This document shows positions 1 through 64,000 of a DNA stretch of 64,000 nucleotides, in pieces. The notes below the pieces were generated by a model. It had not been told where the DNA came from. It did not search any database and saw only the letters and a program-made list of their open reading frames with translations. The first letter of the stretch is position 1. The number at the start of each line of letters is the position of its first letter. Where the stretch lies: positions 116,307 to 180,306 of the forward strand of contig CAMYYD010000005.1 in NCBI GenBank assembly GCA_947303395.1, read 5' to 3'. Source of the stretch: an uncultured Bacteroidales bacterium. GTDB taxonomy: Bacteria > Bacteroidota > Bacteroidia > Bacteroidales > F082. A program made the translations under genes and the position numbers.

Positions 1-412
1 CGCCGTTGTCACAAATCACACCCATATCAGGTTCGAGACCGTCGACACGACCTTTGTCGATAATGATGTAATTATTCTTGTCGGAGATATTATTATTGAT
101 AATGTGAGCCGGCAAAAACGAGAACATCTGGTCAACAATCAGCGAGTCGTTTTCATAATACTCATATCCTAACCGACTCTGTAGCAATGCGTTATGTTGT
201 GCTAACAATTCATTTTCACTTTTCAGATGCAGATAGTCGTTCCAGTTGGAGGTGGTTTTATAAAAGCCTCCGGTAATGCTGTTTGAAACGTTGGTCATCT
301 TCCTGCTATGATACGGAAGGTTGCGTACAATCATTATGATGCACATCAACTCCAGCAGAACAAATAGTATGACTGCGTTATATTTCTTTATGAAAATGAA
401 TAAGTTATACAT
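1..412 (-). CDS. mreC: Rod shape-determining protein MreC, N-terminal part (runs off the window start)
   Basis: Own reverse-strand translation from ATG at 412: MYNLFIFIKKYNAVILFVLLELMCIIMIVRNLPYHSRKM...IIIDKGRVDGLEPDMGVICDNG; MreC-like TM and beta-domain motif; directly downstream of mreB on the same strand; missing from the ORF track because it is truncated. Confidence 0.85.
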   Translation of the reverse strand, partial: MYNLFIFIKKYNAVILFVLLELMCIIMIVRNLPYHSRKMTNVSNSITGGFYKTTSNWNDYLHLKSENELLAQHNALLQSRLGYEYYENDSLIVDQMFSFLPAHIINNNISDKNNYIIIDKGRVDGLEPDMGVICDNG

Positions 413-419
413 TCACCGA

Positions 420-1442
420 TTACTTTATCAGGAATGGGAAACCGTCGAAGTTTTTAAGAGCGATACCTGTACCGCGAGCCACAGCGCGCAATGGATCTTC
501 GGCGACGTGGATCGGCAGTTGGGTTCTATCGTGCAAACGTTTGTCGAGACCGCGCAACAATGCACCGCCACCGGTGAGGTAGATACCTGTACGATAGATA
601 TCGGCCGAAAGCTCAGGTGGAGTTGTCTCGAGGGTGTTCAACACAGCCGTCTCGATTTTTGAAACGCTCTTATCGAGGCAGTGAGCGATTTCTTTGTAGT
701 TGACTTTGATTTCCTTCGGGATACCTGTCAACATATCGCGTCCGTGAACTGCGTAGTCCTCTGGCGGGTTGTCGAGATCTTGGATTGCGGCGCCCACTTC
801 GATTTTGATAAGCTCAGCGGTGCGTTCACCAACGTTGAGGTTGTGCTCTTTACGCATATATTCCACGATTTCGTCGGTGAAGTCGTCGCCAGCGATACGG
901 ATTGACTTGTTTGTGACGATACCGCCGAGAGCGATGACAGCGATTTCCGAAGTACCACCTCCGATATCGACGATCATGTTACCCATTGGTTCGAGCACGT
1001 CGATACCGATACCGATAGCGGCTGCCATAGGCTCGTGAATCAGTCGCACTTCCTTAGCGCCAGCCTGTTCGGCACTGTCTTTAACAGCTCTCTCCTCCAC
1101 TTCGGTGATACCTGAAGGGATGCAGATGACCATCTTCAACGCAGGAGGGAATATCGAACGGTGGAAGTTTATCATTTTTATCATTTCCCTCAACATGAAT
1201 TCAGCTGCCTGGAAGTCGGCGATGACACCATCACGTAAAGGTCTGATAGTCTTGATGTTTTCGTGAGTCTTACCATGCATCATCATAGCGCGTTTGCCCA
1301 CAGCCATGATTTGTTGGGTATCACGTTTGATAGCAACGATTGACGGCTCGTCTACCATCACTTTGTCGTTATACATGATGATGGTGTTAGCTGTACCGAG
1401 GTCGATTGCAAGTTCTTTATCGAATAATGAAAACAATCCCAT
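420..1442 (-). CDS. mreB: Rod shape-determining protein MreB (actin-like)
   Basis: MGLFSLFDKELAIDLGTANTIIM...IVDIGGGTSEIAVIALGG...GIYLTGGGALLRGLD; start set at MGLFS, the 28 aa upstream in the ORF track are an extension. Confidence 0.97.
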   Translation of the reverse strand: MGLFSLFDKELAIDLGTANTIIMYNDKVMVDEPSIVAIKRDTQQIMAVGKRAMMMHGKTHENIKTIRPLRDGVIADFQAAEFMLREMIKMINFHRSIFPPALKMVICIPSGITEVEERAVKDSAEQAGAKEVRLIHEPMAAAIGIGIDVLEPMGNMIVDIGGGTSEIAVIALGGIVTNKSIRIAGDDFTDEIVEYMRKEHNLNVGERTAELIKIEVGAAIQDLDNPPEDYAVHGRDMLTGIPKEIKVNYKEIAHCLDKSVSKIETAVLNTLETTPPELSADIYRTGIYLTGGGALLRGLDKRLHDRTQLPIHVAEDPLRAVARGTGIALKNFDGFPFLIK

Positions 1443-1446
1443 ATTA

Positions 1447-2937
1447 TTAATGTTTAAAGTGTCTGAATCCAGTGAAAACCATAGCGATTCCGAGTTTGTT
1501 GCAAGCGTCAATCGACTCTTGGTCACGCACTGATCCGCCAGGTTGAATAATTGATTTGATGCCGGCTTCGCTTGCTATCTCGACGCAGTCGGAGAACGGA
1601 AAGAAAGCGTCGGAAGCAAGGACAGCGCCGTTGAGGTCAAAGTTGAAACTCTTAGCTTTTGCGATAGCCTGACGCAGCGAGTCGACGCGTGATGTCTGAC
1701 CGATGCCTGAAGCGTAAAGCTGTTTGTTTTTCGCCAAAACTATAGCGTTTGAGCGACTGTGTTTCACTATTTTGTTAGCGAAGATCAAGTCGTCAATATC
1801 TTGATTATCAATAAGTTTATCGGTTACAGGCTTGAAGTCGTCCTTTGTCTCGGTATGAAGGTCGCGATCCTGTTCCAATATGCCGTTAAGTGCTGATTTA
1901 TAAACCTTTGCAGGGAATTTATTTGATTTCAACTTCAACACTATACGGTTTTTCTTCGAGAAGAGGATGTCGAGAACGCCGTCTTCGTAACTTGGAGCAA
2001 CGCACACCTCGAAGAACATCTTGTTCATCTCTTCAGCCGTTTTTGTGTCGATTGGTCGATTGCTGACAAACACGCCGCCGAAAGCTGATACCGGGTCGCC
2101 AGCCAAAGCTGCGTCGTAAGCTTCTGATATTGAAGGTCTTGTAGCTATTCCGCAAGGGTTGTTATGCTTCAAAATCGCAAATGTAGGCTCGTCGAATTCA
2201 CGGATGAGGTTCAGACCAGCGTCAAGGTCAAGCAAGTTGTTGTAAGATAGGTCTTTACCGTGAAGTTTTTCAAAAACATCGTTGAGATTGCCGTTGAAAA
2301 CAGCCTGCTGGTGAGGATTTTCGCCGTATCTCAAAGGTGTCACAGTCTCGCCTGAGAACCAGTTGAAGATAGCGGTATCGTAATGTGAACTCGTTGCGAA
2401 AGCGTATTTCGCGAAGCGTTTTCTGTCTTCCAAAGTCGTGCAACCGTCTTGTTTTTCGTACATCTCCATAAATTCCTTATAGTAATTTGAAGATGGCACG
2501 ATCAGGCAGTCGTTGAAGTTTTTCGCACCTGCGCGGATAAGAGAAATGCCGCCAATATCAATTTTTTCAATGATTTGCGCTTCATCGTCAGTGTTTCTGA
2601 CAGTCTCCTCAAACGGATAAAGGTCAACAATCACGAGGTCGAGAGCCGGGATTTCGTATTGTTTCATCTCAGCGATATCCGATTCGTTGTTGAGACGGCC
2701 CAGTATTCCGCCAAACACTTTCGGATGCAAAGTTTTGACGCGTCCTCCTAGAATTGAAGGATAACCTGTGAGAGACTCCACCGAGCGCACGGTATCGTCA
2801 ATTTTTTTGATAAAATCCAGAGTTCCACCGGTAGCATAAATTTGGACGCCGTTCTTTTTCAGCAGAGCGACGATTTTATCGAGATCAGTCTTATAAAATA
2901 CTGATATTAAAGCACTTGTAATTTTTTTTGGTGACAT
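1447..2937 (-). CDS. purH: Bifunctional AICAR formyltransferase/IMP cyclohydrolase
   Basis: ALISVFYKTDLDKIVALLKKNGVQIYATGGT, RVKTLHPKVFGGIL, LRYGENPHQQAVF, KHNNPCGIA, SDAFFPFSDCVEIASEAGIKSIIQPGGSVRDQE. Confidence 0.97.
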   Translation of the reverse strand: MSPKKITSALISVFYKTDLDKIVALLKKNGVQIYATGGTLDFIKKIDDTVRSVESLTGYPSILGGRVKTLHPKVFGGILGRLNNESDIAEMKQYEIPALDLVIVDLYPFEETVRNTDDEAQIIEKIDIGGISLIRAGAKNFNDCLIVPSSNYYKEFMEMYEKQDGCTTLEDRKRFAKYAFATSSHYDTAIFNWFSGETVTPLRYGENPHQQAVFNGNLNDVFEKLHGKDLSYNNLLDLDAGLNLIREFDEPTFAILKHNNPCGIATRPSISEAYDAALAGDPVSAFGGVFVSNRPIDTKTAEEMNKMFFEVCVAPSYEDGVLDILFSKKNRIVLKLKSNKFPAKVYKSALNGILEQDRDLHTETKDDFKPVTDKLIDNQDIDDLIFANKIVKHSRSNAIVLAKNKQLYASGIGQTSRVDSLRQAIAKAKSFNFDLNGAVLASDAFFPFSDCVEIASEAGIKSIIQPGGSVRDQESIDACNKLGIAMVFTGFRHFKH

Positions 2938-2959
2938 TTTTGTGATAACGTTTTAAGTC

Positions 2960-2968
2960 GCAAATATA
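2960..2968 (-). promoter_or_regulatory. Bacteroidetes -7 promoter element TATATTTGC upstream of purH
   Basis: gcaaatata on + strand, matches TAnnTTTG(C), ~22 nt upstream of the purH start. Confidence 0.6.
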
Positions 2969-3048
2969 ATAAAAAGTTACAGATAAAAGTTAAAAGTTTT
3001 AAGATTATTTTTTTTAATTTTTTTCTTGGAAAAATAAAATGTATTTCG

Positions 3049-3057
3049 TAATTTTGC
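3049..3057 (+). promoter_or_regulatory. Bacteroidetes -7 promoter element TAATTTTGC upstream of recJ
   Basis: TAnnTTTG match ~20 nt upstream of the GTG start. Confidence 0.55.
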
Positions 3058-3077
3058 AGGTTAAATTTTGTTTTTAA

Positions 3078-4802
3078 GTGGAAACGCGCTGGATAATTGC
3101 AAAAGATGCAGATAAACAATTAGTTAAAAGCTTGTCGGAGTCGCTAGGCATCGACGAGATTTTGGCTACTTTGTTAGTTCAGCGTGGAATCACTAACTAC
3201 GAAGAGGCAAAAGATTTCTTTAGACCGTCGCTTGAGCACCTTCACGACCCATTTTTGATGAAGGATATGGACAAGGCTGTCGACAGGCTTCAAAAGGCTA
3301 TGAACGACGGTGAGAAAATCTTGATTTACGGTGATTACGACGTTGATGGAACCACCGCCGTTGCCTTGATTTACACGTATTTAAAGAATTTCGTCAACAA
3401 AAAGAAAATCGAGTTCTATATCCCTGACAGATATGAAGAGGGATACGGAATTTCATATAAAGGCATCGATTATGCCGCCGACAATGGTTTTGGCTTGGTC
3501 ATAGTACTTGACTGCGGCATCAAAGCTGTTGAAAAAATCGAGTATGCCAACCAGCGTGGTGTCGATTTCATCATTTGCGACCACCATCGTCCGGATGAAG
3601 TGATACCGAACGCTGTGGCTGTCCTCGACTCAAAACGTCCCGACTGCGAGTATCCTTACAAGGAACTCTCAGGTTGCGGTGTCGGTTTCAAGCTCATTTC
3701 AGCATTGTCGATGCGACTTGGCAGACCTATCGAAGAGGTTTACGAACTCCTTGATTATGTTGCAGTTAGTATCGCTGCTGATATTGTTCCAATCACAGGC
3801 GAAAACAGAGTTTTGGCATATTTTGGACTCAAGCAATTGAACAAGAACCCTCGTCCGGGAATCGCGGCAGTGCTTCGTCAGGCGGAACAGAAAAACGCGC
3901 TCGACAGAGAATTGACTATCAGCGACTTAGTGTTCCTCATCGGACCACGTATCAACGCTGCGGGACGATTGGAGAAAGCCAGCGACTCAGTAAGACTTTT
4001 GCTTGCAACCAACAGTGAGCACGCCGAGAAGTTGGCCGCAAGTATCAACGACCTCAACTCAAAGCGTCGTGAATTTGACAACGCCATCACCGAGGAGGCA
4101 CTGAAGATGATTGATGCCGACGAGAAGCTCCGCAACGCCAAGAGCACCGTGATTTTCAATGAAAACTGGCACAAAGGCGTTATCGGTATCGTTGCTTCAC
4201 GACTCACCGATTCTTATTACCGCCCGACAATAGTTTTGACACGTTCAGGTAACTTGATCACAGGTTCGGCTCGTTCGATTAAGAACTTCGATATCTACGA
4301 CGCCATCGACGACTGTTCAGATTTGCTTGAACATTTCGGCGGACACAAATACGCAGCGGGATTGTCGTTGAAGCCTGAAAATCTTGAGAAATTCTCGGAA
4401 AGATTTGAGAAATATGTCTCAGAGCATCTTGAAGACGACGATTTGACACCAGAGTTGAATGTCGACATCGAGATGGACTTCACGAACATCACTCCGAAGT
4501 TTGTTCGTATCTTGAAGCAGTTCGCTCCATTCGGACCAGGCAATTTGTCACCTGTATTCCTCACCAAGAACGTTGTTGACGCAGGATTCTCACGTGCTGT
4601 AGGCAATCGTAAACACTTGAAGCTCAGCGTGATGCAGCAAGGCAACACCGACTTTGTGTTTTCAGGCATAGCATTCCAGAAAGGCGATTTGTATGAACGG
4701 ATTCACGAAAAGGAACCGTTCACAATGTGCTATTACATAGAAGAGAATTTCTGGCAAGGAAAGACGTCGCTGCAGCTTAATGTCAAAGACATTAAGTTTT
4801 AA
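3078..4802 (+). CDS. recJ: Single-stranded-DNA-specific exonuclease RecJ
   Basis: DHH motifs: YGDYDVDGTTA, DCGIKAVEKIEYANQRGVDFIICDHHRP; GPRINAAGRLEKASDSVRLLL; FGGHKYAAGLSL; GTG start. Confidence 0.96.
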   Translation: METRWIIAKDADKQLVKSLSESLGIDEILATLLVQRGITNYEEAKDFFRPSLEHLHDPFLMKDMDKAVDRLQKAMNDGEKILIYGDYDVDGTTAVALIYTYLKNFVNKKKIEFYIPDRYEEGYGISYKGIDYAADNGFGLVIVLDCGIKAVEKIEYANQRGVDFIICDHHRPDEVIPNAVAVLDSKRPDCEYPYKELSGCGVGFKLISALSMRLGRPIEEVYELLDYVAVSIAADIVPITGENRVLAYFGLKQLNKNPRPGIAAVLRQAEQKNALDRELTISDLVFLIGPRINAAGRLEKASDSVRLLLATNSEHAEKLAASINDLNSKRREFDNAITEEALKMIDADEKLRNAKSTVIFNENWHKGVIGIVASRLTDSYYRPTIVLTRSGNLITGSARSIKNFDIYDAIDDCSDLLEHFGGHKYAAGLSLKPENLEKFSERFEKYVSEHLEDDDLTPELNVDIEMDFTNITPKFVRILKQFAPFGPGNLSPVFLTKNVVDAGFSRAVGNRKHLKLSVMQQGNTDFVFSGIAFQKGDLYERIHEKEPFTMCYYIEENFWQGKTSLQLNVKDIKF

Positions 4803-4858
4803 GTTGTTCAGTTATTCAGTTGTTCAGTTTAACTGATTAACTGGTTAACTGATTAACT
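4803..4858. repeat. Family B hairpin repeat: (CAGTTNNN)n arm facing (AACTGNNN)n arm
   Basis: gttgttcagttattcagttgttcagtttaactgattaactggttaactgattaact; 8-bp periodicity in both arms; fills the gap between convergent recJ and LysE-family genes. Confidence 0.85.
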
Positions 4859-5576
4859 ATCTAAAGAATATCACTCTGATTATTAGTGCTACACCGCAAA
4901 GGGCAAGGACCACGCCGGTTCCTTGGTTAAGGAGTTTCATGCGTTTTTCGGTAAAGAAGCGTTTCAAAGAGTAAGCACCGACGATTTTCAGGATATCGAT
5001 TGCAAAAACCGTGGCGAATGTTCCCAAGAAGAAGAATGCCACTAAAGTTTCGTTACCATTATAAATCTCTGAACCAGATACAGTTGCAACCGTTGTCATC
5101 CAGAAAACCCAGATAAACGGGTTGAAAATATTCATCACGAAACCTTTTGACAGATACACATACCATCTTGGACCATCGCGTTTGATGTCAAGTTTTTCGT
5201 CAATTTTATCCAATTGTTGGTCGATTTTCTCGAATTTTTTCTCCATTTCGGCAAGTTGAGCGCTCTTTTTTTCCGATCGTGCAACAATTTTTTCAGGTTT
5301 GCTATAAAAAGTAAAAATTCCGAACCCGATAATTATCAATCCCGCTGTGACACCAGCCAGCACCATATTTCCGCTGTCATCAAGTGTAAGTTGGATTGAG
5401 GTCATCATCATAAGCACAACAACGAGTATGTCGCTCAGCAGAACGCCCGAGTCGAACAACAAAGCGGTTTTGAAGCCTTTGCTAATGCTGGTTTGAATCA
5501 GCAAAAAGAACGCAGGACCAACCCCAAAGATTGTTGCCAAGGTCAAACCCATCAATGCGCCGTGAAAAAAAACCAT
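4857..5576 (-). CDS. LysE-family amino acid exporter / membrane protein
   Basis: N-terminal GALMGLTLATIFGVGPAFFLLIQTSISKGFKTALLFDSGVLLSD, LysE/RhtB-like; charged central loop; 6-TM pattern. Confidence 0.8.
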   Translation of the reverse strand: MVFFHGALMGLTLATIFGVGPAFFLLIQTSISKGFKTALLFDSGVLLSDILVVVLMMMTSIQLTLDDSGNMVLAGVTAGLIIIGFGIFTFYSKPEKIVARSEKKSAQLAEMEKKFEKIDQQLDKIDEKLDIKRDGPRWYVYLSKGFVMNIFNPFIWVFWMTTVATVSGSEIYNGNETLVAFFFLGTFATVFAIDILKIVGAYSLKRFFTEKRMKLLNQGTGVVLALCGVALIIRVIFFR

Positions 5577-5642
5577 ATTTATACTTTTATAAACTACAAA
5601 AGTACAAATTATTTTTAATATTCACTCAACATTTCTTACTAA

Positions 5643-8207
5643 TTAATTACACGCAATCACCGCCGCTTTTTTAAATCTTTTTATAACTCCTTGATTATCA
5701 AATAATTCTACAAATACAATATAAATACCTGCAGGAAGAACATTATCATTGTCATCCTGGCCATTCCAGACAAAACGACCTTTAGAGCCGATATTTTGGC
5801 AGTTTACCAGGTCTTTTACTTGTCGTCCCTGAGAGTCAAACACCAATATTTTTGCAGTAAAACCATTTTCGTGCATTTCGATATTTATAGTTGTAACGTC
5901 ATGAAATCCATCACCATCGGGGGAAAACACCTGTGGGGCAATCTCAACTTCAGAAACCTCATCTTCGACATCAAGAAAAACAGAGTTTTGGTATCCTGGA
6001 GTGCCATACAATGGAGCTGCTGCTGAGTGCCAGTTGTCGGGATCTTTTGAATCGATACATGGATTTACTCTTTCCAGAGCCACACCTTTTGTCTCAGACA
6101 ACAAAGGATAATGCGAGTCTTCGGAATACTCCATACAGTCGATTATTTGGTCGTCGAAAGACAAAACTACCGAAGCGCCGCTGTTCGGATACGTTGGAAA
6201 GCTTTTCATTGCAATAAAATTCTCTGAAGAACATTCATATTGCGAAGCTATTACATCAGGAGTTGTTGTAAGTAGAAAATAGTTTTGCGGCAACAACTGC
6301 CGATGTTCTGAACAAATCTCTTTAAACGTCGTATCGGGAGGATTTGGAAATGATGATTTTACCACGCCAAGTTTTAATTCATTGATATTTAGTACTTTAT
6401 CAGAATTGTTAAAGATTTCAACATAATCAGCGGCGGGGCTGATGGGGTCAAAAAGTATTTCATTTATGACCACATCGCCACAAGCCGCATCGTCCGGCAA
6501 TCCGAAAACGCAACTACAGCCATCCAAGATCGGCATTCCCGAACAATTGTTAGAACCAAAAACCAAAATTTTATAAAGTTGATGAACCAAAATTTCCTGT
6601 TGAAAGAGCAAGGTTACGCTTTTATTATCTTGGGATGGCACGATGTTATATGGATGAGAATTTAATTCAACAATAGTGAAATTATCGGGGTTTTCCAAAG
6701 AATTGGGATCCATTTTCTGATTGAAAACGACTTCTATGCTATTGGGAGACAACACATTAACATAATCAATATCAGGAGCAATAACAGTCACTCCCAATAC
6801 AGAGTTTTCGGCACCAGGAGTGCCTCCTTTTTTGTCGCAGCTGGCGCACCAGTTCTCAGCGCCTAAACATGGTGAGTATGGGTCAATCTGTTCCAACGAC
6901 CAACCTCCATCGGATTTACTATTATCGCGATACCAAAAAATGTTGAAACCTGAACTGAAAATTAATAATTGATGAAACTGAAATAATGAAACTGTGGACC
7001 CGGAATTTGGTATTGAAAAAGATGTAAAACCCACACATTCACCATATTCTGACAAAAAAGAAGTTGCTTCTTCCTTACATAAAATTAAAAACCCCTTTGC
7101 TTTTATATCAATATCTTGAGTTATTGTTTTCTCGCTATTACCAATTTCCAACACCCAATCCTTGAGATTGATATCGTGGTCGGTTGTGTTGAAAAGCTCT
7201 ATATATTCCCATGATGGCAGTCCTACACTAGGCTCGGGATCAGCCATGATTTCGTTGATTACCACATCGTTTTCATGAATATCATAATGGATGAAAACAA
7301 ACTGAATATCTTCTGCGACATTGCCTGCTAAATCTTGTATATTATTGATTATCAATGTGTATTCTACACCTTCTTCTATGGTGTTTGCATAAGAAAGTAT
7401 CAACGACGAGTGATTATTGCCATTATATTCGACATACATCGGCGTACCAACTTGATTATCAAGATTATAATTATCAGGCTCAAAGGCGTATGCAACATCG
7501 ATCTGCTCACTAAAATCCAATTGTAATTTGTTATAATTCAATACTATAACATTTTCAAGACAAGGAGGTTCGGAGTCGATGATAAGAGGACCGGCATACA
7601 CGTCGTCGAGATACACTTTTTTTGCATTGCTGGCACTAAAGGTTATTTTTATTCCGAAGTTTCCGGTCGGCTCATAAGTTTCGTCCACACCTTGAGCCTC
7701 AAGAACATAATTTTCGCTACCATCTTTATCGACATAAACATTCCATGTTCCGTGCGCATCACGGGTAACTTTGAAGAAGGAGGAGAACGATGATGCGATG
7801 AACGTATCCGTACCGCGGCAAACGCTAACAGCGCCACTGCCATCAATACGTTGCAAATCAACAACGTCGTTACTCCCCGCTTCTCCAAACCTAACAAAAT
7901 AATTATCACAAAGGTACACATCGCTAAAATTCTTAGATGATGGCGCAAAAGCTTCTTTCAGCCAAAAATGCCATTCAAATTCGCCATTTTCGACGCCGTT
8001 CGACACAGCCTCATTACAAAACAACGCAGCTTCGCCGGCAACATCAGCATTAAGTTGCAGCTGATTATTGCCATTGACCACAAACAAGTCCCCAGAACCT
8101 CTCCATTCCGGATTGGCAGTAAAATCACCGTCCGAAAAGTCGTCAATAACTTGTGCGAGACACGAAAGCGGCATTAATAATATAAGGTATGCCAACAACT
8201 TAAACAT
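5643..8207 (-). CDS. Secreted lamin-tail-domain (LTD) protein with gliding-motility/T9SS-type C-terminal domain
   Basis: DVVINEIMADPEPSVGLPSWEYIELFN (LTD), second LTD DVVINEILFDPISPAADYVEIFN, C-terminal FSPDGDGFHDVTTINI...GRQVKDLV...FVWNGQDDNDNVLPAGIYIVFVELFD; signal peptide MFKLLAYLILLMPLSCLAQ. Confidence 0.85.
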   Translation of the reverse strand: MFKLLAYLILLMPLSCLAQVIDDFSDGDFTANPEWRGSGDLFVVNGNNQLQLNADVAGEAALFCNEAVSNGVENGEFEWHFWLKEAFAPSSKNFSDVYLCDNYFVRFGEAGSNDVVDLQRIDGSGAVSVCRGTDTFIASSFSSFFKVTRDAHGTWNVYVDKDGSENYVLEAQGVDETYEPTGNFGIKITFSASNAKKVYLDDVYAGPLIIDSEPPCLENVIVLNYNKLQLDFSEQIDVAYAFEPDNYNLDNQVGTPMYVEYNGNNHSSLILSYANTIEEGVEYTLIINNIQDLAGNVAEDIQFVFIHYDIHENDVVINEIMADPEPSVGLPSWEYIELFNTTDHDINLKDWVLEIGNSEKTITQDIDIKAKGFLILCKEEATSFLSEYGECVGFTSFSIPNSGSTVSLFQFHQLLIFSSGFNIFWYRDNSKSDGGWSLEQIDPYSPCLGAENWCASCDKKGGTPGAENSVLGVTVIAPDIDYVNVLSPNSIEVVFNQKMDPNSLENPDNFTIVELNSHPYNIVPSQDNKSVTLLFQQEILVHQLYKILVFGSNNCSGMPILDGCSCVFGLPDDAACGDVVINEILFDPISPAADYVEIFNNSDKVLNINELKLGVVKSSFPNPPDTTFKEICSEHRQLLPQNYFLLTTTPDVIASQYECSSENFIAMKSFPTYPNSGASVVLSFDDQIIDCMEYSEDSHYPLLSETKGVALERVNPCIDSKDPDNWHSAAAPLYGTPGYQNSVFLDVEDEVSEVEIAPQVFSPDGDGFHDVTTINIEMHENGFTAKILVFDSQGRQVKDLVNCQNIGSKGRFVWNGQDDNDNVLPAGIYIVFVELFDNQGVIKRFKKAAVIACN

Positions 8208-8246
8208 TTTTGCATCCATAACTGATAATGTTAGCGTTTTTTTATG

Positions 8247-8264
8247 TACTTTTGCGCAAAAGTA
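8247..8264. promoter_or_regulatory. Perfect 18-bp palindrome TACTTTTGCGCAAAAGTA containing a -7 element on both strands
   Basis: Self-reverse-complementary; TACTTTTGC matches TAnnTTTG on either strand; upstream of the LTD gene (- strand). Confidence 0.6.
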
Positions 8265-8358
8265 TAACATATTTTTTTACTGTGATTCGTTCGAAATGTG
8301 TTTTAACTCATTATGCGCAAAAACGAATCAATTGTTAAAAAATATTAAGAAATACTGG

Positions 8359-8366
8359 TACTTTTG
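8359..8366 (+). promoter_or_regulatory. Bacteroidetes -7 element TACTTTTG upstream of asd
   Basis: TAnnTTTG match ~34 nt upstream of the asd ATG. Confidence 0.5.
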
Positions 8367-8399
8367 TTAAAATTTTTTAACATTTGAAAGGATAAAACG

Positions 8400-9389
8400 A
8401 TGAAAATTGCGGTCATTGGAGCAACTGGGCTCGTAGGTCAAAAAATGTTACAGGTGTTGGCGGAGAGAAATCTGCCGATTGACGAGTTGATTGTAGCGGC
8501 ATCAGAGCGATCAATAGGAAAAAAGACACTTTTTAATGGCAAAGAATACACTCTTATATCTGTTGAAGATGCAATAGAAAAGCGTCCAGACATCGCGATT
8601 TTCTCAGCAGGAGCTGATGCTTCGCTGAAATATGCTCCACTTTTTGCCAAAAAAGGCACTTATGTCGTCGACAACAGTTCAGCCTGGCGCAAAAAAGTAG
8701 GCATTCCATTGGTTGTTCCGGAAATCAACGCTGGCGACATAACCGCTGATACTCATATCATTGCAAATCCAAACTGTTCAACTATCGGTTTGGTGATGGC
8801 GTTGGCACCTATGCACCGCCGTTATGGAATCAAACGTATTGTAGTTTCGACATACCAGTCGGTAAGCGGAAGCGGTATTAAAGGCTTGAACCAGCTGCAT
8901 TGCGAACAGCGAGGCGAGAAAGCGGAAAACCCAGCATATCCTCATCAAATCCATGAGAATATCATTCCTCACGGCGGCAACTTTTTGGAAGATGGAAACA
9001 CTACCGAGGAAGAAAAACTCATTTTTGAGACAAACAAGATTTTGCATTCAAATATCGCCGTATCGGCAACAGTGGCGCGCGTTCCTGTCTACGGCGGCCA
9101 TTCTGAATCAGTGAATGTTGAGTTTACACAACCTTATGATATTCAGGAAATTAGAAATATTTTAGAGAAAACTCCAGGAGTTGTTGTGACCGACGATCCG
9201 AGCAAAAATCTCTATCCGACACCGATTATGGCATACGATAAAGATGAGGTTTTTGTCGGCAGAATGCGTCGTGACAACAGCATTGAAAACGGTTTCAATT
9301 TCTGGGTTGTGACGGATAACATCAGAAAAGGAGCGGCAACGAATGCTGTGGAGATTGCGGAATATTTAATCACCCGTCATTTCGACTAA
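8400..9389 (+). CDS. asd: Aspartate-semialdehyde dehydrogenase
   Basis: MKIAVIGATGLVGQKMLQVL, VDNSSAWR, VVPEINAGDI, IANPNCSTIGLVMAL, STYQSVSGSG, RVPVYGGHSESVNVEF. Confidence 0.96.
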   Translation: MKIAVIGATGLVGQKMLQVLAERNLPIDELIVAASERSIGKKTLFNGKEYTLISVEDAIEKRPDIAIFSAGADASLKYAPLFAKKGTYVVDNSSAWRKKVGIPLVVPEINAGDITADTHIIANPNCSTIGLVMALAPMHRRYGIKRIVVSTYQSVSGSGIKGLNQLHCEQRGEKAENPAYPHQIHENIIPHGGNFLEDGNTTEEEKLIFETNKILHSNIAVSATVARVPVYGGHSESVNVEFTQPYDIQEIRNILEKTPGVVVTDDPSKNLYPTPIMAYDKDEVFVGRMRRDNSIENGFNFWVVTDNIRKGAATNAVEIAEYLITRHFD

Positions 9390-10324
9390 TGAAGATTTAT
9401 TACGACATAAATGATTTTGAACAAGTACCGCATGCGGTTGTAACCATTGGGACGTTCGACGGGGTGCATCGTGGACATCAGGAGATACTGAGAAACCTGG
9501 TGAATCAAGCGAAAGAAATCGGTGGCGAGAGCGTCGTGGTGACTTTTTATCCTCACCCAAGGCAGGTGCTGAGTCATGATTCGGGCATCCGTTTCATCTC
9601 GACGCAAGAGGAAAAAATCCGCCATCTTGAAGCTTTAGGCATTGATAATCTTATCATTATAAAATTTACTAAAGAGTTTGCGGCGATATCATCTGAAGAT
9701 TTTATCAAGAATTTCATTGTAAAAAACATCCATCCCGCGGTACTGATTATTGGCTACGACCACCATTTCGGCAGCGGCAGAACCGGTGATTTCAGTATGC
9801 TTTACGAACTTGGAAGCCAATACGATTTCAAAGTGGAGAAGATTCAGGAGCAAGATGTTGATAATGTGGCTGTTAGCTCAACAAAAATCAGGCATTTTTT
9901 GGAAAACGGTGACATAAAACACGCCAATATGCTTCTTGGATACGAGTTTTCATATTCAGGCAAAGTGATTCACGGTCAGCAAGTTGGACATAAAATTGGT
10001 TATCCTACGGCAAATATCGATGTCGCTGAAGAGTTCCAGCTCATCGATAAGCCAGGCGTGTATGCCACTTTCGTCGATTTTGACGGTCACTCCTACCCTG
10101 CCATGACTTATATCGGGAAGCGCCCGACTATGCATGACAACCGTCCACAAAGCATTGAAAGTCATATCTTTAACTTTGACAATGACATTTACGGCAAGGA
10201 AATAAAACTTCGATTTGTGGATTTCGTGAGGGAAGACATAAAATTTGATAACACTGAGGCTTTAAAAAATCAAATAGATAAAGATAAATCAAATATTATA
10301 AACATTTTAAATCAAATAGTATGA
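9389..10324 (+). CDS. ribF: Bifunctional riboflavin kinase/FAD synthetase
   Basis: VVTIGTFDGVHRGHQEIL, SSTKIRHFLENGD, HGQQVGHKIGYPTANI; start overlaps the asd stop (TAATG). Confidence 0.96.
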   Translation: MKIYYDINDFEQVPHAVVTIGTFDGVHRGHQEILRNLVNQAKEIGGESVVVTFYPHPRQVLSHDSGIRFISTQEEKIRHLEALGIDNLIIIKFTKEFAAISSEDFIKNFIVKNIHPAVLIIGYDHHFGSGRTGDFSMLYELGSQYDFKVEKIQEQDVDNVAVSSTKIRHFLENGDIKHANMLLGYEFSYSGKVIHGQQVGHKIGYPTANIDVAEEFQLIDKPGVYATFVDFDGHSYPAMTYIGKRPTMHDNRPQSIESHIFNFDNDIYGKEIKLRFVDFVREDIKFDNTEALKNQIDKDKSNIINILNQIV

Positions 10325-12060
10325 AAAAATTCTTAACATTAATTGCAATTATCTGCCTTCTTGGAATGACGAAGGCGAGTGCATGCACCAACTTCCTGGT
10401 AACCAAGGGAGCATCAGTCGACGGCTCGACTATGATTTCGTATGCCGCTGATTCTCATGTACTTTACGGTGAGTTATATCATTATCCGGCAGCCGATTAT
10501 CCAGAGGGCGCCATGCGTGACCTTTATGATTGGGACAGCGGTCGTTATCTCGGACAGATTCCGGAAGTGAGCCACACTTATAATGTTGTCGGCAACATGA
10601 ATGAGTGGCAGTTGGCTATTGGCGAAACCACTTACGGCGGTTTGGAATGCCTCTGGGAAGGTGAAGGTTTGATGGACTACGGCACCTTGATTTACATCTC
10701 TCTGCAGCGCTGCAAGACAGCTCGCGAAGCTATCCGTAACATCGCCGAACTTACAGCAAAATATGGCTATATCAGCGAAGGAGAGTCATTCTCAATCGCC
10801 GACACAGAAGAGGTTTGGATTATGGAAATGATTGGCAAGGGCAAGTTTGAAAAAGGTATGGTTTGGGTAGCACGCCGTATCCCTGACGGATATGTCTGCG
10901 GTCACGCCAACCAGGCACGCATCACCACATTCCCTCTCGCCAAAAAGAACGCAACCTCTTTGACTTCAAAGGATTTCAAGCAGTTTATGACCGACAACAA
11001 CGTTGACTGCATCTATGCCGAGGACGTGATTTCATTCGCAAAGAAGAATAATCTCTATGTCGGAAAAGACGAAGACTTCTCATTCTCAGACGTTTACGCT
11101 CCTGTAGATTTCAGCGGCGCACGTGGCTGTGACATGCGTGTTTGGGCAATGTTCAACAAGATTACCGACGGCATGGACGCTTATTTTGAATATGCTACCG
11201 GCAGAAATATCAAACGTGCAAAACCATACGTGAAGGGCGAACCACAGACTATCGAGAACTTCCCGAGCAACAGAATGCCACTGTGGGTGAAACCTAACAA
11301 AAAAGTGTCGGTTCTCGACATGATGAGCTTCATGCGCGATCACCTCGAGGGCACTGAACTCGACATGGCAAACGACCTTGGCGCCGGTCCATTCCACTGC
11401 CCATATCGTTGGCGTCCAATGGGTTTTGAAGTCGACGGAGTTGAATACATGCATGAAAGAACCACTGCAACACAGCAGACAGGATTCTCATTCGTTTCAC
11501 AAAGCAACGCCAACAGCATCCCTGAAATCGGCGGTATCATCTGGTGGGGTGTTGACGACGCAGCCAGCACAGTCTATTGCCCAATGTATACTTGCATGAC
11601 AGAGATTCCGCTCTGCTATCGCGTTGGAAACGGCTCAATGATGGAATATTCAGAGACAGCAGGATTCTGGATTTTCAATCAGGTTTCGAACTGGGCTTAC
11701 ACAAAATACGACTACATCCATCCGGAAATAGCTGAAAAACAAGCTGAATACGAGCAAGGTTGGGTTAAAGAAACACAAAAAATCAGTATCAAAGCGTCTC
11801 ATCTTTATGCTAAAGATCCGGCTGAGGCAGTGAAATTCCTCACAGACTATTCAAACAATGAGGCTATGAAGCTTTGCGCCGACTGGAAGGCATTTTACCA
11901 GTATCTCTTTGTGAAATATATGGATGGCAACGTCAAAACCGAACGTATAACACCTAAGGGTTACAAATACTACGCTCCGAAAGTGGAACAGCCTAAATAC
12001 AGCGACGAGTTCTACAAGGCGATTATTGACCAAACAGGAGATAAGCTGAAGGTCTACTAA
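10321..12060 (+). CDS. Secreted C69-family dipeptidase
   Basis: Signal peptide then ACTNFLVTKGASVDGSTMISYAADSH (N-terminal Cys nucleophile after processing), GETTYGG, GMVWVARRIPDGYVCGHANQARI. Confidence 0.92.
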   Translation: MKKFLTLIAIICLLGMTKASACTNFLVTKGASVDGSTMISYAADSHVLYGELYHYPAADYPEGAMRDLYDWDSGRYLGQIPEVSHTYNVVGNMNEWQLAIGETTYGGLECLWEGEGLMDYGTLIYISLQRCKTAREAIRNIAELTAKYGYISEGESFSIADTEEVWIMEMIGKGKFEKGMVWVARRIPDGYVCGHANQARITTFPLAKKNATSLTSKDFKQFMTDNNVDCIYAEDVISFAKKNNLYVGKDEDFSFSDVYAPVDFSGARGCDMRVWAMFNKITDGMDAYFEYATGRNIKRAKPYVKGEPQTIENFPSNRMPLWVKPNKKVSVLDMMSFMRDHLEGTELDMANDLGAGPFHCPYRWRPMGFEVDGVEYMHERTTATQQTGFSFVSQSNANSIPEIGGIIWWGVDDAASTVYCPMYTCMTEIPLCYRVGNGSMMEYSETAGFWIFNQVSNWAYTKYDYIHPEIAEKQAEYEQGWVKETQKISIKASHLYAKDPAEAVKFLTDYSNNEAMKLCADWKAFYQYLFVKYMDGNVKTERITPKGYKYYAPKVEQPKYSDEFYKAIIDQTGDKLKVY

Positions 12061-12065
12061 GCAAA

Positions 12066-12088
12066 AAAGACATGGACAACATGTCTTT
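12066..12088 (+). terminator. Hairpin AAAGACATG-GACAA-CATGTCTTT
   Basis: 9-bp perfect stem just after the dipeptidase stop. Confidence 0.6.
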
Positions 12089-12089
12089 G

Positions 12090-12140
12090 AAAAATGTCTA
12101 ATCGATTGATTTTCAATTTTGATTAGACATTTTTCTTTTT
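12090..12140 (+). terminator. Second hairpin with 14-bp stem AAAAATGTCTAATC/GATTAGACATTTTT followed by a T tract
   Basis: Arms 12090-12103 and 12121-12134, then tttttcttttt. Confidence 0.8.
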
Positions 12141-12199
12141 ATCACATGGACATTTGTCCATTTTGACTTTCATACCTCTTGACAAAGAAAAATTTTGTA

Positions 12200-12208
12200 T
12201 ATTTTTGC
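12200..12208 (+). promoter_or_regulatory. Bacteroidetes promoter TATTTTTGC with upstream TTG; near-leaderless start
   Basis: TATTTTTGC ends 5 nt before ATG 12214; TTGACAA starts at 12179. Confidence 0.6.
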
Positions 12209-12213
12209 AATGT

Positions 12214-13581
12214 ATGAAAGCAAAACTCACATATCAAATTATTCTTGCGATGGCGTTCATTGTCGTCATGACTTCATGCGAATCGCAAACGAGACGGGAA
12301 CAACGTGCGCGCGCTTTATATGAACAAGGTGTGCAGTTGCGTTCGCAACGTCTGTCCGAGGAGGCTACGGAATGTTTCCTCAAGGCATTATCATTGATGG
12401 ATAACGTTGAGACGCACGGCCGTGCGTCTCTGCAATTGCGCGCTAACATTAAAGACAATCTTGGCTCGATGTACAACAAACACCAGATGTTTGAAGACGC
12501 CTTGAATATGCACTGTGAAGCTGTCAACGACTTCAAACAGATTAACGACTCCGTTGGGATGATGACTGCTTGGCGCAACTGCGAGCGTGCCGCGAAATCA
12601 CTCGGATGGTTTGCGCAGACCAAACAATATTACGACAACGCCTTCCAAATCGCCATCTTATTAGATAATAAAGAAATGATTGCCGATTTATATCTCGAAA
12701 TCGGGCGTGATTATTATATGGAAATTGGCGATTATGAAAAGGCGATTGAATTTGTGCAAAATGCCATCAATGGCGGTATGGAGGGCAATGATTTGGACAT
12801 CGCCAACATGACTCTCGGCATTCTTTATTATTACATCGACGAAAACGACAATGCAAAACCATATCTCGAAAAGGCATTGCAGAGCGACAGGGCTGGAGTA
12901 AGAATGTCGGTTTATCAAACTCTTTACGGCATCGCGCTCAACGAGGAAAACCTCGAGATGGCAATGGAATACGAACAACTTTTCCTTGAGAATATGGCTA
13001 TTGCCGAAAAAGAGCACAACAACGAGAGCATCCAACGGATAAAATCGGAAAGCGAGCTGACTGCGCAGAAAAACGAGCTTGAGACCCTGCATCGTACCAA
13101 GAGCCTGAAACTTTATCTGATTATTGCGGTCGTTTTGCTTGGAAGCCTCACAATATTACTGATTGTCAGGAAAAGATTGACAGACAACAAGATAAAATCG
13201 CTTGAAAAGGAGCTTCAGATGCGCGACAAGGTTATGCTCAGCAGCAGCGTTTTTACTACGGCTAAGAACCTCGGCGAGCACCTTACAGCCGACGCACTCA
13301 ATTTCGACCTAAGCGATACCGACTGGGACGATTTTATAAGCATGACAGACTTGGTTTACGACGGTTTTTCTGAAAAGCTTCTCGCGAAGTTCCCTAAACT
13401 CACCCGAAACGACGTGCGCATCTGCTGCCTTACGAAAAACGGCTTCTCCAACCAGGTGATTTCGGTTTTGCTCGAAACGCAACTTGAATCATATTACAAA
13501 CGCAAAATGCGAATCAAACAGACGAAAATGGAACTCGCCGAAGATGCGAGGACTTTTGAAGAGATAATAAACACTATTTAA
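12214..13581 (+). CDS. Membrane-anchored TPR regulator with C-terminal HTH-like region (Bacteroidales type)
   Basis: Lipoprotein-like signal FIVVMTSCES, TPR repeats, TM LYLIIAVVLLGSLTILLIV, C-terminal LTRNDVRICCLTKNGFSNQVISVLL; the 20 aa before MKAKLTYQ are an ORF-track extension. Confidence 0.8.
   Translation: MKAKLTYQIILAMAFIVVMTSCESQTRREQRARALYEQGVQLRSQRLSEEATECFLKALSLMDNVETHGRASLQLRANIKDNLGSMYNKHQMFEDALNMHCEAVNDFKQINDSVGMMTAWRNCERAAKSLGWFAQTKQYYDNAFQIAILLDNKEMIADLYLEIGRDYYMEIGDYEKAIEFVQNAINGGMEGNDLDIANMTLGILYYYIDENDNAKPYLEKALQSDRAGVRMSVYQTLYGIALNEENLEMAMEYEQLFLENMAIAEKEHNNESIQRIKSESELTAQKNELETLHRTKSLKLYLIIAVVLLGSLTILLIVRKRLTDNKIKSLEKELQMRDKVMLSSSVFTTAKNLGEHLTADALNFDLSDTDWDDFISMTDLVYDGFSEKLLAKFPKLTRNDVRICCLTKNGFSNQVISVLLETQLESYYKRKMRIKQTKMELAEDARTFEEIINTI
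12409..12430. repeat. Family A palindrome, copy 1 (GAGACGCACGGCCGTGCGTCTC), in frame inside the TPR regulator CDS
   Basis: 22-bp perfect palindrome encoding ETHGRASL. Confidence 0.95.
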
Positions 13582-13582
13582 A

Positions 13583-14473
13583 ATGAAAAATATATTACAT
13601 CTGACTCCTATCTTCATGTTATTATTGGTAACTATCACCAGCTGCAATAAATCCTCCAATAACATCGAGCCGCAACCATCGGTTGTTACAGACTTCACCA
13701 TCGACAGCTTAAACTATCGTGTCAACGACGACGGCTCAACTGTGACCGTCACCGGTCATGTAAGCGGAGAATTTGCTTATGGCGATTTGTTAATCCCTGA
13801 AACGGTGTCGTATGACGGCAAAAACTACACCATTACGGTTGTCGGCGACGAGGCTTTCGACGGATGTTGGGGACTCTCTGGCAATCTGAGTATCCCAAGC
13901 ACAGTAACTAAAATCGGCGAAAACGCTTTCAGTTATTGTCAATTTACAGGTTGTCTGGATTTGCCTGGTAACCTCACTTACATCGGTGACCACGCATTCG
14001 CGTATTGTCAATGGATGAGAGGGGCTCTGTATATACCCGATTCAGTAACATATTTGGGCGAAGGCGCTTTCAGTGGATGTATGAGCTTTGACGGCACTTT
14101 GCACATTTCAAGAAGCATAACTTCTATCAAAAAAGGCACTTTTGACTGGTGTCAACAATTAATCGGTACTCTATACATACCGAATTCTGTCACTGAAATC
14201 GGCGACTGGGCATTTCAGGGCTGTTATAGATTTACCAGCTATTTGGAAATTCCTGAAGCAGTAACATATATCGGCGAAAGTGCTTTCTCGGGATGCACCG
14301 GGTTCTCTGAAGTCATTTCCCTCGCCACCGAGCCGCCAACATTAAGAAGTGATGCATTCCCATCCGATGTTTACTCAACACTCACAATTCCTTGCAATTG
14401 CACCTATCAATACCAACATTCACCTTGGTATCTGTTTTTTGACACTATTATTGAAGATTGTGATAAAAATTAA
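13583..14473 (+). CDS. BspA-like leucine-rich-repeat (LRR_5) lipoprotein
   Basis: Lipobox TITSCNK; repeats such as LSIPSTVTKIGENAFSYC, LYIPDSVTYLGEGAFSGC. Confidence 0.92.
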   Translation: MKNILHLTPIFMLLLVTITSCNKSSNNIEPQPSVVTDFTIDSLNYRVNDDGSTVTVTGHVSGEFAYGDLLIPETVSYDGKNYTITVVGDEAFDGCWGLSGNLSIPSTVTKIGENAFSYCQFTGCLDLPGNLTYIGDHAFAYCQWMRGALYIPDSVTYLGEGAFSGCMSFDGTLHISRSITSIKKGTFDWCQQLIGTLYIPNSVTEIGDWAFQGCYRFTSYLEIPEAVTYIGESAFSGCTGFSEVISLATEPPTLRSDAFPSDVYSTLTIPCNCTYQYQHSPWYLFFDTIIEDCDKN

Positions 14474-14485
14474 CCATTTTATACT

Positions 14486-16030
14486 ATGAAAACAAAAAAT
14501 TCTATCAATTTTTTAATTAAAAACGCGGCATTTTTGCTGCTTGCGATTATTCTTATTACAAGTTGTAAAAAAGACAAAATCGACAATGGTTCTGGAAACG
14601 AGCCTATCCCGGAAGAGCCTGGTATCGCTATCACCAATCCTCTTTGCTTTACAGCCGAAGAAGACCGTGTTTCAATAGAAATTTATGTGCGCGAAGATTG
14701 CGAAACAACGTTTGATTTTGAGTATAGTTATGACAATGTCGAGTGGAACCGGTTTATTCCCAATTATACGATTATTGTTTTGGCAGAAGCAGGTGAAAAA
14801 GTTTATTTCAGAGGTCATAATCCACAAGGACTTAGTCCGAACCATGATGTTTTTGATGAAGAAACTTTCTATTTTTGGGGTCCATGTGCAAAATTTGTGA
14901 CAAATGATAAATCGGTTGCTTTAAGCGGAAATGTGATGTCGTTGATTGACACGGTTTACAGGGCTACAAAACCTCTGCCGAAAAGCTGTTTTGCAGGTCT
15001 GTTTGAATATACATCGGTAACATCTGCGCCTGAGCTGCCTGCCACATTATTAAGCGAGTGTTGCTATACACACATGTTTTCTCTTTGCTCGAAACTTGTA
15101 TCAGCTCCAGAGTTGCCGGCAACAGTTTTGACGAAACATTGTTATTCCGATATGTTTGCCAATTGTTCGAGTATGACAGAAGCTCCTGAACTGCCTGCCA
15201 CCACCTTGGCAGAATACTGTTATAAATACATGTTCGGTTGCTGTAGTTTTACCACCGCACCTGAATTACCTGCAACTACAATGAAAGAGAACTGTTATAG
15301 GAGTATGTTTAGTGGCTGTACAAGTCTTGAAGCAGCACCGGAACTGCCTGCAATGACTTTGGCTGAGAATTGTTATTATGATATGTTTTGGGGCTGCCGT
15401 TTCGAAACAGCTCCGCGGCTTCCTGCCACCACTTTGGCTAATGGATGTTATTCGTGTATGTTTACAAACTGTCCGAATCTGACAACAGCCCCTGAATTGC
15501 CTGCCACTAATTTGGCTGATTATTGTTATACGAATATGTTTGCATATTGTGATAATCTTACCGAAGCTCCGAAACTACCGGCGACGACCCTTGCAGAATA
15601 CTGCTATTACGCAATGTTCAACTTTTGTAGGAGTCTCATTACACCACCTGAGCTTCCGGCTACGGAGTTGGCTGCGTATTGCTACAGTTTTATGTTCCAA
15701 GCTTGTAATAACATGACATCTGCTCCCGAACTACCCGCTACAACATTGGCTCCTTATTGCTATGAAGTTATGTTTGATATGTGTAGTGAAATTACTGCAG
15801 CACCTGAACTGCCGGCGACTACTTTGGTCGAAGGCTGTTATATTGCCATGTTTAGCAACTGTGACAAAATAAACAGCGTCAGGGTGCTTTTTACTGAATG
15901 GAACGATGAGGCGACAGACTGGTGGTTTGGCGACACCAATAGTTATGGTACGTTTTACTGCCCAAGTTCGCTGCCTCAAGATTTCGGATGCAATAGAATT
16001 CCAACAAATTGGACGGTCGAGACTCTCTAA
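14486..16030 (+). CDS. Surface lipoprotein with 11 tandem ~26-aa APELPATTLAxxCYxxMFxxC repeats
   Basis: Lipobox IILITSCKK; repeat array translated from 15023-15874. Confidence 0.9.
   Translation: MKTKNSINFLIKNAAFLLLAIILITSCKKDKIDNGSGNEPIPEEPGIAITNPLCFTAEEDRVSIEIYVREDCETTFDFEYSYDNVEWNRFIPNYTIIVLAEAGEKVYFRGHNPQGLSPNHDVFDEETFYFWGPCAKFVTNDKSVALSGNVMSLIDTVYRATKPLPKSCFAGLFEYTSVTSAPELPATLLSECCYTHMFSLCSKLVSAPELPATVLTKHCYSDMFANCSSMTEAPELPATTLAEYCYKYMFGCCSFTTAPELPATTMKENCYRSMFSGCTSLEAAPELPAMTLAENCYYDMFWGCRFETAPRLPATTLANGCYSCMFTNCPNLTTAPELPATNLADYCYTNMFAYCDNLTEAPKLPATTLAEYCYYAMFNFCRSLITPPELPATELAAYCYSFMFQACNNMTSAPELPATTLAPYCYEVMFDMCSEITAAPELPATTLVEGCYIAMFSNCDKINSVRVLFTEWNDEATDWWFGDTNSYGTFYCPSSLPQDFGCNRIPTNWTVETL
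15023..15874 (+). repeat. Coding tandem repeat array: 11 units of 25-26 aa, two invariant Cys positions per unit
   Basis: Units aligned by eye: SAPELPATLLSECCYTHMFSLCSKLV ... AAPELPATTLVEGCYIAMFSNCDKIN; 284 codons. Confidence 0.92.
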
Positions 16031-16047
16031 ATAAAATTCATTAAAAC

Positions 16048-18021
16048 ATGAAAAAATTATTCTTAACAAGCTTTATTATTCTGGCAGTAATTACAAAAAT
16101 AATCGCCCAGACCTTCATCGACAGAAACCTGAACTATTCCGTTAACGACGACGGCGCTACAGTGACATTAACTGGTTTTATTGATCGTTATCAAGATTTG
16201 ATAATACCCGAATCAGTAAATTATGAAGGACAAGACTATCCTGTCACTGCAATAGGAAATCGTGCCTTTCATGATTATTGGTGGGATCAGGATAGCTTGG
16301 TCATTCCTAATACAGTGACACATATTGGCTACAGTGCCTTTGCTCCATATCCTCATATAAATGGTAAAATAATATTGTCAAACAACTTGACATATATTGG
16401 CGCTGGCGCTTTTAATGGGAATGGTTTTAACGGGGAATTGGTTATTCCGAACACGGTCACATATATTGGTAATCTGGCTTTTTGTGGATGTGGCGGAATT
16501 ACCGGTGATTTGGTTATCCCAAATTCAGTTGAATATTTAGGTATACGTGCCTTTGAGGGATGTAGGGGCATTAAAGGTTCATTAACTATATCAAATTCAA
16601 TTGACACCATTCGTGAGGGCACTTTTACAAATTGTAAATTTACTGGAGAATTAATCATACCTAATTCTGTGAAATTCATTGATAAAAAAGCATTTTGGAG
16701 TTGTAATGGCTTTTCGGGTGATTTGAGAATCCCAAATTCGGTAAATCATATCGGCGAGGAGACTTTTTTCCAGTGTACAGGTTTTGATGGCAATTTGATT
16801 CTTCCTGATTCTATTGCGGAAATAGGGAGATTGGCATTTGGAGGTTGTAGCGGTTTGACAGGACCATTAAATATACCCGTAACATTAACTCAAATAAATG
16901 ACCAAGTGTTTGCTTATTGTGGTTTTACAGGTCCTTTAATTATTCCGGATTCCGTTACATATATCGGGGATGGTGCATTTGTTGAATGTCGTGGTTTCAG
17001 CGGTGACTTAGTTATCGGAAAGTCTGTAAAATACATTGGTTTATATGCTTTTGGATATTGTCCAGGCATTACTAATGTGGTGTCATTGTCAACAGAACCG
17101 GCGGAAGCCTATTATAACGAATTTGAACACCTTGACTGCACAACGCTTTCTGTCCCTTGCGGTTTTATTCAGGCATACTATTATGCCGGATGGCTTAGGC
17201 ATTTTACAACAGTAAATGAAAACTGTAGCTATCTGACACATCCTGAATGGTATTATGAATTAATAAACGATTCAGGCGACATCACTTATCAGTACCTTTC
17301 GCATCAGGGCGATACGACAATTCAACATAAAAAAGTTAAGATTATCGTGAAAACCAACACTCTTTACGATAAGGAAAGCATTGAACAGACCGAGGAATAC
17401 ATTTATGTTGACGACAATAAGGTTTACTGGTGGAACAAAACTCTCGAGGAATTCACTGTTTTATATGATTTCGGCGCACAAGTCGGCGACTATTGGGAAA
17501 TCAAGGCTGGTCTGAACTCGATAGTGGTTCACGTAGATATGGTTGGACAGGCTGAATATGATGGTATTGTCTATAAAACCTTGCAAATCGGCGATTATGA
17601 TGACATTTTCAGTGGCACGATTGTCTGCACGGTAGGTCATCTCACCAGCTTCTTCCCCGAGAAAATGCTCGACAACAAAGGCAATTACGAAGTCAATGGC
17701 TTGCGTTGCCACTGGAATAACGGCGAACTTCTCTTTAAGGTTGGCGATACCGACTGCGACTATGTCTATGATAATCATCATTTTGACGTAGATGAAATTG
17801 CCGAAAACGGATTTGAGGTTTATCCTAATCCCTCACATGAGAACATATTTGTCCAATCGGATAAAATAGAAGAGAAATATCGCATTCTCAACCTTCTCGG
17901 CGAATCCATCCTAACTGGCATAATTTCGTCTGAAAATCAACAAATCGATATCTCATCGTTATCCGAAGGCATTTATTTCATAACCATCGGCAATGCGACA
18001 ATGAAATTCATGAAAATGTAA
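16048..18021 (+). CDS. BspA-like LRR_5 surface protein with T9SS C-terminal sorting domain
   Basis: LRR_5 repeats (LVIPNTVTYIGNLAFCGCGG etc.); C-terminal VYPNPSHENIFVQ...LLGESILTG...ISSLSEGIYFITIGN. Confidence 0.92.
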   Translation: MKKLFLTSFIILAVITKIIAQTFIDRNLNYSVNDDGATVTLTGFIDRYQDLIIPESVNYEGQDYPVTAIGNRAFHDYWWDQDSLVIPNTVTHIGYSAFAPYPHINGKIILSNNLTYIGAGAFNGNGFNGELVIPNTVTYIGNLAFCGCGGITGDLVIPNSVEYLGIRAFEGCRGIKGSLTISNSIDTIREGTFTNCKFTGELIIPNSVKFIDKKAFWSCNGFSGDLRIPNSVNHIGEETFFQCTGFDGNLILPDSIAEIGRLAFGGCSGLTGPLNIPVTLTQINDQVFAYCGFTGPLIIPDSVTYIGDGAFVECRGFSGDLVIGKSVKYIGLYAFGYCPGITNVVSLSTEPAEAYYNEFEHLDCTTLSVPCGFIQAYYYAGWLRHFTTVNENCSYLTHPEWYYELINDSGDITYQYLSHQGDTTIQHKKVKIIVKTNTLYDKESIEQTEEYIYVDDNKVYWWNKTLEEFTVLYDFGAQVGDYWEIKAGLNSIVVHVDMVGQAEYDGIVYKTLQIGDYDDIFSGTIVCTVGHLTSFFPEKMLDNKGNYEVNGLRCHWNNGELLFKVGDTDCDYVYDNHHFDVDEIAENGFEVYPNPSHENIFVQSDKIEEKYRILNLLGESILTGIISSENQQIDISSLSEGIYFITIGNATMKFMKM

Positions 18022-18028
18022 TTAGTTC

Positions 18029-18102
18029 TTTAAAAACAAGCAAAAATCAGGCTGCAGATTTTCTTTGAAAAACCGAAGGTCTGATTTTTGCTTGTTTTTA
18101 AA
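18029..18102. terminator. Bidirectional terminator-like hairpin, 22-bp perfect stem
   Basis: Arms 18029-18050 (TTTAAAAACAAGCAAAAATCAG) and 18081-18102 (CTGATTTTTGCTTGTTTTTAAA) are exact reverse complements; between convergent genes and overlapping the MoxR stop. Confidence 0.85.
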
Positions 18103-19057
18103 GTAAATTTAACACGATTTTCTCAATGCTGATGCCTTCAGCTTGAGCGGTGTAGTTACGAACTAGGCGGTGTCTCAAAACAGGCACTGCCACTTTTTTC
18201 ACGTCTTCGATGTCGGGTGAGAACTTGCCGTTCATCAGGGCGTTGGCTTTGGCACCGATTATGAGATACTGCGAAGCACGAGGACCCGCACCCCAGCTTA
18301 AGTATTTATTTGCCAACTCGCTACCACGCTCGGTGTTTGGGCGAGTCTTGGAAACGAGATTTACTGCATATTCGTAAACGTTGTCAGGCACTGGCACGCG
18401 ACGCACCAGCTGCTGGAAATACAAAATTTCCTCAGCATTCATCACAGCCTCCACCTTATTATTAATAGCGGCAGTGGTGTTCTTCACGACAGCGATTTCC
18501 TCTTCGTATGAAGGATAATCGAGCATGAGGTTGAACATGAAACGGTCGAGCTGAGCCTCAGGAAGCGGATATGTCCCTTCCTGTTCGATAGGATTCTGCG
18601 TGGCAAGCACGAAGAACGGCTCGCTCAGCTTATATGTCTTGCCGGAAACAGTGACGTTTTTCTCCTGCATAGCCTCGAGCAAGGCAGCCTGAGTCTTAGG
18701 AGGCGTACGGTTGATCTCGTCAGCAAGGATTATGTTAGCAAAAACAGGGCCTTTCACGAATTTAAACTGACGCGACTCATCCAAAATCTCGGTTCCGACG
18801 ATATCGGAAGGCATGAGGTCAGGGGTGAACTGGATACGGTTGAAGCTCAAACCAAGTGCTTGTCCTATTGTGTTGATTAACAATGTCTTGGCAAGACCAG
18901 GAACACCAACCAGCAACACGTGACCCTGACAGAAAATCGACAAAATGGTATCGTGAATCACCTCGTTTTGTCCGATGATGACTTTTCCGATTTCTTTTTT
19001 TAAAGAATTATATTTTTCAACAAGGGCTTTTGCGCCTTCAACATCGTTACTATACAT
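18098..19057 (-). CDS. MoxR-family AAA+ ATPase
   Basis: GHVLLVGVPGLAKTLLINTIGQALGLSFNRIQFTPDLMPSDIVGTEIL, ILADEINRTPPKTQAALLEAMQE, FVLATQNPIEQEGTYPLPEAQLDRFMF. Confidence 0.95.
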   Translation of the reverse strand: MYSNDVEGAKALVEKYNSLKKEIGKVIIGQNEVIHDTILSIFCQGHVLLVGVPGLAKTLLINTIGQALGLSFNRIQFTPDLMPSDIVGTEILDESRQFKFVKGPVFANIILADEINRTPPKTQAALLEAMQEKNVTVSGKTYKLSEPFFVLATQNPIEQEGTYPLPEAQLDRFMFNLMLDYPSYEEEIAVVKNTTAAINNKVEAVMNAEEILYFQQLVRRVPVPDNVYEYAVNLVSKTRPNTERGSELANKYLSWGAGPRASQYLIIGAKANALMNGKFSPDIEDVKKVAVPVLRHRLVRNYTAQAEGISIEKIVLNLL

Positions 19058-19140
19058 AGTTGTTCAGTTATTCAGTTGTTCAGTTGTTCAGTTATTCAAT
19101 TGAGTAGTAAAAACTGACTAACTGAATAACTGATTAACTT
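19058..19140. repeat. Family B hairpin repeat (copy 2)
   Basis: gttgttcagttattcagttgttcagttgttcagttattcaa...aactgactaactgaataactgattaact. Confidence 0.85.
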
Positions 19141-19144
19141 CTAA

Positions 19145-20500
19145 CTATTCTCTAAGATTCCAGTCAAATTTAAAATCGCAGTCTTTATAGTCGTCGCAGA
19201 TTTTCACGTAGGCCTTGCTTGACTTCGAGTCAATCCATTTGTTGATAGCTTCCTGGCGAAGTTTCTGCATTGTCCATTGCTGAATCAGGGCATAATCTTC
19301 TTGCAGATTTGCCTTGTGTGGAGTGGTTTTCTTTTTGATTATCAATAATCTATATGCGTCTTTATCGTTTTTAGTCTTCATCGGGACAGGGTTGCTCACC
19401 TCACCCACTTGAAGCTTGTTGACGACCACCGAGACCTGCTGGTCGAGATCTTCTGCAGCGAACAAAGTGCTGCCGTCGTTAGGATTCACGAGATAACCTC
19501 CGTTGACTTTATCGTCCTCGTCGCTGAATTTCACCACGGCTTCATCGAAGGTGATGCTGTCGTTTCTGATAAGGTTGGCGATAGAGTCAAGTTCGTTATA
19601 AGCTTGCTGTAACGCTTCCGGCGACACTTTCACCGTGAGCAGGATATGACGCACGTTGACGTAATCGCCGCGGCGTTCAATCAATTGCAGGATATGAAAA
19701 CCATACTCTGTTTCAATGACTTCCGAGATCTCACCGTCTTTCAAGGCAAACGCCGCGGCTTCAAACTCCGGCACCAATTCGCCTCTGCCCTGGAAACCAA
19801 GCTCGCCGCCTTTCTTTGCGGAACCTGGATCTTCGGAATAAAGCAACGCCAATGTTGAGAAACGTTCGCCTTTCAAAATTCTGTTGCGCAAACCATAAAG
19901 TCTGTCTTTCACCGCAAGTTTTTCGTCGAGAGTGATTGGCGGTTTCTTAACCAGCTGCGCTATCTCATAGTGCGCACTGACCATCGGAACGGAGTCTTTC
20001 GGAATGCTGTTGTAAAACTCACGCACGTCGCTTGGAGTCGCGCTGACCCCCTCAACGATCTTGCGCTGCACCTCGTCGATGAGTTTCTGGTCTCTTATTA
20101 TGGTACGAAGCTCATCCTTGATCTCCTTCATTGTCTTGTTGAAATATTTTTCAAGCTTCTCCTGCGATCCAAGCTGATTTACGTAATAACGGATGCGGTA
20201 TTCCATCTCCTGATCAACCTGATCATCGGTAACCTCGATACTGTCGAGTTCGGCCTGATTCAGCATAAGCTTGCGGAAAAGCTGGTCTTCAAGAATCTCG
20301 CAGCGTATCGACGAAGCGCTTCCCTTGATGCCGCCCTGAAGCCTATATTGCATATATTGCTCCTCAATGTCCGACTGCATGACGATATTTTTACCCACAA
20401 CAGCCACGACCTTATCGATAACCTGCGCCTGTTGAGCATATATCGTTGAAGCACAAATAGTTACAAAAACAAATAAAGCAAAAATCTTTCTTAGCTTCAT
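19145..20500 (-). CDS. surA: SurA-like periplasmic peptidyl-prolyl isomerase
   Basis: VIDKVVAVVGKNIVMQSDIEEQ, two parvulin domains (GERFSTLALLYSEDPGSAKKGGELGFQGRGELVPEFEAAAF; VRHILLTVKVS). Confidence 0.9.
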   Translation of the reverse strand: MKLRKIFALFVFVTICASTIYAQQAQVIDKVVAVVGKNIVMQSDIEEQYMQYRLQGGIKGSASSIRCEILEDQLFRKLMLNQAELDSIEVTDDQVDQEMEYRIRYYVNQLGSQEKLEKYFNKTMKEIKDELRTIIRDQKLIDEVQRKIVEGVSATPSDVREFYNSIPKDSVPMVSAHYEIAQLVKKPPITLDEKLAVKDRLYGLRNRILKGERFSTLALLYSEDPGSAKKGGELGFQGRGELVPEFEAAAFALKDGEISEVIETEYGFHILQLIERRGDYVNVRHILLTVKVSPEALQQAYNELDSIANLIRNDSITFDEAVVKFSDEDDKVNGGYLVNPNDGSTLFAAEDLDQQVSVVVNKLQVGEVSNPVPMKTKNDKDAYRLLIIKKKTTPHKANLQEDYALIQQWTMQKLRQEAINKWIDSKSSKAYVKICDDYKDCDFKFDWNLRE

Positions 20501-20508
20501 AATTTTAA

Positions 20509-21024
20509 CTAATAAATTTCAAAAACACGTTCTTTAACAGCTTTGTTGTAAAGACTGTTATTCATATTTTCAATCAGTTCTTTCTTCCTGATATTCAATA
20601 TGATATCTCTGACAGCCAAACTATCCAGCTCAACGGCTGAATTTTCCTCGATATACTTCGCGATTTCGTCTTCAGAAACGATGGTATCGAGATTTTGTTC
20701 TATCAGCAATGATTCATATTTATAGATAATCAACGAGGTACGATAATCCTCAATCTGTCTTGAGAAATCAAGTTCTGATTTGTCGATATTATTCTCCGCC
20801 TGATGAATGAGCAGCTGACGACGGATCCAATTGTCGATGAAAGCTTTCGTTCTGAAGAGGCTGTCGTTAACGCTAATGCCTTCATACAGAACGCTTTGCA
20901 AATCGGATTGATACAAAACCTTGTCGTAAATGGTAGCAATGGCCTTGTCACCGCTGCCATTTTTTGAATTCTGGCACGAAAACAATGCCAAAACCAAAAT
21001 CAATCCGATTGCAAACCTTTTCAT
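20509..21024 (-). CDS. Small lipoprotein resembling a SurA N-terminal region, without a parvulin domain
   Basis: ALFSCQNS lipobox; IATIYDKVLYQSDLQSVL, ...FIDNWIRRQLLIHQAENNI; overlaps the next gene by 4 nt. Confidence 0.65.
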   Translation of the reverse strand: MKRFAIGLILVLALFSCQNSKNGSGDKAIATIYDKVLYQSDLQSVLYEGISVNDSLFRTKAFIDNWIRRQLLIHQAENNIDKSELDFSRQIEDYRTSLIIYKYESLLIEQNLDTIVSEDEIAKYIEENSAVELDSLAVRDIILNIRKKELIENMNNSLYNKAVKERVFEIY

Positions 21025-23024
21025 TTATAGTTTTTTCTGACTTTTTCCAAAACTTTCTCGTCAACTGTGACAGGATATTTTGCCTTGAGAGCTTCCAGCC
21101 AATCGTTTTCGAGTTTTGTCTGATAAGCTGAGGTGATTATACCTCTAGCCTCTCTATAGGTCTTCGGCTCTGGCTCGCGAACCTCAAGAATCTTGACGAT
21201 TTTCGTCGATTTGTCGACTGTTGAAGGAATTACGCGGATTGTTCCGGCAACCCATTCTGTTTCGTCGATGTCGACATTATCGCCCTGCTGGAAATATGGA
21301 GACTTGATTGTGACGCCTTTCAAACCTTCGCTTTTCACGATGGCTTTCAAGCTGTCGGCCTTCAAATCCTGACGAATCAGTTCTTCCATTCTTGGGAGAC
21401 TTTCCTCGTTATTGACGTTGACCAAAATGGTTTTCACGCGTTTGCCCCACATATATTCATTCTTGTTGGCATCGTAAAATGCTTTGATGCCCGCTGTGTC
21501 AAGTTCGGCTTTTTTCCAGACTTCCTTATCCATCAAGTCGAAGAGAAGGATGCCGTCGTGATATTCCTGAACGAGAAGTTTGAAGTCAGGATATTTTTCC
21601 TCAAGATGAGCGTCTTCGTAAGCAAATGCTGACTCTTTCAAGAATTCGCCATAAAGCTGGTAGGCGTATGAACCCTCCGACATAAATGGCTGTGACGACT
21701 CGTTTTTCTTGATATATTCAACAAAATCTGAGATTTTATAATTTTGTTTTTGCAATTTGAAGAGAACCTGATTCTGGTCAACACCTTCAGCCACAACATA
21801 TTTTCCTTCTTTCAAAGTAGTGTCGATTGTTGCGATGAAAGCATCTTTAACCTTTGTGTATTCCTTGAATTTATTCTCTTTCAGGATACGTTTCAGCACC
21901 ACTTCCTCGCTGACCTTTGCGCGCATGTCTTTTTCGACGCGTTTTTTGATATTTTCTCTTTCTTCATCAAGACTCTTAACGCCTGATTTTGAAACAAGTT
22001 TGATGATATGATAGCCATAGCTGGTCTTAACCGGCTCTGAAAACTCATTTTCGTTCAGTGTTTTAACTACAGCGATGAATTCCGGAACAATCTGACTGAC
22101 TTTGAATGGAGTAAGCATGCCGCCATGCTGTGCGCTGCCTTTGTCGTCGGAATATTTTTTAACGATGACATCCCAGTTTGTGCCGTCTTTGTTGATTTCG
22201 TTATAGATGTTAAATGCTTTAGCTCTCACGACTGAGTCGGTCTTTTCAGGATCGTTTTCGTCGACGACGAGGAAGATATGAGCGGCTTTGATCTGTCCGC
22301 AAGCCGGAGTTTTCGAGTTGAGTTTGATGATATGATAGCCGAAATCGGAGCGTACCGGCATTGAAACCTCGCCTTCTTTGGTGTTGTAGGCGCCGCTTTC
22401 AAACGGATAGACCATATCGAAAACCGAGAAATATCCAAGATTTCCGCGGTTACCTTTGTAGGCGCGCTGTTTGCCAGGTATAGCTTCCATATCGCGTGCT
22501 GAAGGATCTTCAGAAGCCTCGACGGCTACATCGCCGAAGTCTTCGCCATTCATGATGCGTTTACGAAGCTCGAGAGCTTTATTGTAAGCCTTGAGTGTAT
22601 CGGCCGGCACAGCGTGAATGTCGCATTTGATAAGGATATGCGATGCGTTGACATCCCACTGCATCCTCTCATAAGCCTCTTCGATGAGCTGTTCGGTGAT
22701 AGCGTCGTTTGTGAAATAAGGTTTGGCAAGCTGTTTGCGATAGCCTTCATATTCTTTGATGAACTTTGGAAGAGTATCCATCTTACGTGCTTCAGCCTCA
22801 ATGACTTTCAACTTGAAGTTGATATACATGTCGAGATATTCGTCGACATTTTTCTTGTCGAGGACTTCGCTCTTCACGTTGTTTTTCTCGTAAACTTCCA
22901 TGAATTCACCTGCTGAGATTTTATTATCTCCCAAGGTTATTAAAGTCTTTGATTTCCAACCCTGAGCAAAGAGGAGGGCTGGGGTCATTAATGCTAATAA
23001 AACTAATAATTTCTTCATTTTCAA
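21021..23024 (-). CDS. PpiC/parvulin-type peptidyl-prolyl isomerase
   Basis: NASHILIKCDIHA...GEDFGDVAVEASEDPSARD...GNLGYFSVFDMVYPFESGAYNTKEGEVSMPVRSDFGYHIIKL; second domain AAHIFLVVDE...GSAQHGGMLTPFKVSQIVPEF. Confidence 0.92.
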   Translation of the reverse strand: MKMKKLLVLLALMTPALLFAQGWKSKTLITLGDNKISAGEFMEVYEKNNVKSEVLDKKNVDEYLDMYINFKLKVIEAEARKMDTLPKFIKEYEGYRKQLAKPYFTNDAITEQLIEEAYERMQWDVNASHILIKCDIHAVPADTLKAYNKALELRKRIMNGEDFGDVAVEASEDPSARDMEAIPGKQRAYKGNRGNLGYFSVFDMVYPFESGAYNTKEGEVSMPVRSDFGYHIIKLNSKTPACGQIKAAHIFLVVDENDPEKTDSVVRAKAFNIYNEINKDGTNWDVIVKKYSDDKGSAQHGGMLTPFKVSQIVPEFIAVVKTLNENEFSEPVKTSYGYHIIKLVSKSGVKSLDEERENIKKRVEKDMRAKVSEEVVLKRILKENKFKEYTKVKDAFIATIDTTLKEGKYVVAEGVDQNQVLFKLQKQNYKISDFVEYIKKNESSQPFMSEGSYAYQLYGEFLKESAFAYEDAHLEEKYPDFKLLVQEYHDGILLFDLMDKEVWKKAELDTAGIKAFYDANKNEYMWGKRVKTILVNVNNEESLPRMEELIRQDLKADSLKAIVKSEGLKGVTIKSPYFQQGDNVDIDETEWVAGTIRVIPSTVDKSTKIVKILEVREPEPKTYREARGIITSAYQTKLENDWLEALKAKYPVTVDEKVLEKVRKNYK

Positions 23025-23040
23025 TTTAATCTAAATTATT

Positions 23041-23120
23041 CGGTTAATCAGTTAGTCAGTTAGTCAGTTAATCAGTTGTTCAGTTAACTGGCTAACTGAA
23101 TAACTGAACAACTGGTAACT
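23041..23120. repeat. Family B hairpin repeat (copy 3)
   Basis: cggttaatcagttagtcagttagtcagttaatcagttgttcagttaactggctaactgaataactgaacaactggtaact. Confidence 0.85.
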
Positions 23121-23123
23121 TTA

Positions 23124-24596
23124 TTATGCCTTTCTGCTATAATTCGGTGATTCCTGTGTGATTGTGATGTCGTGCGGATGGCTCTCGTTCATGCCAGATG
23201 CTGTGATCTTGATGAAGCGGGCGTTATGCAGCTCCTCGATGGTGTGTGAGCCGGTGTAGCCCATACCAGCGCGGAGACCGCCGACCATCTGATAAACCAC
23301 TTCCGAGAGGCTTCCTTTGTAAGGAACGCGACCTACGATGCCTTCAGGAACCAGTTTCTTGATATCGTCTTCCATATCCTGGAAATAACGGTCCTTCGAG
23401 CCGTGCTGCATAGCCTCGAGTGAGCCCATGCCGCGGTATGTCTTGTATTTACGGCCTTCGAAGATGATGGTATCGCCTGGAGATTCGTTCACGCCAGCGA
23501 ACAATGAACCTGCCATGATTGTTGAAGCACCAGCTGCGATAGCCTTCACGATATCGCCAGTGTAACGGATACCGCCGTCAGCGATGACTGGGATGCCGCT
23601 GCCTTTAAGAGCTTCCGAAACGTTGTATACAGCTGTGAGCTGAGGGACGCCTATACCAGCGATGATACGAGTTGTGCAGATTGAACCAGGTCCGATACCC
23701 ACTTTGATAGCGTCGACGTCGAGTTTAGCTAGGTCACGAGCTGCCTCGGCTGTAGCGATGTTTCCGATGACGAGGTCGATGTTCGGGAATGCCTTGCGGA
23801 GCTGTTTTGTGACGTTGAACACGTTCTTTGAGTGACCGTGTGCGGTGTCGACCACGATGGCGTCAACGCCAGCATCCACGAGGGCTTGAGCGCGTTCCAT
23901 GGTGTTGTAGGTGATACCCACAGCGGCAGCGACTCTCAAGCGACCGTGCTCGTCTTTCGAAGCATTCGGACGAGCCTTGATTTTGATGATATCTTTGTAA
24001 GTGATAAGTCCGATGAGATGATTATGTTTGTCGACGACCGGCAGTTTCTCGATTTTATGCTCCTGGAGGATATCCTCAGCTGTTGCAAAATCGGTGAACT
24101 CTGTTGTGGTGATGAGGTTGTCTTTTGTCATCACTTCCGAGATCGGACGGTCGGTCTTGCGCTCGAAACGAAGGTCACGGTTGGTGACGATACCCACGAG
24201 CACGTTGTCGTCGTTCACTACCGGGATACCACCGATATGATAGTCGTTCATGATTTTGAGAGCGTCGCGGACGAGGGCGCCTTCTTTGATTGTTACCGGG
24301 TTGATGATCATGCCGTTTTCAGCGCGTTTCACCTTGGTGACCTCGGCAGCCTGCTGCTCGATTGTCATGTTTTTGTGGAGCACGCCGATGCCTCCTTCCT
24401 GAGCGATAGCGATAGCCATCGGAGCCTCGGTGACGGTGTCCATACCAGCAGTAACGATTGGGATATTCAGCCTGATGCGGCGGGAGAAATTGGTTCTCAA
24501 ATCGGCATCGCGAGGGATGAGGTCGCTATAAGCCGGGATTAAAAGCACGTCGTCGTAAGTCAAGCCTTCTTCGACAAATTTTTCATTTTTTGACAT
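23124..24596 (-). CDS. guaB: IMP dehydrogenase
   Basis: [20 protein letters not shown] domains, [54 protein letters not shown]. Confidence 0.98.
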
Positions 24597-24633
24597 AATA
24601 TGCAGTTTTTAATTATTCTCTAATAATTAATCT

Positions 24634-24642
24634 GCAAAAATA
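24634..24642 (-). promoter_or_regulatory. Bacteroidetes -7 element TATTTTTGC upstream of guaB
   Basis: gcaaaaata on + strand ~38 nt upstream of the start. Confidence 0.55.
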
Positions 24643-24684
24643 CGAAAAAAATTTGAAGTGTGCGGAATGAATTTTTAAGTTTTT

Positions 24685-26082
24685 TCACTTTGCCGTACAA
24701 ACTGGGCGTGCAAACGAATCGAAACTGGTACAAGATTCTCCAACCTTATCGTCTGTTATGTAAATCGTTTTTCCCCTTTCCCCAAAAAGCTCGTCTTTCG
24801 ATTTAGTCGAAGTCCAGTATTCGCCATTAAATAAAAACACAGCACCGTTGGGTTCAATGATATTTGTCCAATCAGCCAAACTTATTTCGTTGGAAGATGT
24901 AAGCTTGAAAACTTTATAATCCCAATCGTCGGGAAGCAAAATTATGCCCTTTTTCCCATCGATATTTGCCCAGACAAAACTAAAACCAGTGGGGTTTTCC
25001 CTTTTGAACAAAACATAATTCCATTCTTTGTCAGACAATACACTCCAGCTTTTTAACCCGGCATTGTCAATAGGGTAAGTTTCCCACATGCCCCATGCGG
25101 TATTGGAAGAGAAAAAAGATGGAGCATGCGATAATTGATCGTTAGCAAATTTCAAATTTCCACCACCATAACGTGCCAGCAAAAGACCTTGCGAGAAATG
25201 AACTTTTTTCTTGTCGCTAACAGAAAAAACACCAGGAGCGGCTCCTTTAGGACAATTTCCCATTTTCACATTAAATCTGGTCATCTTATTCCGCTCAATT
25301 TCAAACTCTTTATTAAAAGTCTTGCATTTGTTCATTTCGAGAACCAAAGCGTGTTTGCCCAAAAGCATTGTGTCGATGCTTAAAGGCGTGACGCCACAGA
25401 CTTTGCCGTCGATGGTGACTTTTGCTCCTGTCGGATTTGTCTCAACCAATAGTTTGGATCTGATAAGTGGCATTTCGATATCCAGATATATTTTATCGCC
25501 ATCGTAGATTGAAATTTTTTTCGTTACGTCTTCATATCCTTCTTTTGAGACTGTTATCTCATACTCTCCGGCAGCTATCATCGGGTTGCGATAATATGTT
25601 TTTTCTTCCAAAACCCTGCCGTTTATAGTTATAGTGGCGCCACTTTCGGGTATTGTGTAAATAAAAAGACCTCCTGACCCGGAAAAGTTAGAGGTCTTAT
25701 TGATAAGCGTCATTTCATAGCCTTTTTTGCCACGCATGCTGAACGGAAACCAGAACTCGGTGGTGCCGAAATCGGGATGCGATATTTTGATGAAAGTGGC
25801 GTAATAGCTGATATAAATCCAGAGTTCTTCGCCATGTTCCTCAACTTCGAAATAAGTCTGCAAGTCGCCTTCAAAAAGCAGTTGATTACGCTGCTCCTCG
25901 TTGAGGTTTTCCGTTTTCATTTTTATGACGGAAAAAGGTTTCTCGTTGTCGTCAGTCTGGATGTCGGGATTGTCGTTGACAAATCCTTCAATCTGCTTGA
26001 AAGAATTGGGGCTCACTTCGAGCTGAGCGAACGAAGTTATTGACAAAACCAATGCGAATAATAAGACTAAATGTTTTTTCAT
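24685..26082 (-). CDS. PEGA-domain secreted protein (twin 1)
   Basis: PEGA-like SKLLVETNPTGAKVTIDGKVCGVTPLSIDTMLLGKHALVLE; C-terminal FSVSDKKKVHFSQG...WNYVLFKR...IILLPDDW. Confidence 0.85.
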   Translation of the reverse strand: MKKHLVLLFALVLSITSFAQLEVSPNSFKQIEGFVNDNPDIQTDDNEKPFSVIKMKTENLNEEQRNQLLFEGDLQTYFEVEEHGEELWIYISYYATFIKISHPDFGTTEFWFPFSMRGKKGYEMTLINKTSNFSGSGGLFIYTIPESGATITINGRVLEEKTYYRNPMIAAGEYEITVSKEGYEDVTKKISIYDGDKIYLDIEMPLIRSKLLVETNPTGAKVTIDGKVCGVTPLSIDTMLLGKHALVLEMNKCKTFNKEFEIERNKMTRFNVKMGNCPKGAAPGVFSVSDKKKVHFSQGLLLARYGGGNLKFANDQLSHAPSFFSSNTAWGMWETYPIDNAGLKSWSVLSDKEWNYVLFKRENPTGFSFVWANIDGKKGIILLPDDWDYKVFKLTSSNEISLADWTNIIEPNGAVFLFNGEYWTSTKSKDELFGERGKTIYITDDKVGESCTSFDSFARPVCTAK

Positions 26083-26094
26083 GACACAAATTTT

Positions 26095-27633
26095 TTAATG
26101 AACGAGACGGACCGACATGCCTGTTGAGGGATCCATGCTCATGCCAAAACCCACCGAAAAATTATACACCATAAAATCATCATCATCAACTCTTCCAATT
26201 GAACTTGACCAATACAGACATATAGGCTCGCCGATATTAATAGTATCAATCGTTTTTCTATAACCGGCCGAAGGCAAAAAGACAGCTCCGTGGGCTTCAA
26301 GTTTGTTAGTCCAGTCGAAGAGACTTATGGCATTTTCGTTATAATTTGAATATTCATCGTTTGTTTTTTTCAAATCAAAGTATTCTTTTTTCCAGTTATC
26401 GGGCAGAAGCACAACGCCGCATATCCCGTTAACAGTAGCTTTGGCGAATCTTATACCCGATTCTGTTTTTCTATTTGTTGTAACATAATCCCATTCTTTA
26501 CTTGAAAGTGTGCGCCAGAAATCGCTTTTATTGCCGCCGTTTGAAATCGGGTTATGACCCCAGTCGGTGAATTCCTGTTTGTAATCGCTTGATTTTGTGG
26601 ATTTTAGAGTCGGATTATCCCAAGTGTTCCAGGCAAAATTGTCGATACAGCCGTTTTTGTCTTTTTTCTTTGGACCAATAAAATAATATTGATTATCGGC
26701 GAAACGCCAGGTGTTTGTCTTGGTCTGATACTGAAGGTTTCCTTTCGAAAAATACACCTGTTCTGTAGCGCTTACAGAAAAAACGTTGTTTATCGCACCT
26801 TCGAGGCACTGTTCAAAAGTTTCGTTTAAAACAAGCGGCTTGTCTTTCTCAAATTGCAGTTTTTTTGAAATCATTTTCAGGTTATCCTTCTTGAGTTTAA
26901 CCCAATGGTTTCCTATTACTATGTTATTGAGAGTCACTGGTGTTACACCGTAAATCGAATCGTCAACAATGACGGTGGCTCCCGGAGGTGTTGTCTCGAT
27001 ATGAATCTCGCCATAGATGTAAGGCATTTCAATTTCCAAATCCAGATGTTCGTCGGTTTTTATCTCTACGGTTTTTGTAACATCTTCAAATGAGAATTTC
27101 GACACGGTTATCTCGTGTTTTCCTGCCGAAATAATTGGATTGGTGTAAGGCGTTCTTTCCCGAATGTCTTTGCCGTCAATTATAACGTATGCATTATCCT
27201 CCGGTTTGGTTGTCACGGTGATTGAGCCAGAGCCCAGGCCCAGATTTGCAGTATTCACCACAGTGATTTCGTAGCCTTTTTTGCCTTGCATTTCAAAAGG
27301 AAACTCAAATTTAATCGTCTCGGAATCGGGATAGGAAAACTTTATGTATGATGTGTAATAGCTGATAAAAAGCCACACTTCGCCAATATGGTAGTCTATT
27401 TCAAAAAACGTTCCCTTTGGCGTTTCGAACGACAGATTATGACGTTCCTTGTCGTTGATGTTTTCCGTTTTTATTTTCAAGACCGCATAAGGAAGGTTGT
27501 TGTCATCGTATTGGTAGTCAGGATCAATGTTTACGAAGCCTTCCACAAGTTTGAATGAATTCGGCTTCACTTCAAGTTGGGCTAATGCGTTGAGTGACAA
27601 TAATATAACAAAAAATAGAGTTGTGATTTTTTT
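26095..27633 (-). CDS. PEGA-domain secreted protein (twin 2)
   Basis: GEIHIETTPPGATVIVDDSIYGVTPVTLNNIVIGNHWVKLKK; FSVSATEQVYFSKGNLQYQTKTNTWRFADNQYYFIG...VVLLPDNW; start at MKKITTLFFV. Confidence 0.85.
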   Translation of the reverse strand, partial: KKITTLFFVILLSLNALAQLEVKPNSFKLVEGFVNIDPDYQYDDNNLPYAVLKIKTENINDKERHNLSFETPKGTFFEIDYHIGEVWLFISYYTSYIKFSYPDSETIKFEFPFEMQGKKGYEITVVNTANLGLGSGSITVTTKPEDNAYVIIDGKDIRERTPYTNPIISAGKHEITVSKFSFEDVTKTVEIKTDEHLDLEIEMPYIYGEIHIETTPPGATVIVDDSIYGVTPVTLNNIVIGNHWVKLKKDNLKMISKKLQFEKDKPLVLNETFEQCLEGAINNVFSVSATEQVYFSKGNLQYQTKTNTWRFADNQYYFIGPKKKDKNGCIDNFAWNTWDNPTLKSTKSSDYKQEFTDWGHNPISNGGNKSDFWRTLSSKEWDYVTTNRKTESGIRFAKATVNGICGVVLLPDNWKKEYFDLKKTNDEYSNYNENAISLFDWTNKLEAHGAVFLPSAGYRKTIDTINIGEPICLYWSSSIGRVDDDDFMVYNFSVGFGMSMDPSTGMSVRLVH

Positions 27634-27702
27634 CATTGTAGATAATTTAGATTGCAAATTTATATCATTTTTAAATAAATAGCAAGATATTTTAAAAAGT
27701 AT

Positions 27703-27711
27703 TATCTTTGC
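27703..27711 (+). promoter_or_regulatory. Bacteroidetes -7 element TATCTTTGC, 4 nt before the ldcA-like ATG
   Basis: Exact TAnnTTTGC; ATG at 27716 implies a leaderless or near-leaderless transcript. Confidence 0.6.
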
Positions 27712-27715
27712 ATCT

Positions 27716-28549
27716 ATGAAAACTCCTAATTATCTTAAAAAAGGCTCGAAGATTGCGCTCGTGGCGCCGGCGAGGAAGATTGAGCGCGATGAGATTGCCG
27801 CGGCAGTGAAATGGATTGAAGAAAAAGGCTTTGTGGCTGTTTACGACGACCGCTTATTCGCTGAGTATCACCAACTTGCAGGTGATGATGACTTTCGTGC
27901 CAGCGTGTTGCAAGATTATCTCGACAGAGATGACATCGATGCGATTTTGTGCGTTCGTGGCGGCTACGGAACCATCCGTATTGTTGATAAACTCGACTTC
28001 AAGAAGTTTGAAAAACATCCGAAATGGATTGTCGGATATAGCGACGTGACGGTGCTGCATGCCAAGATGCAACAGCTTGGTTATCAAAGCATTCATGGAA
28101 CGATGGCAATAAATTTCGAAAAGAATACACCAGAGGCACTGGAATCATTATATGATGCATTAACAGGAAAATGGAACGCCGTAGAGACGCACAGCCGTGC
28201 GTCTCTACACAACGTTCCAATCATTGGCGGAAACCTTTCTGTTCTCTATTCAATGTTGGGTTCCGACCTGTTTCCGGAAACGGATGGAAAGATTTTGTTT
28301 ATTGAGGATTTGGACGAATATCTTTATCACATCGACCGCATGATGATGGGACTGAAACGCGCTGGAAAACTGGCAAATCTGAAGGCTTTGCTGGTCGGAG
28401 CGTTCACCGACATGCACGACAATACAATCCCATTCGGCATGACAGCCAAAGAAATCATTTTCGAGAAAGTGAAAGAATACGGATATCCAGTTATTTGGGA
28501 TTATCCAGCGGGACATGTGGATAATAACCTCGCAATAGTGCTCGGTTAA
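27716..28549 (+). CDS. ldcA: Muramoyltetrapeptide (LD-) carboxypeptidase, S66 family
   Basis: LKKGSKIALVAPARK, AILCVRGGYGTIRIVDKLDF, WIVGYSDVTVLH, SIHGTMAINF, IIGGNLSVLYSMLGS, LFIEDLDEYLYHIDRMM; carries an in-frame family A palindrome. Confidence 0.93.
   Translation: MKTPNYLKKGSKIALVAPARKIERDEIAAAVKWIEEKGFVAVYDDRLFAEYHQLAGDDDFRASVLQDYLDRDDIDAILCVRGGYGTIRIVDKLDFKKFEKHPKWIVGYSDVTVLHAKMQQLGYQSIHGTMAINFEKNTPEALESLYDALTGKWNAVETHSRASLHNVPIIGGNLSVLYSMLGSDLFPETDGKILFIEDLDEYLYHIDRMMMGLKRAGKLANLKALLVGAFTDMHDNTIPFGMTAKEIIFEKVKEYGYPVIWDYPAGHVDNNLAIVLG
28172..28219. repeat. Family A palindrome, copy 2 (GTAGAGACGCACAGCCGTGCGTCTCTAC, 28181-28208) with outer TGGAACG/CGTTCCA arms, inside the ldcA-like CDS
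   Basis: 28-bp core with one central asymmetry (acaGCc); encodes VETHSRASL in frame. Confidence 0.93.
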
Positions 28550-28551
28550 TT

Positions 28552-28626
28552 ATCAGTTGTTCAGTTAATCAGTTGTTCAGTTGTTCAGTTAAACTAGTCA
28601 ACTGATTAACTGATTAACTGAATAAC
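28552..28626. repeat. Family B hairpin repeat (copy 4)
   Basis: atcagttgttcagttaatcagttgttcagttgttcagttaaactagtcaactgattaactgattaactgaataact; between convergent ldcA-like and radA, encoding the radA stop. Confidence 0.85.
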
Positions 28627-29987
28627 TCCTTGAAAAGTTGCCCTATCGTTGCAATCGGCACAACTTTTATTTTGAATTTGCTGGTATCGAGACCTTTGAC
28701 GCTGTATTTCGAGACGAAAATCTTGTCGAAACCGAGTTTGTCGGCTTCCGCGATGCGCGCTTCCACCCTATTAACGGCTCTGACTTCACCTGAAAGTCCC
28801 ACTTCGGCTGCGAAAGCGCAACGACCATCGATGGCGACATCCTCACTCGACGACAAAACCGCCGCCATCACTGCGAGATCCATGGCAGGGTCGTCAACAC
28901 GAAGGCCGCCGGCGATGTTCAAAAACACGTCTTTTGCTCCTAGACGGAAACCAGCACGTTTTTCGAGAACCGCCAGAAGCATGTTCAACCTTCTGATATC
29001 GAAGCCTGTACTCGACCTCTGAGGCGTTCCGTATGCCGCCGAGCTCACCAATGCCTGCGTCTCGACAAGCATCGGGCGCAAACCTTCAACCATGGCTGCG
29101 ATAGCGATACCGCTGACAGCTGTCTCACGCTGCGAAAGCAAGATTTCACTAGGGTTTTTGACCTCTCTCAGGCCTTCAGCGTTCATTTCGAAGATTCCGA
29201 GTTCTGACGAGGAGCCGAAACGGTTTTTCACCGTTCTTAAAATCCTGAAACCATAGTGTCGGTCGCCTTCAAACTGAATAACCGTATCTACGATATGCTC
29301 CAAAATCTTAGGTCCGGCGATGGTGCCGTCCTTGGTGATGTGACCGATTAAAAACACCGGAATATGCAATGATTTCGCAATCTTGTTCATCTCAGCCGCC
29401 GTCTCACGAATCTGACTGATGCTTCCTGCTGTCGCTTCCACTGAAGGCGACTCCAAGGTCTGAATCGAGTCGATAATCATGATGTCGGGCATCACATCTT
29501 TGACATGTTTCAAGATGTTTTGAGTGTCGGTTTCATTGAGTATCAAACAGTTATCGTTTTTTATCCCGATTCTGTCGGCACGCATTTTTATTTGCTGTTG
29601 ACTTTCCTCACCCGAGACATAAAGCACCTTTTTATTATTAAGATGCAGCGCCATCTGCAGCAGCAAGGTCGATTTTCCGATGCCAGGCTCGCCGCCAAGA
29701 AGCACCAGAGAACCCGGGACAAGTCCGCCGCCCAGCACGCGGTTCAGCTCTTCGTAACCCATATCAATACGCTCCTCCTGAGCGCTTGTTACCTCACGAA
29801 TTGGAGTCGGCTTGCTTTTAAAGCTTTGAAAATCAACATCTTTTGAAACGGATTTACTGTCTTTTCCTGTGACAACCGTTTCTTCTACGTAACTGTTCCA
29901 TGCTCCGCAACCAGGGCAATGTCCGATCCATTTCGGAGACTCATTACCACATTCTTTGCAGAAAAATACCGTTTTAGTTTTTGACAT
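28614..29987 (-). CDS. radA: DNA repair protein RadA
   Basis: Zn finger FFCKECGNESPKWIGHCPGCGAWN, LLGGEPGIGKSTLLLQ, VLYVSGEES, KNRFGSSSELGIFEM. Confidence 0.97.
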   Translation of the reverse strand: MSKTKTVFFCKECGNESPKWIGHCPGCGAWNSYVEETVVTGKDSKSVSKDVDFQSFKSKPTPIREVTSAQEERIDMGYEELNRVLGGGLVPGSLVLLGGEPGIGKSTLLLQMALHLNNKKVLYVSGEESQQQIKMRADRIGIKNDNCLILNETDTQNILKHVKDVMPDIMIIDSIQTLESPSVEATAGSISQIRETAAEMNKIAKSLHIPVFLIGHITKDGTIAGPKILEHIVDTVIQFEGDRHYGFRILRTVKNRFGSSSELGIFEMNAEGLREVKNPSEILLSQRETAVSGIAIAAMVEGLRPMLVETQALVSSAAYGTPQRSSTGFDIRRLNMLLAVLEKRAGFRLGAKDVFLNIAGGLRVDDPAMDLAVMAAVLSSSEDVAIDGRCAFAAEVGLSGEVRAVNRVEARIAEADKLGFDKIFVSKYSVKGLDTSKFKIKVVPIATIGQLFKELFS

Positions 29988-30005
29988 ATGTTTTTTTAAT
30001 TTTCT

Positions 30006-30014
30006 GCAAAGATA
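30006..30014 (-). promoter_or_regulatory. -7 element TATCTTTGC for radA
   Basis: gcaaagata on + strand ~19 nt upstream of radA. Confidence 0.55.
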
Positions 30015-30041
30015 ATTCTTTTTTTATTACGAATAATGTTG

Positions 30042-30050
30042 TATTTTTGC
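30042..30050 (+). promoter_or_regulatory. -7 element TATTTTTGC for the RND efflux operon
   Basis: TAnnTTTGC match ~47 nt upstream of the periplasmic adaptor gene. Confidence 0.55.
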
Positions 30051-30096
30051 GTTTTGAAAATAGTGTAAGAATAATAACAAATTAAATTTATAAACT

Positions 30097-31224
30097 ATGA
30101 ACAAAAGGTATTTTTTGATATGCTCAATGTTGGCATTGGTCAGCTGCATATTAACGTCTTGCGAAGAGCAACAGGCTCCCGATCTACATGTGAAATACGA
30201 GACCAAAGTGCTTCAGCCTGAATCAATAGTGTATAACATGTCATTCCCTGCCACTACCAGTGGAACGACAGAAATTAAGGTTTATCCGCAGGTGGACGGC
30301 ACCATCATTGAGAAAAAATTCACCACTGGTACGAAAGTCGAGAAAGGTCAGACGATTTACACAATCGACCCGACAGAGTTCCAGCTCAACGTACAGGCTG
30401 CCGAAGCCAATCTGGCTGTCGCAAAGGCTCAAATGGAAACCACAAAACTCCAATATGAGTCAAATCAGGAGCTTTATAACAAGAAAATCATCAGCGAATA
30501 TGTGCTGAAAACCAGTTTGAATGAGTTTAATTCGGCAAAAGCATTGGTGCTTCAGGCCGAAGCCCAGCTCAACATCGCGAGAACCAACCTCGGCTATTGC
30601 ACTGTCACAGCTCCTGTAACAGGTTACATCGATGCAAACGGCTTTGACGAAGGTGATATGGCAACACGCACACAATACCTCTGCACCGTCAGCGACAACA
30701 GCATCGTTGACGCCGACTTCTCACTTACAGAGACACAGCTGCTTCAAACAGTTAAAGAATACGGATTACGTGTGACGGACAAAGGTTTGGAAGGCCCAAA
30801 GGGTAAGTTTATCGGTGACATCTTGCCACATCTTAAACTCAAACTCAAGGACGGCTCATATTATAATCACGATGGTATTGTGACGAAAATTGGCGCCATT
30901 GTCAACACCCAAACAGGTACTGTGCCATGTACGGCCGAGTTCCCAAATCCTGACGGAGTGTTGCGTTCAGGCATGGTTACCAACTTAATCATACCGTTTG
31001 ATATAGACAATGTGCTTTGTCTGCCACAAACAGCAGCTGTACGTCTTCAGGATCAGCTGATGTTTTATCGTATCAAAGCTGACGGTACGGTGGAAGGCAT
31101 TATTTGTGAGGCATTCCCATCAAACGATGGCAAAGAATACTATATCTTAAACGGGTTGAACGCAGGCGACGAGGTGGTCACCAACGGCGTGCGCAAATTA
31201 TCAAACGGTGTTAAAGTTAGATAG
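30097..31224 (+). CDS. RND efflux periplasmic adaptor (membrane fusion protein)
   Basis: Lipobox CILTSCEE; VEKGQTIYTIDPTEFQLNVQAAEANLAVAKAQ; LGYCTVTAPVTGYID; GDEVVTNGVRKLSNGVKV. Confidence 0.95.
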   Translation: MNKRYFLICSMLALVSCILTSCEEQQAPDLHVKYETKVLQPESIVYNMSFPATTSGTTEIKVYPQVDGTIIEKKFTTGTKVEKGQTIYTIDPTEFQLNVQAAEANLAVAKAQMETTKLQYESNQELYNKKIISEYVLKTSLNEFNSAKALVLQAEAQLNIARTNLGYCTVTAPVTGYIDANGFDEGDMATRTQYLCTVSDNSIVDADFSLTETQLLQTVKEYGLRVTDKGLEGPKGKFIGDILPHLKLKLKDGSYYNHDGIVTKIGAIVNTQTGTVPCTAEFPNPDGVLRSGMVTNLIIPFDIDNVLCLPQTAAVRLQDQLMFYRIKADGTVEGIICEAFPSNDGKEYYILNGLNAGDEVVTNGVRKLSNGVKVR

Positions 31225-31226
31225 CC

Positions 31227-34200
31227 ATGGAGAAGGGTAAGAAACAAAAATTCTTTGTGAAGCACTGGGTGGCAGCTTTTGCCGTCGGTGTGCTTGTCTG
31301 CCTCATCGGAGGGGTGAGCATTTTCACTTTGCCAATAGAACAATATCCTGACATTGCACCTCCGATGGTGATTGTTTCGGGTTATTACAGCGGAGCAGAT
31401 GCCAATGCTGTGATGAAATCGGTTATCATGCCTATCGAGGAACAAATCAATGGTGTTGAAGACATGATGTACATCTCTTCCACCGCCAATTCCAACGGTA
31501 CCGCTGAAATATCTGTTTATTTCAAACAAGGCACCGATGCCGACCAAGCTACGGTCAACGTGCAAAACCGTGTCAACCAGGCGCTGGGATTGCTTCCATC
31601 GGAGGTAACACAGCAAGGTGTCACAGTGACGAAGAGTGTGAACTCCATTCTTCAAATTTTAAGCTTGGAAAGCACCGATGATAAATTCGACCAGAGATTT
31701 ATCTCCAACTTCCTTGACATCAATGTGGTTCCGGCCATCAGCCGTGTCACTGGTGTCGGACGAATCCAGCTCATCGGCGACAAATACGGCGTGCGTATCT
31801 GGATGAAACCAGACGTGATGGGTTTATATGGCATCACACCTGAGGAAATAATCTATGCCATCAACGAACAGAACCTCGTTTCGCCTATAGGAAGATTTGA
31901 GAACTCAACCGATAAAATCGACATTGAATTTCTCGGTCTGCTCAACGACATGAGCGAATTCGAACAAATCATAGTGCGCGCCACACCTGACGGCGAAATC
32001 CTTCGACTGTCGGACGTGGCAAACGTGGAACTCGGAACAAAGTCATACGACTTCCGCACCGATATTGACGGGCATCCGGGAACTATGTTCATCATCAACC
32101 AGGCACCTGGCGCCAATGCGACAAAAGTCAATGCGGAAATCAACAAGACTCTTGACGAAATCGCAAAGACTTTGCCGGCAGGACTCGAATTCAAGAGACT
32201 TGAGACATCTGACGACTTCTTAAACGCATCAATGCGCAGTGTTATTGAGACACTTATCATTGCCATCTTATTGGTGATTTTCGTCGTTTATCTGTTCTTG
32301 CAGGATTTCAAGGCTACTTTGATACCTTCGATTTCAATCATCATCGCATTGGTGGGCACCTTCTCCATAGTATATATCATGGGCTTCACGCTCAACTTGC
32401 TGACGCTATTCGGCTTGGTGCTTGCCATTGGTACTGTTGTGGACGATGCCATCGTGGTCGTTGAGGCTGTTATGTCGAAGTTGGAGACAGGCAAATACAA
32501 ATCAGCAGCATCAGCCACCACTGACGCTCTCAACGAGGTAACAGCAGCTTGTATTTCAACAACATTGGTGTTCATGGCAGTGTTTATCCCTGTCACCTTC
32601 ATGTCGGGAACACAAGGCACCTTCTTCAAGCAGTTCGGTTTCATCATGGCTGGTTCGGTTGCTATCTCAACCCTCTCTGCTCTGATTATCTGCCCTGCAT
32701 TATGCGCCCTTCTGTTCAAGCCTAAAAATCCTAACGAGGAAGTGCATAAAGGCCTCAATTATTATGTGAAAAAAGGTTACGATGCCGCATTCAACGCATT
32801 GTTGAACAAATACATCAGAAGCGTCAGCAAATTCATTAAGCGTCCGGCTTTTTCATGGATTTTACTGTTAGCGTTCAGTGCAGGTCTCGTATGGCTGATG
32901 ACCACATCGCAGAAAGACCTTGTGCCTCAGGAAGACCAAGGATTCCTCTTGGTTGACGTGACCATGGCACCAGGTACATATCTTAACGAGACAGAAGCAA
33001 CCACCAAAAAACTTGAGGATTACATCCGTTCTCTTGACGACACCGAGCTCGTTGGAGCAGTCACAGGATACTCCCTTATGAACGGTGGTGCCGGAACCAA
33101 CTACGCCTCACTGATGGTGCGACTGAAAAACTGGGAAGAGCGTGATTTTTACAGCATTGCACAAATGCAGATGTCAATTTATATGTGGGCAATTGTCAAC
33201 ATGCCAGAGGCCGACGTCACACCATTCCAGATGCCTCAGATTCCAGGATACGGTACCGGTTCAATGATGGAATTGAACTTGCAAGACCGTTCAGGAACAG
33301 GCGATAATGAGGGTTTTGTCGCAATGGCTGCCGAGTTTACACAAAAACTTAACCAACGTCCTGAGGTATCTGCGGCAATGGCATCTTATTCGCCAGATTA
33401 TCCGAAATATCGCCTTGATGTCGATGTTGTTGCATGCAAACGCAAAGGCATCTCGCCCAAAACTGTGGTGTCAACAATAGGAACCAACCTTGCCGGAAGT
33501 TACATCGGAAACTACATTCAATACGGAAAAGTGTATCAAGTGCTGGTGCAGGCAGATAGCGAATACCGTCTGGATTCGAGTGCTTTGGACAATATTTTCG
33601 TACCAGTTGGCGAAGGGATGGCACCTGTCTCTGAGTTTGTCTCACTCTCTTTGACAACAGGACCGGCACAGGAACGCAGATTTAACCTCTTCCCATGTTA
33701 CAACATGTGTGTTATGCCGGCTTCAGGATATTCGACAACAGACGTGCGAATCGCTATCGACGAGCTGATGGCTGAAGTATTCCCTGACGGTTACGGCTAC
33801 GAGTTTGGCGGTATGGCACGTGAGGAAGCGGCAAATGCCGAATCAAACGACACTGTTATCATTTATAGCATTGCAGTGCTTCTCATTTACCTCATCCTTG
33901 CATGTCTCTACAACTCGTTGTTCATTCCGTTAGCGGTGTTGCTCTCTATCCCGTTCGGTATGTTCGGCGCATATTTAGTGATGCGACCGCTTGCAGCGTT
34001 GGGTATCAATATCAACATCTACGTGCAAACCGGTGTCATTATGTTGATGGGTCTGGTTGCCAAGACAGCTATCCTCATCACAGAGTTCGCTATGCAGAAA
34101 CGTGAAGAAGGATTATCGCCTTACGATGCCGCCATCGGTGCTTGCAAAGATCGTCTGCGTCCTATCCTCATGACCGTTCTTACCATGATTATAGGTATGA

Positions 34201-34379
34201 TTCCGCTTATCGTGGAAGGCGGTGCCGGTGCTATTGGAAATAAATCACTTGCTATATGCGTGGTCGGTGGTATGATAGTCGGAACAATAGCGATTTTGTT
34301 CATAACTCCGGCTTTGTATATAGTATTCCAGAAAGTTCACGAGCGACTAACTCCAGATAATAAAGAAGATGAAGACTAA
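31227..34379 (+). CDS. RND efflux inner-membrane transporter (HAE1-like)
   Basis: 1050 aa; FTLPIEQYPDIAPPMVIVSGYYSGADA; TVVDDAIVVVEAV; VFIPVTFMSGTQGTFFKQF; RLRPILMTVLTMIIGMIPL. Confidence 0.96.
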   Translation: MEKGKKQKFFVKHWVAAFAVGVLVCLIGGVSIFTLPIEQYPDIAPPMVIVSGYYSGADANAVMKSVIMPIEEQINGVEDMMYISSTANSNGTAEISVYFKQGTDADQATVNVQNRVNQALGLLPSEVTQQGVTVTKSVNSILQILSLESTDDKFDQRFISNFLDINVVPAISRVTGVGRIQLIGDKYGVRIWMKPDVMGLYGITPEEIIYAINEQNLVSPIGRFENSTDKIDIEFLGLLNDMSEFEQIIVRATPDGEILRLSDVANVELGTKSYDFRTDIDGHPGTMFIINQAPGANATKVNAEINKTLDEIAKTLPAGLEFKRLETSDDFLNASMRSVIETLIIAILLVIFVVYLFLQDFKATLIPSISIIIALVGTFSIVYIMGFTLNLLTLFGLVLAIGTVVDDAIVVVEAVMSKLETGKYKSAASATTDALNEVTAACISTTLVFMAVFIPVTFMSGTQGTFFKQFGFIMAGSVAISTLSALIICPALCALLFKPKNPNEEVHKGLNYYVKKGYDAAFNALLNKYIRSVSKFIKRPAFSWILLLAFSAGLVWLMTTSQKDLVPQEDQGFLLVDVTMAPGTYLNETEATTKKLEDYIRSLDDTELVGAVTGYSLMNGGAGTNYASLMVRLKNWEERDFYSIAQMQMSIYMWAIVNMPEADVTPFQMPQIPGYGTGSMMELNLQDRSGTGDNEGFVAMAAEFTQKLNQRPEVSAAMASYSPDYPKYRLDVDVVACKRKGISPKTVVSTIGTNLAGSYIGNYIQYGKVYQVLVQADSEYRLDSSALDNIFVPVGEGMAPVSEFVSLSLTTGPAQERRFNLFPCYNMCVMPASGYSTTDVRIAIDELMAEVFPDGYGYEFGGMAREEAANAESNDTVIIYSIAVLLIYLILACLYNSLFIPLAVLLSIPFGMFGAYLVMRPLAALGININIYVQTGVIMLMGLVAKTAILITEFAMQKREEGLSPYDAAIGACKDRLRPILMTVLTMIIGMIPLIVEGGAGAIGNKSLAICVVGGMIVGTIAILFITPALYIVFQKVHERLTPDNKEDED

Positions 34380-34398
34380 TTTAAAGAAAGGTGTATCT

Positions 34399-35748
34399 AT
34401 GAAAAGGTATATAATTGTTTTATTAGTCGGGATGCTGTTTTTACCAAGCTGCTCCCTCTATAAGAAATATGAGTCAGATGCCACCGTTGACGAGAAGATT
34501 ATGGGTGATGTCATTGATTCACAAGACACAACATCTATTGGCGATATCAACTGGCGCGACATCTTCACTGATCCGCTGCTTCAGAATCTTATCGACGACG
34601 CATTGGAAAACAACACCGACATGCGGACGACCCAGCTCAGCATCGAGCAGGCTCAGAACTCATTGAAAGCCGCAAAATGGGGTTATGCGCCTACTTTTGC
34701 TTTTGCTCCTCAAGCTACAATTACAAATCTGGGTGGCAACACCAGCAATAGCGTTCTGATTCCTGTAACGGCAAGTTGGCAGATAGGCCTCTTCGGTCAG
34801 ACCAGAAGTCAAATCAGAAAGTCGAAGTCGCAAATCGCATACTATCAGGATTTACGACAAGCCATGAAGGTAAGTTTGGCAGCCAATGTCGCCAATATTT
34901 ATTATTTGCTGGTAATGCTCGATCATGAATTGGAACTTGCCGAGTATTTCGAAGGACTTTACGAGGAATCATACAATTCAACAGAAGCCTTGTTTAATGC
35001 CGGTATTTATAAAAGCCCGGCCGTTTATCAGATGGAAGCCTCGTTAGAAGAGATTCGCATCGAGATTGTCGACTTACGTAACACTATCGCCGCTACCGAA
35101 GCATCGCTGTGTCTTTTGCTTGCCGAGCCGCCACATCACATCGAGCGCGCCAAGTTTGGAGAGTTCCAGATGCCTGAGCAGATTCATATCGGTTTGCCGG
35201 CACGACTTCTCGACGCTCGTCCGGATGTCCGCATGGCAGAACGCAATATGGAGATTGCTTACTATAGCACACAGCAGGCACGACAGGATTTCTATCCTAA
35301 CATCACCATCAGCGGTTTGGTCGGTTTCACTGGCACATTCGACGCTCTTGACTTCATCGCACAGGCGGTTGGTGAGTTGACACAGCCTATCTTCCAAGGC
35401 GGACGACTCAGAGCTCAAGTCAGAAACGCAAAGAAAGAACAGGAAAAGGCGGAGTTGGAATTTGTTCAAACACTTTATAACGCAGGCAGCGAGGTTTACC
35501 AATATCTAAAAGATTGCCAAACTGCTGAAGAAAAGGCTGAGCACATCGAAATCCGCGTGAATGCGCTTCAGGAGGCTTATTCAGCCACAAAAGAGTTGAT
35601 GAACAATGGCAACACGACTTATTTGGAAGTGCTCACTGCGCAGGAGTCGCTGCTATCGGCTGAATTCACAAGGGTTCAAAACCAATATGAGATGGTTCAG
35701 GCACTCATTAACCTGTACTCCTCATTAGGAGGTTTCGGAACAAAGTAA
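34399..35748 (+). CDS. RND efflux outer-membrane factor (TolC/OprM-like)
   Basis: Lipobox LPSCSLYKKY; WRDIFTDPLLQNLIDDALENNTDMR; LLDARPDVRMAERNMEIA; FFPNI-like FYPNITISG. Confidence 0.94.
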   Translation: MKRYIIVLLVGMLFLPSCSLYKKYESDATVDEKIMGDVIDSQDTTSIGDINWRDIFTDPLLQNLIDDALENNTDMRTTQLSIEQAQNSLKAAKWGYAPTFAFAPQATITNLGGNTSNSVLIPVTASWQIGLFGQTRSQIRKSKSQIAYYQDLRQAMKVSLAANVANIYYLLVMLDHELELAEYFEGLYEESYNSTEALFNAGIYKSPAVYQMEASLEEIRIEIVDLRNTIAATEASLCLLLAEPPHHIERAKFGEFQMPEQIHIGLPARLLDARPDVRMAERNMEIAYYSTQQARQDFYPNITISGLVGFTGTFDALDFIAQAVGELTQPIFQGGRLRAQVRNAKKEQEKAELEFVQTLYNAGSEVYQYLKDCQTAEEKAEHIEIRVNALQEAYSATKELMNNGNTTYLEVLTAQESLLSAEFTRVQNQYEMVQALINLYSSLGGFGTK

Positions 35749-35753
35749 AAAAT

Positions 35754-36869
35754 TTATTGTAGAGACGCACGGCCGTGCGTCTCTACAATTTTTCTGTACT
35801 GACAAACCTGCAGTTTCCCATCGCCATCGCGGAGATGGAAGCCGTTGCCGAGACAGTAGCGCCACATTTTGCATTTGGCGCAGTCGTCGGTTTTCATCCA
35901 CTGGTGGTCGCGGTATTTTTCAAAACGATTTTGCCAAACGTCCCAGAAACTGTCTTTATAGATGTTTCCCTGATGGTAGTCGGCGCGTATGCTCAGGCAG
36001 CCTGAGATGGAGCCATCAGCAAGGATTGAGGCCACGTTTATGCCCGCGCTGCATGAATAATAATGATTTCTGACCTCGCCTTCGTATCTTCCGAGGAAGC
36101 CGTCGCAGCCGTAATCAGCACGGATTCTGCTTTCTTGACGTGTTTGCTTGATGAATTCGAGCATCTCGACGAACTGCTCGTTCGAAAGCTGCAAATCATG
36201 GTCGTTAACGGCACGTCCGGAAGGGAAAACAGTAAACAACCGCCAGCGTTTGATTCCCAATGAAATCAAAAACTCTTTAAATTCAGGCAGATATTTTATT
36301 GTTCTTTGATTGACGCAAGTGATGACATCCCACGTCAAACCAGGGTGTTGTTTCATCGCTTCAACTGCAACAAGTACATTCTTGTAACTCAATGAGTTAC
36401 CGCGCATCCAGTTATGGTCGTCTTCATATCCGTCGAAGCTCACGGCTATTGATTTTAAACCGTTTTTTACATATTCGTCGAGTTTTTCTGGGGTGAGAAG
36501 CATGCCGTTGGTAACCATACCCCAGACGAAACCACGTTTCGATATTTCAAGTCCGCATTCAGCAAGGTCACGGCGCATGGTAGGCTCGCCACCGGTGGTG
36601 ATGACCATCACATTCGACGGGTCTTCATGAAGCTTTATCTCATCCAAAACCTTGAGAAAATCAGCCAAAGGCATGTCGTTTTGCTCAGAGAGCATGCGGC
36701 AGTCGCTGCCACAATGACGGCAGTTGAGGTTGCATCTTAAAGTGCATTCCCAGAAAAGCTGATGTAGCTCGTGTTCCTCCGTACGCTGCTGGAGGTTGAC
36801 ACGATTGAGCTCAAGTCTTACTCGCTTGTTAAAACCGAGTTTATTGTTTCTTTGGCTCATCTTTGCCAA
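35754..36869 (-). CDS. Radical SAM/SPASM protein, probable rSAM/lipoprotein-system enzyme
   Basis: WECTLRCNLNCRHCGSDC (CxxxCxxC), TGGEPTMRRDL, SPASM-like GCLSIR...CAKCKMWRYCLGN...C; last residues VETHGRASLQ come from a family A palindrome. Confidence 0.88.
   Translation of the reverse strand: MAKMSQRNNKLGFNKRVRLELNRVNLQQRTEEHELHQLFWECTLRCNLNCRHCGSDCRMLSEQNDMPLADFLKVLDEIKLHEDPSNVMVITTGGEPTMRRDLAECGLEISKRGFVWGMVTNGMLLTPEKLDEYVKNGLKSIAVSFDGYEDDHNWMRGNSLSYKNVLVAVEAMKQHPGLTWDVITCVNQRTIKYLPEFKEFLISLGIKRWRLFTVFPSGRAVNDHDLQLSNEQFVEMLEFIKQTRQESRIRADYGCDGFLGRYEGEVRNHYYSCSAGINVASILADGSISGCLSIRADYHQGNIYKDSFWDVWQNRFEKYRDHQWMKTDDCAKCKMWRYCLGNGFHLRDGDGKLQVCQYRKIVETHGRASLQ
35757..35788. repeat. Family A palindrome, copy 3 (TTGTAGAGACGCACGGCCGTGCGTCTCTACAA, 32-bp perfect)
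   Basis: Perfect palindrome between convergent OMF and radical SAM genes, flanked by A/T runs. Confidence 0.97.
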
Positions 36870-37140
36870 GACGGGCGTTAATTTCCTCTAATTGATTGCG
36901 CAGACGCTGTGTCTCCTTGCCGTATTCCTGTATGACCTCAGGCGAGCCGTAAACGCAGGCGCCTTCTCTGCTATTGATGATGCTCTGGATAGAGTCACGA
37001 TCATGAATCAGCTGAGCTCTTTCAGCTTTTGTCAAGCCTTTTGATGAGGTGCAAGCACCGAGGAATGCCAGTCCTGAAAGAATTCCGACCCAAATTGTTC
37101 GAGTGAGTTTTTTCATTTTTTTGATGTTATAACACTGCAA
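36841..37140 (-). CDS. Small lipoprotein with CVYGSP motif, candidate partner of the radical SAM enzyme
   Basis: Lipobox FLGACTSS; GACVYGSPEVIQEYGKE; overlaps the radical SAM start by ~20-29 nt. Confidence 0.75.
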   Translation of the reverse strand: MQCYNIKKMKKLTRTIWVGILSGLAFLGACTSSKGLTKAERAQLIHDRDSIQSIINSREGACVYGSPEVIQEYGKETQRLRNQLEEINARLGKDEPKKQ

Positions 37141-37157
37141 AAATACAATAATTTTTT

Positions 37158-39380
37158 TTATCTGTATCTCTTTTCTAATTCTTCGCGATATTTCTGTGCA
37201 ATCTCAAACGCCAGCGCCACTCCGTTGTTTGTCGGCTCCGCGCTGAAAGTGCCAAGACGTTCGCGCCACCATTGTCCTTCGTATTTACAGATGCGGTCGT
37301 GATAGGCACGCTCATCAAATTCTTCGCCGTTTGCGAACGCAGCATCCATATCCTTGAAGAACTCTTTCCAACGATAGGCGTAATATGTAGAAGTGAGTCC
37401 CGCCCAAGCACGGCTGGCGTATTCGTTCAACAAAGCGTCTTCCTCGCCCCAAGTGGTGATGATATTACGTGCATTGCTTTCGAAATAGTCTTTTTCTTCG
37501 TCAGTGTTACCGATGGCTCTCGCATCACGGATCCAGCGTCCGACAAGAAACGCGCTTTCTGAAGCAAGGATGGCGTCGGTGTCGTCGAGGACAGAGACCA
37601 TAGTCTTCTCAAGCTGCTGCATCTTTGCGAAATCGTTGTCTTTGTAGGCGTTCACGTAATCGATGTAGAGGTCGCTGAAATAGTTTCCAAGAAGCTGACG
37701 GGTGACATTCACGATGTCGAAATGACGAGTTCTTGTGTCGCAATCTGCTTTTAAAAGATTATCGAGAACATCCAAAAGAACTATGTTGCTGTATTTATAT
37801 GTCGGAGCAATGTAATACTGCCTGTAATCTTTGATATTTCCGGTGGTCGGGCGCTGGTTGATGCGCACTGTCTGACCTGGTGACGACACTTTGTTATAAA
37901 CACTGTCGGCAAGCAGTCGCCATGCCTCGCGCATGTGTGCGTCGACCTTTCCGGCACGCTGGTCAGCGAGGCATTCCACCCATCCGTCGATGTCTCTTGT
38001 CAATGGGTTGTCCCAAGCTTTCTCGAACACATATTCATACATGAACGGGTTGCAGTCGAAGCCCTCGAGAGTTGAGCCGATGCCAACGAAGTTGTCGCCG
38101 CCCGCCTCGAAAGCGTGTTCGATACGCTCGTTGACGATATTTAGATTGCCTGCGAGCATCGAGTTTCCGCCGAAGTTGCCGAGGTAGCACCAGATGTACG
38201 GTACACCATAATAAGCGTTGGTGCGCTCCCACACTGGCTGGCGTTCGCAGTAATAGTCGAGCATGATATGTCTGTCGATAGGCATTGAGGTGATGTAAGC
38301 CTCGATGCGGTTGTCGACTTCCCAATATTGGCGCTCGTTCCAGAAAAGCCATGCCATCTCGAGCCATTTCGCATCCGGGTCGGCAGCCTCGAGTGATTCA
38401 TACACCTGACGGCTCACACGGGCGAGGTATTCAGGCTCCCAGCTTGGCGGGATGAGCTCGTTGAAGATATCGATACCATAGATATGATTTGTGCCATAAA
38501 ACTCGGTCTGTTTTGCGATGAATCTCTTCTGTATCTCGGTGTAAAGCGGGTCGAGCGGGTCGAGGAACTTGCACCAGCAGGTGCTGTCGAAGCCAGCCCA
38601 ATCGCCGAGCGATGCCAACGGAGCGTCAGGATACAGCCTCGTGATGCATGGAGGCACATGGCCTGCAAAACCTGGCAAAACAGGTTTCATGTTAAGTTCT
38701 CTTTCGCGTGCCACAATCTGTTTCTGCAACTCCTTCTGATTCTCAAGCCACACCATCGGCAGCGGTCCACCCCAACGGTCGATATTCTGCATTCTGTGCC
38801 ATGGCAAGTGCGCCGGACCGGTGAAATAGCTGCGTATCTCTTCGTCAGTCAAGCCCAAATCACGCCACACCTCGTACCAAACCGACTCCTGTCCGGTGAT
38901 TGCGAGCGGCAGGTTGATGCCGTTGAGTGCCATCCAGTCGATGAAATGCTCCCATTGCGACCAGTTCCACCATGGCATGGTGTATCCGAAGGTGCAGTAA
39001 TTCAGGAAGAAACGGTCAGGAACACGGGCGTTGAGACGCATTTTTTTATCAACAACAGGCATCTTACGAGGAATCTCAAGTTTTTCAGTCTCAAACCACG
39101 AATATTGAGCCTTGCAATAATATTTAAGGTAATGGTTTAATCCCACTGCCATGCTGTTGGCGTTGTTGCCACGAATCACGAGGTCCTTGCCCATGGTTTC
39201 AATCTCGAAACAGTCGTTTTCGGTATCTGTAATCCGTTCAAGCACAATATGTTTCGAATATTCCGGCACCACACGGTTTACCAGCCCGCGCATAGCGATA
39301 ATCTCCGAATCTGTTTCTTTTTTACCACATGAGAAGCAAAGCAAAATGCTTACAATAGCAATGAGAAATAATTTTTTCAT
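37158..39380 (-). CDS. Alpha-N-acetylglucosaminidase (NAGLU, GH89)
   Basis: NYCTFGYTMPWWNWSQWEHFIDWMALNGINLPLAITGQESVWYEVWRDLGLTDEEIRSYFTGPAHLPWHRMQNIDRWGGPLP; GIDIFNELIPP; VGIGSTLEGFDCNPFMYEYVFEKAW. Confidence 0.96.
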   Translation of the reverse strand: MKKLFLIAIVSILLCFSCGKKETDSEIIAMRGLVNRVVPEYSKHIVLERITDTENDCFEIETMGKDLVIRGNNANSMAVGLNHYLKYYCKAQYSWFETEKLEIPRKMPVVDKKMRLNARVPDRFFLNYCTFGYTMPWWNWSQWEHFIDWMALNGINLPLAITGQESVWYEVWRDLGLTDEEIRSYFTGPAHLPWHRMQNIDRWGGPLPMVWLENQKELQKQIVARERELNMKPVLPGFAGHVPPCITRLYPDAPLASLGDWAGFDSTCWCKFLDPLDPLYTEIQKRFIAKQTEFYGTNHIYGIDIFNELIPPSWEPEYLARVSRQVYESLEAADPDAKWLEMAWLFWNERQYWEVDNRIEAYITSMPIDRHIMLDYYCERQPVWERTNAYYGVPYIWCYLGNFGGNSMLAGNLNIVNERIEHAFEAGGDNFVGIGSTLEGFDCNPFMYEYVFEKAWDNPLTRDIDGWVECLADQRAGKVDAHMREAWRLLADSVYNKVSSPGQTVRINQRPTTGNIKDYRQYYIAPTYKYSNIVLLDVLDNLLKADCDTRTRHFDIVNVTRQLLGNYFSDLYIDYVNAYKDNDFAKMQQLEKTMVSVLDDTDAILASESAFLVGRWIRDARAIGNTDEEKDYFESNARNIITTWGEEDALLNEYASRAWAGLTSTYYAYRWKEFFKDMDAAFANGEEFDERAYHDRICKYEGQWWRERLGTFSAEPTNNGVALAFEIAQKYREELEKRYR

Positions 39381-39397
39381 AGTAAAAATTTATTTCC

Positions 39398-39406
39398 GCA
39401 AATATA
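39398..39406 (-). promoter_or_regulatory. -7 element TATATTTGC for the NAGLU gene
   Basis: gcaaatata on + strand ~18 nt upstream of the start. Confidence 0.55.
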
Positions 39407-39444
39407 ATGCTTTTTTACACTAAATTATACTAAAATTTCACATT

Positions 39445-40077
39445 TTAATCATTTGCCATTATCGAATCGACATAATGTTGCCTGTCATCGAAGGAAATGT
39501 CGTGGAAGCAATAGACATCATTCCAGAGGTAGGTGCGGTGGCCGGCGCGGTACAGGGTGAATGTTTCGGCGTTCACCATGAAATCGGCTTGCCCCATTGC
39601 CCAGTCTGATTCGAAACGGAAAAACGGAGTGTTGCCGTCGATGTCTTTTTTACACGACGTGAGTTGCCTCAGATAGGGCTTGGTGTCGATAAACGGAATG
39701 GGATGTAAGTAGAACCATGCCATGCTGAGACAATCCCAGTGGAGGCTTTTGATTTCGGGATTCTCCTTTGTGACAACATAATGGTTGAAGTTATCGGTGA
39801 AGAACACCATAGAGTTCTCTCCATCGTATTTTATGATGACATCGTAGGTCGGGCCGTCTTGGAGCATGTTGGACTCTTCCAACCGAAGCACGCTTAGATG
39901 GAACGACACCCATTGATGCTCTTCGGCGAATGCAAGCGACTGGCTCACGAAAGCGGAGTCTGGGTTGATGTGGGGCTCAGGCGTTGCCGCCTGCTGCGTT
40001 TCGACCATGTTGTTTACACAACAAAACGCAGCAAGCAGCAAACATACAGTTGATATTATTAATTTGAAATGTTTCAT
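39445..40077 (-). CDS. Hypothetical exported protein
   Basis: Signal-like N terminus MKHFKLIISTVCLLLAAFCC; 4-nt overlap with the upstream gene; no family recognised. Confidence 0.6.
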   Translation of the reverse strand: MKHFKLIISTVCLLLAAFCCVNNMVETQQAATPEPHINPDSAFVSQSLAFAEEHQWVSFHLSVLRLEESNMLQDGPTYDVIIKYDGENSMVFFTDNFNHYVVTKENPEIKSLHWDCLSMAWFYLHPIPFIDTKPYLRQLTSCKKDIDGNTPFFRFESDWAMGQADFMVNAETFTLYRAGHRTYLWNDVYCFHDISFDDRQHYVDSIMAND

Positions 40078-41738
40078 TCTTTAATGATTCGTTCTATGAA
40101 CTCCGAACCGTCGGACATTCGCAGTTTGATCAGGTATAAACCCGGGGTGAGGTTGGCGAGGTTTATTGTTTCAAAATTATCATTTTGTGATAATAATAAT
40201 CGGCCGTCGATGGAATAGATTTTGACGAATTCACATTCATTATCATCTGAAAAACTGATATTCAAAATGTTATTGGCCGGGTTAGGATGAATCTCCAAGC
40301 TAACCGCATTTTCGTTATCCTCAATTTCCCCGACATTGTCGTAGTCGAAGATGTCGGTGATGTGATAAACCCAGAAGTTTATGCCAGAGCCAGGCATATT
40401 TGCGTTGTAAGGGCAGTTGATATCGTAAGTTTCCCAGCCGGGTTCATAATGTGTCATTTGCGATGCAATGGTGTATTCCTTGTCGTTATGCTTTATCACA
40501 TCGCGTGGGTAAGTACCTGTATAGAGATTATTGCTGTTGCCTGCTATTCTTTCCCATAGCAGTTCTCCGTTATGGTCAACACGGAATATCCAGCTTACCT
40601 CACGGTGCAAGCCGATGTAGTAATGCGGGTCGTATTGCATCAGACAAGAGCTTTGCACGTCGCCATCGATTGAATGTGTGGCTGCGAACACTGTAAAGCC
40701 ACCGTCATTGTTTTGGAACACTTTGATGGCGGAGTCACTTGCTCTACCACCGTAGCATCTGCACCAAATAATGTTGAAGTCAAAGTCTGTCTTTATCAAA
40801 TAAGCATCAGTCAGTCTTGGGTGAGTTGGCATACCGGCGTGATACCCAAGATGGTATCCGGCACCTTCAAAGTCGCCATCGTCAGCAGTTGTATCACCAT
40901 ATAATAGATATCCATCTTCTAATACGATGACACCATTGATATTGGTATAGTAATGGTCGCTTCCATAACAGAAGCTCCATTCCACATTGCCGTTAGGGTC
41001 GAGTTTGACGAGATAAGGGATGCCGTTAACTTTCTGGTGCTCCTCGCACATCATATTGCCTTTGCCTGGGACAATATTTGTGATTGCCATCAAGAAACCT
41101 CCATCGTCTGTTTGCTGAATACTACTAACAAATTCGCAACCTGTTGTTCCAACACTGGTCTCCCATACCATGTCGCCATTGTCGTCAATTCTTATCACCC
41201 ATACATCGGCACTGCCTCCCCAATAGTGAGATATATCGCCTCCTGCCTGGTTGTATGGTGCACAGCCAACGAAACCTCCATCAAATGTTGCGCAACCCCT
41301 GAATACTCCATTAGTTCTTCCGAAAGAATTCCCATAAGCCCTTTCCCAGATAGTGTTGCCATCTACATCAATTCGCCTGAACCCGACATTGCCCCAATGG
41401 GCATTAGGATATAACAGAAGGTCCTGATACATCATAATATAATCTCCATCAGTTAATCTATCCATATCTTCTACGCCGTTATCATTATCTGTGTTTTTGA
41501 TTTTTTGCCAGATGGTATCACCGTTATTGTCTATTCGTAATGTCACACCTTTTGTTGTTCTGTAAGTTGGATCGTCACAGTACTGACCTGTAACAATGAA
41601 CCCGTCTTCAGTTTCAGAAATAGCTAAAACAATGTCGTCTTCCTCGGTTCCATAGCAGTTTTGCCAATCAATTCTGTATTGGCAGAAAGATGTGATACTT
41701 GTAAGAATAACTATAACGAGTAATAAATATTTTTTCAT
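40074..41738 (-). CDS. Secreted beta-propeller-like protein with T9SS sorting domain
   Basis: Repeated 'DGGFL/DNGDxxWE' segments; C-terminal LEIHPNPANNILNISFSDDNECEFVKIYSIDGRLLLSQ...NLTPGLYLIKLRMSDGSEFIERIIKE; start at MKKYLLLVIVI. Confidence 0.85.
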   Translation of the reverse strand: MKKYLLLVIVILTSITSFCQYRIDWQNCYGTEEDDIVLAISETEDGFIVTGQYCDDPTYRTTKGVTLRIDNNGDTIWQKIKNTDNDNGVEDMDRLTDGDYIMMYQDLLLYPNAHWGNVGFRRIDVDGNTIWERAYGNSFGRTNGVFRGCATFDGGFVGCAPYNQAGGDISHYWGGSADVWVIRIDDNGDMVWETSVGTTGCEFVSSIQQTDDGGFLMAITNIVPGKGNMMCEEHQKVNGIPYLVKLDPNGNVEWSFCYGSDHYYTNINGVIVLEDGYLLYGDTTADDGDFEGAGYHLGYHAGMPTHPRLTDAYLIKTDFDFNIIWCRCYGGRASDSAIKVFQNNDGGFTVFAATHSIDGDVQSSCLMQYDPHYYIGLHREVSWIFRVDHNGELLWERIAGNSNNLYTGTYPRDVIKHNDKEYTIASQMTHYEPGWETYDINCPYNANMPGSGINFWVYHITDIFDYDNVGEIEDNENAVSLEIHPNPANNILNISFSDDNECEFVKIYSIDGRLLLSQNDNFETINLANLTPGLYLIKLRMSDGSEFIERIIKE

Positions 41739-41763
41739 GTCACATTGTTTTAATATTGGCAAT

Positions 41764-41790
41764 GGTCTCCAGAAGTCATGTCTGGAGACC
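41764..41790. repeat. Inverted repeat GGTCTCCAGA-AGTCATG-TCTGGAGACC
   Basis: 10-bp perfect arms in the intergenic gap; no strong T tract. Confidence 0.75.
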
Positions 41791-41806
41791 AATTATCGAT
41801 ATATTA

Positions 41807-44800
41807 TTATCTTATTACAACTACTTTTTCAGTTAAACGGTGTTCTTCGCACTTTATTGTCAGAATATACACACCAACCGGCAGCTTCTGCAAGTTGATT
41901 ACATTCTGCCCGCGATCACCATGCACATTATGTGTGTAAACCTCCAAGCCCATGCTATCGGTGAGAGTGATGACAGCGTTGTTGAAGCCTTTTGGGAGGG
42001 TGTAGTCAACCGCCACCCATGTGTTTGCCGGGTTAGGGTTGAGTTTCAAAGACAATCCCATGGCTCGACTAATGTCGTCTTCAGTATAAGTCGTCTTGCC
42101 TACACCTCTGCCGTTGGAGGATATTGATGGTTGCGGACATTCCTCGTCAAATTCATTATAAATGGTGAGCAATGATTTTGCCATTGCCTGTGATGTGCCT
42201 TTGCCATTATATGCTATGTCGTCAACAAGGCTCTTTTCCGTTGCGTTTAGCTGCATTGTGGTTCTACCATCTTGTACCAGAGCCCTATATAGAGTTATAA
42301 GTTGCATATAATCGTTATGGTCAACAAGATCATCACCTTCGAGGTTGTACAGAGTTGGAAGCATATTGGCAAGAGTAAAAGCGTCGTCGAAATCGCCTTC
42401 TGCCATGTAAATTGATATAATGTCTCTATCGCCACCGATATCTTGGAGGTTGCCGAGCCAAGTCACAAGGTCGTTTCTGTCGATTATGCTGTCGTTCATT
42501 ATGCTGCGGATGATGTCGCCTGCAGCTTTCTGGGCTTCGTGGTTGTAACGTGCCATATTCGACAGAAGCACTGTTCTTGCCGAAGTGCCGCTAGCCACCT
42601 CATGCAGGATATCAATCATATAGTCGGGCAAAGGAGTGTTTTTGTTAGCCATATAATCGATAAGTTCGTCGTTTTTGAGCTCATCGGGGTTTGACAGGAG
42701 TATTTCAAAGAGTACCGACACAGGAAGCACATCGTCACGGTCAGCGGCAGCGTAAAGCACACTTTCAGAAAGATAAGGTGATGTGCTAAGAAGCTTTGAA
42801 CGCAGATTCCACATGTCTTCCGGTTGTGCAGCTTCTACTTCCGACACAGTGTTTGTTGTACTTCCACCATCCATACGGCTGTCATAAACAGCTTTTAGGC
42901 TGTTGTAGATATTCTGTGATTCGTTGAATTGTTGCTCTGCCTGTTGGCGTCTTTGTGGCGGTAATACGGGCGATACAGGATTATTGCCTCCGCCATAATT
43001 AGAAGGGCAGTTATTAGAACCTAATGTGTTATGCGGGCTGACCCTATCATTTATTTTATCCGGATTAGGCGTGGCACCTTCTGTAAACGGATTATAGTAG
43101 TAATCTACAAGAATGCCTTCATTATAGAAATGGTAATTAGCATTTTCGCTGAATGTGTTACTTGCAGGGATTTCCATGCTTCCTTGTGACCTTTGGATAC
43201 CCTCTATTGGTTCTGCATTGACATAGAAGTCTATCTCATTACCGTCGTTATCATTGCAGCTGTAAGTGAGTCCTGGAGTTTTTGGATTAACACTCCATCT
43301 ATTCCTTCCTACAGCTATATTTCCACAATACAAACCTTCGAAAGTGTTTCGGTATAGTTCGTTTACAGCTTCGGAGTTTTTAACAATTACTCCGTAGTTG
43401 TTTCCTTCAACGGCGTTGTCGCCTTTTGTGAAAGTGTTCTCTTCGATTATAAATCCTCTTGTGCTATTAAAAAAGATTCCGGCGTTGCATGTCCTGCTGT
43501 CGTCATGTCCAACGGTGAAAGTTGAGTTCAGTACCGTTGCAAAGCTTGGTTCAATGGCGAACACGCCAAAATCATTGTTGCTGAACTCACAGTCTTTGAC
43601 AGTGAATGTTTTCGGACCTCCGGCACCGTCTATAACGGAATAGGCTCCAGCATGGAATCCTTTGAATGTGGACTTTTTATCAACCTGAGTAGTTCCGTTA
43701 TGATAATAACTGTAAATGCCGTCAACAGTGAAGCCAGCGTTATAAGCAGCAATAGCTTCAGTCCAGTAACTCACATTATCGATACGGACAGGTCCGCCAC
43801 CGCCACCGCCGCCACCATCATCCACTTCAATTGAGAAGTCGCATCCATGGAATTTAACACCTGTCACATTTGCCAAATCAACGTGCTTGTAGAATGTTTC
43901 CGCACCACTGTATGATTCGTTAATTTTAAAACTGCATTTTGTGAAAACGGCGTTATAATTTAAAATATTCCCATTTGGTGCAGTTTGATTGTAATTCATT
44001 GCGTGAATGGCTTTGGCATTGTTTTCGAAAGTGCAGTTCCTGGCATGAATAATACCGCCAGTAGAATTCCAATGATTTGGATTACGTAAATCGACAGCAC
44101 ATACAGCATTTTTAATTTTGGCATTGTTTTTCATTTCCAAATAGCCTTGATAATAGTTCCCGTTGTATGACAACTGGTCTTTAGTGTTGTCACCCCATAC
44201 TTGTATTCCTTGCCACATGTCGTTGTTGCAATAACAATCCAATGTGCAGCCGTCCAGAATCAGTTTGCCACCTGGTTTGACGATTATTTTTGATTCAGGA
44301 AGCATCCTTAGTGTGATACCAAAACTGTTGCCTTTGGTAATGGTAAGTTTGGCACCATCTTCAATGATGATATCATTTTCAATAATTTTATTAGTTCCAA
44401 AACTCTCTCTATCCCATACAACATCAGCAGTTATTATGGTAGGGTTGTCATTGTGCAATAATGGTCTTATAGTAATGTTGTCAATTGCTATATCAGGATC
44501 GGTGAAATTTCCATAATTACCAACTTTGCATGAAAAACCAATCTGTTCAATATCCGAGGTATAATAGATTGTACAATGTTGCCATTCTGTTCCAGCATCC
44601 CCTTTATTAACTGTTTTGTCTATCCGTAGATCGCCACCTTTTCTCTTCTTGAAAATACATAATTCAGCATCATTATCTTGAGATCTCATGTGATAGTAGA
44701 AGTCTACACAAAAACCACAACCACCATAATTACTAAAATCAATGGGCGGAGATACAACTGGTGTTGAAAGAGATATATCTGATGCTTTTGAGCCTTCCAC

Positions 44801-46573
44801 ATATATATAATAATTCCCATCTTGAGCTGATGTAGGGCCAGTAGCAAGTGAATCATAAGTAGGCCCTTGATGTCTCCACCAATCACGACCATCGTATATT
44901 GATTTGCATTGCACCCAACCGTCCCATCCGTCTTCAAAGCTAAAGTTACAAGTATCGATAATTGTGCATTGCCCGTAAATATTGAGTGGACCTAAAGCGG
45001 GATTTGAGTCGTCACCATCCGGTTCATCTGGACATGGCGGACAATGTGCAGGTTTGGAACCTATGCCCCAATAATAATATCCATCACCATCTTTGTCGAA
45101 ACATTGAACATCCTCTTCTGTCATGCCAGGCACTTGAATGTTATTTTGAATTGTAGAGATATGAGAACCGGACATCCATACATTCTCATATAATGCATAA
45201 ACATAACCCCTATCTCTATAATTATGATCATAATCTGATGTCTGTCCAAAAGAATCTTTGTATATCAGGTAGGTTGCTCCATAAAAATCAGATGCATGAT
45301 AATTATTGGGGTTATAATTCAATACATTCGGTGTTGTTTCATCAATTGTTCCCCATCCGACGAGCAATAATGCATGTGTATTCCAAGGAATCTCTTGAGG
45401 AATGGGGCCATGGTTGATAATTTTGGTGAGTAGCGCATTAGGTGAAGGACAAGTCTCATAATTATATCCATTTATTCTAACCCTTGCTGTTGGTTCAGGA
45501 TATACATTACAACTGTCTAATGAGGCTATATATGGCCATTCAGACTCGTATGGCACTCCTTCTTGTTGGTAATCTCCTAAAGATACGTTTATAGAATTTC
45601 CTTGTGTTATAGAATCTTGATGTTTGCAACTGATATATTGTTCGGCGAGGTCAAGATCCAAATGCTGATTGTAGTAAAGATTTGCCATTGCTTCAACACC
45701 AGCGGTGGCGCTGAATATCCAGCAAGTACCAGTATTGCGGAATTCTCCATTCAAGCTATCACATTCGTCTTTTGTCGAGCATGTTAACACACCATCTTTC
45801 CAACATCCGTTCTGACATTTAAGAGGTGAAAGCCATCCTGTGCCGTCTTCCAGATCGTCATCGAAATAAGGACTATTAGGATTGTTTGCACCATGTCTGT
45901 TTCTCCAATCAAAATTGGCGACATATTGTCCTGTTTTATGATGTCCACCACGGCTTGGATTAAATATTGAATATATTCCTCTGGAATAATACTCAAATCC
46001 ATAGGTTCTGAAACCTTCACCAAGCATCATTACCTTTTCGGAATATGTTAAATCTGACATTTTTGTGTGATTGGCAACCCAAATCAGACCGTTTTCGGAA
46101 ATGTAGTTTTGGACAGCCGATAGTTTTTGATTATTAGCTTCTCTTGCGGCAAATATCCTTCGGTTTTCAGCATCGGGGTATACAGTACTACTCATATCCA
46201 CAGAATTAATTGTAACAATGGCATCGTTGACATATATTTTGAATTCTGTAGGTACGTATCCGAAATAGAAACAGCTTTCTTCACATTTTTGGGAAAAACT
46301 GAAGGTGGAATCCTGTTCAAACAAGCGATATGATTCATAAACCAAATATTCATCATCGTAAGCGTCGCTTACAACAAATCTGACGAATCCCATTTCGGAA
46401 GTAAAACATATATTACCAGATACACCAATTCCAGTAACAGTGTTTCCTTCAAAAGGATAAATTGTGGTACTTTCAGTAACCTGTAGATTTAAAGTGGTCT
46501 GACGATTGAAAGTCTGTGCATTCAGTACAACGGCATATATGCATAAGACCACTAACAAAACTTTTCTTTTCAT
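41807..46573 (-). CDS. 1588-aa secreted papain-like (C1) cysteine protease with beta-helix region and T9SS sorting domain
   Basis: GTCWIFSATAGVEAMANLYYNQHLDLDLAEQYISC, NTHALLLVGWG; MopE-like DKDGDGYYYWGIGSKPAHCPPCPDEPDGDDSNP; right-handed beta-helix-like repeats; C-terminal LKLNPNPANTWVAVDYTLPKG...LQKLPVGVYILTIKCEEHRLTEKVVVIR. Confidence 0.88.
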   Translation of the reverse strand: MKRKVLLVVLCIYAVVLNAQTFNRQTTLNLQVTESTTIYPFEGNTVTGIGVSGNICFTSEMGFVRFVVSDAYDDEYLVYESYRLFEQDSTFSFSQKCEESCFYFGYVPTEFKIYVNDAIVTINSVDMSSTVYPDAENRRIFAAREANNQKLSAVQNYISENGLIWVANHTKMSDLTYSEKVMMLGEGFRTYGFEYYSRGIYSIFNPSRGGHHKTGQYVANFDWRNRHGANNPNSPYFDDDLEDGTGWLSPLKCQNGCWKDGVLTCSTKDECDSLNGEFRNTGTCWIFSATAGVEAMANLYYNQHLDLDLAEQYISCKHQDSITQGNSINVSLGDYQQEGVPYESEWPYIASLDSCNVYPEPTARVRINGYNYETCPSPNALLTKIINHGPIPQEIPWNTHALLLVGWGTIDETTPNVLNYNPNNYHASDFYGATYLIYKDSFGQTSDYDHNYRDRGYVYALYENVWMSGSHISTIQNNIQVPGMTEEDVQCFDKDGDGYYYWGIGSKPAHCPPCPDEPDGDDSNPALGPLNIYGQCTIIDTCNFSFEDGWDGWVQCKSIYDGRDWWRHQGPTYDSLATGPTSAQDGNYYIYVEGSKASDISLSTPVVSPPIDFSNYGGCGFCVDFYYHMRSQDNDAELCIFKKRKGGDLRIDKTVNKGDAGTEWQHCTIYYTSDIEQIGFSCKVGNYGNFTDPDIAIDNITIRPLLHNDNPTIITADVVWDRESFGTNKIIENDIIIEDGAKLTITKGNSFGITLRMLPESKIIVKPGGKLILDGCTLDCYCNNDMWQGIQVWGDNTKDQLSYNGNYYQGYLEMKNNAKIKNAVCAVDLRNPNHWNSTGGIIHARNCTFENNAKAIHAMNYNQTAPNGNILNYNAVFTKCSFKINESYSGAETFYKHVDLANVTGVKFHGCDFSIEVDDGGGGGGGGPVRIDNVSYWTEAIAAYNAGFTVDGIYSYYHNGTTQVDKKSTFKGFHAGAYSVIDGAGGPKTFTVKDCEFSNNDFGVFAIEPSFATVLNSTFTVGHDDSRTCNAGIFFNSTRGFIIEENTFTKGDNAVEGNNYGVIVKNSEAVNELYRNTFEGLYCGNIAVGRNRWSVNPKTPGLTYSCNDNDGNEIDFYVNAEPIEGIQRSQGSMEIPASNTFSENANYHFYNEGILVDYYYNPFTEGATPNPDKINDRVSPHNTLGSNNCPSNYGGGNNPVSPVLPPQRRQQAEQQFNESQNIYNSLKAVYDSRMDGGSTTNTVSEVEAAQPEDMWNLRSKLLSTSPYLSESVLYAAADRDDVLPVSVLFEILLSNPDELKNDELIDYMANKNTPLPDYMIDILHEVASGTSARTVLLSNMARYNHEAQKAAGDIIRSIMNDSIIDRNDLVTWLGNLQDIGGDRDIISIYMAEGDFDDAFTLANMLPTLYNLEGDDLVDHNDYMQLITLYRALVQDGRTTMQLNATEKSLVDDIAYNGKGTSQAMAKSLLTIYNEFDEECPQPSISSNGRGVGKTTYTEDDISRAMGLSLKLNPNPANTWVAVDYTLPKGFNNAVITLTDSMGLEVYTHNVHGDRGQNVINLQKLPVGVYILTIKCEEHRLTEKVVVIR

Positions 46574-46586
46574 AATTCATAATAAT

Positions 46587-46991
46587 TTATCTTGCAAAAT
46601 CTCCTTCGGCATAGCCGTTGGCGTTGTCTAATATTAAGGTGTAGTTGCCGCTCGACGTGCCTGAAAGAGGGATGTAAAACGTTTGCTGAACAGCTGTATT
46701 GACAGTGTTGTTATAAACTACACTGCCTGTTTCATTCATTAATGTTATGTTTACATATCCGAAATTCTGATGGAAACATACCTGAACAGAGTTTTTACTA
46801 TGACATGCCTCTATGGAATTCGGGCCAGCATTGTAGTTTAAGTCACCACGTAAAACAATAACAGAATAATCTGATGGTGGATCTGTAGGAGTTCCAATTT
46901 GATTTGGATGATTTTGGTCGCAATATGGTACAGCTGCAATGGCACCTGCACTCAGTAGGCCTGCTAAAATTAATGTCAGTAGTTTTTTCAT
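46587..46991 (-). CDS. DUF3244-like small secreted protein
   Basis: Signal peptide; DYSVIVLRGDLNYN...GYVNITLMNETGSVVYNNTVNTAVQQTFYIPLSGTSSGNYTLILDN. Confidence 0.7.
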   Translation of the reverse strand: MKKLLTLILAGLLSAGAIAAVPYCDQNHPNQIGTPTDPPSDYSVIVLRGDLNYNAGPNSIEACHSKNSVQVCFHQNFGYVNITLMNETGSVVYNNTVNTAVQQTFYIPLSGTSSGNYTLILDNANGYAEGDFAR

Positions 46992-47055
46992 GTTGTGATA
47001 CTTTTAATTGTTCGAAATCTTTTTTCGGAATTCCGATGGCAAAAGTATCGCAACA
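46991..47055. promoter_or_regulatory. Nested inverted repeat covering the promoter and 5' region of the DUF3244-like gene
   Basis: Outer arms TGTTGTGATACTTTT / AAAAGTATCGCAACA (one mismatch); inner perfect palindrome TCGGAATTCCGA 47025-47036; -7 element TACTTTTGC (- strand) at 47039-47047. Confidence 0.55.
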
Positions 47056-47078
47056 ATGCCCCATACAAACTGCCATCC

Positions 47079-47120
47079 AAAAAATCAGCCGCTTACAAAT
47101 GGCGTAAACGGCTGATTTTT
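47079..47120 (-). terminator. Terminator-like hairpin AAAAATCAGCCG/CGGCTGATTTTT
   Basis: 12-bp stem with T run on the - strand, downstream of the TPR regulator gene. Confidence 0.8.
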
Positions 47121-47196
47121 AATGAGATGGAATTTTGGTCATCCAAACTTTTGGGGGAGAAATACAAAATCAATTGGAGGAGATTTCTCCACTTCG

Positions 47197-48843
47197 CTAC
47201 TCTTCGGTCGAAATGACGGAGTCTTGTTCGATAATCTTTTTCACTTTGCCACGGGCTTTGTCTAGCACGCTAGTACTCACGTCGAGAAGCAAAGCCTCAT
47301 CAATGCGCGAAAGCTTGAAATCGTTGAGCATGTAAACCCTGCGCTCAAGCTCACTCATATCGGGATATTTTTCTTTTAACGTATCATAAAGACCAGGGTA
47401 TATCGTGTTGAATAAATCGGTCATAACCTCCCAGTGGTTCTTGTCGCCAAACATCTCTTTCTCGAGATTGCTAAGCAGAAATTTGTCTTTCTGGTCTTTA
47501 CTAAGAATCTCAAGCCTCTGCATCGACCTTAATTTCTCCGATAGGTTATCGGATTTGTCTTGGATGAGATTCTCGTTATCTTTCATCACCCTCATAAGGA
47601 GGGCTTTCATCTCGGCTTCTTTCTTGTTTTTCTGAATAATTCGATAATACAGAAAAAGAGCTACCGCTAAAACGATGATTATCACCACCGCCATCATCAT
47701 TTCAATACGATAATTTGAAATTATCCGGCGGTTCATGGTGTTTTGCAAAGTTTCGTAATCATATTGACGCTGTATATGATATAAGTTGTCTTTGCGTAGT
47801 GAATCTTGGAATTGATACTCAAACCATCTGCACATTTTCATATATCTCAATGATTGCTGATAATCTTTTTGCAATTCGGTAAAATTTGACAAGGCTGCGT
47901 ATGTCGAAACTGTTGTTTCAGATTTGATATCAGTTAAAGATAAGAGATTAAGAACATTTTGATAATAAATACTGGCAGAGTCATATTCATAAAATTTTGT
48001 AAATGTTTTCGCTAGATTTAAATATTGCAAGATCTTGGTCGTAGTATCACATGTTTTTATTTGTCTTAAACAAGCTATTGCCTCATCAAATTTTCCTTGT
48101 TCGCGATAACAAACAGAATAATTGTTCATAAGTTTTTGCCATGCATGTTTCGAATTAGTTTTATTTGCATAAGACAATCCTTGTTCCAAACATTTTTCAG
48201 CACCAGTATAATCTTTCTTGTCAAAATAAGACAATGACATAAGGTTTTGAGCCAATGCACGTTCGTCATATTTAGTTCCGAAATATGCATCGGCTGTTTT
48301 TATAACAGGTAAGGCTTCTTCATCAAGAAACTTTTGATAAAGCAATCTCGCAACATTATAACTCGCTCGTGCGTAAGTCAGCGAATCATTTGTAATCTCA
48401 GCATATTTTGCGGCGTCTTTGAAACAGACCATTGCAGCGTCGTCGCGTAATTCTCTTAGCACATATCCGCTATAAAGTGCGCCGTAGGAGGCTTTCAGGT
48501 AGTCGCCTTTTTCGGCAAAATAGTCGGCGGAGCGTTCCAGTTCGGGCATGGTGTAGATTTTCTTTGCCTTTATGCGTTGTGACAGTTCCCGTCGCTCGCC
48601 GTCGGGATGTGTGAAAAGCGCCTCTGCCTGCATCAGCGACATGTTCATTCGGATGTCGTCGTCGAGAAACACCATGATGTTGAGCACGCTGTCGATGAGA
48701 ATGAGCGCACTGTCGGGGTCGGAAGCTGCAACCTCCTTTGCTTGCTGGTAATAGCGTTTTGCGCGACGCAAATCAGAGTCGCACGACGAGAGCGCAAAGA
48801 GTAGCGCGAGAAATATGACGAGATGTTTTTTCACAATTTTCAA
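47197..48843 (-). CDS. Membrane TPR regulator, paralogous type to 12214-13581
   Basis: FALSSCDSDLRRAKRYYQQA lipobox; TPRs; TM MMAVVIIIVLAVALFLYY; C-terminal YPDMSELERRVYMLNDFKLSRIDEALLLDVSTSVLDKARGKV. Confidence 0.8.
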   Translation of the reverse strand: MKIVKKHLVIFLALLFALSSCDSDLRRAKRYYQQAKEVAASDPDSALILIDSVLNIMVFLDDDIRMNMSLMQAEALFTHPDGERRELSQRIKAKKIYTMPELERSADYFAEKGDYLKASYGALYSGYVLRELRDDAAMVCFKDAAKYAEITNDSLTYARASYNVARLLYQKFLDEEALPVIKTADAYFGTKYDERALAQNLMSLSYFDKKDYTGAEKCLEQGLSYANKTNSKHAWQKLMNNYSVCYREQGKFDEAIACLRQIKTCDTTTKILQYLNLAKTFTKFYEYDSASIYYQNVLNLLSLTDIKSETTVSTYAALSNFTELQKDYQQSLRYMKMCRWFEYQFQDSLRKDNLYHIQRQYDYETLQNTMNRRIISNYRIEMMMAVVIIIVLAVALFLYYRIIQKNKKEAEMKALLMRVMKDNENLIQDKSDNLSEKLRSMQRLEILSKDQKDKFLLSNLEKEMFGDKNHWEVMTDLFNTIYPGLYDTLKEKYPDMSELERRVYMLNDFKLSRIDEALLLDVSTSVLDKARGKVKKIIEQDSVISTEE

Positions 48844-48853
48844 ATTTATTTCT

Positions 48854-48862
48854 GCAAAGATA
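48854..48862 (-). promoter_or_regulatory. -7 element TATCTTTGC for the TPR regulator
   Basis: gcaaagata on + strand ~11 nt upstream of the start. Confidence 0.55.
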
Positions 48863-48869
48863 GTAAAAA

Positions 48870-48948
48870 AAATTTAAATATGTGCAAAAAAGCAGGCCTT
48901 GTGGTAAGCGAAGCTTATCCAGACTGCTGTTTGCATATATTTAAATTT
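48870..48948. repeat. Long structured hairpin (~24-bp near-perfect stem with apical stem-loop)
   Basis: Arms aaatttaaatatgtgcaaaaaagcag / ctgctgtttgcatatatttaaattt; apical tggtaagc-gaa-gcttatcca. Confidence 0.8.
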
Positions 48949-48973
48949 TCTTTTCACGAATCAATTAAATTTG

Positions 48974-48982
48974 TATTTTTGC
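48974..48982 (+). promoter_or_regulatory. -7 element TATTTTTGC upstream of the TPP riboswitch
   Basis: TAnnTTTGC, ends ~9 nt before the riboswitch. Confidence 0.65.
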
Positions 48983-48989
48983 AGCCGAA

Positions 48990-49070
48990 ATCAAGGGGTG
49001 CTCCTTAAAGGGCTGAGATGATACCCTATAACCTGATCCAGGTAATGCTGGCGTAGGGATGGATATTACC
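48990..49070 (+). ncRNA. TPP (THI-box) riboswitch
   Basis: tcaaggggtgctccttaaagGGCTGAGATGATACCCtataACCTGATCCAGGTAATGCTGGCGTAGGGATGGA; canonical THI-box core. Confidence 0.97.
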
Positions 49071-49116
49071 AATTTTCCCCTTCACATTTATTAACAAATT
49101 AACTAAAAGTTCAAAA

Positions 49117-51507
49117 ATGAAAAGAGTTTTTATTTGTATCGCTGCGCTACTCTTTGCAGCAAATGTGAATGCGCAGAATGAAATCGTTTTCGACACCACC
49201 AACTTCGAGATGCTTCAGGAAGTGGTCGTCAGCGGCGTGAAAGTGCAGAAAAACGCTCCTTTCGCCGTGTCGAACATCAAGAAAAACGAGCTTGCAGAAT
49301 TCGCAAAGACCGGTCAGGAGCTGCCATTTTTATTCGCCAAGACTCCAGGCATCATATCGTGGAGCGAGAACGGCGTAGGAATTGGCACATCGTACATGCG
49401 TATCCGCGGTGCAGGCGACTCACGAATCAACGTGACACTCGACGGAGTGCCGCTGAACTCACCTGAAGACCAGTGCGTGTTTTGGGCTAACATGAACAGC
49501 TACGGCTCACTTTTAGGCAACGTCCAAATTCAAAGAGGTGTTGGAACTTCTACCAACGGCGACGGCGCCTTCGGAGGCACAATCGCAATGTCGTCAGCAT
49601 CGCCATCAATCATGCCAAGTGCTGAAATCACTGGCTCTTACGGCAGCTTCAACACTCTTAACTTTGGAGCGAAAGCCTCTACCGGTCTGCTTTGGAGACA
49701 CCTCATCATCGACGGCGCCTACCACGAGACCAGCACCGACGGATTCATCCACGGCACCTCAGGACGCAGTGGAAGCTACTACGGAGGCGCAACATGGATG
49801 GGAAAAAACTTCGTGATCCGCTACAAAAACATCGGAAACTTTGAAAACACAGGTCAAGCATGGAACGGCGTCACTGCTGGCGACAACAACATGAGCCTCA
49901 TGGACGGAACTTACGGAATCCACACAGGCATCAAGACTTACGAAGATATGTACAACGTCGGACTTGGACAATATAACTCACTTTACGAATATCTCGTCAC
50001 AGATGAGGACGGTAATTTCGTGAAAGACGAGAACGGCAATTACGTCACCGAACGCTACAAACTCAACAACGGAAAATATTGGGACAAGACCACAGACAAC
50101 TTCTGGCAGAATCATAACATCCTCTCGGCAGCTTGGGACATCAACGAGCACTGGACGACATCAGCATCGCTGCATTATACCTACGGCTACGGCTTCTACG
50201 AGGAGTTCCGTTACAACAACAAACTTTCGAAGTTCGGAATGATTTATATGAATAATGACAGCACTTTTGTCAAAAAGGCGGATTTCGTGCGTAAAAAAGG
50301 CCTTCGTCAGGATACCTACGGAGTGGTTTGGAACGCCAATTATAAAAACGACAGATGGGACATCATCGGTGGTGTGTCGGTGCAGAATTTTGAAGGAAAC
50401 CACTTCGGATATGTAACTTACATCTCAAACGAAGATGTCGCAAACCACTATCTCGCCAACGGTGACTACAAATATTATGATTCTGACGCAAGCAAACTCG
50501 ACGGAAACGTGTTCCTGAAAGCCGCGTTCAAAATCACCGACAACTGGACAATCTTCGGCGATGCCCAGTATCGTCACGTAGATTATAAAACCACAGGTCT
50601 TAACGACAAGTTCTACTATATCGGAAAGCATTATGTCAACCAGGAGTTGAATATCAACGAAAAATACGATTTCTTCAACCCCAAGGGCGGCATTTCGTTC
50701 GATTTGAACAACCATCACGCCTACGCTTCAGTGGCAATGAGCCATCGTGAACCAGAAAGAAACAATTTCACCGACAACGGCTCATATCCTTTCCCAAAAC
50801 CAGAGCAACTCGTTGATTATGAGTTAGGTTACAATTACAACGGCAATATCTGGTCAGCAGGTGCAAACCTTTATTATATGGATTATGACAACCAGTTTGT
50901 GCAAACTGGCGAAAAGAGCGACATCGGCGAAAACCTCACAACAAATATCAAGAAGTCGTATCGTATGGGCATCGAGCTGCAGGCTGGCGTCAACCCTACA
51001 AAATGGCTCACCATCGAGGCAAATGCGGCTTTGAGCCAGAACAAAATCAAAGATTTCGACGAGGTTGTTGAAACATACGACAATTATTGGCTTCCTGCAC
51101 TCGAACCAACTATAATTCATTACAACAACTCCACTCTAGCATTCTCACCATCGGCAATACTTAACGGTTTCATCACTATCCACCACAAAGGAATCGCTTT
51201 GACATGGCACACCAACTATGTTTCGCGCCAATATCTCGACAACACCAAGAACCCCGACCGTTCGTTGCCAGGATATTCAACGTCAAACATCAAACTTGGT
51301 TACACTTTAAAACCTAAGAAAGTTGTTAAAGAGGCTGTCATTAATATCAACTTCAACAACATCTTCAACAAGCGTTACGCCGCCAGCGGCTGGGTTTATT
51401 CAGCCATTTTGGGCGATTTGCATCCTAACGACAACCGCTACTATCAAATCGGCTACATCCCAATGGCAGGCTTCAACGTGATGGCAAACTTAACACTCAA
51501 ATTCTAA
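49117..51507 (+). CDS. TonB-dependent outer-membrane receptor, probably for thiamin
   Basis: Plug EVVVSGVKVQKNAPFAVSNIKKNEL...MRIRGAGDSRINVTLDGVPLNSPEDQ; C-terminal beta barrel; TPP riboswitch in the leader. Confidence 0.93.
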   Translation: MKRVFICIAALLFAANVNAQNEIVFDTTNFEMLQEVVVSGVKVQKNAPFAVSNIKKNELAEFAKTGQELPFLFAKTPGIISWSENGVGIGTSYMRIRGAGDSRINVTLDGVPLNSPEDQCVFWANMNSYGSLLGNVQIQRGVGTSTNGDGAFGGTIAMSSASPSIMPSAEITGSYGSFNTLNFGAKASTGLLWRHLIIDGAYHETSTDGFIHGTSGRSGSYYGGATWMGKNFVIRYKNIGNFENTGQAWNGVTAGDNNMSLMDGTYGIHTGIKTYEDMYNVGLGQYNSLYEYLVTDEDGNFVKDENGNYVTERYKLNNGKYWDKTTDNFWQNHNILSAAWDINEHWTTSASLHYTYGYGFYEEFRYNNKLSKFGMIYMNNDSTFVKKADFVRKKGLRQDTYGVVWNANYKNDRWDIIGGVSVQNFEGNHFGYVTYISNEDVANHYLANGDYKYYDSDASKLDGNVFLKAAFKITDNWTIFGDAQYRHVDYKTTGLNDKFYYIGKHYVNQELNINEKYDFFNPKGGISFDLNNHHAYASVAMSHREPERNNFTDNGSYPFPKPEQLVDYELGYNYNGNIWSAGANLYYMDYDNQFVQTGEKSDIGENLTTNIKKSYRMGIELQAGVNPTKWLTIEANAALSQNKIKDFDEVVETYDNYWLPALEPTIIHYNNSTLAFSPSAILNGFITIHHKGIALTWHTNYVSRQYLDNTKNPDRSLPGYSTSNIKLGYTLKPKKVVKEAVININFNNIFNKRYAASGWVYSAILGDLHPNDNRYYQIGYIPMAGFNVMANLTLKF

Positions 51508-52097
51508 TGGAATTCATCGCCAAACACTGGCTCGACATTGTCACCACAGTCCTCGGACTCGCCTATATTATTTTCGAATATCGGGCCAGCGTTTGGATGT
51601 GGCTCGTCGGCTTCATGATGCAGTCTCTCGGCATCGTGCTTTATTATCAAAAAGGACTCTACGCCGACTGCGGAATGGAGTTTTATTACCTCGCAATGAC
51701 GGTTTATGGATATTGGAAATGGGTTCACGTTGGGGCAAATAATCAATCGCCCGTGCAAATACGACATTTTCCAAAGAAATTGATACTCCCTTGGCTCGGA
51801 ATCATCGCATTGGTGTGGTTGACTATCTATTTGATACTCAGCAATTTCACTAACAGCACCGTGCCAATTGCCGACAGCTTCACAACAGCCTTGAGCATCA
51901 TCGGAATCTGGGCTTTGGCGCACAAATACCTCGAGCAGTGGTTTATCTGGATTGCCGTCGATGTGGTCACCTGCGGCCTTTATTTTTTTAAAGAAATTCC
52001 ATTCAAAGCCAGCCTTTACGCACTTTACGTTGTAATCGCCATTTTCGGCTATTGGAAATGGAAAAAAATGATTCTTACAGATAATAAAAGTCATTAG
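51507..52097 (+). CDS. pnuT: PnuC-family vitamin transporter, probably thiamin (PnuT)
   Basis: LDIVTTVLGLAYIIFEYRASVWMWLVGFMMQSLGIVLYYQKGLYADCGMEFYYLAMTVYGYWKW; starts in the TonB gene's stop (TAATG). Confidence 0.88.
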   Translation: MEFIAKHWLDIVTTVLGLAYIIFEYRASVWMWLVGFMMQSLGIVLYYQKGLYADCGMEFYYLAMTVYGYWKWVHVGANNQSPVQIRHFPKKLILPWLGIIALVWLTIYLILSNFTNSTVPIADSFTTALSIIGIWALAHKYLEQWFIWIAVDVVTCGLYFFKEIPFKASLYALYVVIAIFGYWKWKKMILTDNKSH

Positions 52098-52161
52098 TCG
52101 TCAATTAGAGAGCCTTCAGCTCTCGAAGAGAGGTGGCAGCTCGATAATGACGACTAATGAC
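52090..52161. repeat. 72-nt inverted-repeat element, 14-bp perfect arms GTCATTAGTCGTCA/TGACGACTAATGAC
   Basis: Inner hairpin GAGAGC-CTTCA-GCTCTC; left arm encodes the last codons and stop of the PnuT-like gene. Confidence 0.8.
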
Positions 52162-52172
52162 GATAATATAAA

Positions 52173-53891
52173 CTATTTCTTTACAATTTTCTTTGTAATC
52201 TCATTACCGTTTCTGGTAATATATTTCACAATGTAAATCCCTGATTCTAAATTATTTACATCTTTATTTATCATCCTTCCCATCAAATCGTAAACTTCAT
52301 AACGCACGATTTCCGCATCGTTAAAATCAATTTCAGGAATATCCAAAACGCTTTGAACTGTTATTGTTTCAGATGCTGACTCGCAACCGTCGTCATAAAC
52401 TGCCATCACAAAATAATCAGCGGTGACGTTTTCTGAAATTGTGTCAACATATTCATAATCAGTGACTTCGGCAATAATTTCATTGTCACGATAAACATCG
52501 TAACGAACCAATGTTCCTGTCGAACCTTCAGTTGGTTCTGTCCATGTCAACTGAACCAACGCATAATCATCCATAAATGGGTATTCAACAGCAAAATCAT
52601 TAACAGGATTGCAAGAAATAACCGGACCTGAAATTGGAGTAGCAATCTCTGCCAAGCAGCCGATATTCATTCTGCAATAACGCTGCGACATTGCGAAACT
52701 GTTAACACTGTTTCCAATCAAATCATTTGAAGTGTGAATGTATGGGCTGTAATGATCTACATCTTCGAAAGGATAAATTCCCATGTAGCCATGCTGGTTA
52801 AACGAGGTATGGTCGCTGTCGCCTCCTGATAAAGTGACGTGACGCACTTGCATTTCAGGGAAATAAATGTTTGCCACATTCATATAATAATCACCAATCT
52901 GAGCCACTGAATTAGGATAGATACAGTCGATGTGAATTGCATCGCCATAGAGATATCCGTTCATGTCGTTGTTGAAATATCCAATAATATCCATGCCTTG
53001 CTGCTGGCAACGTGATGCGTAAGCCTCGCTTCCGTAAAGTCCCATTTCCTCGCAACCATATGCGCAGTAAACAATCGAATATTCAAACTCATACTGTGTC
53101 ATGATTCTGGCACTTTCCAAAACGCTTGCCACACCTGTTGCGTTATCGTCGGCACCTGGGCAGTTTCCACTATATGAGAATGAGTCGAAATGACTTCCAC
53201 AAACCACATAAGTATCAGGATATAGCGTACCGCGCTGAATACCAATGACATTAGGTGCTGCCTGACCGCTTCCATACCATGTGTTGGCATAAAATGGCTG
53301 CTGCTCGACTTCAAGTCCCAAAGCTGCCATGCGACCGGCAATCCAGTCTGAAGCTGCGAAAGCGTTATCCGAGTTCCACATTCTGCTTTGATAATCCTGC
53401 AAATGCTGCACTGTAGCCTCAAGTGAATCCATATTCACCTGGTTCATCATCTCACGAATAGTCGGGTTTTCAACTGTAACTACAGGGAAATCACGATGAG
53501 CGACAGTCATTTTTGCCTCTTTGTTGAAAATAGCCACAGCACCGTCATTCTTGTATGGCATTGCAGCGCCTTTCACCAGCACAAAGTCGGCTGTTTGATA
53601 TAACGCTTTTCTATCTCCTAAATAGTTTTGTTGCTCTGTTTGCGGACAATAAACTAATGTATAAACGTTATTGCCTGAAAATGCTTCAGAATCCAACACT
53701 ATCATACTTTCGTCAACAACTTTTGCAGTCGCCAAAACGAAGTTGTCGTTGTAATAATGAATCGTTAAATTCTTATTATTAAACAAATTTTCTGTTTCCT
53801 GTTGATTTTCAACGTTGATCATCACAAAACTTTGTGAAAAACCAAACATAGCAATCAACATCAATGTTAATAATGTGATAGTTTTTTTCAT
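52173..53891 (-). CDS. M28-family metallopeptidase with T9SS sorting domain
   Basis: VVCGSHFDSFSYSGNCPGADDNATGVASVLESARIM, AYGCEEMGLYGSEAYA; C-terminal VRYEVYDLMGRMINKDVNNLESGIYIVKYITRNGNEITKKIVKK. Confidence 0.92.
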   Translation of the reverse strand: MKKTITLLTLMLIAMFGFSQSFVMINVENQQETENLFNNKNLTIHYYNDNFVLATAKVVDESMIVLDSEAFSGNNVYTLVYCPQTEQQNYLGDRKALYQTADFVLVKGAAMPYKNDGAVAIFNKEAKMTVAHRDFPVVTVENPTIREMMNQVNMDSLEATVQHLQDYQSRMWNSDNAFAASDWIAGRMAALGLEVEQQPFYANTWYGSGQAAPNVIGIQRGTLYPDTYVVCGSHFDSFSYSGNCPGADDNATGVASVLESARIMTQYEFEYSIVYCAYGCEEMGLYGSEAYASRCQQQGMDIIGYFNNDMNGYLYGDAIHIDCIYPNSVAQIGDYYMNVANIYFPEMQVRHVTLSGGDSDHTSFNQHGYMGIYPFEDVDHYSPYIHTSNDLIGNSVNSFAMSQRYCRMNIGCLAEIATPISGPVISCNPVNDFAVEYPFMDDYALVQLTWTEPTEGSTGTLVRYDVYRDNEIIAEVTDYEYVDTISENVTADYFVMAVYDDGCESASETITVQSVLDIPEIDFNDAEIVRYEVYDLMGRMINKDVNNLESGIYIVKYITRNGNEITKKIVKK

Positions 53892-53916
53892 TTGATTAAT
53901 ATTTTAAAGGTTATTC

Positions 53917-55296
53917 TTATTCTTCACTTTCATTCATGCTTCTCCATAATTCCGAGAACGATTTCTCTGGAAATACTGGCATTTCATGATGCACACCCCA
54001 CGTCTTCTTGATCAGCTGCTTCAATTCCAATCGGTTGATAAACTCCTTGGTCTTGTCCATGTCTTTGCGGTTTTCAACACGTTTCATAATGAAGTTGAAA
54101 ACTCGTCTTTCACCCAACAAAGAACCGTCTTCTTTTGCAATCTCAACTCGATTTCTCAAAATCAAATCGCTGATTTTGATGTTCATCGGGCAATATTGCT
54201 CGCACTGATGGCATGATGCGCAAAGTGTAGCCAGATGTGCCGATTCTTCGTAACCGTCTGCTATTTTTTGAATAACACCTACCGGTCCAGGAAAAGCATT
54301 TTCGTAAACGTGTCCGCCTATGGTGTTGAAAACCGGACAAACACTATGGCAAGCTCCACATTCAATACATGTCATTATCCGGCGCTGCTGCTCTTTTTCA
54401 AGCATCTTCGAACGATTGTTGTCAACCAAAACAACATAAATTTTCTGGTTCACAAACTCGTCTTTTGCCGGACCGTTTATAATAGTAAAATATGATTTCG
54501 ACTTAATTTTCGTGACTTCATACAACGATGAAAGCGGCAACAAAACACTGATATCGTCGATTGAAGGGATAAGCTTGTCGATTCCAACCAAAACAATGTG
54601 AATCTTGGCTTTTGCCACCGATTTCAACACGTTTCCTTCATCTTCTGAAATGACTATATCACCAGTGTCGGCAACAATGAAATCAGCTCCAGTGATTGCA
54701 GCGTTAGCGTTTAAATATTTGTCATTCAACACTTTACGCGTGACAGTCATCAGTTGTTTGGCATTTAAATCATTATTCACACCAAACTTTTCCGAATATG
54801 TCTCAGCAATCTCCGTTTTGGTCTTGTGCGCTGCCGAATGGCTAGGATCCGACGGCCGTTCATTGTATTGATAGCAGATGAAATCGCCTGTGTCTGTCTC
54901 GGTGACATTCACTTTTTTCATCTCAAGATATGGCATCAAACCGACTTCTTCCGCTAAAATACTCTTTGTTTTTACAACATTTTTAGCTTTTTCATCACTT
55001 AAAATATTGTAAACCATTTGTTTAGCTTCTTCTGCATCACGAGCCCAGCGAACTGTTCCGCCATTATTCATAAAATTGGTTTCAAAATCAACCAAAAGCT
55101 TGTCGTAATACTTAAAAGCCTTGTTTCTGATATTAAAAGCCCTGCTCTTCTCAAGCTCGATATTGGCATAATGGTTGGCACATTCTTCAGCCACACACAT
55201 GAAGAAATCGTAGCGGGCTCTCATCTTTTTCAGATGCTCGCTATCGAAAGCAATTTGCTTCACGTTCTGACTAAATATCGCACCTTTTTCTGTCAT
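53917..55296 (-). CDS. LutB-like LUD-domain iron-sulfur protein
   Basis: CIECGACHSVCPVFNTIGGH and CASCHQCEQYCPMNIKISDLIL; LUD region GADFIVADTGDIVISEDEGN. Confidence 0.9.
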   Translation of the reverse strand: MTEKGAIFSQNVKQIAFDSEHLKKMRARYDFFMCVAEECANHYANIELEKSRAFNIRNKAFKYYDKLLVDFETNFMNNGGTVRWARDAEEAKQMVYNILSDEKAKNVVKTKSILAEEVGLMPYLEMKKVNVTETDTGDFICYQYNERPSDPSHSAAHKTKTEIAETYSEKFGVNNDLNAKQLMTVTRKVLNDKYLNANAAITGADFIVADTGDIVISEDEGNVLKSVAKAKIHIVLVGIDKLIPSIDDISVLLPLSSLYEVTKIKSKSYFTIINGPAKDEFVNQKIYVVLVDNNRSKMLEKEQQRRIMTCIECGACHSVCPVFNTIGGHVYENAFPGPVGVIQKIADGYEESAHLATLCASCHQCEQYCPMNIKISDLILRNRVEIAKEDGSLLGERRVFNFIMKRVENRKDMDKTKEFINRLELKQLIKKTWGVHHEMPVFPEKSFSELWRSMNESEE

Positions 55297-55335
55297 TTAT
55301 TGTGTCATTTCAAGCTTGTCGAGAAATCCTTTTTG

Positions 55336-55770
55336 TTATAAATCAATTTTTGCTATTCTTTTAGCATGTCTTCCCCCTTCAAAATCCGTTGTCAGATAAG
55401 CCTTCACAATATCCCAAGCCATCTCGTTGCTGATAAATCTTCCAGGCAAAGCCAAAATATTTGCGTCGTTATGTTGACGTGCCAACTTTCCTAATTCAAC
55501 ATTCCAGCACAAAGCAGCGCGCACATGCGGATGATGGTTTGCAGTCATCTGAGCTCCGTTTCCACTTCCGCACAAAATGATTCCAAGCGGATATTTTCCA
55601 TCCTGAATATCCTGAGCCAGCGGATGTATCATATCAGGATAATCGACACTTTCCGCCGAAAAACATCCGTAATCTTTCACTTCATAACCGCTATCTTTCA
55701 GTTTATCAATAAGATACTGTTTCATTGCAAATCCACCGTGGTCAGATGCTATAGGAATAATTTGATTCAT
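55336..55770 (-). CDS. rpiB: Ribose-5-phosphate isomerase B
   Basis: IPIASDHGGFAMKQYL, YPDMIHPLAQ, GIILCGSGNGAQMTANHHPHVRAALCWN, LARQHNDANILALPGRFI. Confidence 0.96.
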   Translation of the reverse strand: MNQIIPIASDHGGFAMKQYLIDKLKDSGYEVKDYGCFSAESVDYPDMIHPLAQDIQDGKYPLGIILCGSGNGAQMTANHHPHVRAALCWNVELGKLARQHNDANILALPGRFISNEMAWDIVKAYLTTDFEGGRHAKRIAKIDL

Positions 55771-56155
55771 ATCACAAATGTTGAAAAAATTTTCACAAAA
55801 ATAAAAAAAATAATTTTACAAAAAAACGTTTTTCTTTAATTTTTAATCAGTTATAAAAATGCCAAATTTTGACCGATTTTATATCTCTTTGAAAATCAAA
55901 ATTATTAATTTTATCAACATTAATTTAAAAAAATTTGTTAATAAAATTTTGATAAAAAATGATAAAATTTTTAGGGTGTTAAAAACTCGAAAAAATGAAA
56001 AGTTTTAAAAAGTTATTTGGCGTGTTTTGACAGTAAAATCAACACTTTTCAACAGCTTACCAAAATGATTTTTAAGCACTTAAAGAGTTATCAACATAGA
56101 CTTAATTGTCTAATTTTTTATTAATTCTATTTTATTAATTATAAACAAAAAATAA
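55771..56155. other. Very AT-rich 385-nt intergenic region with DnaA-box-like motifs (candidate oriC)
   Basis: TTATCAACA at 55911-55919 and 56088-56096, related TTTTCAACA 56047-56055; no credible ORF. Confidence 0.35.
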
Positions 56156-56716
56156 CTAAAGAACATTTAGATGTTCAAGCAAAATTTTTGTTCCGATCAA
56201 AATCAAAATAACTCCTCCAACGATGCTTGCGGGCTTCGAATATTTCGATCCGAAAAAGTTTCCGATGGCGACTCCGACAAAACTGAAAATAAATGTTGTA
56301 ACTCCTATTATTAATATAGCGCCCCAGATGCCGACTTGAAGAAAAGCAAATGTCACTCCAACAGCCAAAGCGTCGATACTTGTGGCAACTGCAAGCAAAA
56401 ACATTGTTTTTACATCATTATTTGATGAATTTTTGTCGTTTTCTTCGCTAAAAGCTTCTCGAATCATGTTTGCGCCAATCAAAAACAGCAATCCGAACGC
56501 AATCCAGTGATCGATGCTTGTGATGAAACTTTCAAACTGAACTCCCAAAAAATATCCGATTACCGGCATCAAAGCCTGAAAAATTCCAAACCACAAACCG
56601 CATAAAACAGCTGTTTTTATTGAGAATTTCTTAGTTGTCAAGCCTTTGCAGATGGAAACGGAAAAAGCATCCATCGAAAGCGCGATTGCAATACTTAAAA
56701 TTGTGATAAATGACAT
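56156..56716 (-). CDS. mntP: Putative manganese efflux pump MntP
   Basis: [36 protein letters not shown]; start at MSFITIL. Confidence 0.93.
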
Positions 56717-56742
56717 AAATGAAGTCGTTGAAAAATTTCGCC

Positions 56743-56751
56743 GCAAAAGTA
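56743..56751 (-). promoter_or_regulatory. -7 element TACTTTTGC for mntP
   Basis: gcaaaagta on + strand. Confidence 0.5.
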
Positions 56752-56759
56752 AAAAATAT

Positions 56760-56768
56760 TATCTTTGC
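56760..56768 (+). promoter_or_regulatory. -7 element TATCTTTGC for the M28 peptidase gene
   Basis: TAnnTTTGC 13 nt before ATG 56782. Confidence 0.6.
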
Positions 56769-56781
56769 AAAAATTAATGCC

Positions 56782-57981
56782 ATGAAAAAAATAAATTTTA
56801 CTCTTTTTCTAATCGTTTTAGCATTTTTTTGCCATGCGCAATTACCCAATCATCTTTATAATCACACTTTTCCTTATATAAATTCACAAAATGAAAAAGT
56901 TTTGGAAATGTTAAATCAAGTCACTGATAATCAAATTATTAGCGACGTTGAGCATCTTACTTCATACATAAACCGCCGAGCCGATGCTGTTCATATTTAT
57001 GATGTAAAAAATTGGCTTGTAACACAATATGAAAATGCTAATGTCGATAGTATTTATCTTCATGATTTTCAAGTGATTCCATTTTGGGATACTGTTCCAA
57101 AACCATTTACAACAGCTCCAAATATTCTTGCTGTTAAAATAGGTAAAACTTATCCGAATGAGTTTGTAGTTTGCGGTGCCCATTACGATTCATTTGTCAG
57201 AACTGAAGGTGATTTCGATCCCGACACTTTGGTCTCTCCTGGAGCTGATGACAATGCTACCGGTGTGGCTGGAATTCTTACAACTGCCAGAATATTAAAG
57301 GATTACGAATTTGAACGTTCAATAATTTTTGCTTCATGGAATGCCGAAGAATTTGGTCTCTGCGGAAGTCATGCCTACGCAAAAAAATGCAGGGCCGATA
57401 GTCTGGATATTGTAGCTTATTTTAATTTAGATATGACTGGTTATGTGAGTCCAGGTCATGATATCCAGATTGATCTTTTATATACTTCATGCGATTCATT
57501 GCTCGGAAAATTTGTAAAACAAGTAGGTAACACTTATTTTCCTGATATTTATATTCGTCATGCTTGGCTTCCAAGTGGCGACACCGATTATTCTTCATTC
57601 AACCGTAATGGTTATCAGGCAATTTCACCGAGCGAAGATGTACATTATCTTTCACCTTATATTCATAGTATTGATGATATAATTGGTTTAAGTGTCAATA
57701 GTTGGGCGCAGGCAGTGATTTTTACAAAGCTAAATTTAGCTTGCGTTGCTCATGCCGCTGGACTAATCTCAGAATCGGTTGATGAAATCGATGATTTAGA
57801 TGAAGAAATTGAATATTTTGAGGTTTTTGATATTTTCGGAAGACTTGTCCGCAGTGAAAAATCGGTATGGAAAAATATGGAAGAAATCCGTGTAAATGAT
57901 TTACAATCAGGATTTTACATCATTCGATTTTTCATGAAAAGTGGAAAATCGTCTTCTAAAAAAATATTCCTAAAATACTAA
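56782..57981 (+). CDS. M28-family metallopeptidase with T9SS sorting domain (paralogue of 52173-53891)
   Basis: VVCGAHYDSFVRTEGDFDPDTLVSPGADDNATGVAGILTTARIL, SWNAEEFGLCGSHAYA; C-terminal KNMEEIRVNDLQSGFYIIRFFMKSGKSSSKKIFLKY. Confidence 0.93.
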   Translation: MKKINFTLFLIVLAFFCHAQLPNHLYNHTFPYINSQNEKVLEMLNQVTDNQIISDVEHLTSYINRRADAVHIYDVKNWLVTQYENANVDSIYLHDFQVIPFWDTVPKPFTTAPNILAVKIGKTYPNEFVVCGAHYDSFVRTEGDFDPDTLVSPGADDNATGVAGILTTARILKDYEFERSIIFASWNAEEFGLCGSHAYAKKCRADSLDIVAYFNLDMTGYVSPGHDIQIDLLYTSCDSLLGKFVKQVGNTYFPDIYIRHAWLPSGDTDYSSFNRNGYQAISPSEDVHYLSPYIHSIDDIIGLSVNSWAQAVIFTKLNLACVAHAAGLISESVDEIDDLDEEIEYFEVFDIFGRLVRSEKSVWKNMEEIRVNDLQSGFYIIRFFMKSGKSSSKKIFLKY

Positions 57982-58024
57982 TGGTTTTAGGGTTTTGGGA
58001 ATTGACAAAACTTGTTGATACTTG

Positions 58025-58033
58025 TAACTTTGC
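58025..58033 (+). promoter_or_regulatory. -7 element TAACTTTGC for the histidine kinase
   Basis: TAnnTTTGC 17 nt before ATG 58051. Confidence 0.55.
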
Positions 58034-58050
58034 AGTGAAAAATTGATAAT

Positions 58051-60189
58051 ATGAAGAAAATTTTACTCTTTTTATCAATATTATTGTTCGTATCGTGCGC
58101 TCGCGATGAGGTTTTTTCTGACTATCAGAAAAATATAAAAAACCTTAATAATCAATCATTTAAAGAGCGACTTTACGATTCAAAGCTGTCATTGCAATAT
58201 GCTGATTCGGCTTTACGGCTTCTTTATCTCGATTCAGTAAATCTTATCGAAAACAGTCACGATTTTTATTATGACAACGTCGCAAGAGCTTTAAACTCAA
58301 TGGCTTACGAAAATTTTCTTTTGTCTGATTTTGAAAAAGCAAACGAGAATATAAAAAAGGTATATAATATCGACGAATCCTATCCGAATAAGGATGTCGA
58401 ACTGGCAATTACAAATATTATCAACGCAAAAATGATGATGCGTCTGCGCGTTTCATGGGAAGCCGATGAGCTGCTCACAAAATGCGATTGCAAGCATAAT
58501 TATCATGATACACTTTGTCATTGGGCAAATAGCCAGTATTACGTTACAAAACTATTCCTCAACTGCTTCTATCGAGATGGAAAATATCAATATAACGAGT
58601 TGGTCAAGACTTTGAATGAAATTGAGCAAGATAATGTTAATCAACAACTTATGATTGATGAAACACAGGCTTACACTCTTTATTACGCTTTGACTGAGTC
58701 GTGCCAGATACTTGCTCACATCTCTAATTTCTATCAGAATGAGGAAGGCAAAAATGTGTTTTATTTTAAGAAATCTGTTGAATATTTAAAGAAGAGTTTG
58801 GAGTTAATGAATGATAATCAAAGAGTTAGTAATTATGATTTGGCTAACAACCTTCAAACTCTGGCTGGAATAATCAATGATTTGAATAGAAATGCTGATT
58901 ATAATTCAACTCTGGATGACTTGAACGTTATATTATTGATAATCAAGGAAAACTCTGAAAAATTCGGTGTTCATTATCCGATAAATATCGGTGTTTTGGA
59001 TAATGATTTGAAGATGAATATCCTGCTTCATGCCGACAGTCTTTTCATGGAGATAGAAAATCCTTATCAGATAATCGCTTCAAAATCAATGGTTTCTGAT
59101 TATTATATTCGTGATGGTAAGCTGGCAGAGGCGCGTCCGTATTTGATTTTCGCAAAGAATTTCATGGATTCGATAAATGAAAATGAAAATCCGGATATGC
59201 CTATCGAATATAAGTTCAAAAACACGACTTCAAAAATGGCTGAGCGAATCTACATCGGACTGATAAGAACAAAGGCATCTGAAGATCCTAATGTTTTAAC
59301 TAATTGGTTTTCAATGTATCAGAGCGAGTCGTTTAAAGCTTTTGAAAAGGAAAAATACGACTTCAACTATATGGAATTGCGTTCGGTGAATAATGAAAAT
59401 CGTAAGAAAATGACCTATCTTTCATTGTCAATCATATTGATTTTCATAGCATTTGCCACTATTTTCGTCTTTTTCAGATATGCCCGCCGCAACAACCGTT
59501 TGTTGAAAAAGCAAAAGCAACTCGATCTTGAGCGTATCGCAAACGTGGAGACATGCCTTTCGATTTTCCGTCACGATATGTCGCCGTATATCATGTTTTT
59601 GCAGCGCGACAATATTCCTGATGAAATAAAACACGACGCTTTGCAGAAACTCATTGTCACCTTGAACAACACCATGCGCTGGATCAACATCTCAACACCA
59701 AACGGTTTGCCGTTCAAAAAGACCAGCTTTGTTCTGAACGATGCGTTTGAATCGGTGGCGAAAGGCATTACAAATCCTAACAATGTCAATCTTATTTTCA
59801 AAGACGCTCCATGCGAGGTTTGGGGCGATAAAAACCTTGTCGAAATCATGCTTAGAAACTTGATTAACAATGCATTGCGTTATACGACAAAGGGTTATGT
59901 CAAGGTGAGTGCGAAGAAATATGAGAAAGACAAAAACTTTGTACAAATCACTGTTGAAGACACAGGCTGCGGTATCCAGAAAGAGCGTCTCGACGAGCTT
60001 TTCCGTTCTGATAAACTCATTGAAAATGAAAACTCTAACAGCATCGGACATCATGGTTTTGGCTTGATGCTCTGCGCCTACATCATAAAAAAACACGACG
60101 ACGAGACCCGCAGAGGTTGTAAAATCTGGGTCGAAAGCGAAGTTAACAAAGGAACAAAAATACATTTCATATTATGCGCGACTATATAA
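58051..60189 (+). CDS. TPR-type membrane sensor histidine kinase
   Basis: LFVSCARDE lipobox-like; TM YLSLSIILIFIAFATIFVFF; H box CLSIFRHDMSPYI; N box MLRNLINNALRYTTKG; VEDTGCGI; GHHGFGLMLCAYIIKKH. Confidence 0.9.
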   Translation: MKKILLFLSILLFVSCARDEVFSDYQKNIKNLNNQSFKERLYDSKLSLQYADSALRLLYLDSVNLIENSHDFYYDNVARALNSMAYENFLLSDFEKANENIKKVYNIDESYPNKDVELAITNIINAKMMMRLRVSWEADELLTKCDCKHNYHDTLCHWANSQYYVTKLFLNCFYRDGKYQYNELVKTLNEIEQDNVNQQLMIDETQAYTLYYALTESCQILAHISNFYQNEEGKNVFYFKKSVEYLKKSLELMNDNQRVSNYDLANNLQTLAGIINDLNRNADYNSTLDDLNVILLIIKENSEKFGVHYPINIGVLDNDLKMNILLHADSLFMEIENPYQIIASKSMVSDYYIRDGKLAEARPYLIFAKNFMDSINENENPDMPIEYKFKNTTSKMAERIYIGLIRTKASEDPNVLTNWFSMYQSESFKAFEKEKYDFNYMELRSVNNENRKKMTYLSLSIILIFIAFATIFVFFRYARRNNRLLKKQKQLDLERIANVETCLSIFRHDMSPYIMFLQRDNIPDEIKHDALQKLIVTLNNTMRWINISTPNGLPFKKTSFVLNDAFESVAKGITNPNNVNLIFKDAPCEVWGDKNLVEIMLRNLINNALRYTTKGYVKVSAKKYEKDKNFVQITVEDTGCGIQKERLDELFRSDKLIENENSNSIGHHGFGLMLCAYIIKKHDDETRRGCKIWVESEVNKGTKIHFILCATI

Positions 60190-61025
60190 ACATAATAGTA
60201 ATTGACGACGAGTCATTGATAAGAAAATCAATAGCTTACGAGTTTTCTCACAACAAGCAGGAGATCACTGTGGCGGCAAAAGACGACACTTACTACACCA
60301 AGGAAATTCGCCTTTTGGGCACTTTCGGCACGAAATCAGAACTTTTTGATTTTCTTGATAATCCTGAAAACGAAAAACCTGATTATGCCTTGGTCGACAT
60401 GCAGTTTCCAAGTCAGGCTGAACCGACTGGCGGCATCACTCTCACGCGCGACATTCTTGAAGGCGGCTACACCAACCAGGATGGCGGTGAGATAAAGATA
60501 GTTATTATCACTTCACGTTTCGACTATCCTGCCGAAGATGAGATTAACCGTGATCAGAAGATAAAAGATATCAACAAGGTGATTGTCGACTCGTTGGTTG
60601 CCGGCGCAAAGGCTTTCGTCAGCAAAAACGCCACCGAAGGCTTTGAGATAGAGAACTTTACACGCGCTATCGCTTGTCTTGAACGCGGTGAGCGCTACTA
60701 CTTCAACCATCCGGTGCTGCAAACGTTGGTGGAGTCGGCATCCGACTACGTGCAGCAGAATTTCTACAGCCTGAAACAATGCATGCACTACGACGTCACC
60801 ATGCGCGAACGCGAGCTTTTGATAGGACTTGCGCGTGGTGAGACCATGGTGCAGGTGGCAAACCGCATCTACGGCAAAGCCGATGATTCACAAATAAAAT
60901 CGATTCAAAACCTTCAGCGCTCACTCGCCGACCGCATCAACAACGGCGATAACAAGGCCTCGGCACTGGTTGCGAGAGCGATTTTCTTGGGAATTTTAAC
61001 CGAAGATGATGTTTATAAGAAATGA
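60174..61025 (+). CDS. Response regulator paired with the preceding kinase
   Basis: INIIVIDDESLIRKSI...YALVDMQFPS...KAFVSKNAT; C-terminal HTH-like LLIGLARGETMVQVANRIY; overlaps the kinase by 16 nt. Confidence 0.85.
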   Translation: MRDYINIIVIDDESLIRKSIAYEFSHNKQEITVAAKDDTYYTKEIRLLGTFGTKSELFDFLDNPENEKPDYALVDMQFPSQAEPTGGITLTRDILEGGYTNQDGGEIKIVIITSRFDYPAEDEINRDQKIKDINKVIVDSLVAGAKAFVSKNATEGFEIENFTRAIACLERGERYYFNHPVLQTLVESASDYVQQNFYSLKQCMHYDVTMRERELLIGLARGETMVQVANRIYGKADDSQIKSIQNLQRSLADRINNGDNKASALVARAIFLGILTEDDVYKK

Positions 61026-61034
61026 TTGACAACC

Positions 61035-61065
61035 CGTACGGAGAGGGCATGCCCTCTCCCTACAT
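61035..61065. repeat. Palindrome core GGAGAGGGCATGCCCTCTCC with near-palindromic flanks (GTACGGAGAGGGCATGCCCTCTCCCTAC)
   Basis: 20-bp perfect palindrome between the response regulator and the next gene. Confidence 0.88.
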
Positions 61066-61078
61066 AAAAATAAACGCT

Positions 61079-62608
61079 ATGAAAAAATTATTACTTCTCA
61101 TTGCGGCGCTCATAGCAGCGTTTGAAATGACAGCCCAGTGGCATCCGGGGGCTGAAATCGACATCAACAATGTGAAGACCACATTGTACGGAACCGGTAA
61201 CTTCTTCAGAATGAGAGGAGGTGAAAATACCGATCAAGGTTATTTTGTGCCAAGCACAGGCGATGCCTTGACAATCTTCCAAAACACCCTGTGGATTGGC
61301 GGTCTCGATGCCGACGACAGCCTCCATCTGGCAGCGGTGCGCTTCAACCAGGTTGGCGAAGACTTCTGGTCGGGACCGTTGCGTGTCACCGACGCTTCGA
61401 CAGATATCTTCAACGTGATGAATTATCACCATGTGTGGAAAGTGTCGCGTGCTGAAATAGAAGCGCTTATAGCAAATCCAGGCGGTGACATCCCCGAGGA
61501 TATCCTCACCTGGCCTGGCAATGGCAATGTCGCCGACGGTTTCGCCGCCACCCTCGCTCCTTTTGTGGATGTCGACGGCGACGGAGTCTACGACCCGCAC
61601 AACGGAGATTATCCTGATATCCTTGGCGATATGGCATTGTTCTGCATCTATAACGACAACTACGATTTTTATAACAATGGTTATGTTCATCATGGTGAGT
61701 CGGGTGGCGGCGCCCTTGGCATCGAAGTCCACTGCATGCTCTATGGTTTCAACGCCCCTGACGATGAGATTCTCAACAACACACTCTTTATGCGTCAGTG
61801 GATATACAACCGCTCATCAAATGACTATCATGACACTTACATCGGCTCATGGACCGATTTTGACATCGGTTATGCTCGCGACGACTACAACGGCTGTAAT
61901 GTCCAACACGGTTATTATTATGGTTACAATGCCGATGATTTTGATGGCGATGGCGAACCTGGATCATACGGTGCCAACCCTCCGGCGCAGGTTATCATGA
62001 TTCTTGGCGGTCCTACAATGAATCCTGACGGTTTAGATAACCCGAAATACGATTCAAACGGCAACCAAATTGTCGATGAAAGCATCAACGGAATAGGTTT
62101 TGGTGACGGAGTCATTGATAATGAACGACTTGGTATGACAGGATATTTCTATCATGAAAACACAGCAGCTATGAATGGTGATCCTGAAGAGGCTCAACAT
62201 TATTACAATTTATTACGAGGAATATGGAAAAGTGGTGATCATGTCCAATACGGTGGTTATGGTTTTCCTGGTGCACCTGGCACTGTGGGTCCTGAATGCA
62301 AATTCATGTTTCCATACGACTCAGACCCTTACAACTGGGGTACAGGTGGCGTGATGCCTAACGGCGGATATAACCAAAACGGTTTGTACTGGAGCGAGGA
62401 AACAGGCAACAACGGCGCACCAAATAATGCTGGCGACCGTCGCGGACTGGCTTCATCCGGACCATTCACTTTCGAAAGCGGTACTGTCCAAGTGTTGGAT
62501 AGAGCTTATGTAACATGTTGGTTTACAAATGGTTTCGATAGAAACGAAATGGATAATTGGGCCACATATATCAAAGAGTACTTCTTGAATAATTTGAACA
62601 ACAAATAA
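61079..62608 (+). CDS. Large secreted protein of unknown function (Bacteroidetes surface type, no sorting domain seen)
   Basis: MKKLLLLIAALIAAFEMTAQ signal; GDALTIFQNTLWIGGLDADDSLHLAAVRF; Asp-rich VDVDGDGVYDPHNGDYPDILGD; upstream 19 aa in the ORF track come from the palindrome region. Confidence 0.75.
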   Translation: MKKLLLLIAALIAAFEMTAQWHPGAEIDINNVKTTLYGTGNFFRMRGGENTDQGYFVPSTGDALTIFQNTLWIGGLDADDSLHLAAVRFNQVGEDFWSGPLRVTDASTDIFNVMNYHHVWKVSRAEIEALIANPGGDIPEDILTWPGNGNVADGFAATLAPFVDVDGDGVYDPHNGDYPDILGDMALFCIYNDNYDFYNNGYVHHGESGGGALGIEVHCMLYGFNAPDDEILNNTLFMRQWIYNRSSNDYHDTYIGSWTDFDIGYARDDYNGCNVQHGYYYGYNADDFDGDGEPGSYGANPPAQVIMILGGPTMNPDGLDNPKYDSNGNQIVDESINGIGFGDGVIDNERLGMTGYFYHENTAAMNGDPEEAQHYYNLLRGIWKSGDHVQYGGYGFPGAPGTVGPECKFMFPYDSDPYNWGTGGVMPNGGYNQNGLYWSEETGNNGAPNNAGDRRGLASSGPFTFESGTVQVLDRAYVTCWFTNGFDRNEMDNWATYIKEYFLNNLNNK

Positions 62609-62619
62609 AACTTAAGGCT

Positions 62620-63891
62620 ATGAAAAAAGTATTATATATAATGTTATTTCTCATCCTTGGGATGAACTTAACAGCCCAGAGTGTCTGGGACGGCAGCCGT
62701 GAAGCCATCAGTAGCGGCTCGGGTACCGAAAGCGACCCTTATCTCATCGAAAACGCTCAGCAATTGGCATGGTTGGTATATACTATAAATTGGGATTATT
62801 CGCGTTGGACAGAAGGAAAATATTTCTTACTGACAACCGATATCGACCTTAACGGAAATGCTGATAATCAATGGATTCCGATAGGAGCTGGACCTTCAAC
62901 AGAATCACATAAATATTTTGATGGTGTTTTTGATGGCGGTTTCCATGAGATCACAGGTCTTTACATCGACAGTAATAATGCCGTTAACGATAATAATTCT
63001 ATGTGGGTATCAGATTATGTTGGATTTTTCGCTGAACTCGGTGCTAATGCGCAAGTAAAGAATCTTTATCTGGAAGGTTTGATTATAAGTATTAGAAAAT
63101 CAGGAGGTTTCTCTGGCAAAAATGGCATTTTTGAATATTGCATTTCCGATGTTGATATCAAAACAAGCGGTACCCAAAGTGCAAGTGCCGGTATTGCAGC
63201 TTATGGCAATCCTACAGTCAGATTTAGTGCAAATCTTGGTGATATCAAGGGAAAGAATGGCGTTGGAGGCATCATCGGAATGAATGGTCATGTTGAAAGC
63301 TGTTATAACATGGGAAATATTACGGGTGAAAACGTGGTTGGCGGTATTGCCGGAAGGTGTGCGGATATTAAAAACAGCTACAATGTTGGTGAGATTTCTT
63401 ATTTTGAAACCACAAATTATAAAGGCGCCATCGTCGGAAACAAGCCGTCGGGAAGCGGTATCATAAATTGCCATTATCTCGAAGGCTGTATTGACGAAAC
63501 TAATGAATATGGCGAGCCTCAGACAGCCGAGTTTATGCGCTCAGAAGCATTTGTCAGTTTGCTGAACAATGAAACCGATGTTTGGGTTTATGACGAGGAA
63601 AACACCAACGACGGCTATCCTGTGTTCGGCAACGTCCAGTTTGGTGTTGAAGAGGTTATCACTGAATTCCCCGATATGGTTATGGTTTATCCAAACCCCG
63701 TTGTCGACAATGTGTATGTGGTTGGTGATGTCGCATCATGCGAAATCTACGATTTAGTAGGAAAATGCGTTTTGTCCGTATCGAAAAATATGGAAGAAAT
63801 CCGTGTAAATGATTTACCATCAGGGATTTACATGATGCGATTTATGACAAATAATGGTAGCGTTGTCACGAAAAAAATCATCAAAAAATAG
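62620..63891 (+). CDS. GLUG-motif secreted protein with T9SS sorting domain
   Basis: GVGGIIGMNGHVESCYNMGNITGENVVGGIAGR; C-terminal VYPNPVVDNVYVVGDVASCEIYDLVGKCVLSVSKNMEEIRVNDLPSGIYMMRF. Confidence 0.92.
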   Translation: MKKVLYIMLFLILGMNLTAQSVWDGSREAISSGSGTESDPYLIENAQQLAWLVYTINWDYSRWTEGKYFLLTTDIDLNGNADNQWIPIGAGPSTESHKYFDGVFDGGFHEITGLYIDSNNAVNDNNSMWVSDYVGFFAELGANAQVKNLYLEGLIISIRKSGGFSGKNGIFEYCISDVDIKTSGTQSASAGIAAYGNPTVRFSANLGDIKGKNGVGGIIGMNGHVESCYNMGNITGENVVGGIAGRCADIKNSYNVGEISYFETTNYKGAIVGNKPSGSGIINCHYLEGCIDETNEYGEPQTAEFMRSEAFVSLLNNETDVWVYDEENTNDGYPVFGNVQFGVEEVITEFPDMVMVYPNPVVDNVYVVGDVASCEIYDLVGKCVLSVSKNMEEIRVNDLPSGIYMMRFMTNNGSVVTKKIIKK

Positions 63892-63897
63892 ATTATA

Positions 63898-63926
63898 GAG
63901 TATGGAGTACTCTTTACTCCTTACTC
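63898..63926. repeat. Inverted repeat GAGTATGGAGTA/TACTCCTTACTC between convergent genes
   Basis: 12-bp arms with one mismatch; right arm overlaps the stop of the following - strand gene. Confidence 0.7.
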
Positions 63927-64000
63927 TGTGTAATGTAAAATCATGCGTTCAATGGCGCGTTCGCACACTGGGCAGAACTTGTCGCCATTGAACGTATTCA
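63921..64000 (-). CDS. C-terminal end of a truncated gene (NTFNGDKFCPVCERAIERMILHYTE*)
   Basis: Own reverse-strand translation; CxxC motif; continues beyond the window. Confidence 0.5.
   Translation of the reverse strand, partial: NTFNGDKFCPVCERAIERMILHYTE

Follow-up and report, generated by a model that had tools for sequence, protein, structure and literature searches.

Among the short palindromic repeats described in bacteria, the GTAG REPs are the closest to the element reported here: they are dispersed palindromic repeats of 20–40 bp with a terminal GTAG, occur as several sub-families per genome, are in some cases intragenic and in frame, and include families in Cyanobacteria and Chloroflexi (PMC3733652, PMC2817692). 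For Bacteroidetes, only CGTC repeats are listed (PMC3733652). In GTAG REPs, the GTAG occurs at just one end, as a tag that lies beyond the stem and does not pair, most copies are extragenic, and in the complete REPtron the RAYT (Y1) gene is flanked by the same repeat. REPINs, which are also short non-autonomous palindromic mobile DNA, consist of a pair of REP hairpins in inverted orientation with a spacer between them (PMC3116915). The mode of working of the Rickettsia palindromic elements (RPEs) is comparable as well, with palindromes lying in frame in numerous genes that are unrelated to each other, where the additional peptide is tolerated. RPEs are longer (about 45–150 bp) and have a fixed sequence per family; to our knowledge, constant arms with exchangeable cores have not been described for them. 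The intragenic RPE-4 and RPE-6 of R. conorii have been equated with CGTC repeats (PMC3733652). Finally, mutation by quasipalindrome template switching is well established; in it, hairpin-templated synthesis perfects imperfect palindromes (PMC7202029).

The 28-bp palindrome that we analysed has a GTAG end and a length within the range of the GTAG REPs and, like RPEs, is inserted in frame in genes of which some orthologues carry it and others do not. Unlike in GTAG REPs, however, its GTAG pairs with a terminal CTAC at the base of the stem, about 32 of the 50 copies in its own genome (some 60%) lie inside long ORFs, and the Y1 gene of that genome is bordered by a different repeat; it is further set apart by constant arms, a variable core and the absence of RAYT linkage. 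It is a single hairpin rather than a REPIN, and it lacks the target-site duplication of MITEs (298 copies). Quasipalindrome events act within one palindrome, whereas here the core of another copy would need to be copied in. We think that the palindrome is a widespread non-autonomous mini-element with interchangeable cores that are exchanged at fixed sites, probably by templated copying through the arms, and we give this reading a probability of roughly 0.55. The literature search found no description of a GTAGAGACG/GAGACG repeat, the GTAGAGACG string is absent from the running text of PMC3733652, and the openly readable main text of the literature yielded no family whose arms are constant and whose cores are exchangeable.

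The palindrome in the window and its architecture

The window, i.e., the whole stretch of 64,000 nt that was analysed, contains the 22-mer GAGACGCACGGCCGTGCGTCTC at 12409–12430 (copy 1), which lies within a coding sequence and is translated in frame as DNVETHGRASLQLR in a TPR protein, in agreement with a previous sequence-only reading of this DNA. The two further copies that it had announced were also found, at 28184–28205 (one mismatch) and 35762–35783 (exact); they are translated as AVETHSRASLHN in an LD-carboxypeptidase and, on the minus strand, as ...YRKIVETHGRASLQ* at the extreme end of a radical-SAM/SPASM protein, all three copies using the VETHGRASL frame. Dinucleotide shuffles of the window gave 0 copies, none being expected by chance. 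The full units and their host genes are collected in Table 1.

Table 1. Palindrome copies and their host genes in the window.
Feature	Position	Strand	Details
Copy 1, full 28 bp	12406–12433	.	Left arm 12406–12414 GTTGAGACG; core 12415–12424 CACGGCCGTG; right arm 12425–12433 CGTCTCTGC
TPR protein gene P0001, 455 aa	12214–13581	+	VETHGRASL at residues 65–73 from copy 1
Copy 2	28181–28208	.	Left arm 28181–28189 GTAGAGACG; core 28190–28199 CACAGCCGTG; right arm 28200–28208 CGTCTCTAC
LD-carboxypeptidase (Peptidase_S66) gene	27716–28549	+	Copy 2 read VETHSRASL, between N- and C-terminal domains
Copy 3	35759–35786	.	Left arm 35759–35767; core 35768–35777 CACGGCCGTG; right arm 35778–35786; between convergent gene ends
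Radical-SAM/SPASM protein gene	35754–36869	-	Copy 3 supplies the final 10 codons (VETHGRASLQ)

In the TPR protein, a TPR unit (residues 32–63) directly precedes the peptide, and in the LD-carboxypeptidase the peptide falls between the Pfam domains S66 (to residue 128) and S66C (from residue 169). Three of the four radical-SAM/SPASM orthologues examined stop at about ...QYHKI, before copy 3, which is thus past the conserved protein end and is not inserted internally but constitutes a C-terminal tail or an intergenic copy between convergent genes. Copy 3 forms only a 10-residue tail of its protein. The TAG proposed for one frame of the full palindrome does not occur in copy 1 itself, which reads GTTGAG and so has no TAG in any frame. 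The palindrome of ~22–32 bp that had been described is real, but its unit is of 28 bp, GTAG...CTAC, with sharp edges.

Across the 40 contigs (2.42 Mb) of the own genome, a relaxed pattern search revealed common arms with differing centres. The unit is modular, formed by GTAGAGACG, a self-complementary core that is 10 (or 11) nt long and CGTCTCTAC, which gives a symmetric palindrome of 28 bp (sometimes 29 bp) that folds as a single hairpin; conservation falls sharply outside GTAG and CTAC. Cores in this genome include CACGGCCGTG, TACGGCCGTA, CAAAATTTTG, CGCCATGGCA, TTTCCTGAAA, CGATTCATCG, ATGTGCACAT and GATGCAAATC, and about 50 places whose core is 10 nt long were gathered by the pattern searches. 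A few additional places have cores of another length: under strict arms, 29 places are found if the gap is left free and 19 if it is fixed at 10. When gaps of 0–30 nt were allowed in 60 genomes, the arms were 10 or 11 nt apart in 70 of the 75 places listed (counted by hand); the 11-nt core type is dominant in the genome G017 and common in G015. Among 302 non-redundant copies with exact arms, 174 have perfectly palindromic cores, compared to an expectation of about 0.3, and 276 have cores that pair at ≥4 of 5 positions; only 42 of the 1024 possible perfect cores are used. The idea of a REP-like palindrome that is dispersed and at the same time serves as coding sequence is supported. The modular nature of the family, with constant arms and many cores, was missed by the sequence-only reading, to which just three copies of one type were available. 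The arms contain GAGACG/CGTCTC, the recognition sequence of Esp3I/BsmBI; a cassette of this kind was considered and dropped as coincidence.

The window also holds other repeats. Intergenic arrays of an 8-nt unit (TTCAGTTG / AACTGATT) are present at 4797–4858, 19047–19146, 23023–23120 and 28550–28627, as inverted blocks downstream of genes that could form long hairpins, and periodic repeats of leucine-rich-repeat type with a 72-nt spacing are found in neighbouring genes at 13887–16988.

Arrival in genes, reading frame and distribution

Comparison with relatives, mostly metagenome-assembled genomes, shows that the genic copies were acquired. The TPR orthologue with 93% protein identity carries the same insert and another, with 83%, is without it; the copy is identical in G011 and absent from G031, in which the site has equal length with different residues (net 0). 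The AnmK, RecD-like, C3:202822 and LdcA sites likewise have in-frame inserts that only part of the orthologues carry. An ancestral protein motif can be ruled out by these absences together with the palindrome at DNA level. The clean insertion assumed by the sequence-only reading is not general. At 26 intragenic sites compared with orthologues in G011, G031, G015 and G017 (G005 at some), empty sites are 0 to 36 nt shorter than filled ones, with net gains of +15 nt at the RecD-like site (4/4 relatives agree on the empty state), +15 nt at the AnmK site (3/3) and +21 nt at C3:202822 (3/3), none of them reaching +28. Such variable gain rules out a clean 30-bp insertion as a general rule and implies that native codons are replaced, or lost after arrival. 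No direct repeat of ≥3 nt indicative of target duplication exceeded shuffles in 298 copies.

Repeats of other families were seen in the same kind of positions. A third coding repeat, GTCATTTCGA(C/G)CG...GTGGAGAAATCTC (read SSFRPKRSGVEKSP), is found in loops where the own genome has the GAGACG palindrome, at the LdcA, PrmC-like and RibD-like sites of G011, G031 and G017 (loci L181, L184, L185 and L199). At the DHOase loci L220, L221, L223, L226 and L227 of congeners there is a repeat of another family, GGTCCCTGAGCCTGTCGAAGGGCC, which is translated as PEPVEG or as the complement of that reading.

Concerning the reading frame, the genic copies of the own genome are read about 25 times as VETxxxASL versus 7 times as CRDxxxxVST, a raw ratio that is inflated by homologous sites counted repeatedly and becomes about 18:7 after collapsing these by hand. 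Among the matches listed, the ratio is 43:24 in independent GTDB and viral loci (P=0.03) and 20:12 for non-viral GTDB copies. The preference for VETxxxASL is a moderate bias and not a rule: the CRD frame occurs in 7 genes of the own genome, which rejects a strict same-frame rule, and essential genes, MurB and DHOase among them, are read in it. The frame bias from which the sequence-only reading had suggested selection or tolerance is real, but partial and weaker than stated there. In the family-A version, the CRD frame encodes two cysteines, which may explain the preference, and selection could be acting on the encoded peptide.

The palindrome is not restricted to this genome. All 35 same-genus genomes searched have copies (2–71 strict), a strict copy is present in 41 of 297 genomes spread over Bacteroidota, and at least 12 phyla are represented among the matches listed, e.g., Bacteroidota, Cyanobacteria, Spirochaetota, Planctomycetota and Patescibacteria. 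The matches listed in the genome scan, some of them isolate genomes, comprise records labelled Bacteroidota, Cyanobacteria, Spirochaetales, Anaerolineae, Balneolia, Desulfuromonas, Desulfamplus, Methylococcales, Zixibacteria, Cloacimonadota, Planctomycetaceae, Acidobacteria and Moranbacteria. Certain cores are common to several phyla: the non-Bacteroidota phyla have 15 distinct perfect cores and Bacteroidota 18, and 5 cores occur in both sets, against an expected 0.26 (P=2.5e-6). Palindromes were also seen on phage contigs (L392, L393, L394, L407, L413 and L462), in L392 between structural genes, and five viral loci have pairs 1857 bp apart. An insertion sequence bounded by two palindromes was considered for these pairs and rejected, for phage structural genes and no transposase are inside.

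Core differences at homologous sites and their possible origin

An unexpected result came from an all-against-all comparison of 483 elements by their 150-nt flanks, in which sites were taken as homologous when both flanks aligned. This gave 26 homologous sites with at least two copies, and in 11 of them the cores differ at ≥5 of 10 positions. The differences are bimodal, with 54 pairs at 0–2, 3 at 3–4 and 31 at ≥5. Moreover, swapped pairs have on average 0.48 off-consensus arm bases in common versus 0.14 for random pairs, i.e., 3.5 times more often (P=0.0005, from few sites and with non-independent pairs within sites). Both results are what discrete replacement of the core within inherited arms predicts, and not gradual drift. 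The DHOase site, with three core types, illustrates this situation. It reads GGTAGAGACG, CACGGCCGTG, CGTCTTTACAAATTATGAT in G011 and GGTAGAGACG, CGCCATGGCA, CGTCTTTACAAATTATGAT in G031, with identical arms that include the off-consensus CGTCTTTAC and 1 of 24 right-flank bases differing, whereas the two cores disagree at 7 of their 10 bases (P=3.9e-6); G000, G015 and G005 have CGATTAATCA, CGATCAATCG and CGATTCATCA, respectively. In the LD-carboxypeptidase, the core of copy 2 is CACAGCCGTG and that of the G031 orthologue is CGCCATGGCA. Two paralogues of the own genome have the arm TTGTGAGACG in common and the cores TTTCAGGAAA and TGCCATGGCG; related copies in G011, G015, G017 and G031 have cores like TTTCAGGAAA, in a few cases with a single altered base, and hence one of the paralogous copies would have changed its core. 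A core that is swapped while arms and surroundings stay unchanged between related species suggests that centres are exchanged in place.

Two further loci were noted. Downstream of AnmK (L160, L161, L162 and L018), four species have the cores CCATGTTATGA, TTTCAGGAAA, ATAAAAACAT and CAAAATTTTG at an apparently common, intergenic site, with most pairs aligned on one flank only. The GH3 gene of G011 (L148) contains two palindromes nearly back to back (VETFPETSQNTSRETFQETSLQ), and in the own genome there is a single one with another core.

The differing cores might instead reflect independent arrivals at insertion hotspots, that is, at tolerant loops, without any exchange in place. The DHOase loop of more distant congeners does hold the unrelated repeat CCTGAGCC...GTCGAAGGG, read PEPVEG, so that this loop receives more than one repeat family, and other repeats occupy several loops in relatives. 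Different REPs have also been reported at about one recB site in two Xanthomonas species, so re-use of a site is not wholly new (PMC3733652). We nevertheless regard such repeated arrival as unlikely to explain the swaps in general, although it may account for some sites, because of the off-consensus arm bases in common (few sites, as stated above) and because, in the clearest cases, the flanks show no difference as far as the arms. Much less probable still is that selection maintains the palindrome as a nucleoid site or as the operator of a DNA-binding protein, in which the core would be a spacer that is tolerated. The dyad symmetry of fixed length would suit a dimeric DNA-binding protein, but the core is self-complementary and limited to recurrent types, copies in unrelated genes are gained and lost between close relatives, and most of the Bacteroidota genomes (all but 41 of 297) are without a strict copy.

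A different objection is that the palindrome could be a classical GTAG REP/REPIN on which a RAYT/Y1 transposase acts in trans by cutting hairpins of single-stranded DNA, the copies being ordinary transposition products. GTAG starts the palindrome on both strands, and TnpA-REP enzymes use this tetranucleotide (PMC8266576); the own genome has one Y1_Tnp gene (C4:25636–25971), and within the genus the number of palindromes correlates, albeit weakly, with that of Y1_Tnp genes (Spearman 0.44, P=0.007). However, this gene is bordered by different repeats of GTAGCGTATCTTCGATACGC type, and the 40 Y1 neighbourhoods of relatives (133 kb) contain only 3 palindromes, each more than 1 kb away and at about the estimated background density. 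Furthermore, Y1_Tnp is absent from the same-genus genomes G005, G015, G017, G031 and G035 (82–99% estimated completeness), yet they hold 5–25 strict copies, whereas genomes with 4–6 Y1 genes have 0–1 copies, and no correlation was found outside the genus. On balance, ordinary RAYT transposition seems improbable to us. The prediction of a Y1/RAYT-like transposase flanked by the same palindrome did not hold, since there is no linkage around 41 Y1 genes. In the surroundings of the Y1 genes, no terminal repeats common to the palindrome and an autonomous transposon were seen. As a separate observation, on contig C4 of the own genome (L066, 3483–3600 and 4080–4230) the IS200-like Y1 transposase is located between the repeats GTAGCTCTGCGAGGCCCCCAGAC... 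and GTAGCGTATCTTCGATACGC, and with these repeats of its own it looks like a true REP–RAYT unit.

Returning to core exchange through the arms, the palindrome is probably a GTAG-REP/RPE-like element in which template switching replaces the core. New copies would appear at new places, in this genome inside ORFs for ~60%, and genic ones would persist if their frame is open and if they fall at a protein terminus, in the stretch separating two domains or in a loop that tolerates them, with the cysteine-free VETxxxASL being favoured. Arrival would replace or trim native codons, with no fixed length added and no target duplication. At an occupied site, the core would be exchanged for another while arms and flanks stay: the nascent strand may switch via the common arms to another copy or hairpin, copy its core and switch back, after which hairpin-templated correction would restore the symmetry of the palindrome. 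Symmetric core changes such as CACGGCCGTG/TACGGCCGTA would be due to hairpin-templated synthesis of this type. Short-homology copying of the same kind might also seed new sites. We put forward only tentatively the complete proposal, in which the constant arms are homology handles, cores are exchanged in place, new copies overwrite short stretches of genes and template switching operates with no dedicated transposase in a dozen or more phyla. Arms of 9–10 nt are shorter than homologous recombination usually needs, which counts against the exchange of cores, and the template switch would have to take place between separate copies. The main alternative is a possible enzyme, e.g., a Y1 transposase acting in trans or since lost.

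Meaning for the biology of short palindromes

In the usual picture, REPs have a fixed sequence, are mostly extragenic and are moved by a RAYT. A family spread across a dozen phyla with constant arms, a set core length, interchangeable core sequences and mostly genic copies does not fit in it. In addition, the palindrome rewrites loops of enzymes, e.g., DHOase and MurB. Exchange events are naturally marked by which core an orthologous site carries, and the spread of short palindromes thereby becomes testable. If cores are truly exchanged in place by template switching, we think that this would be a new kind of mobile palindrome and a continual source of in-frame replacement of loop peptides.
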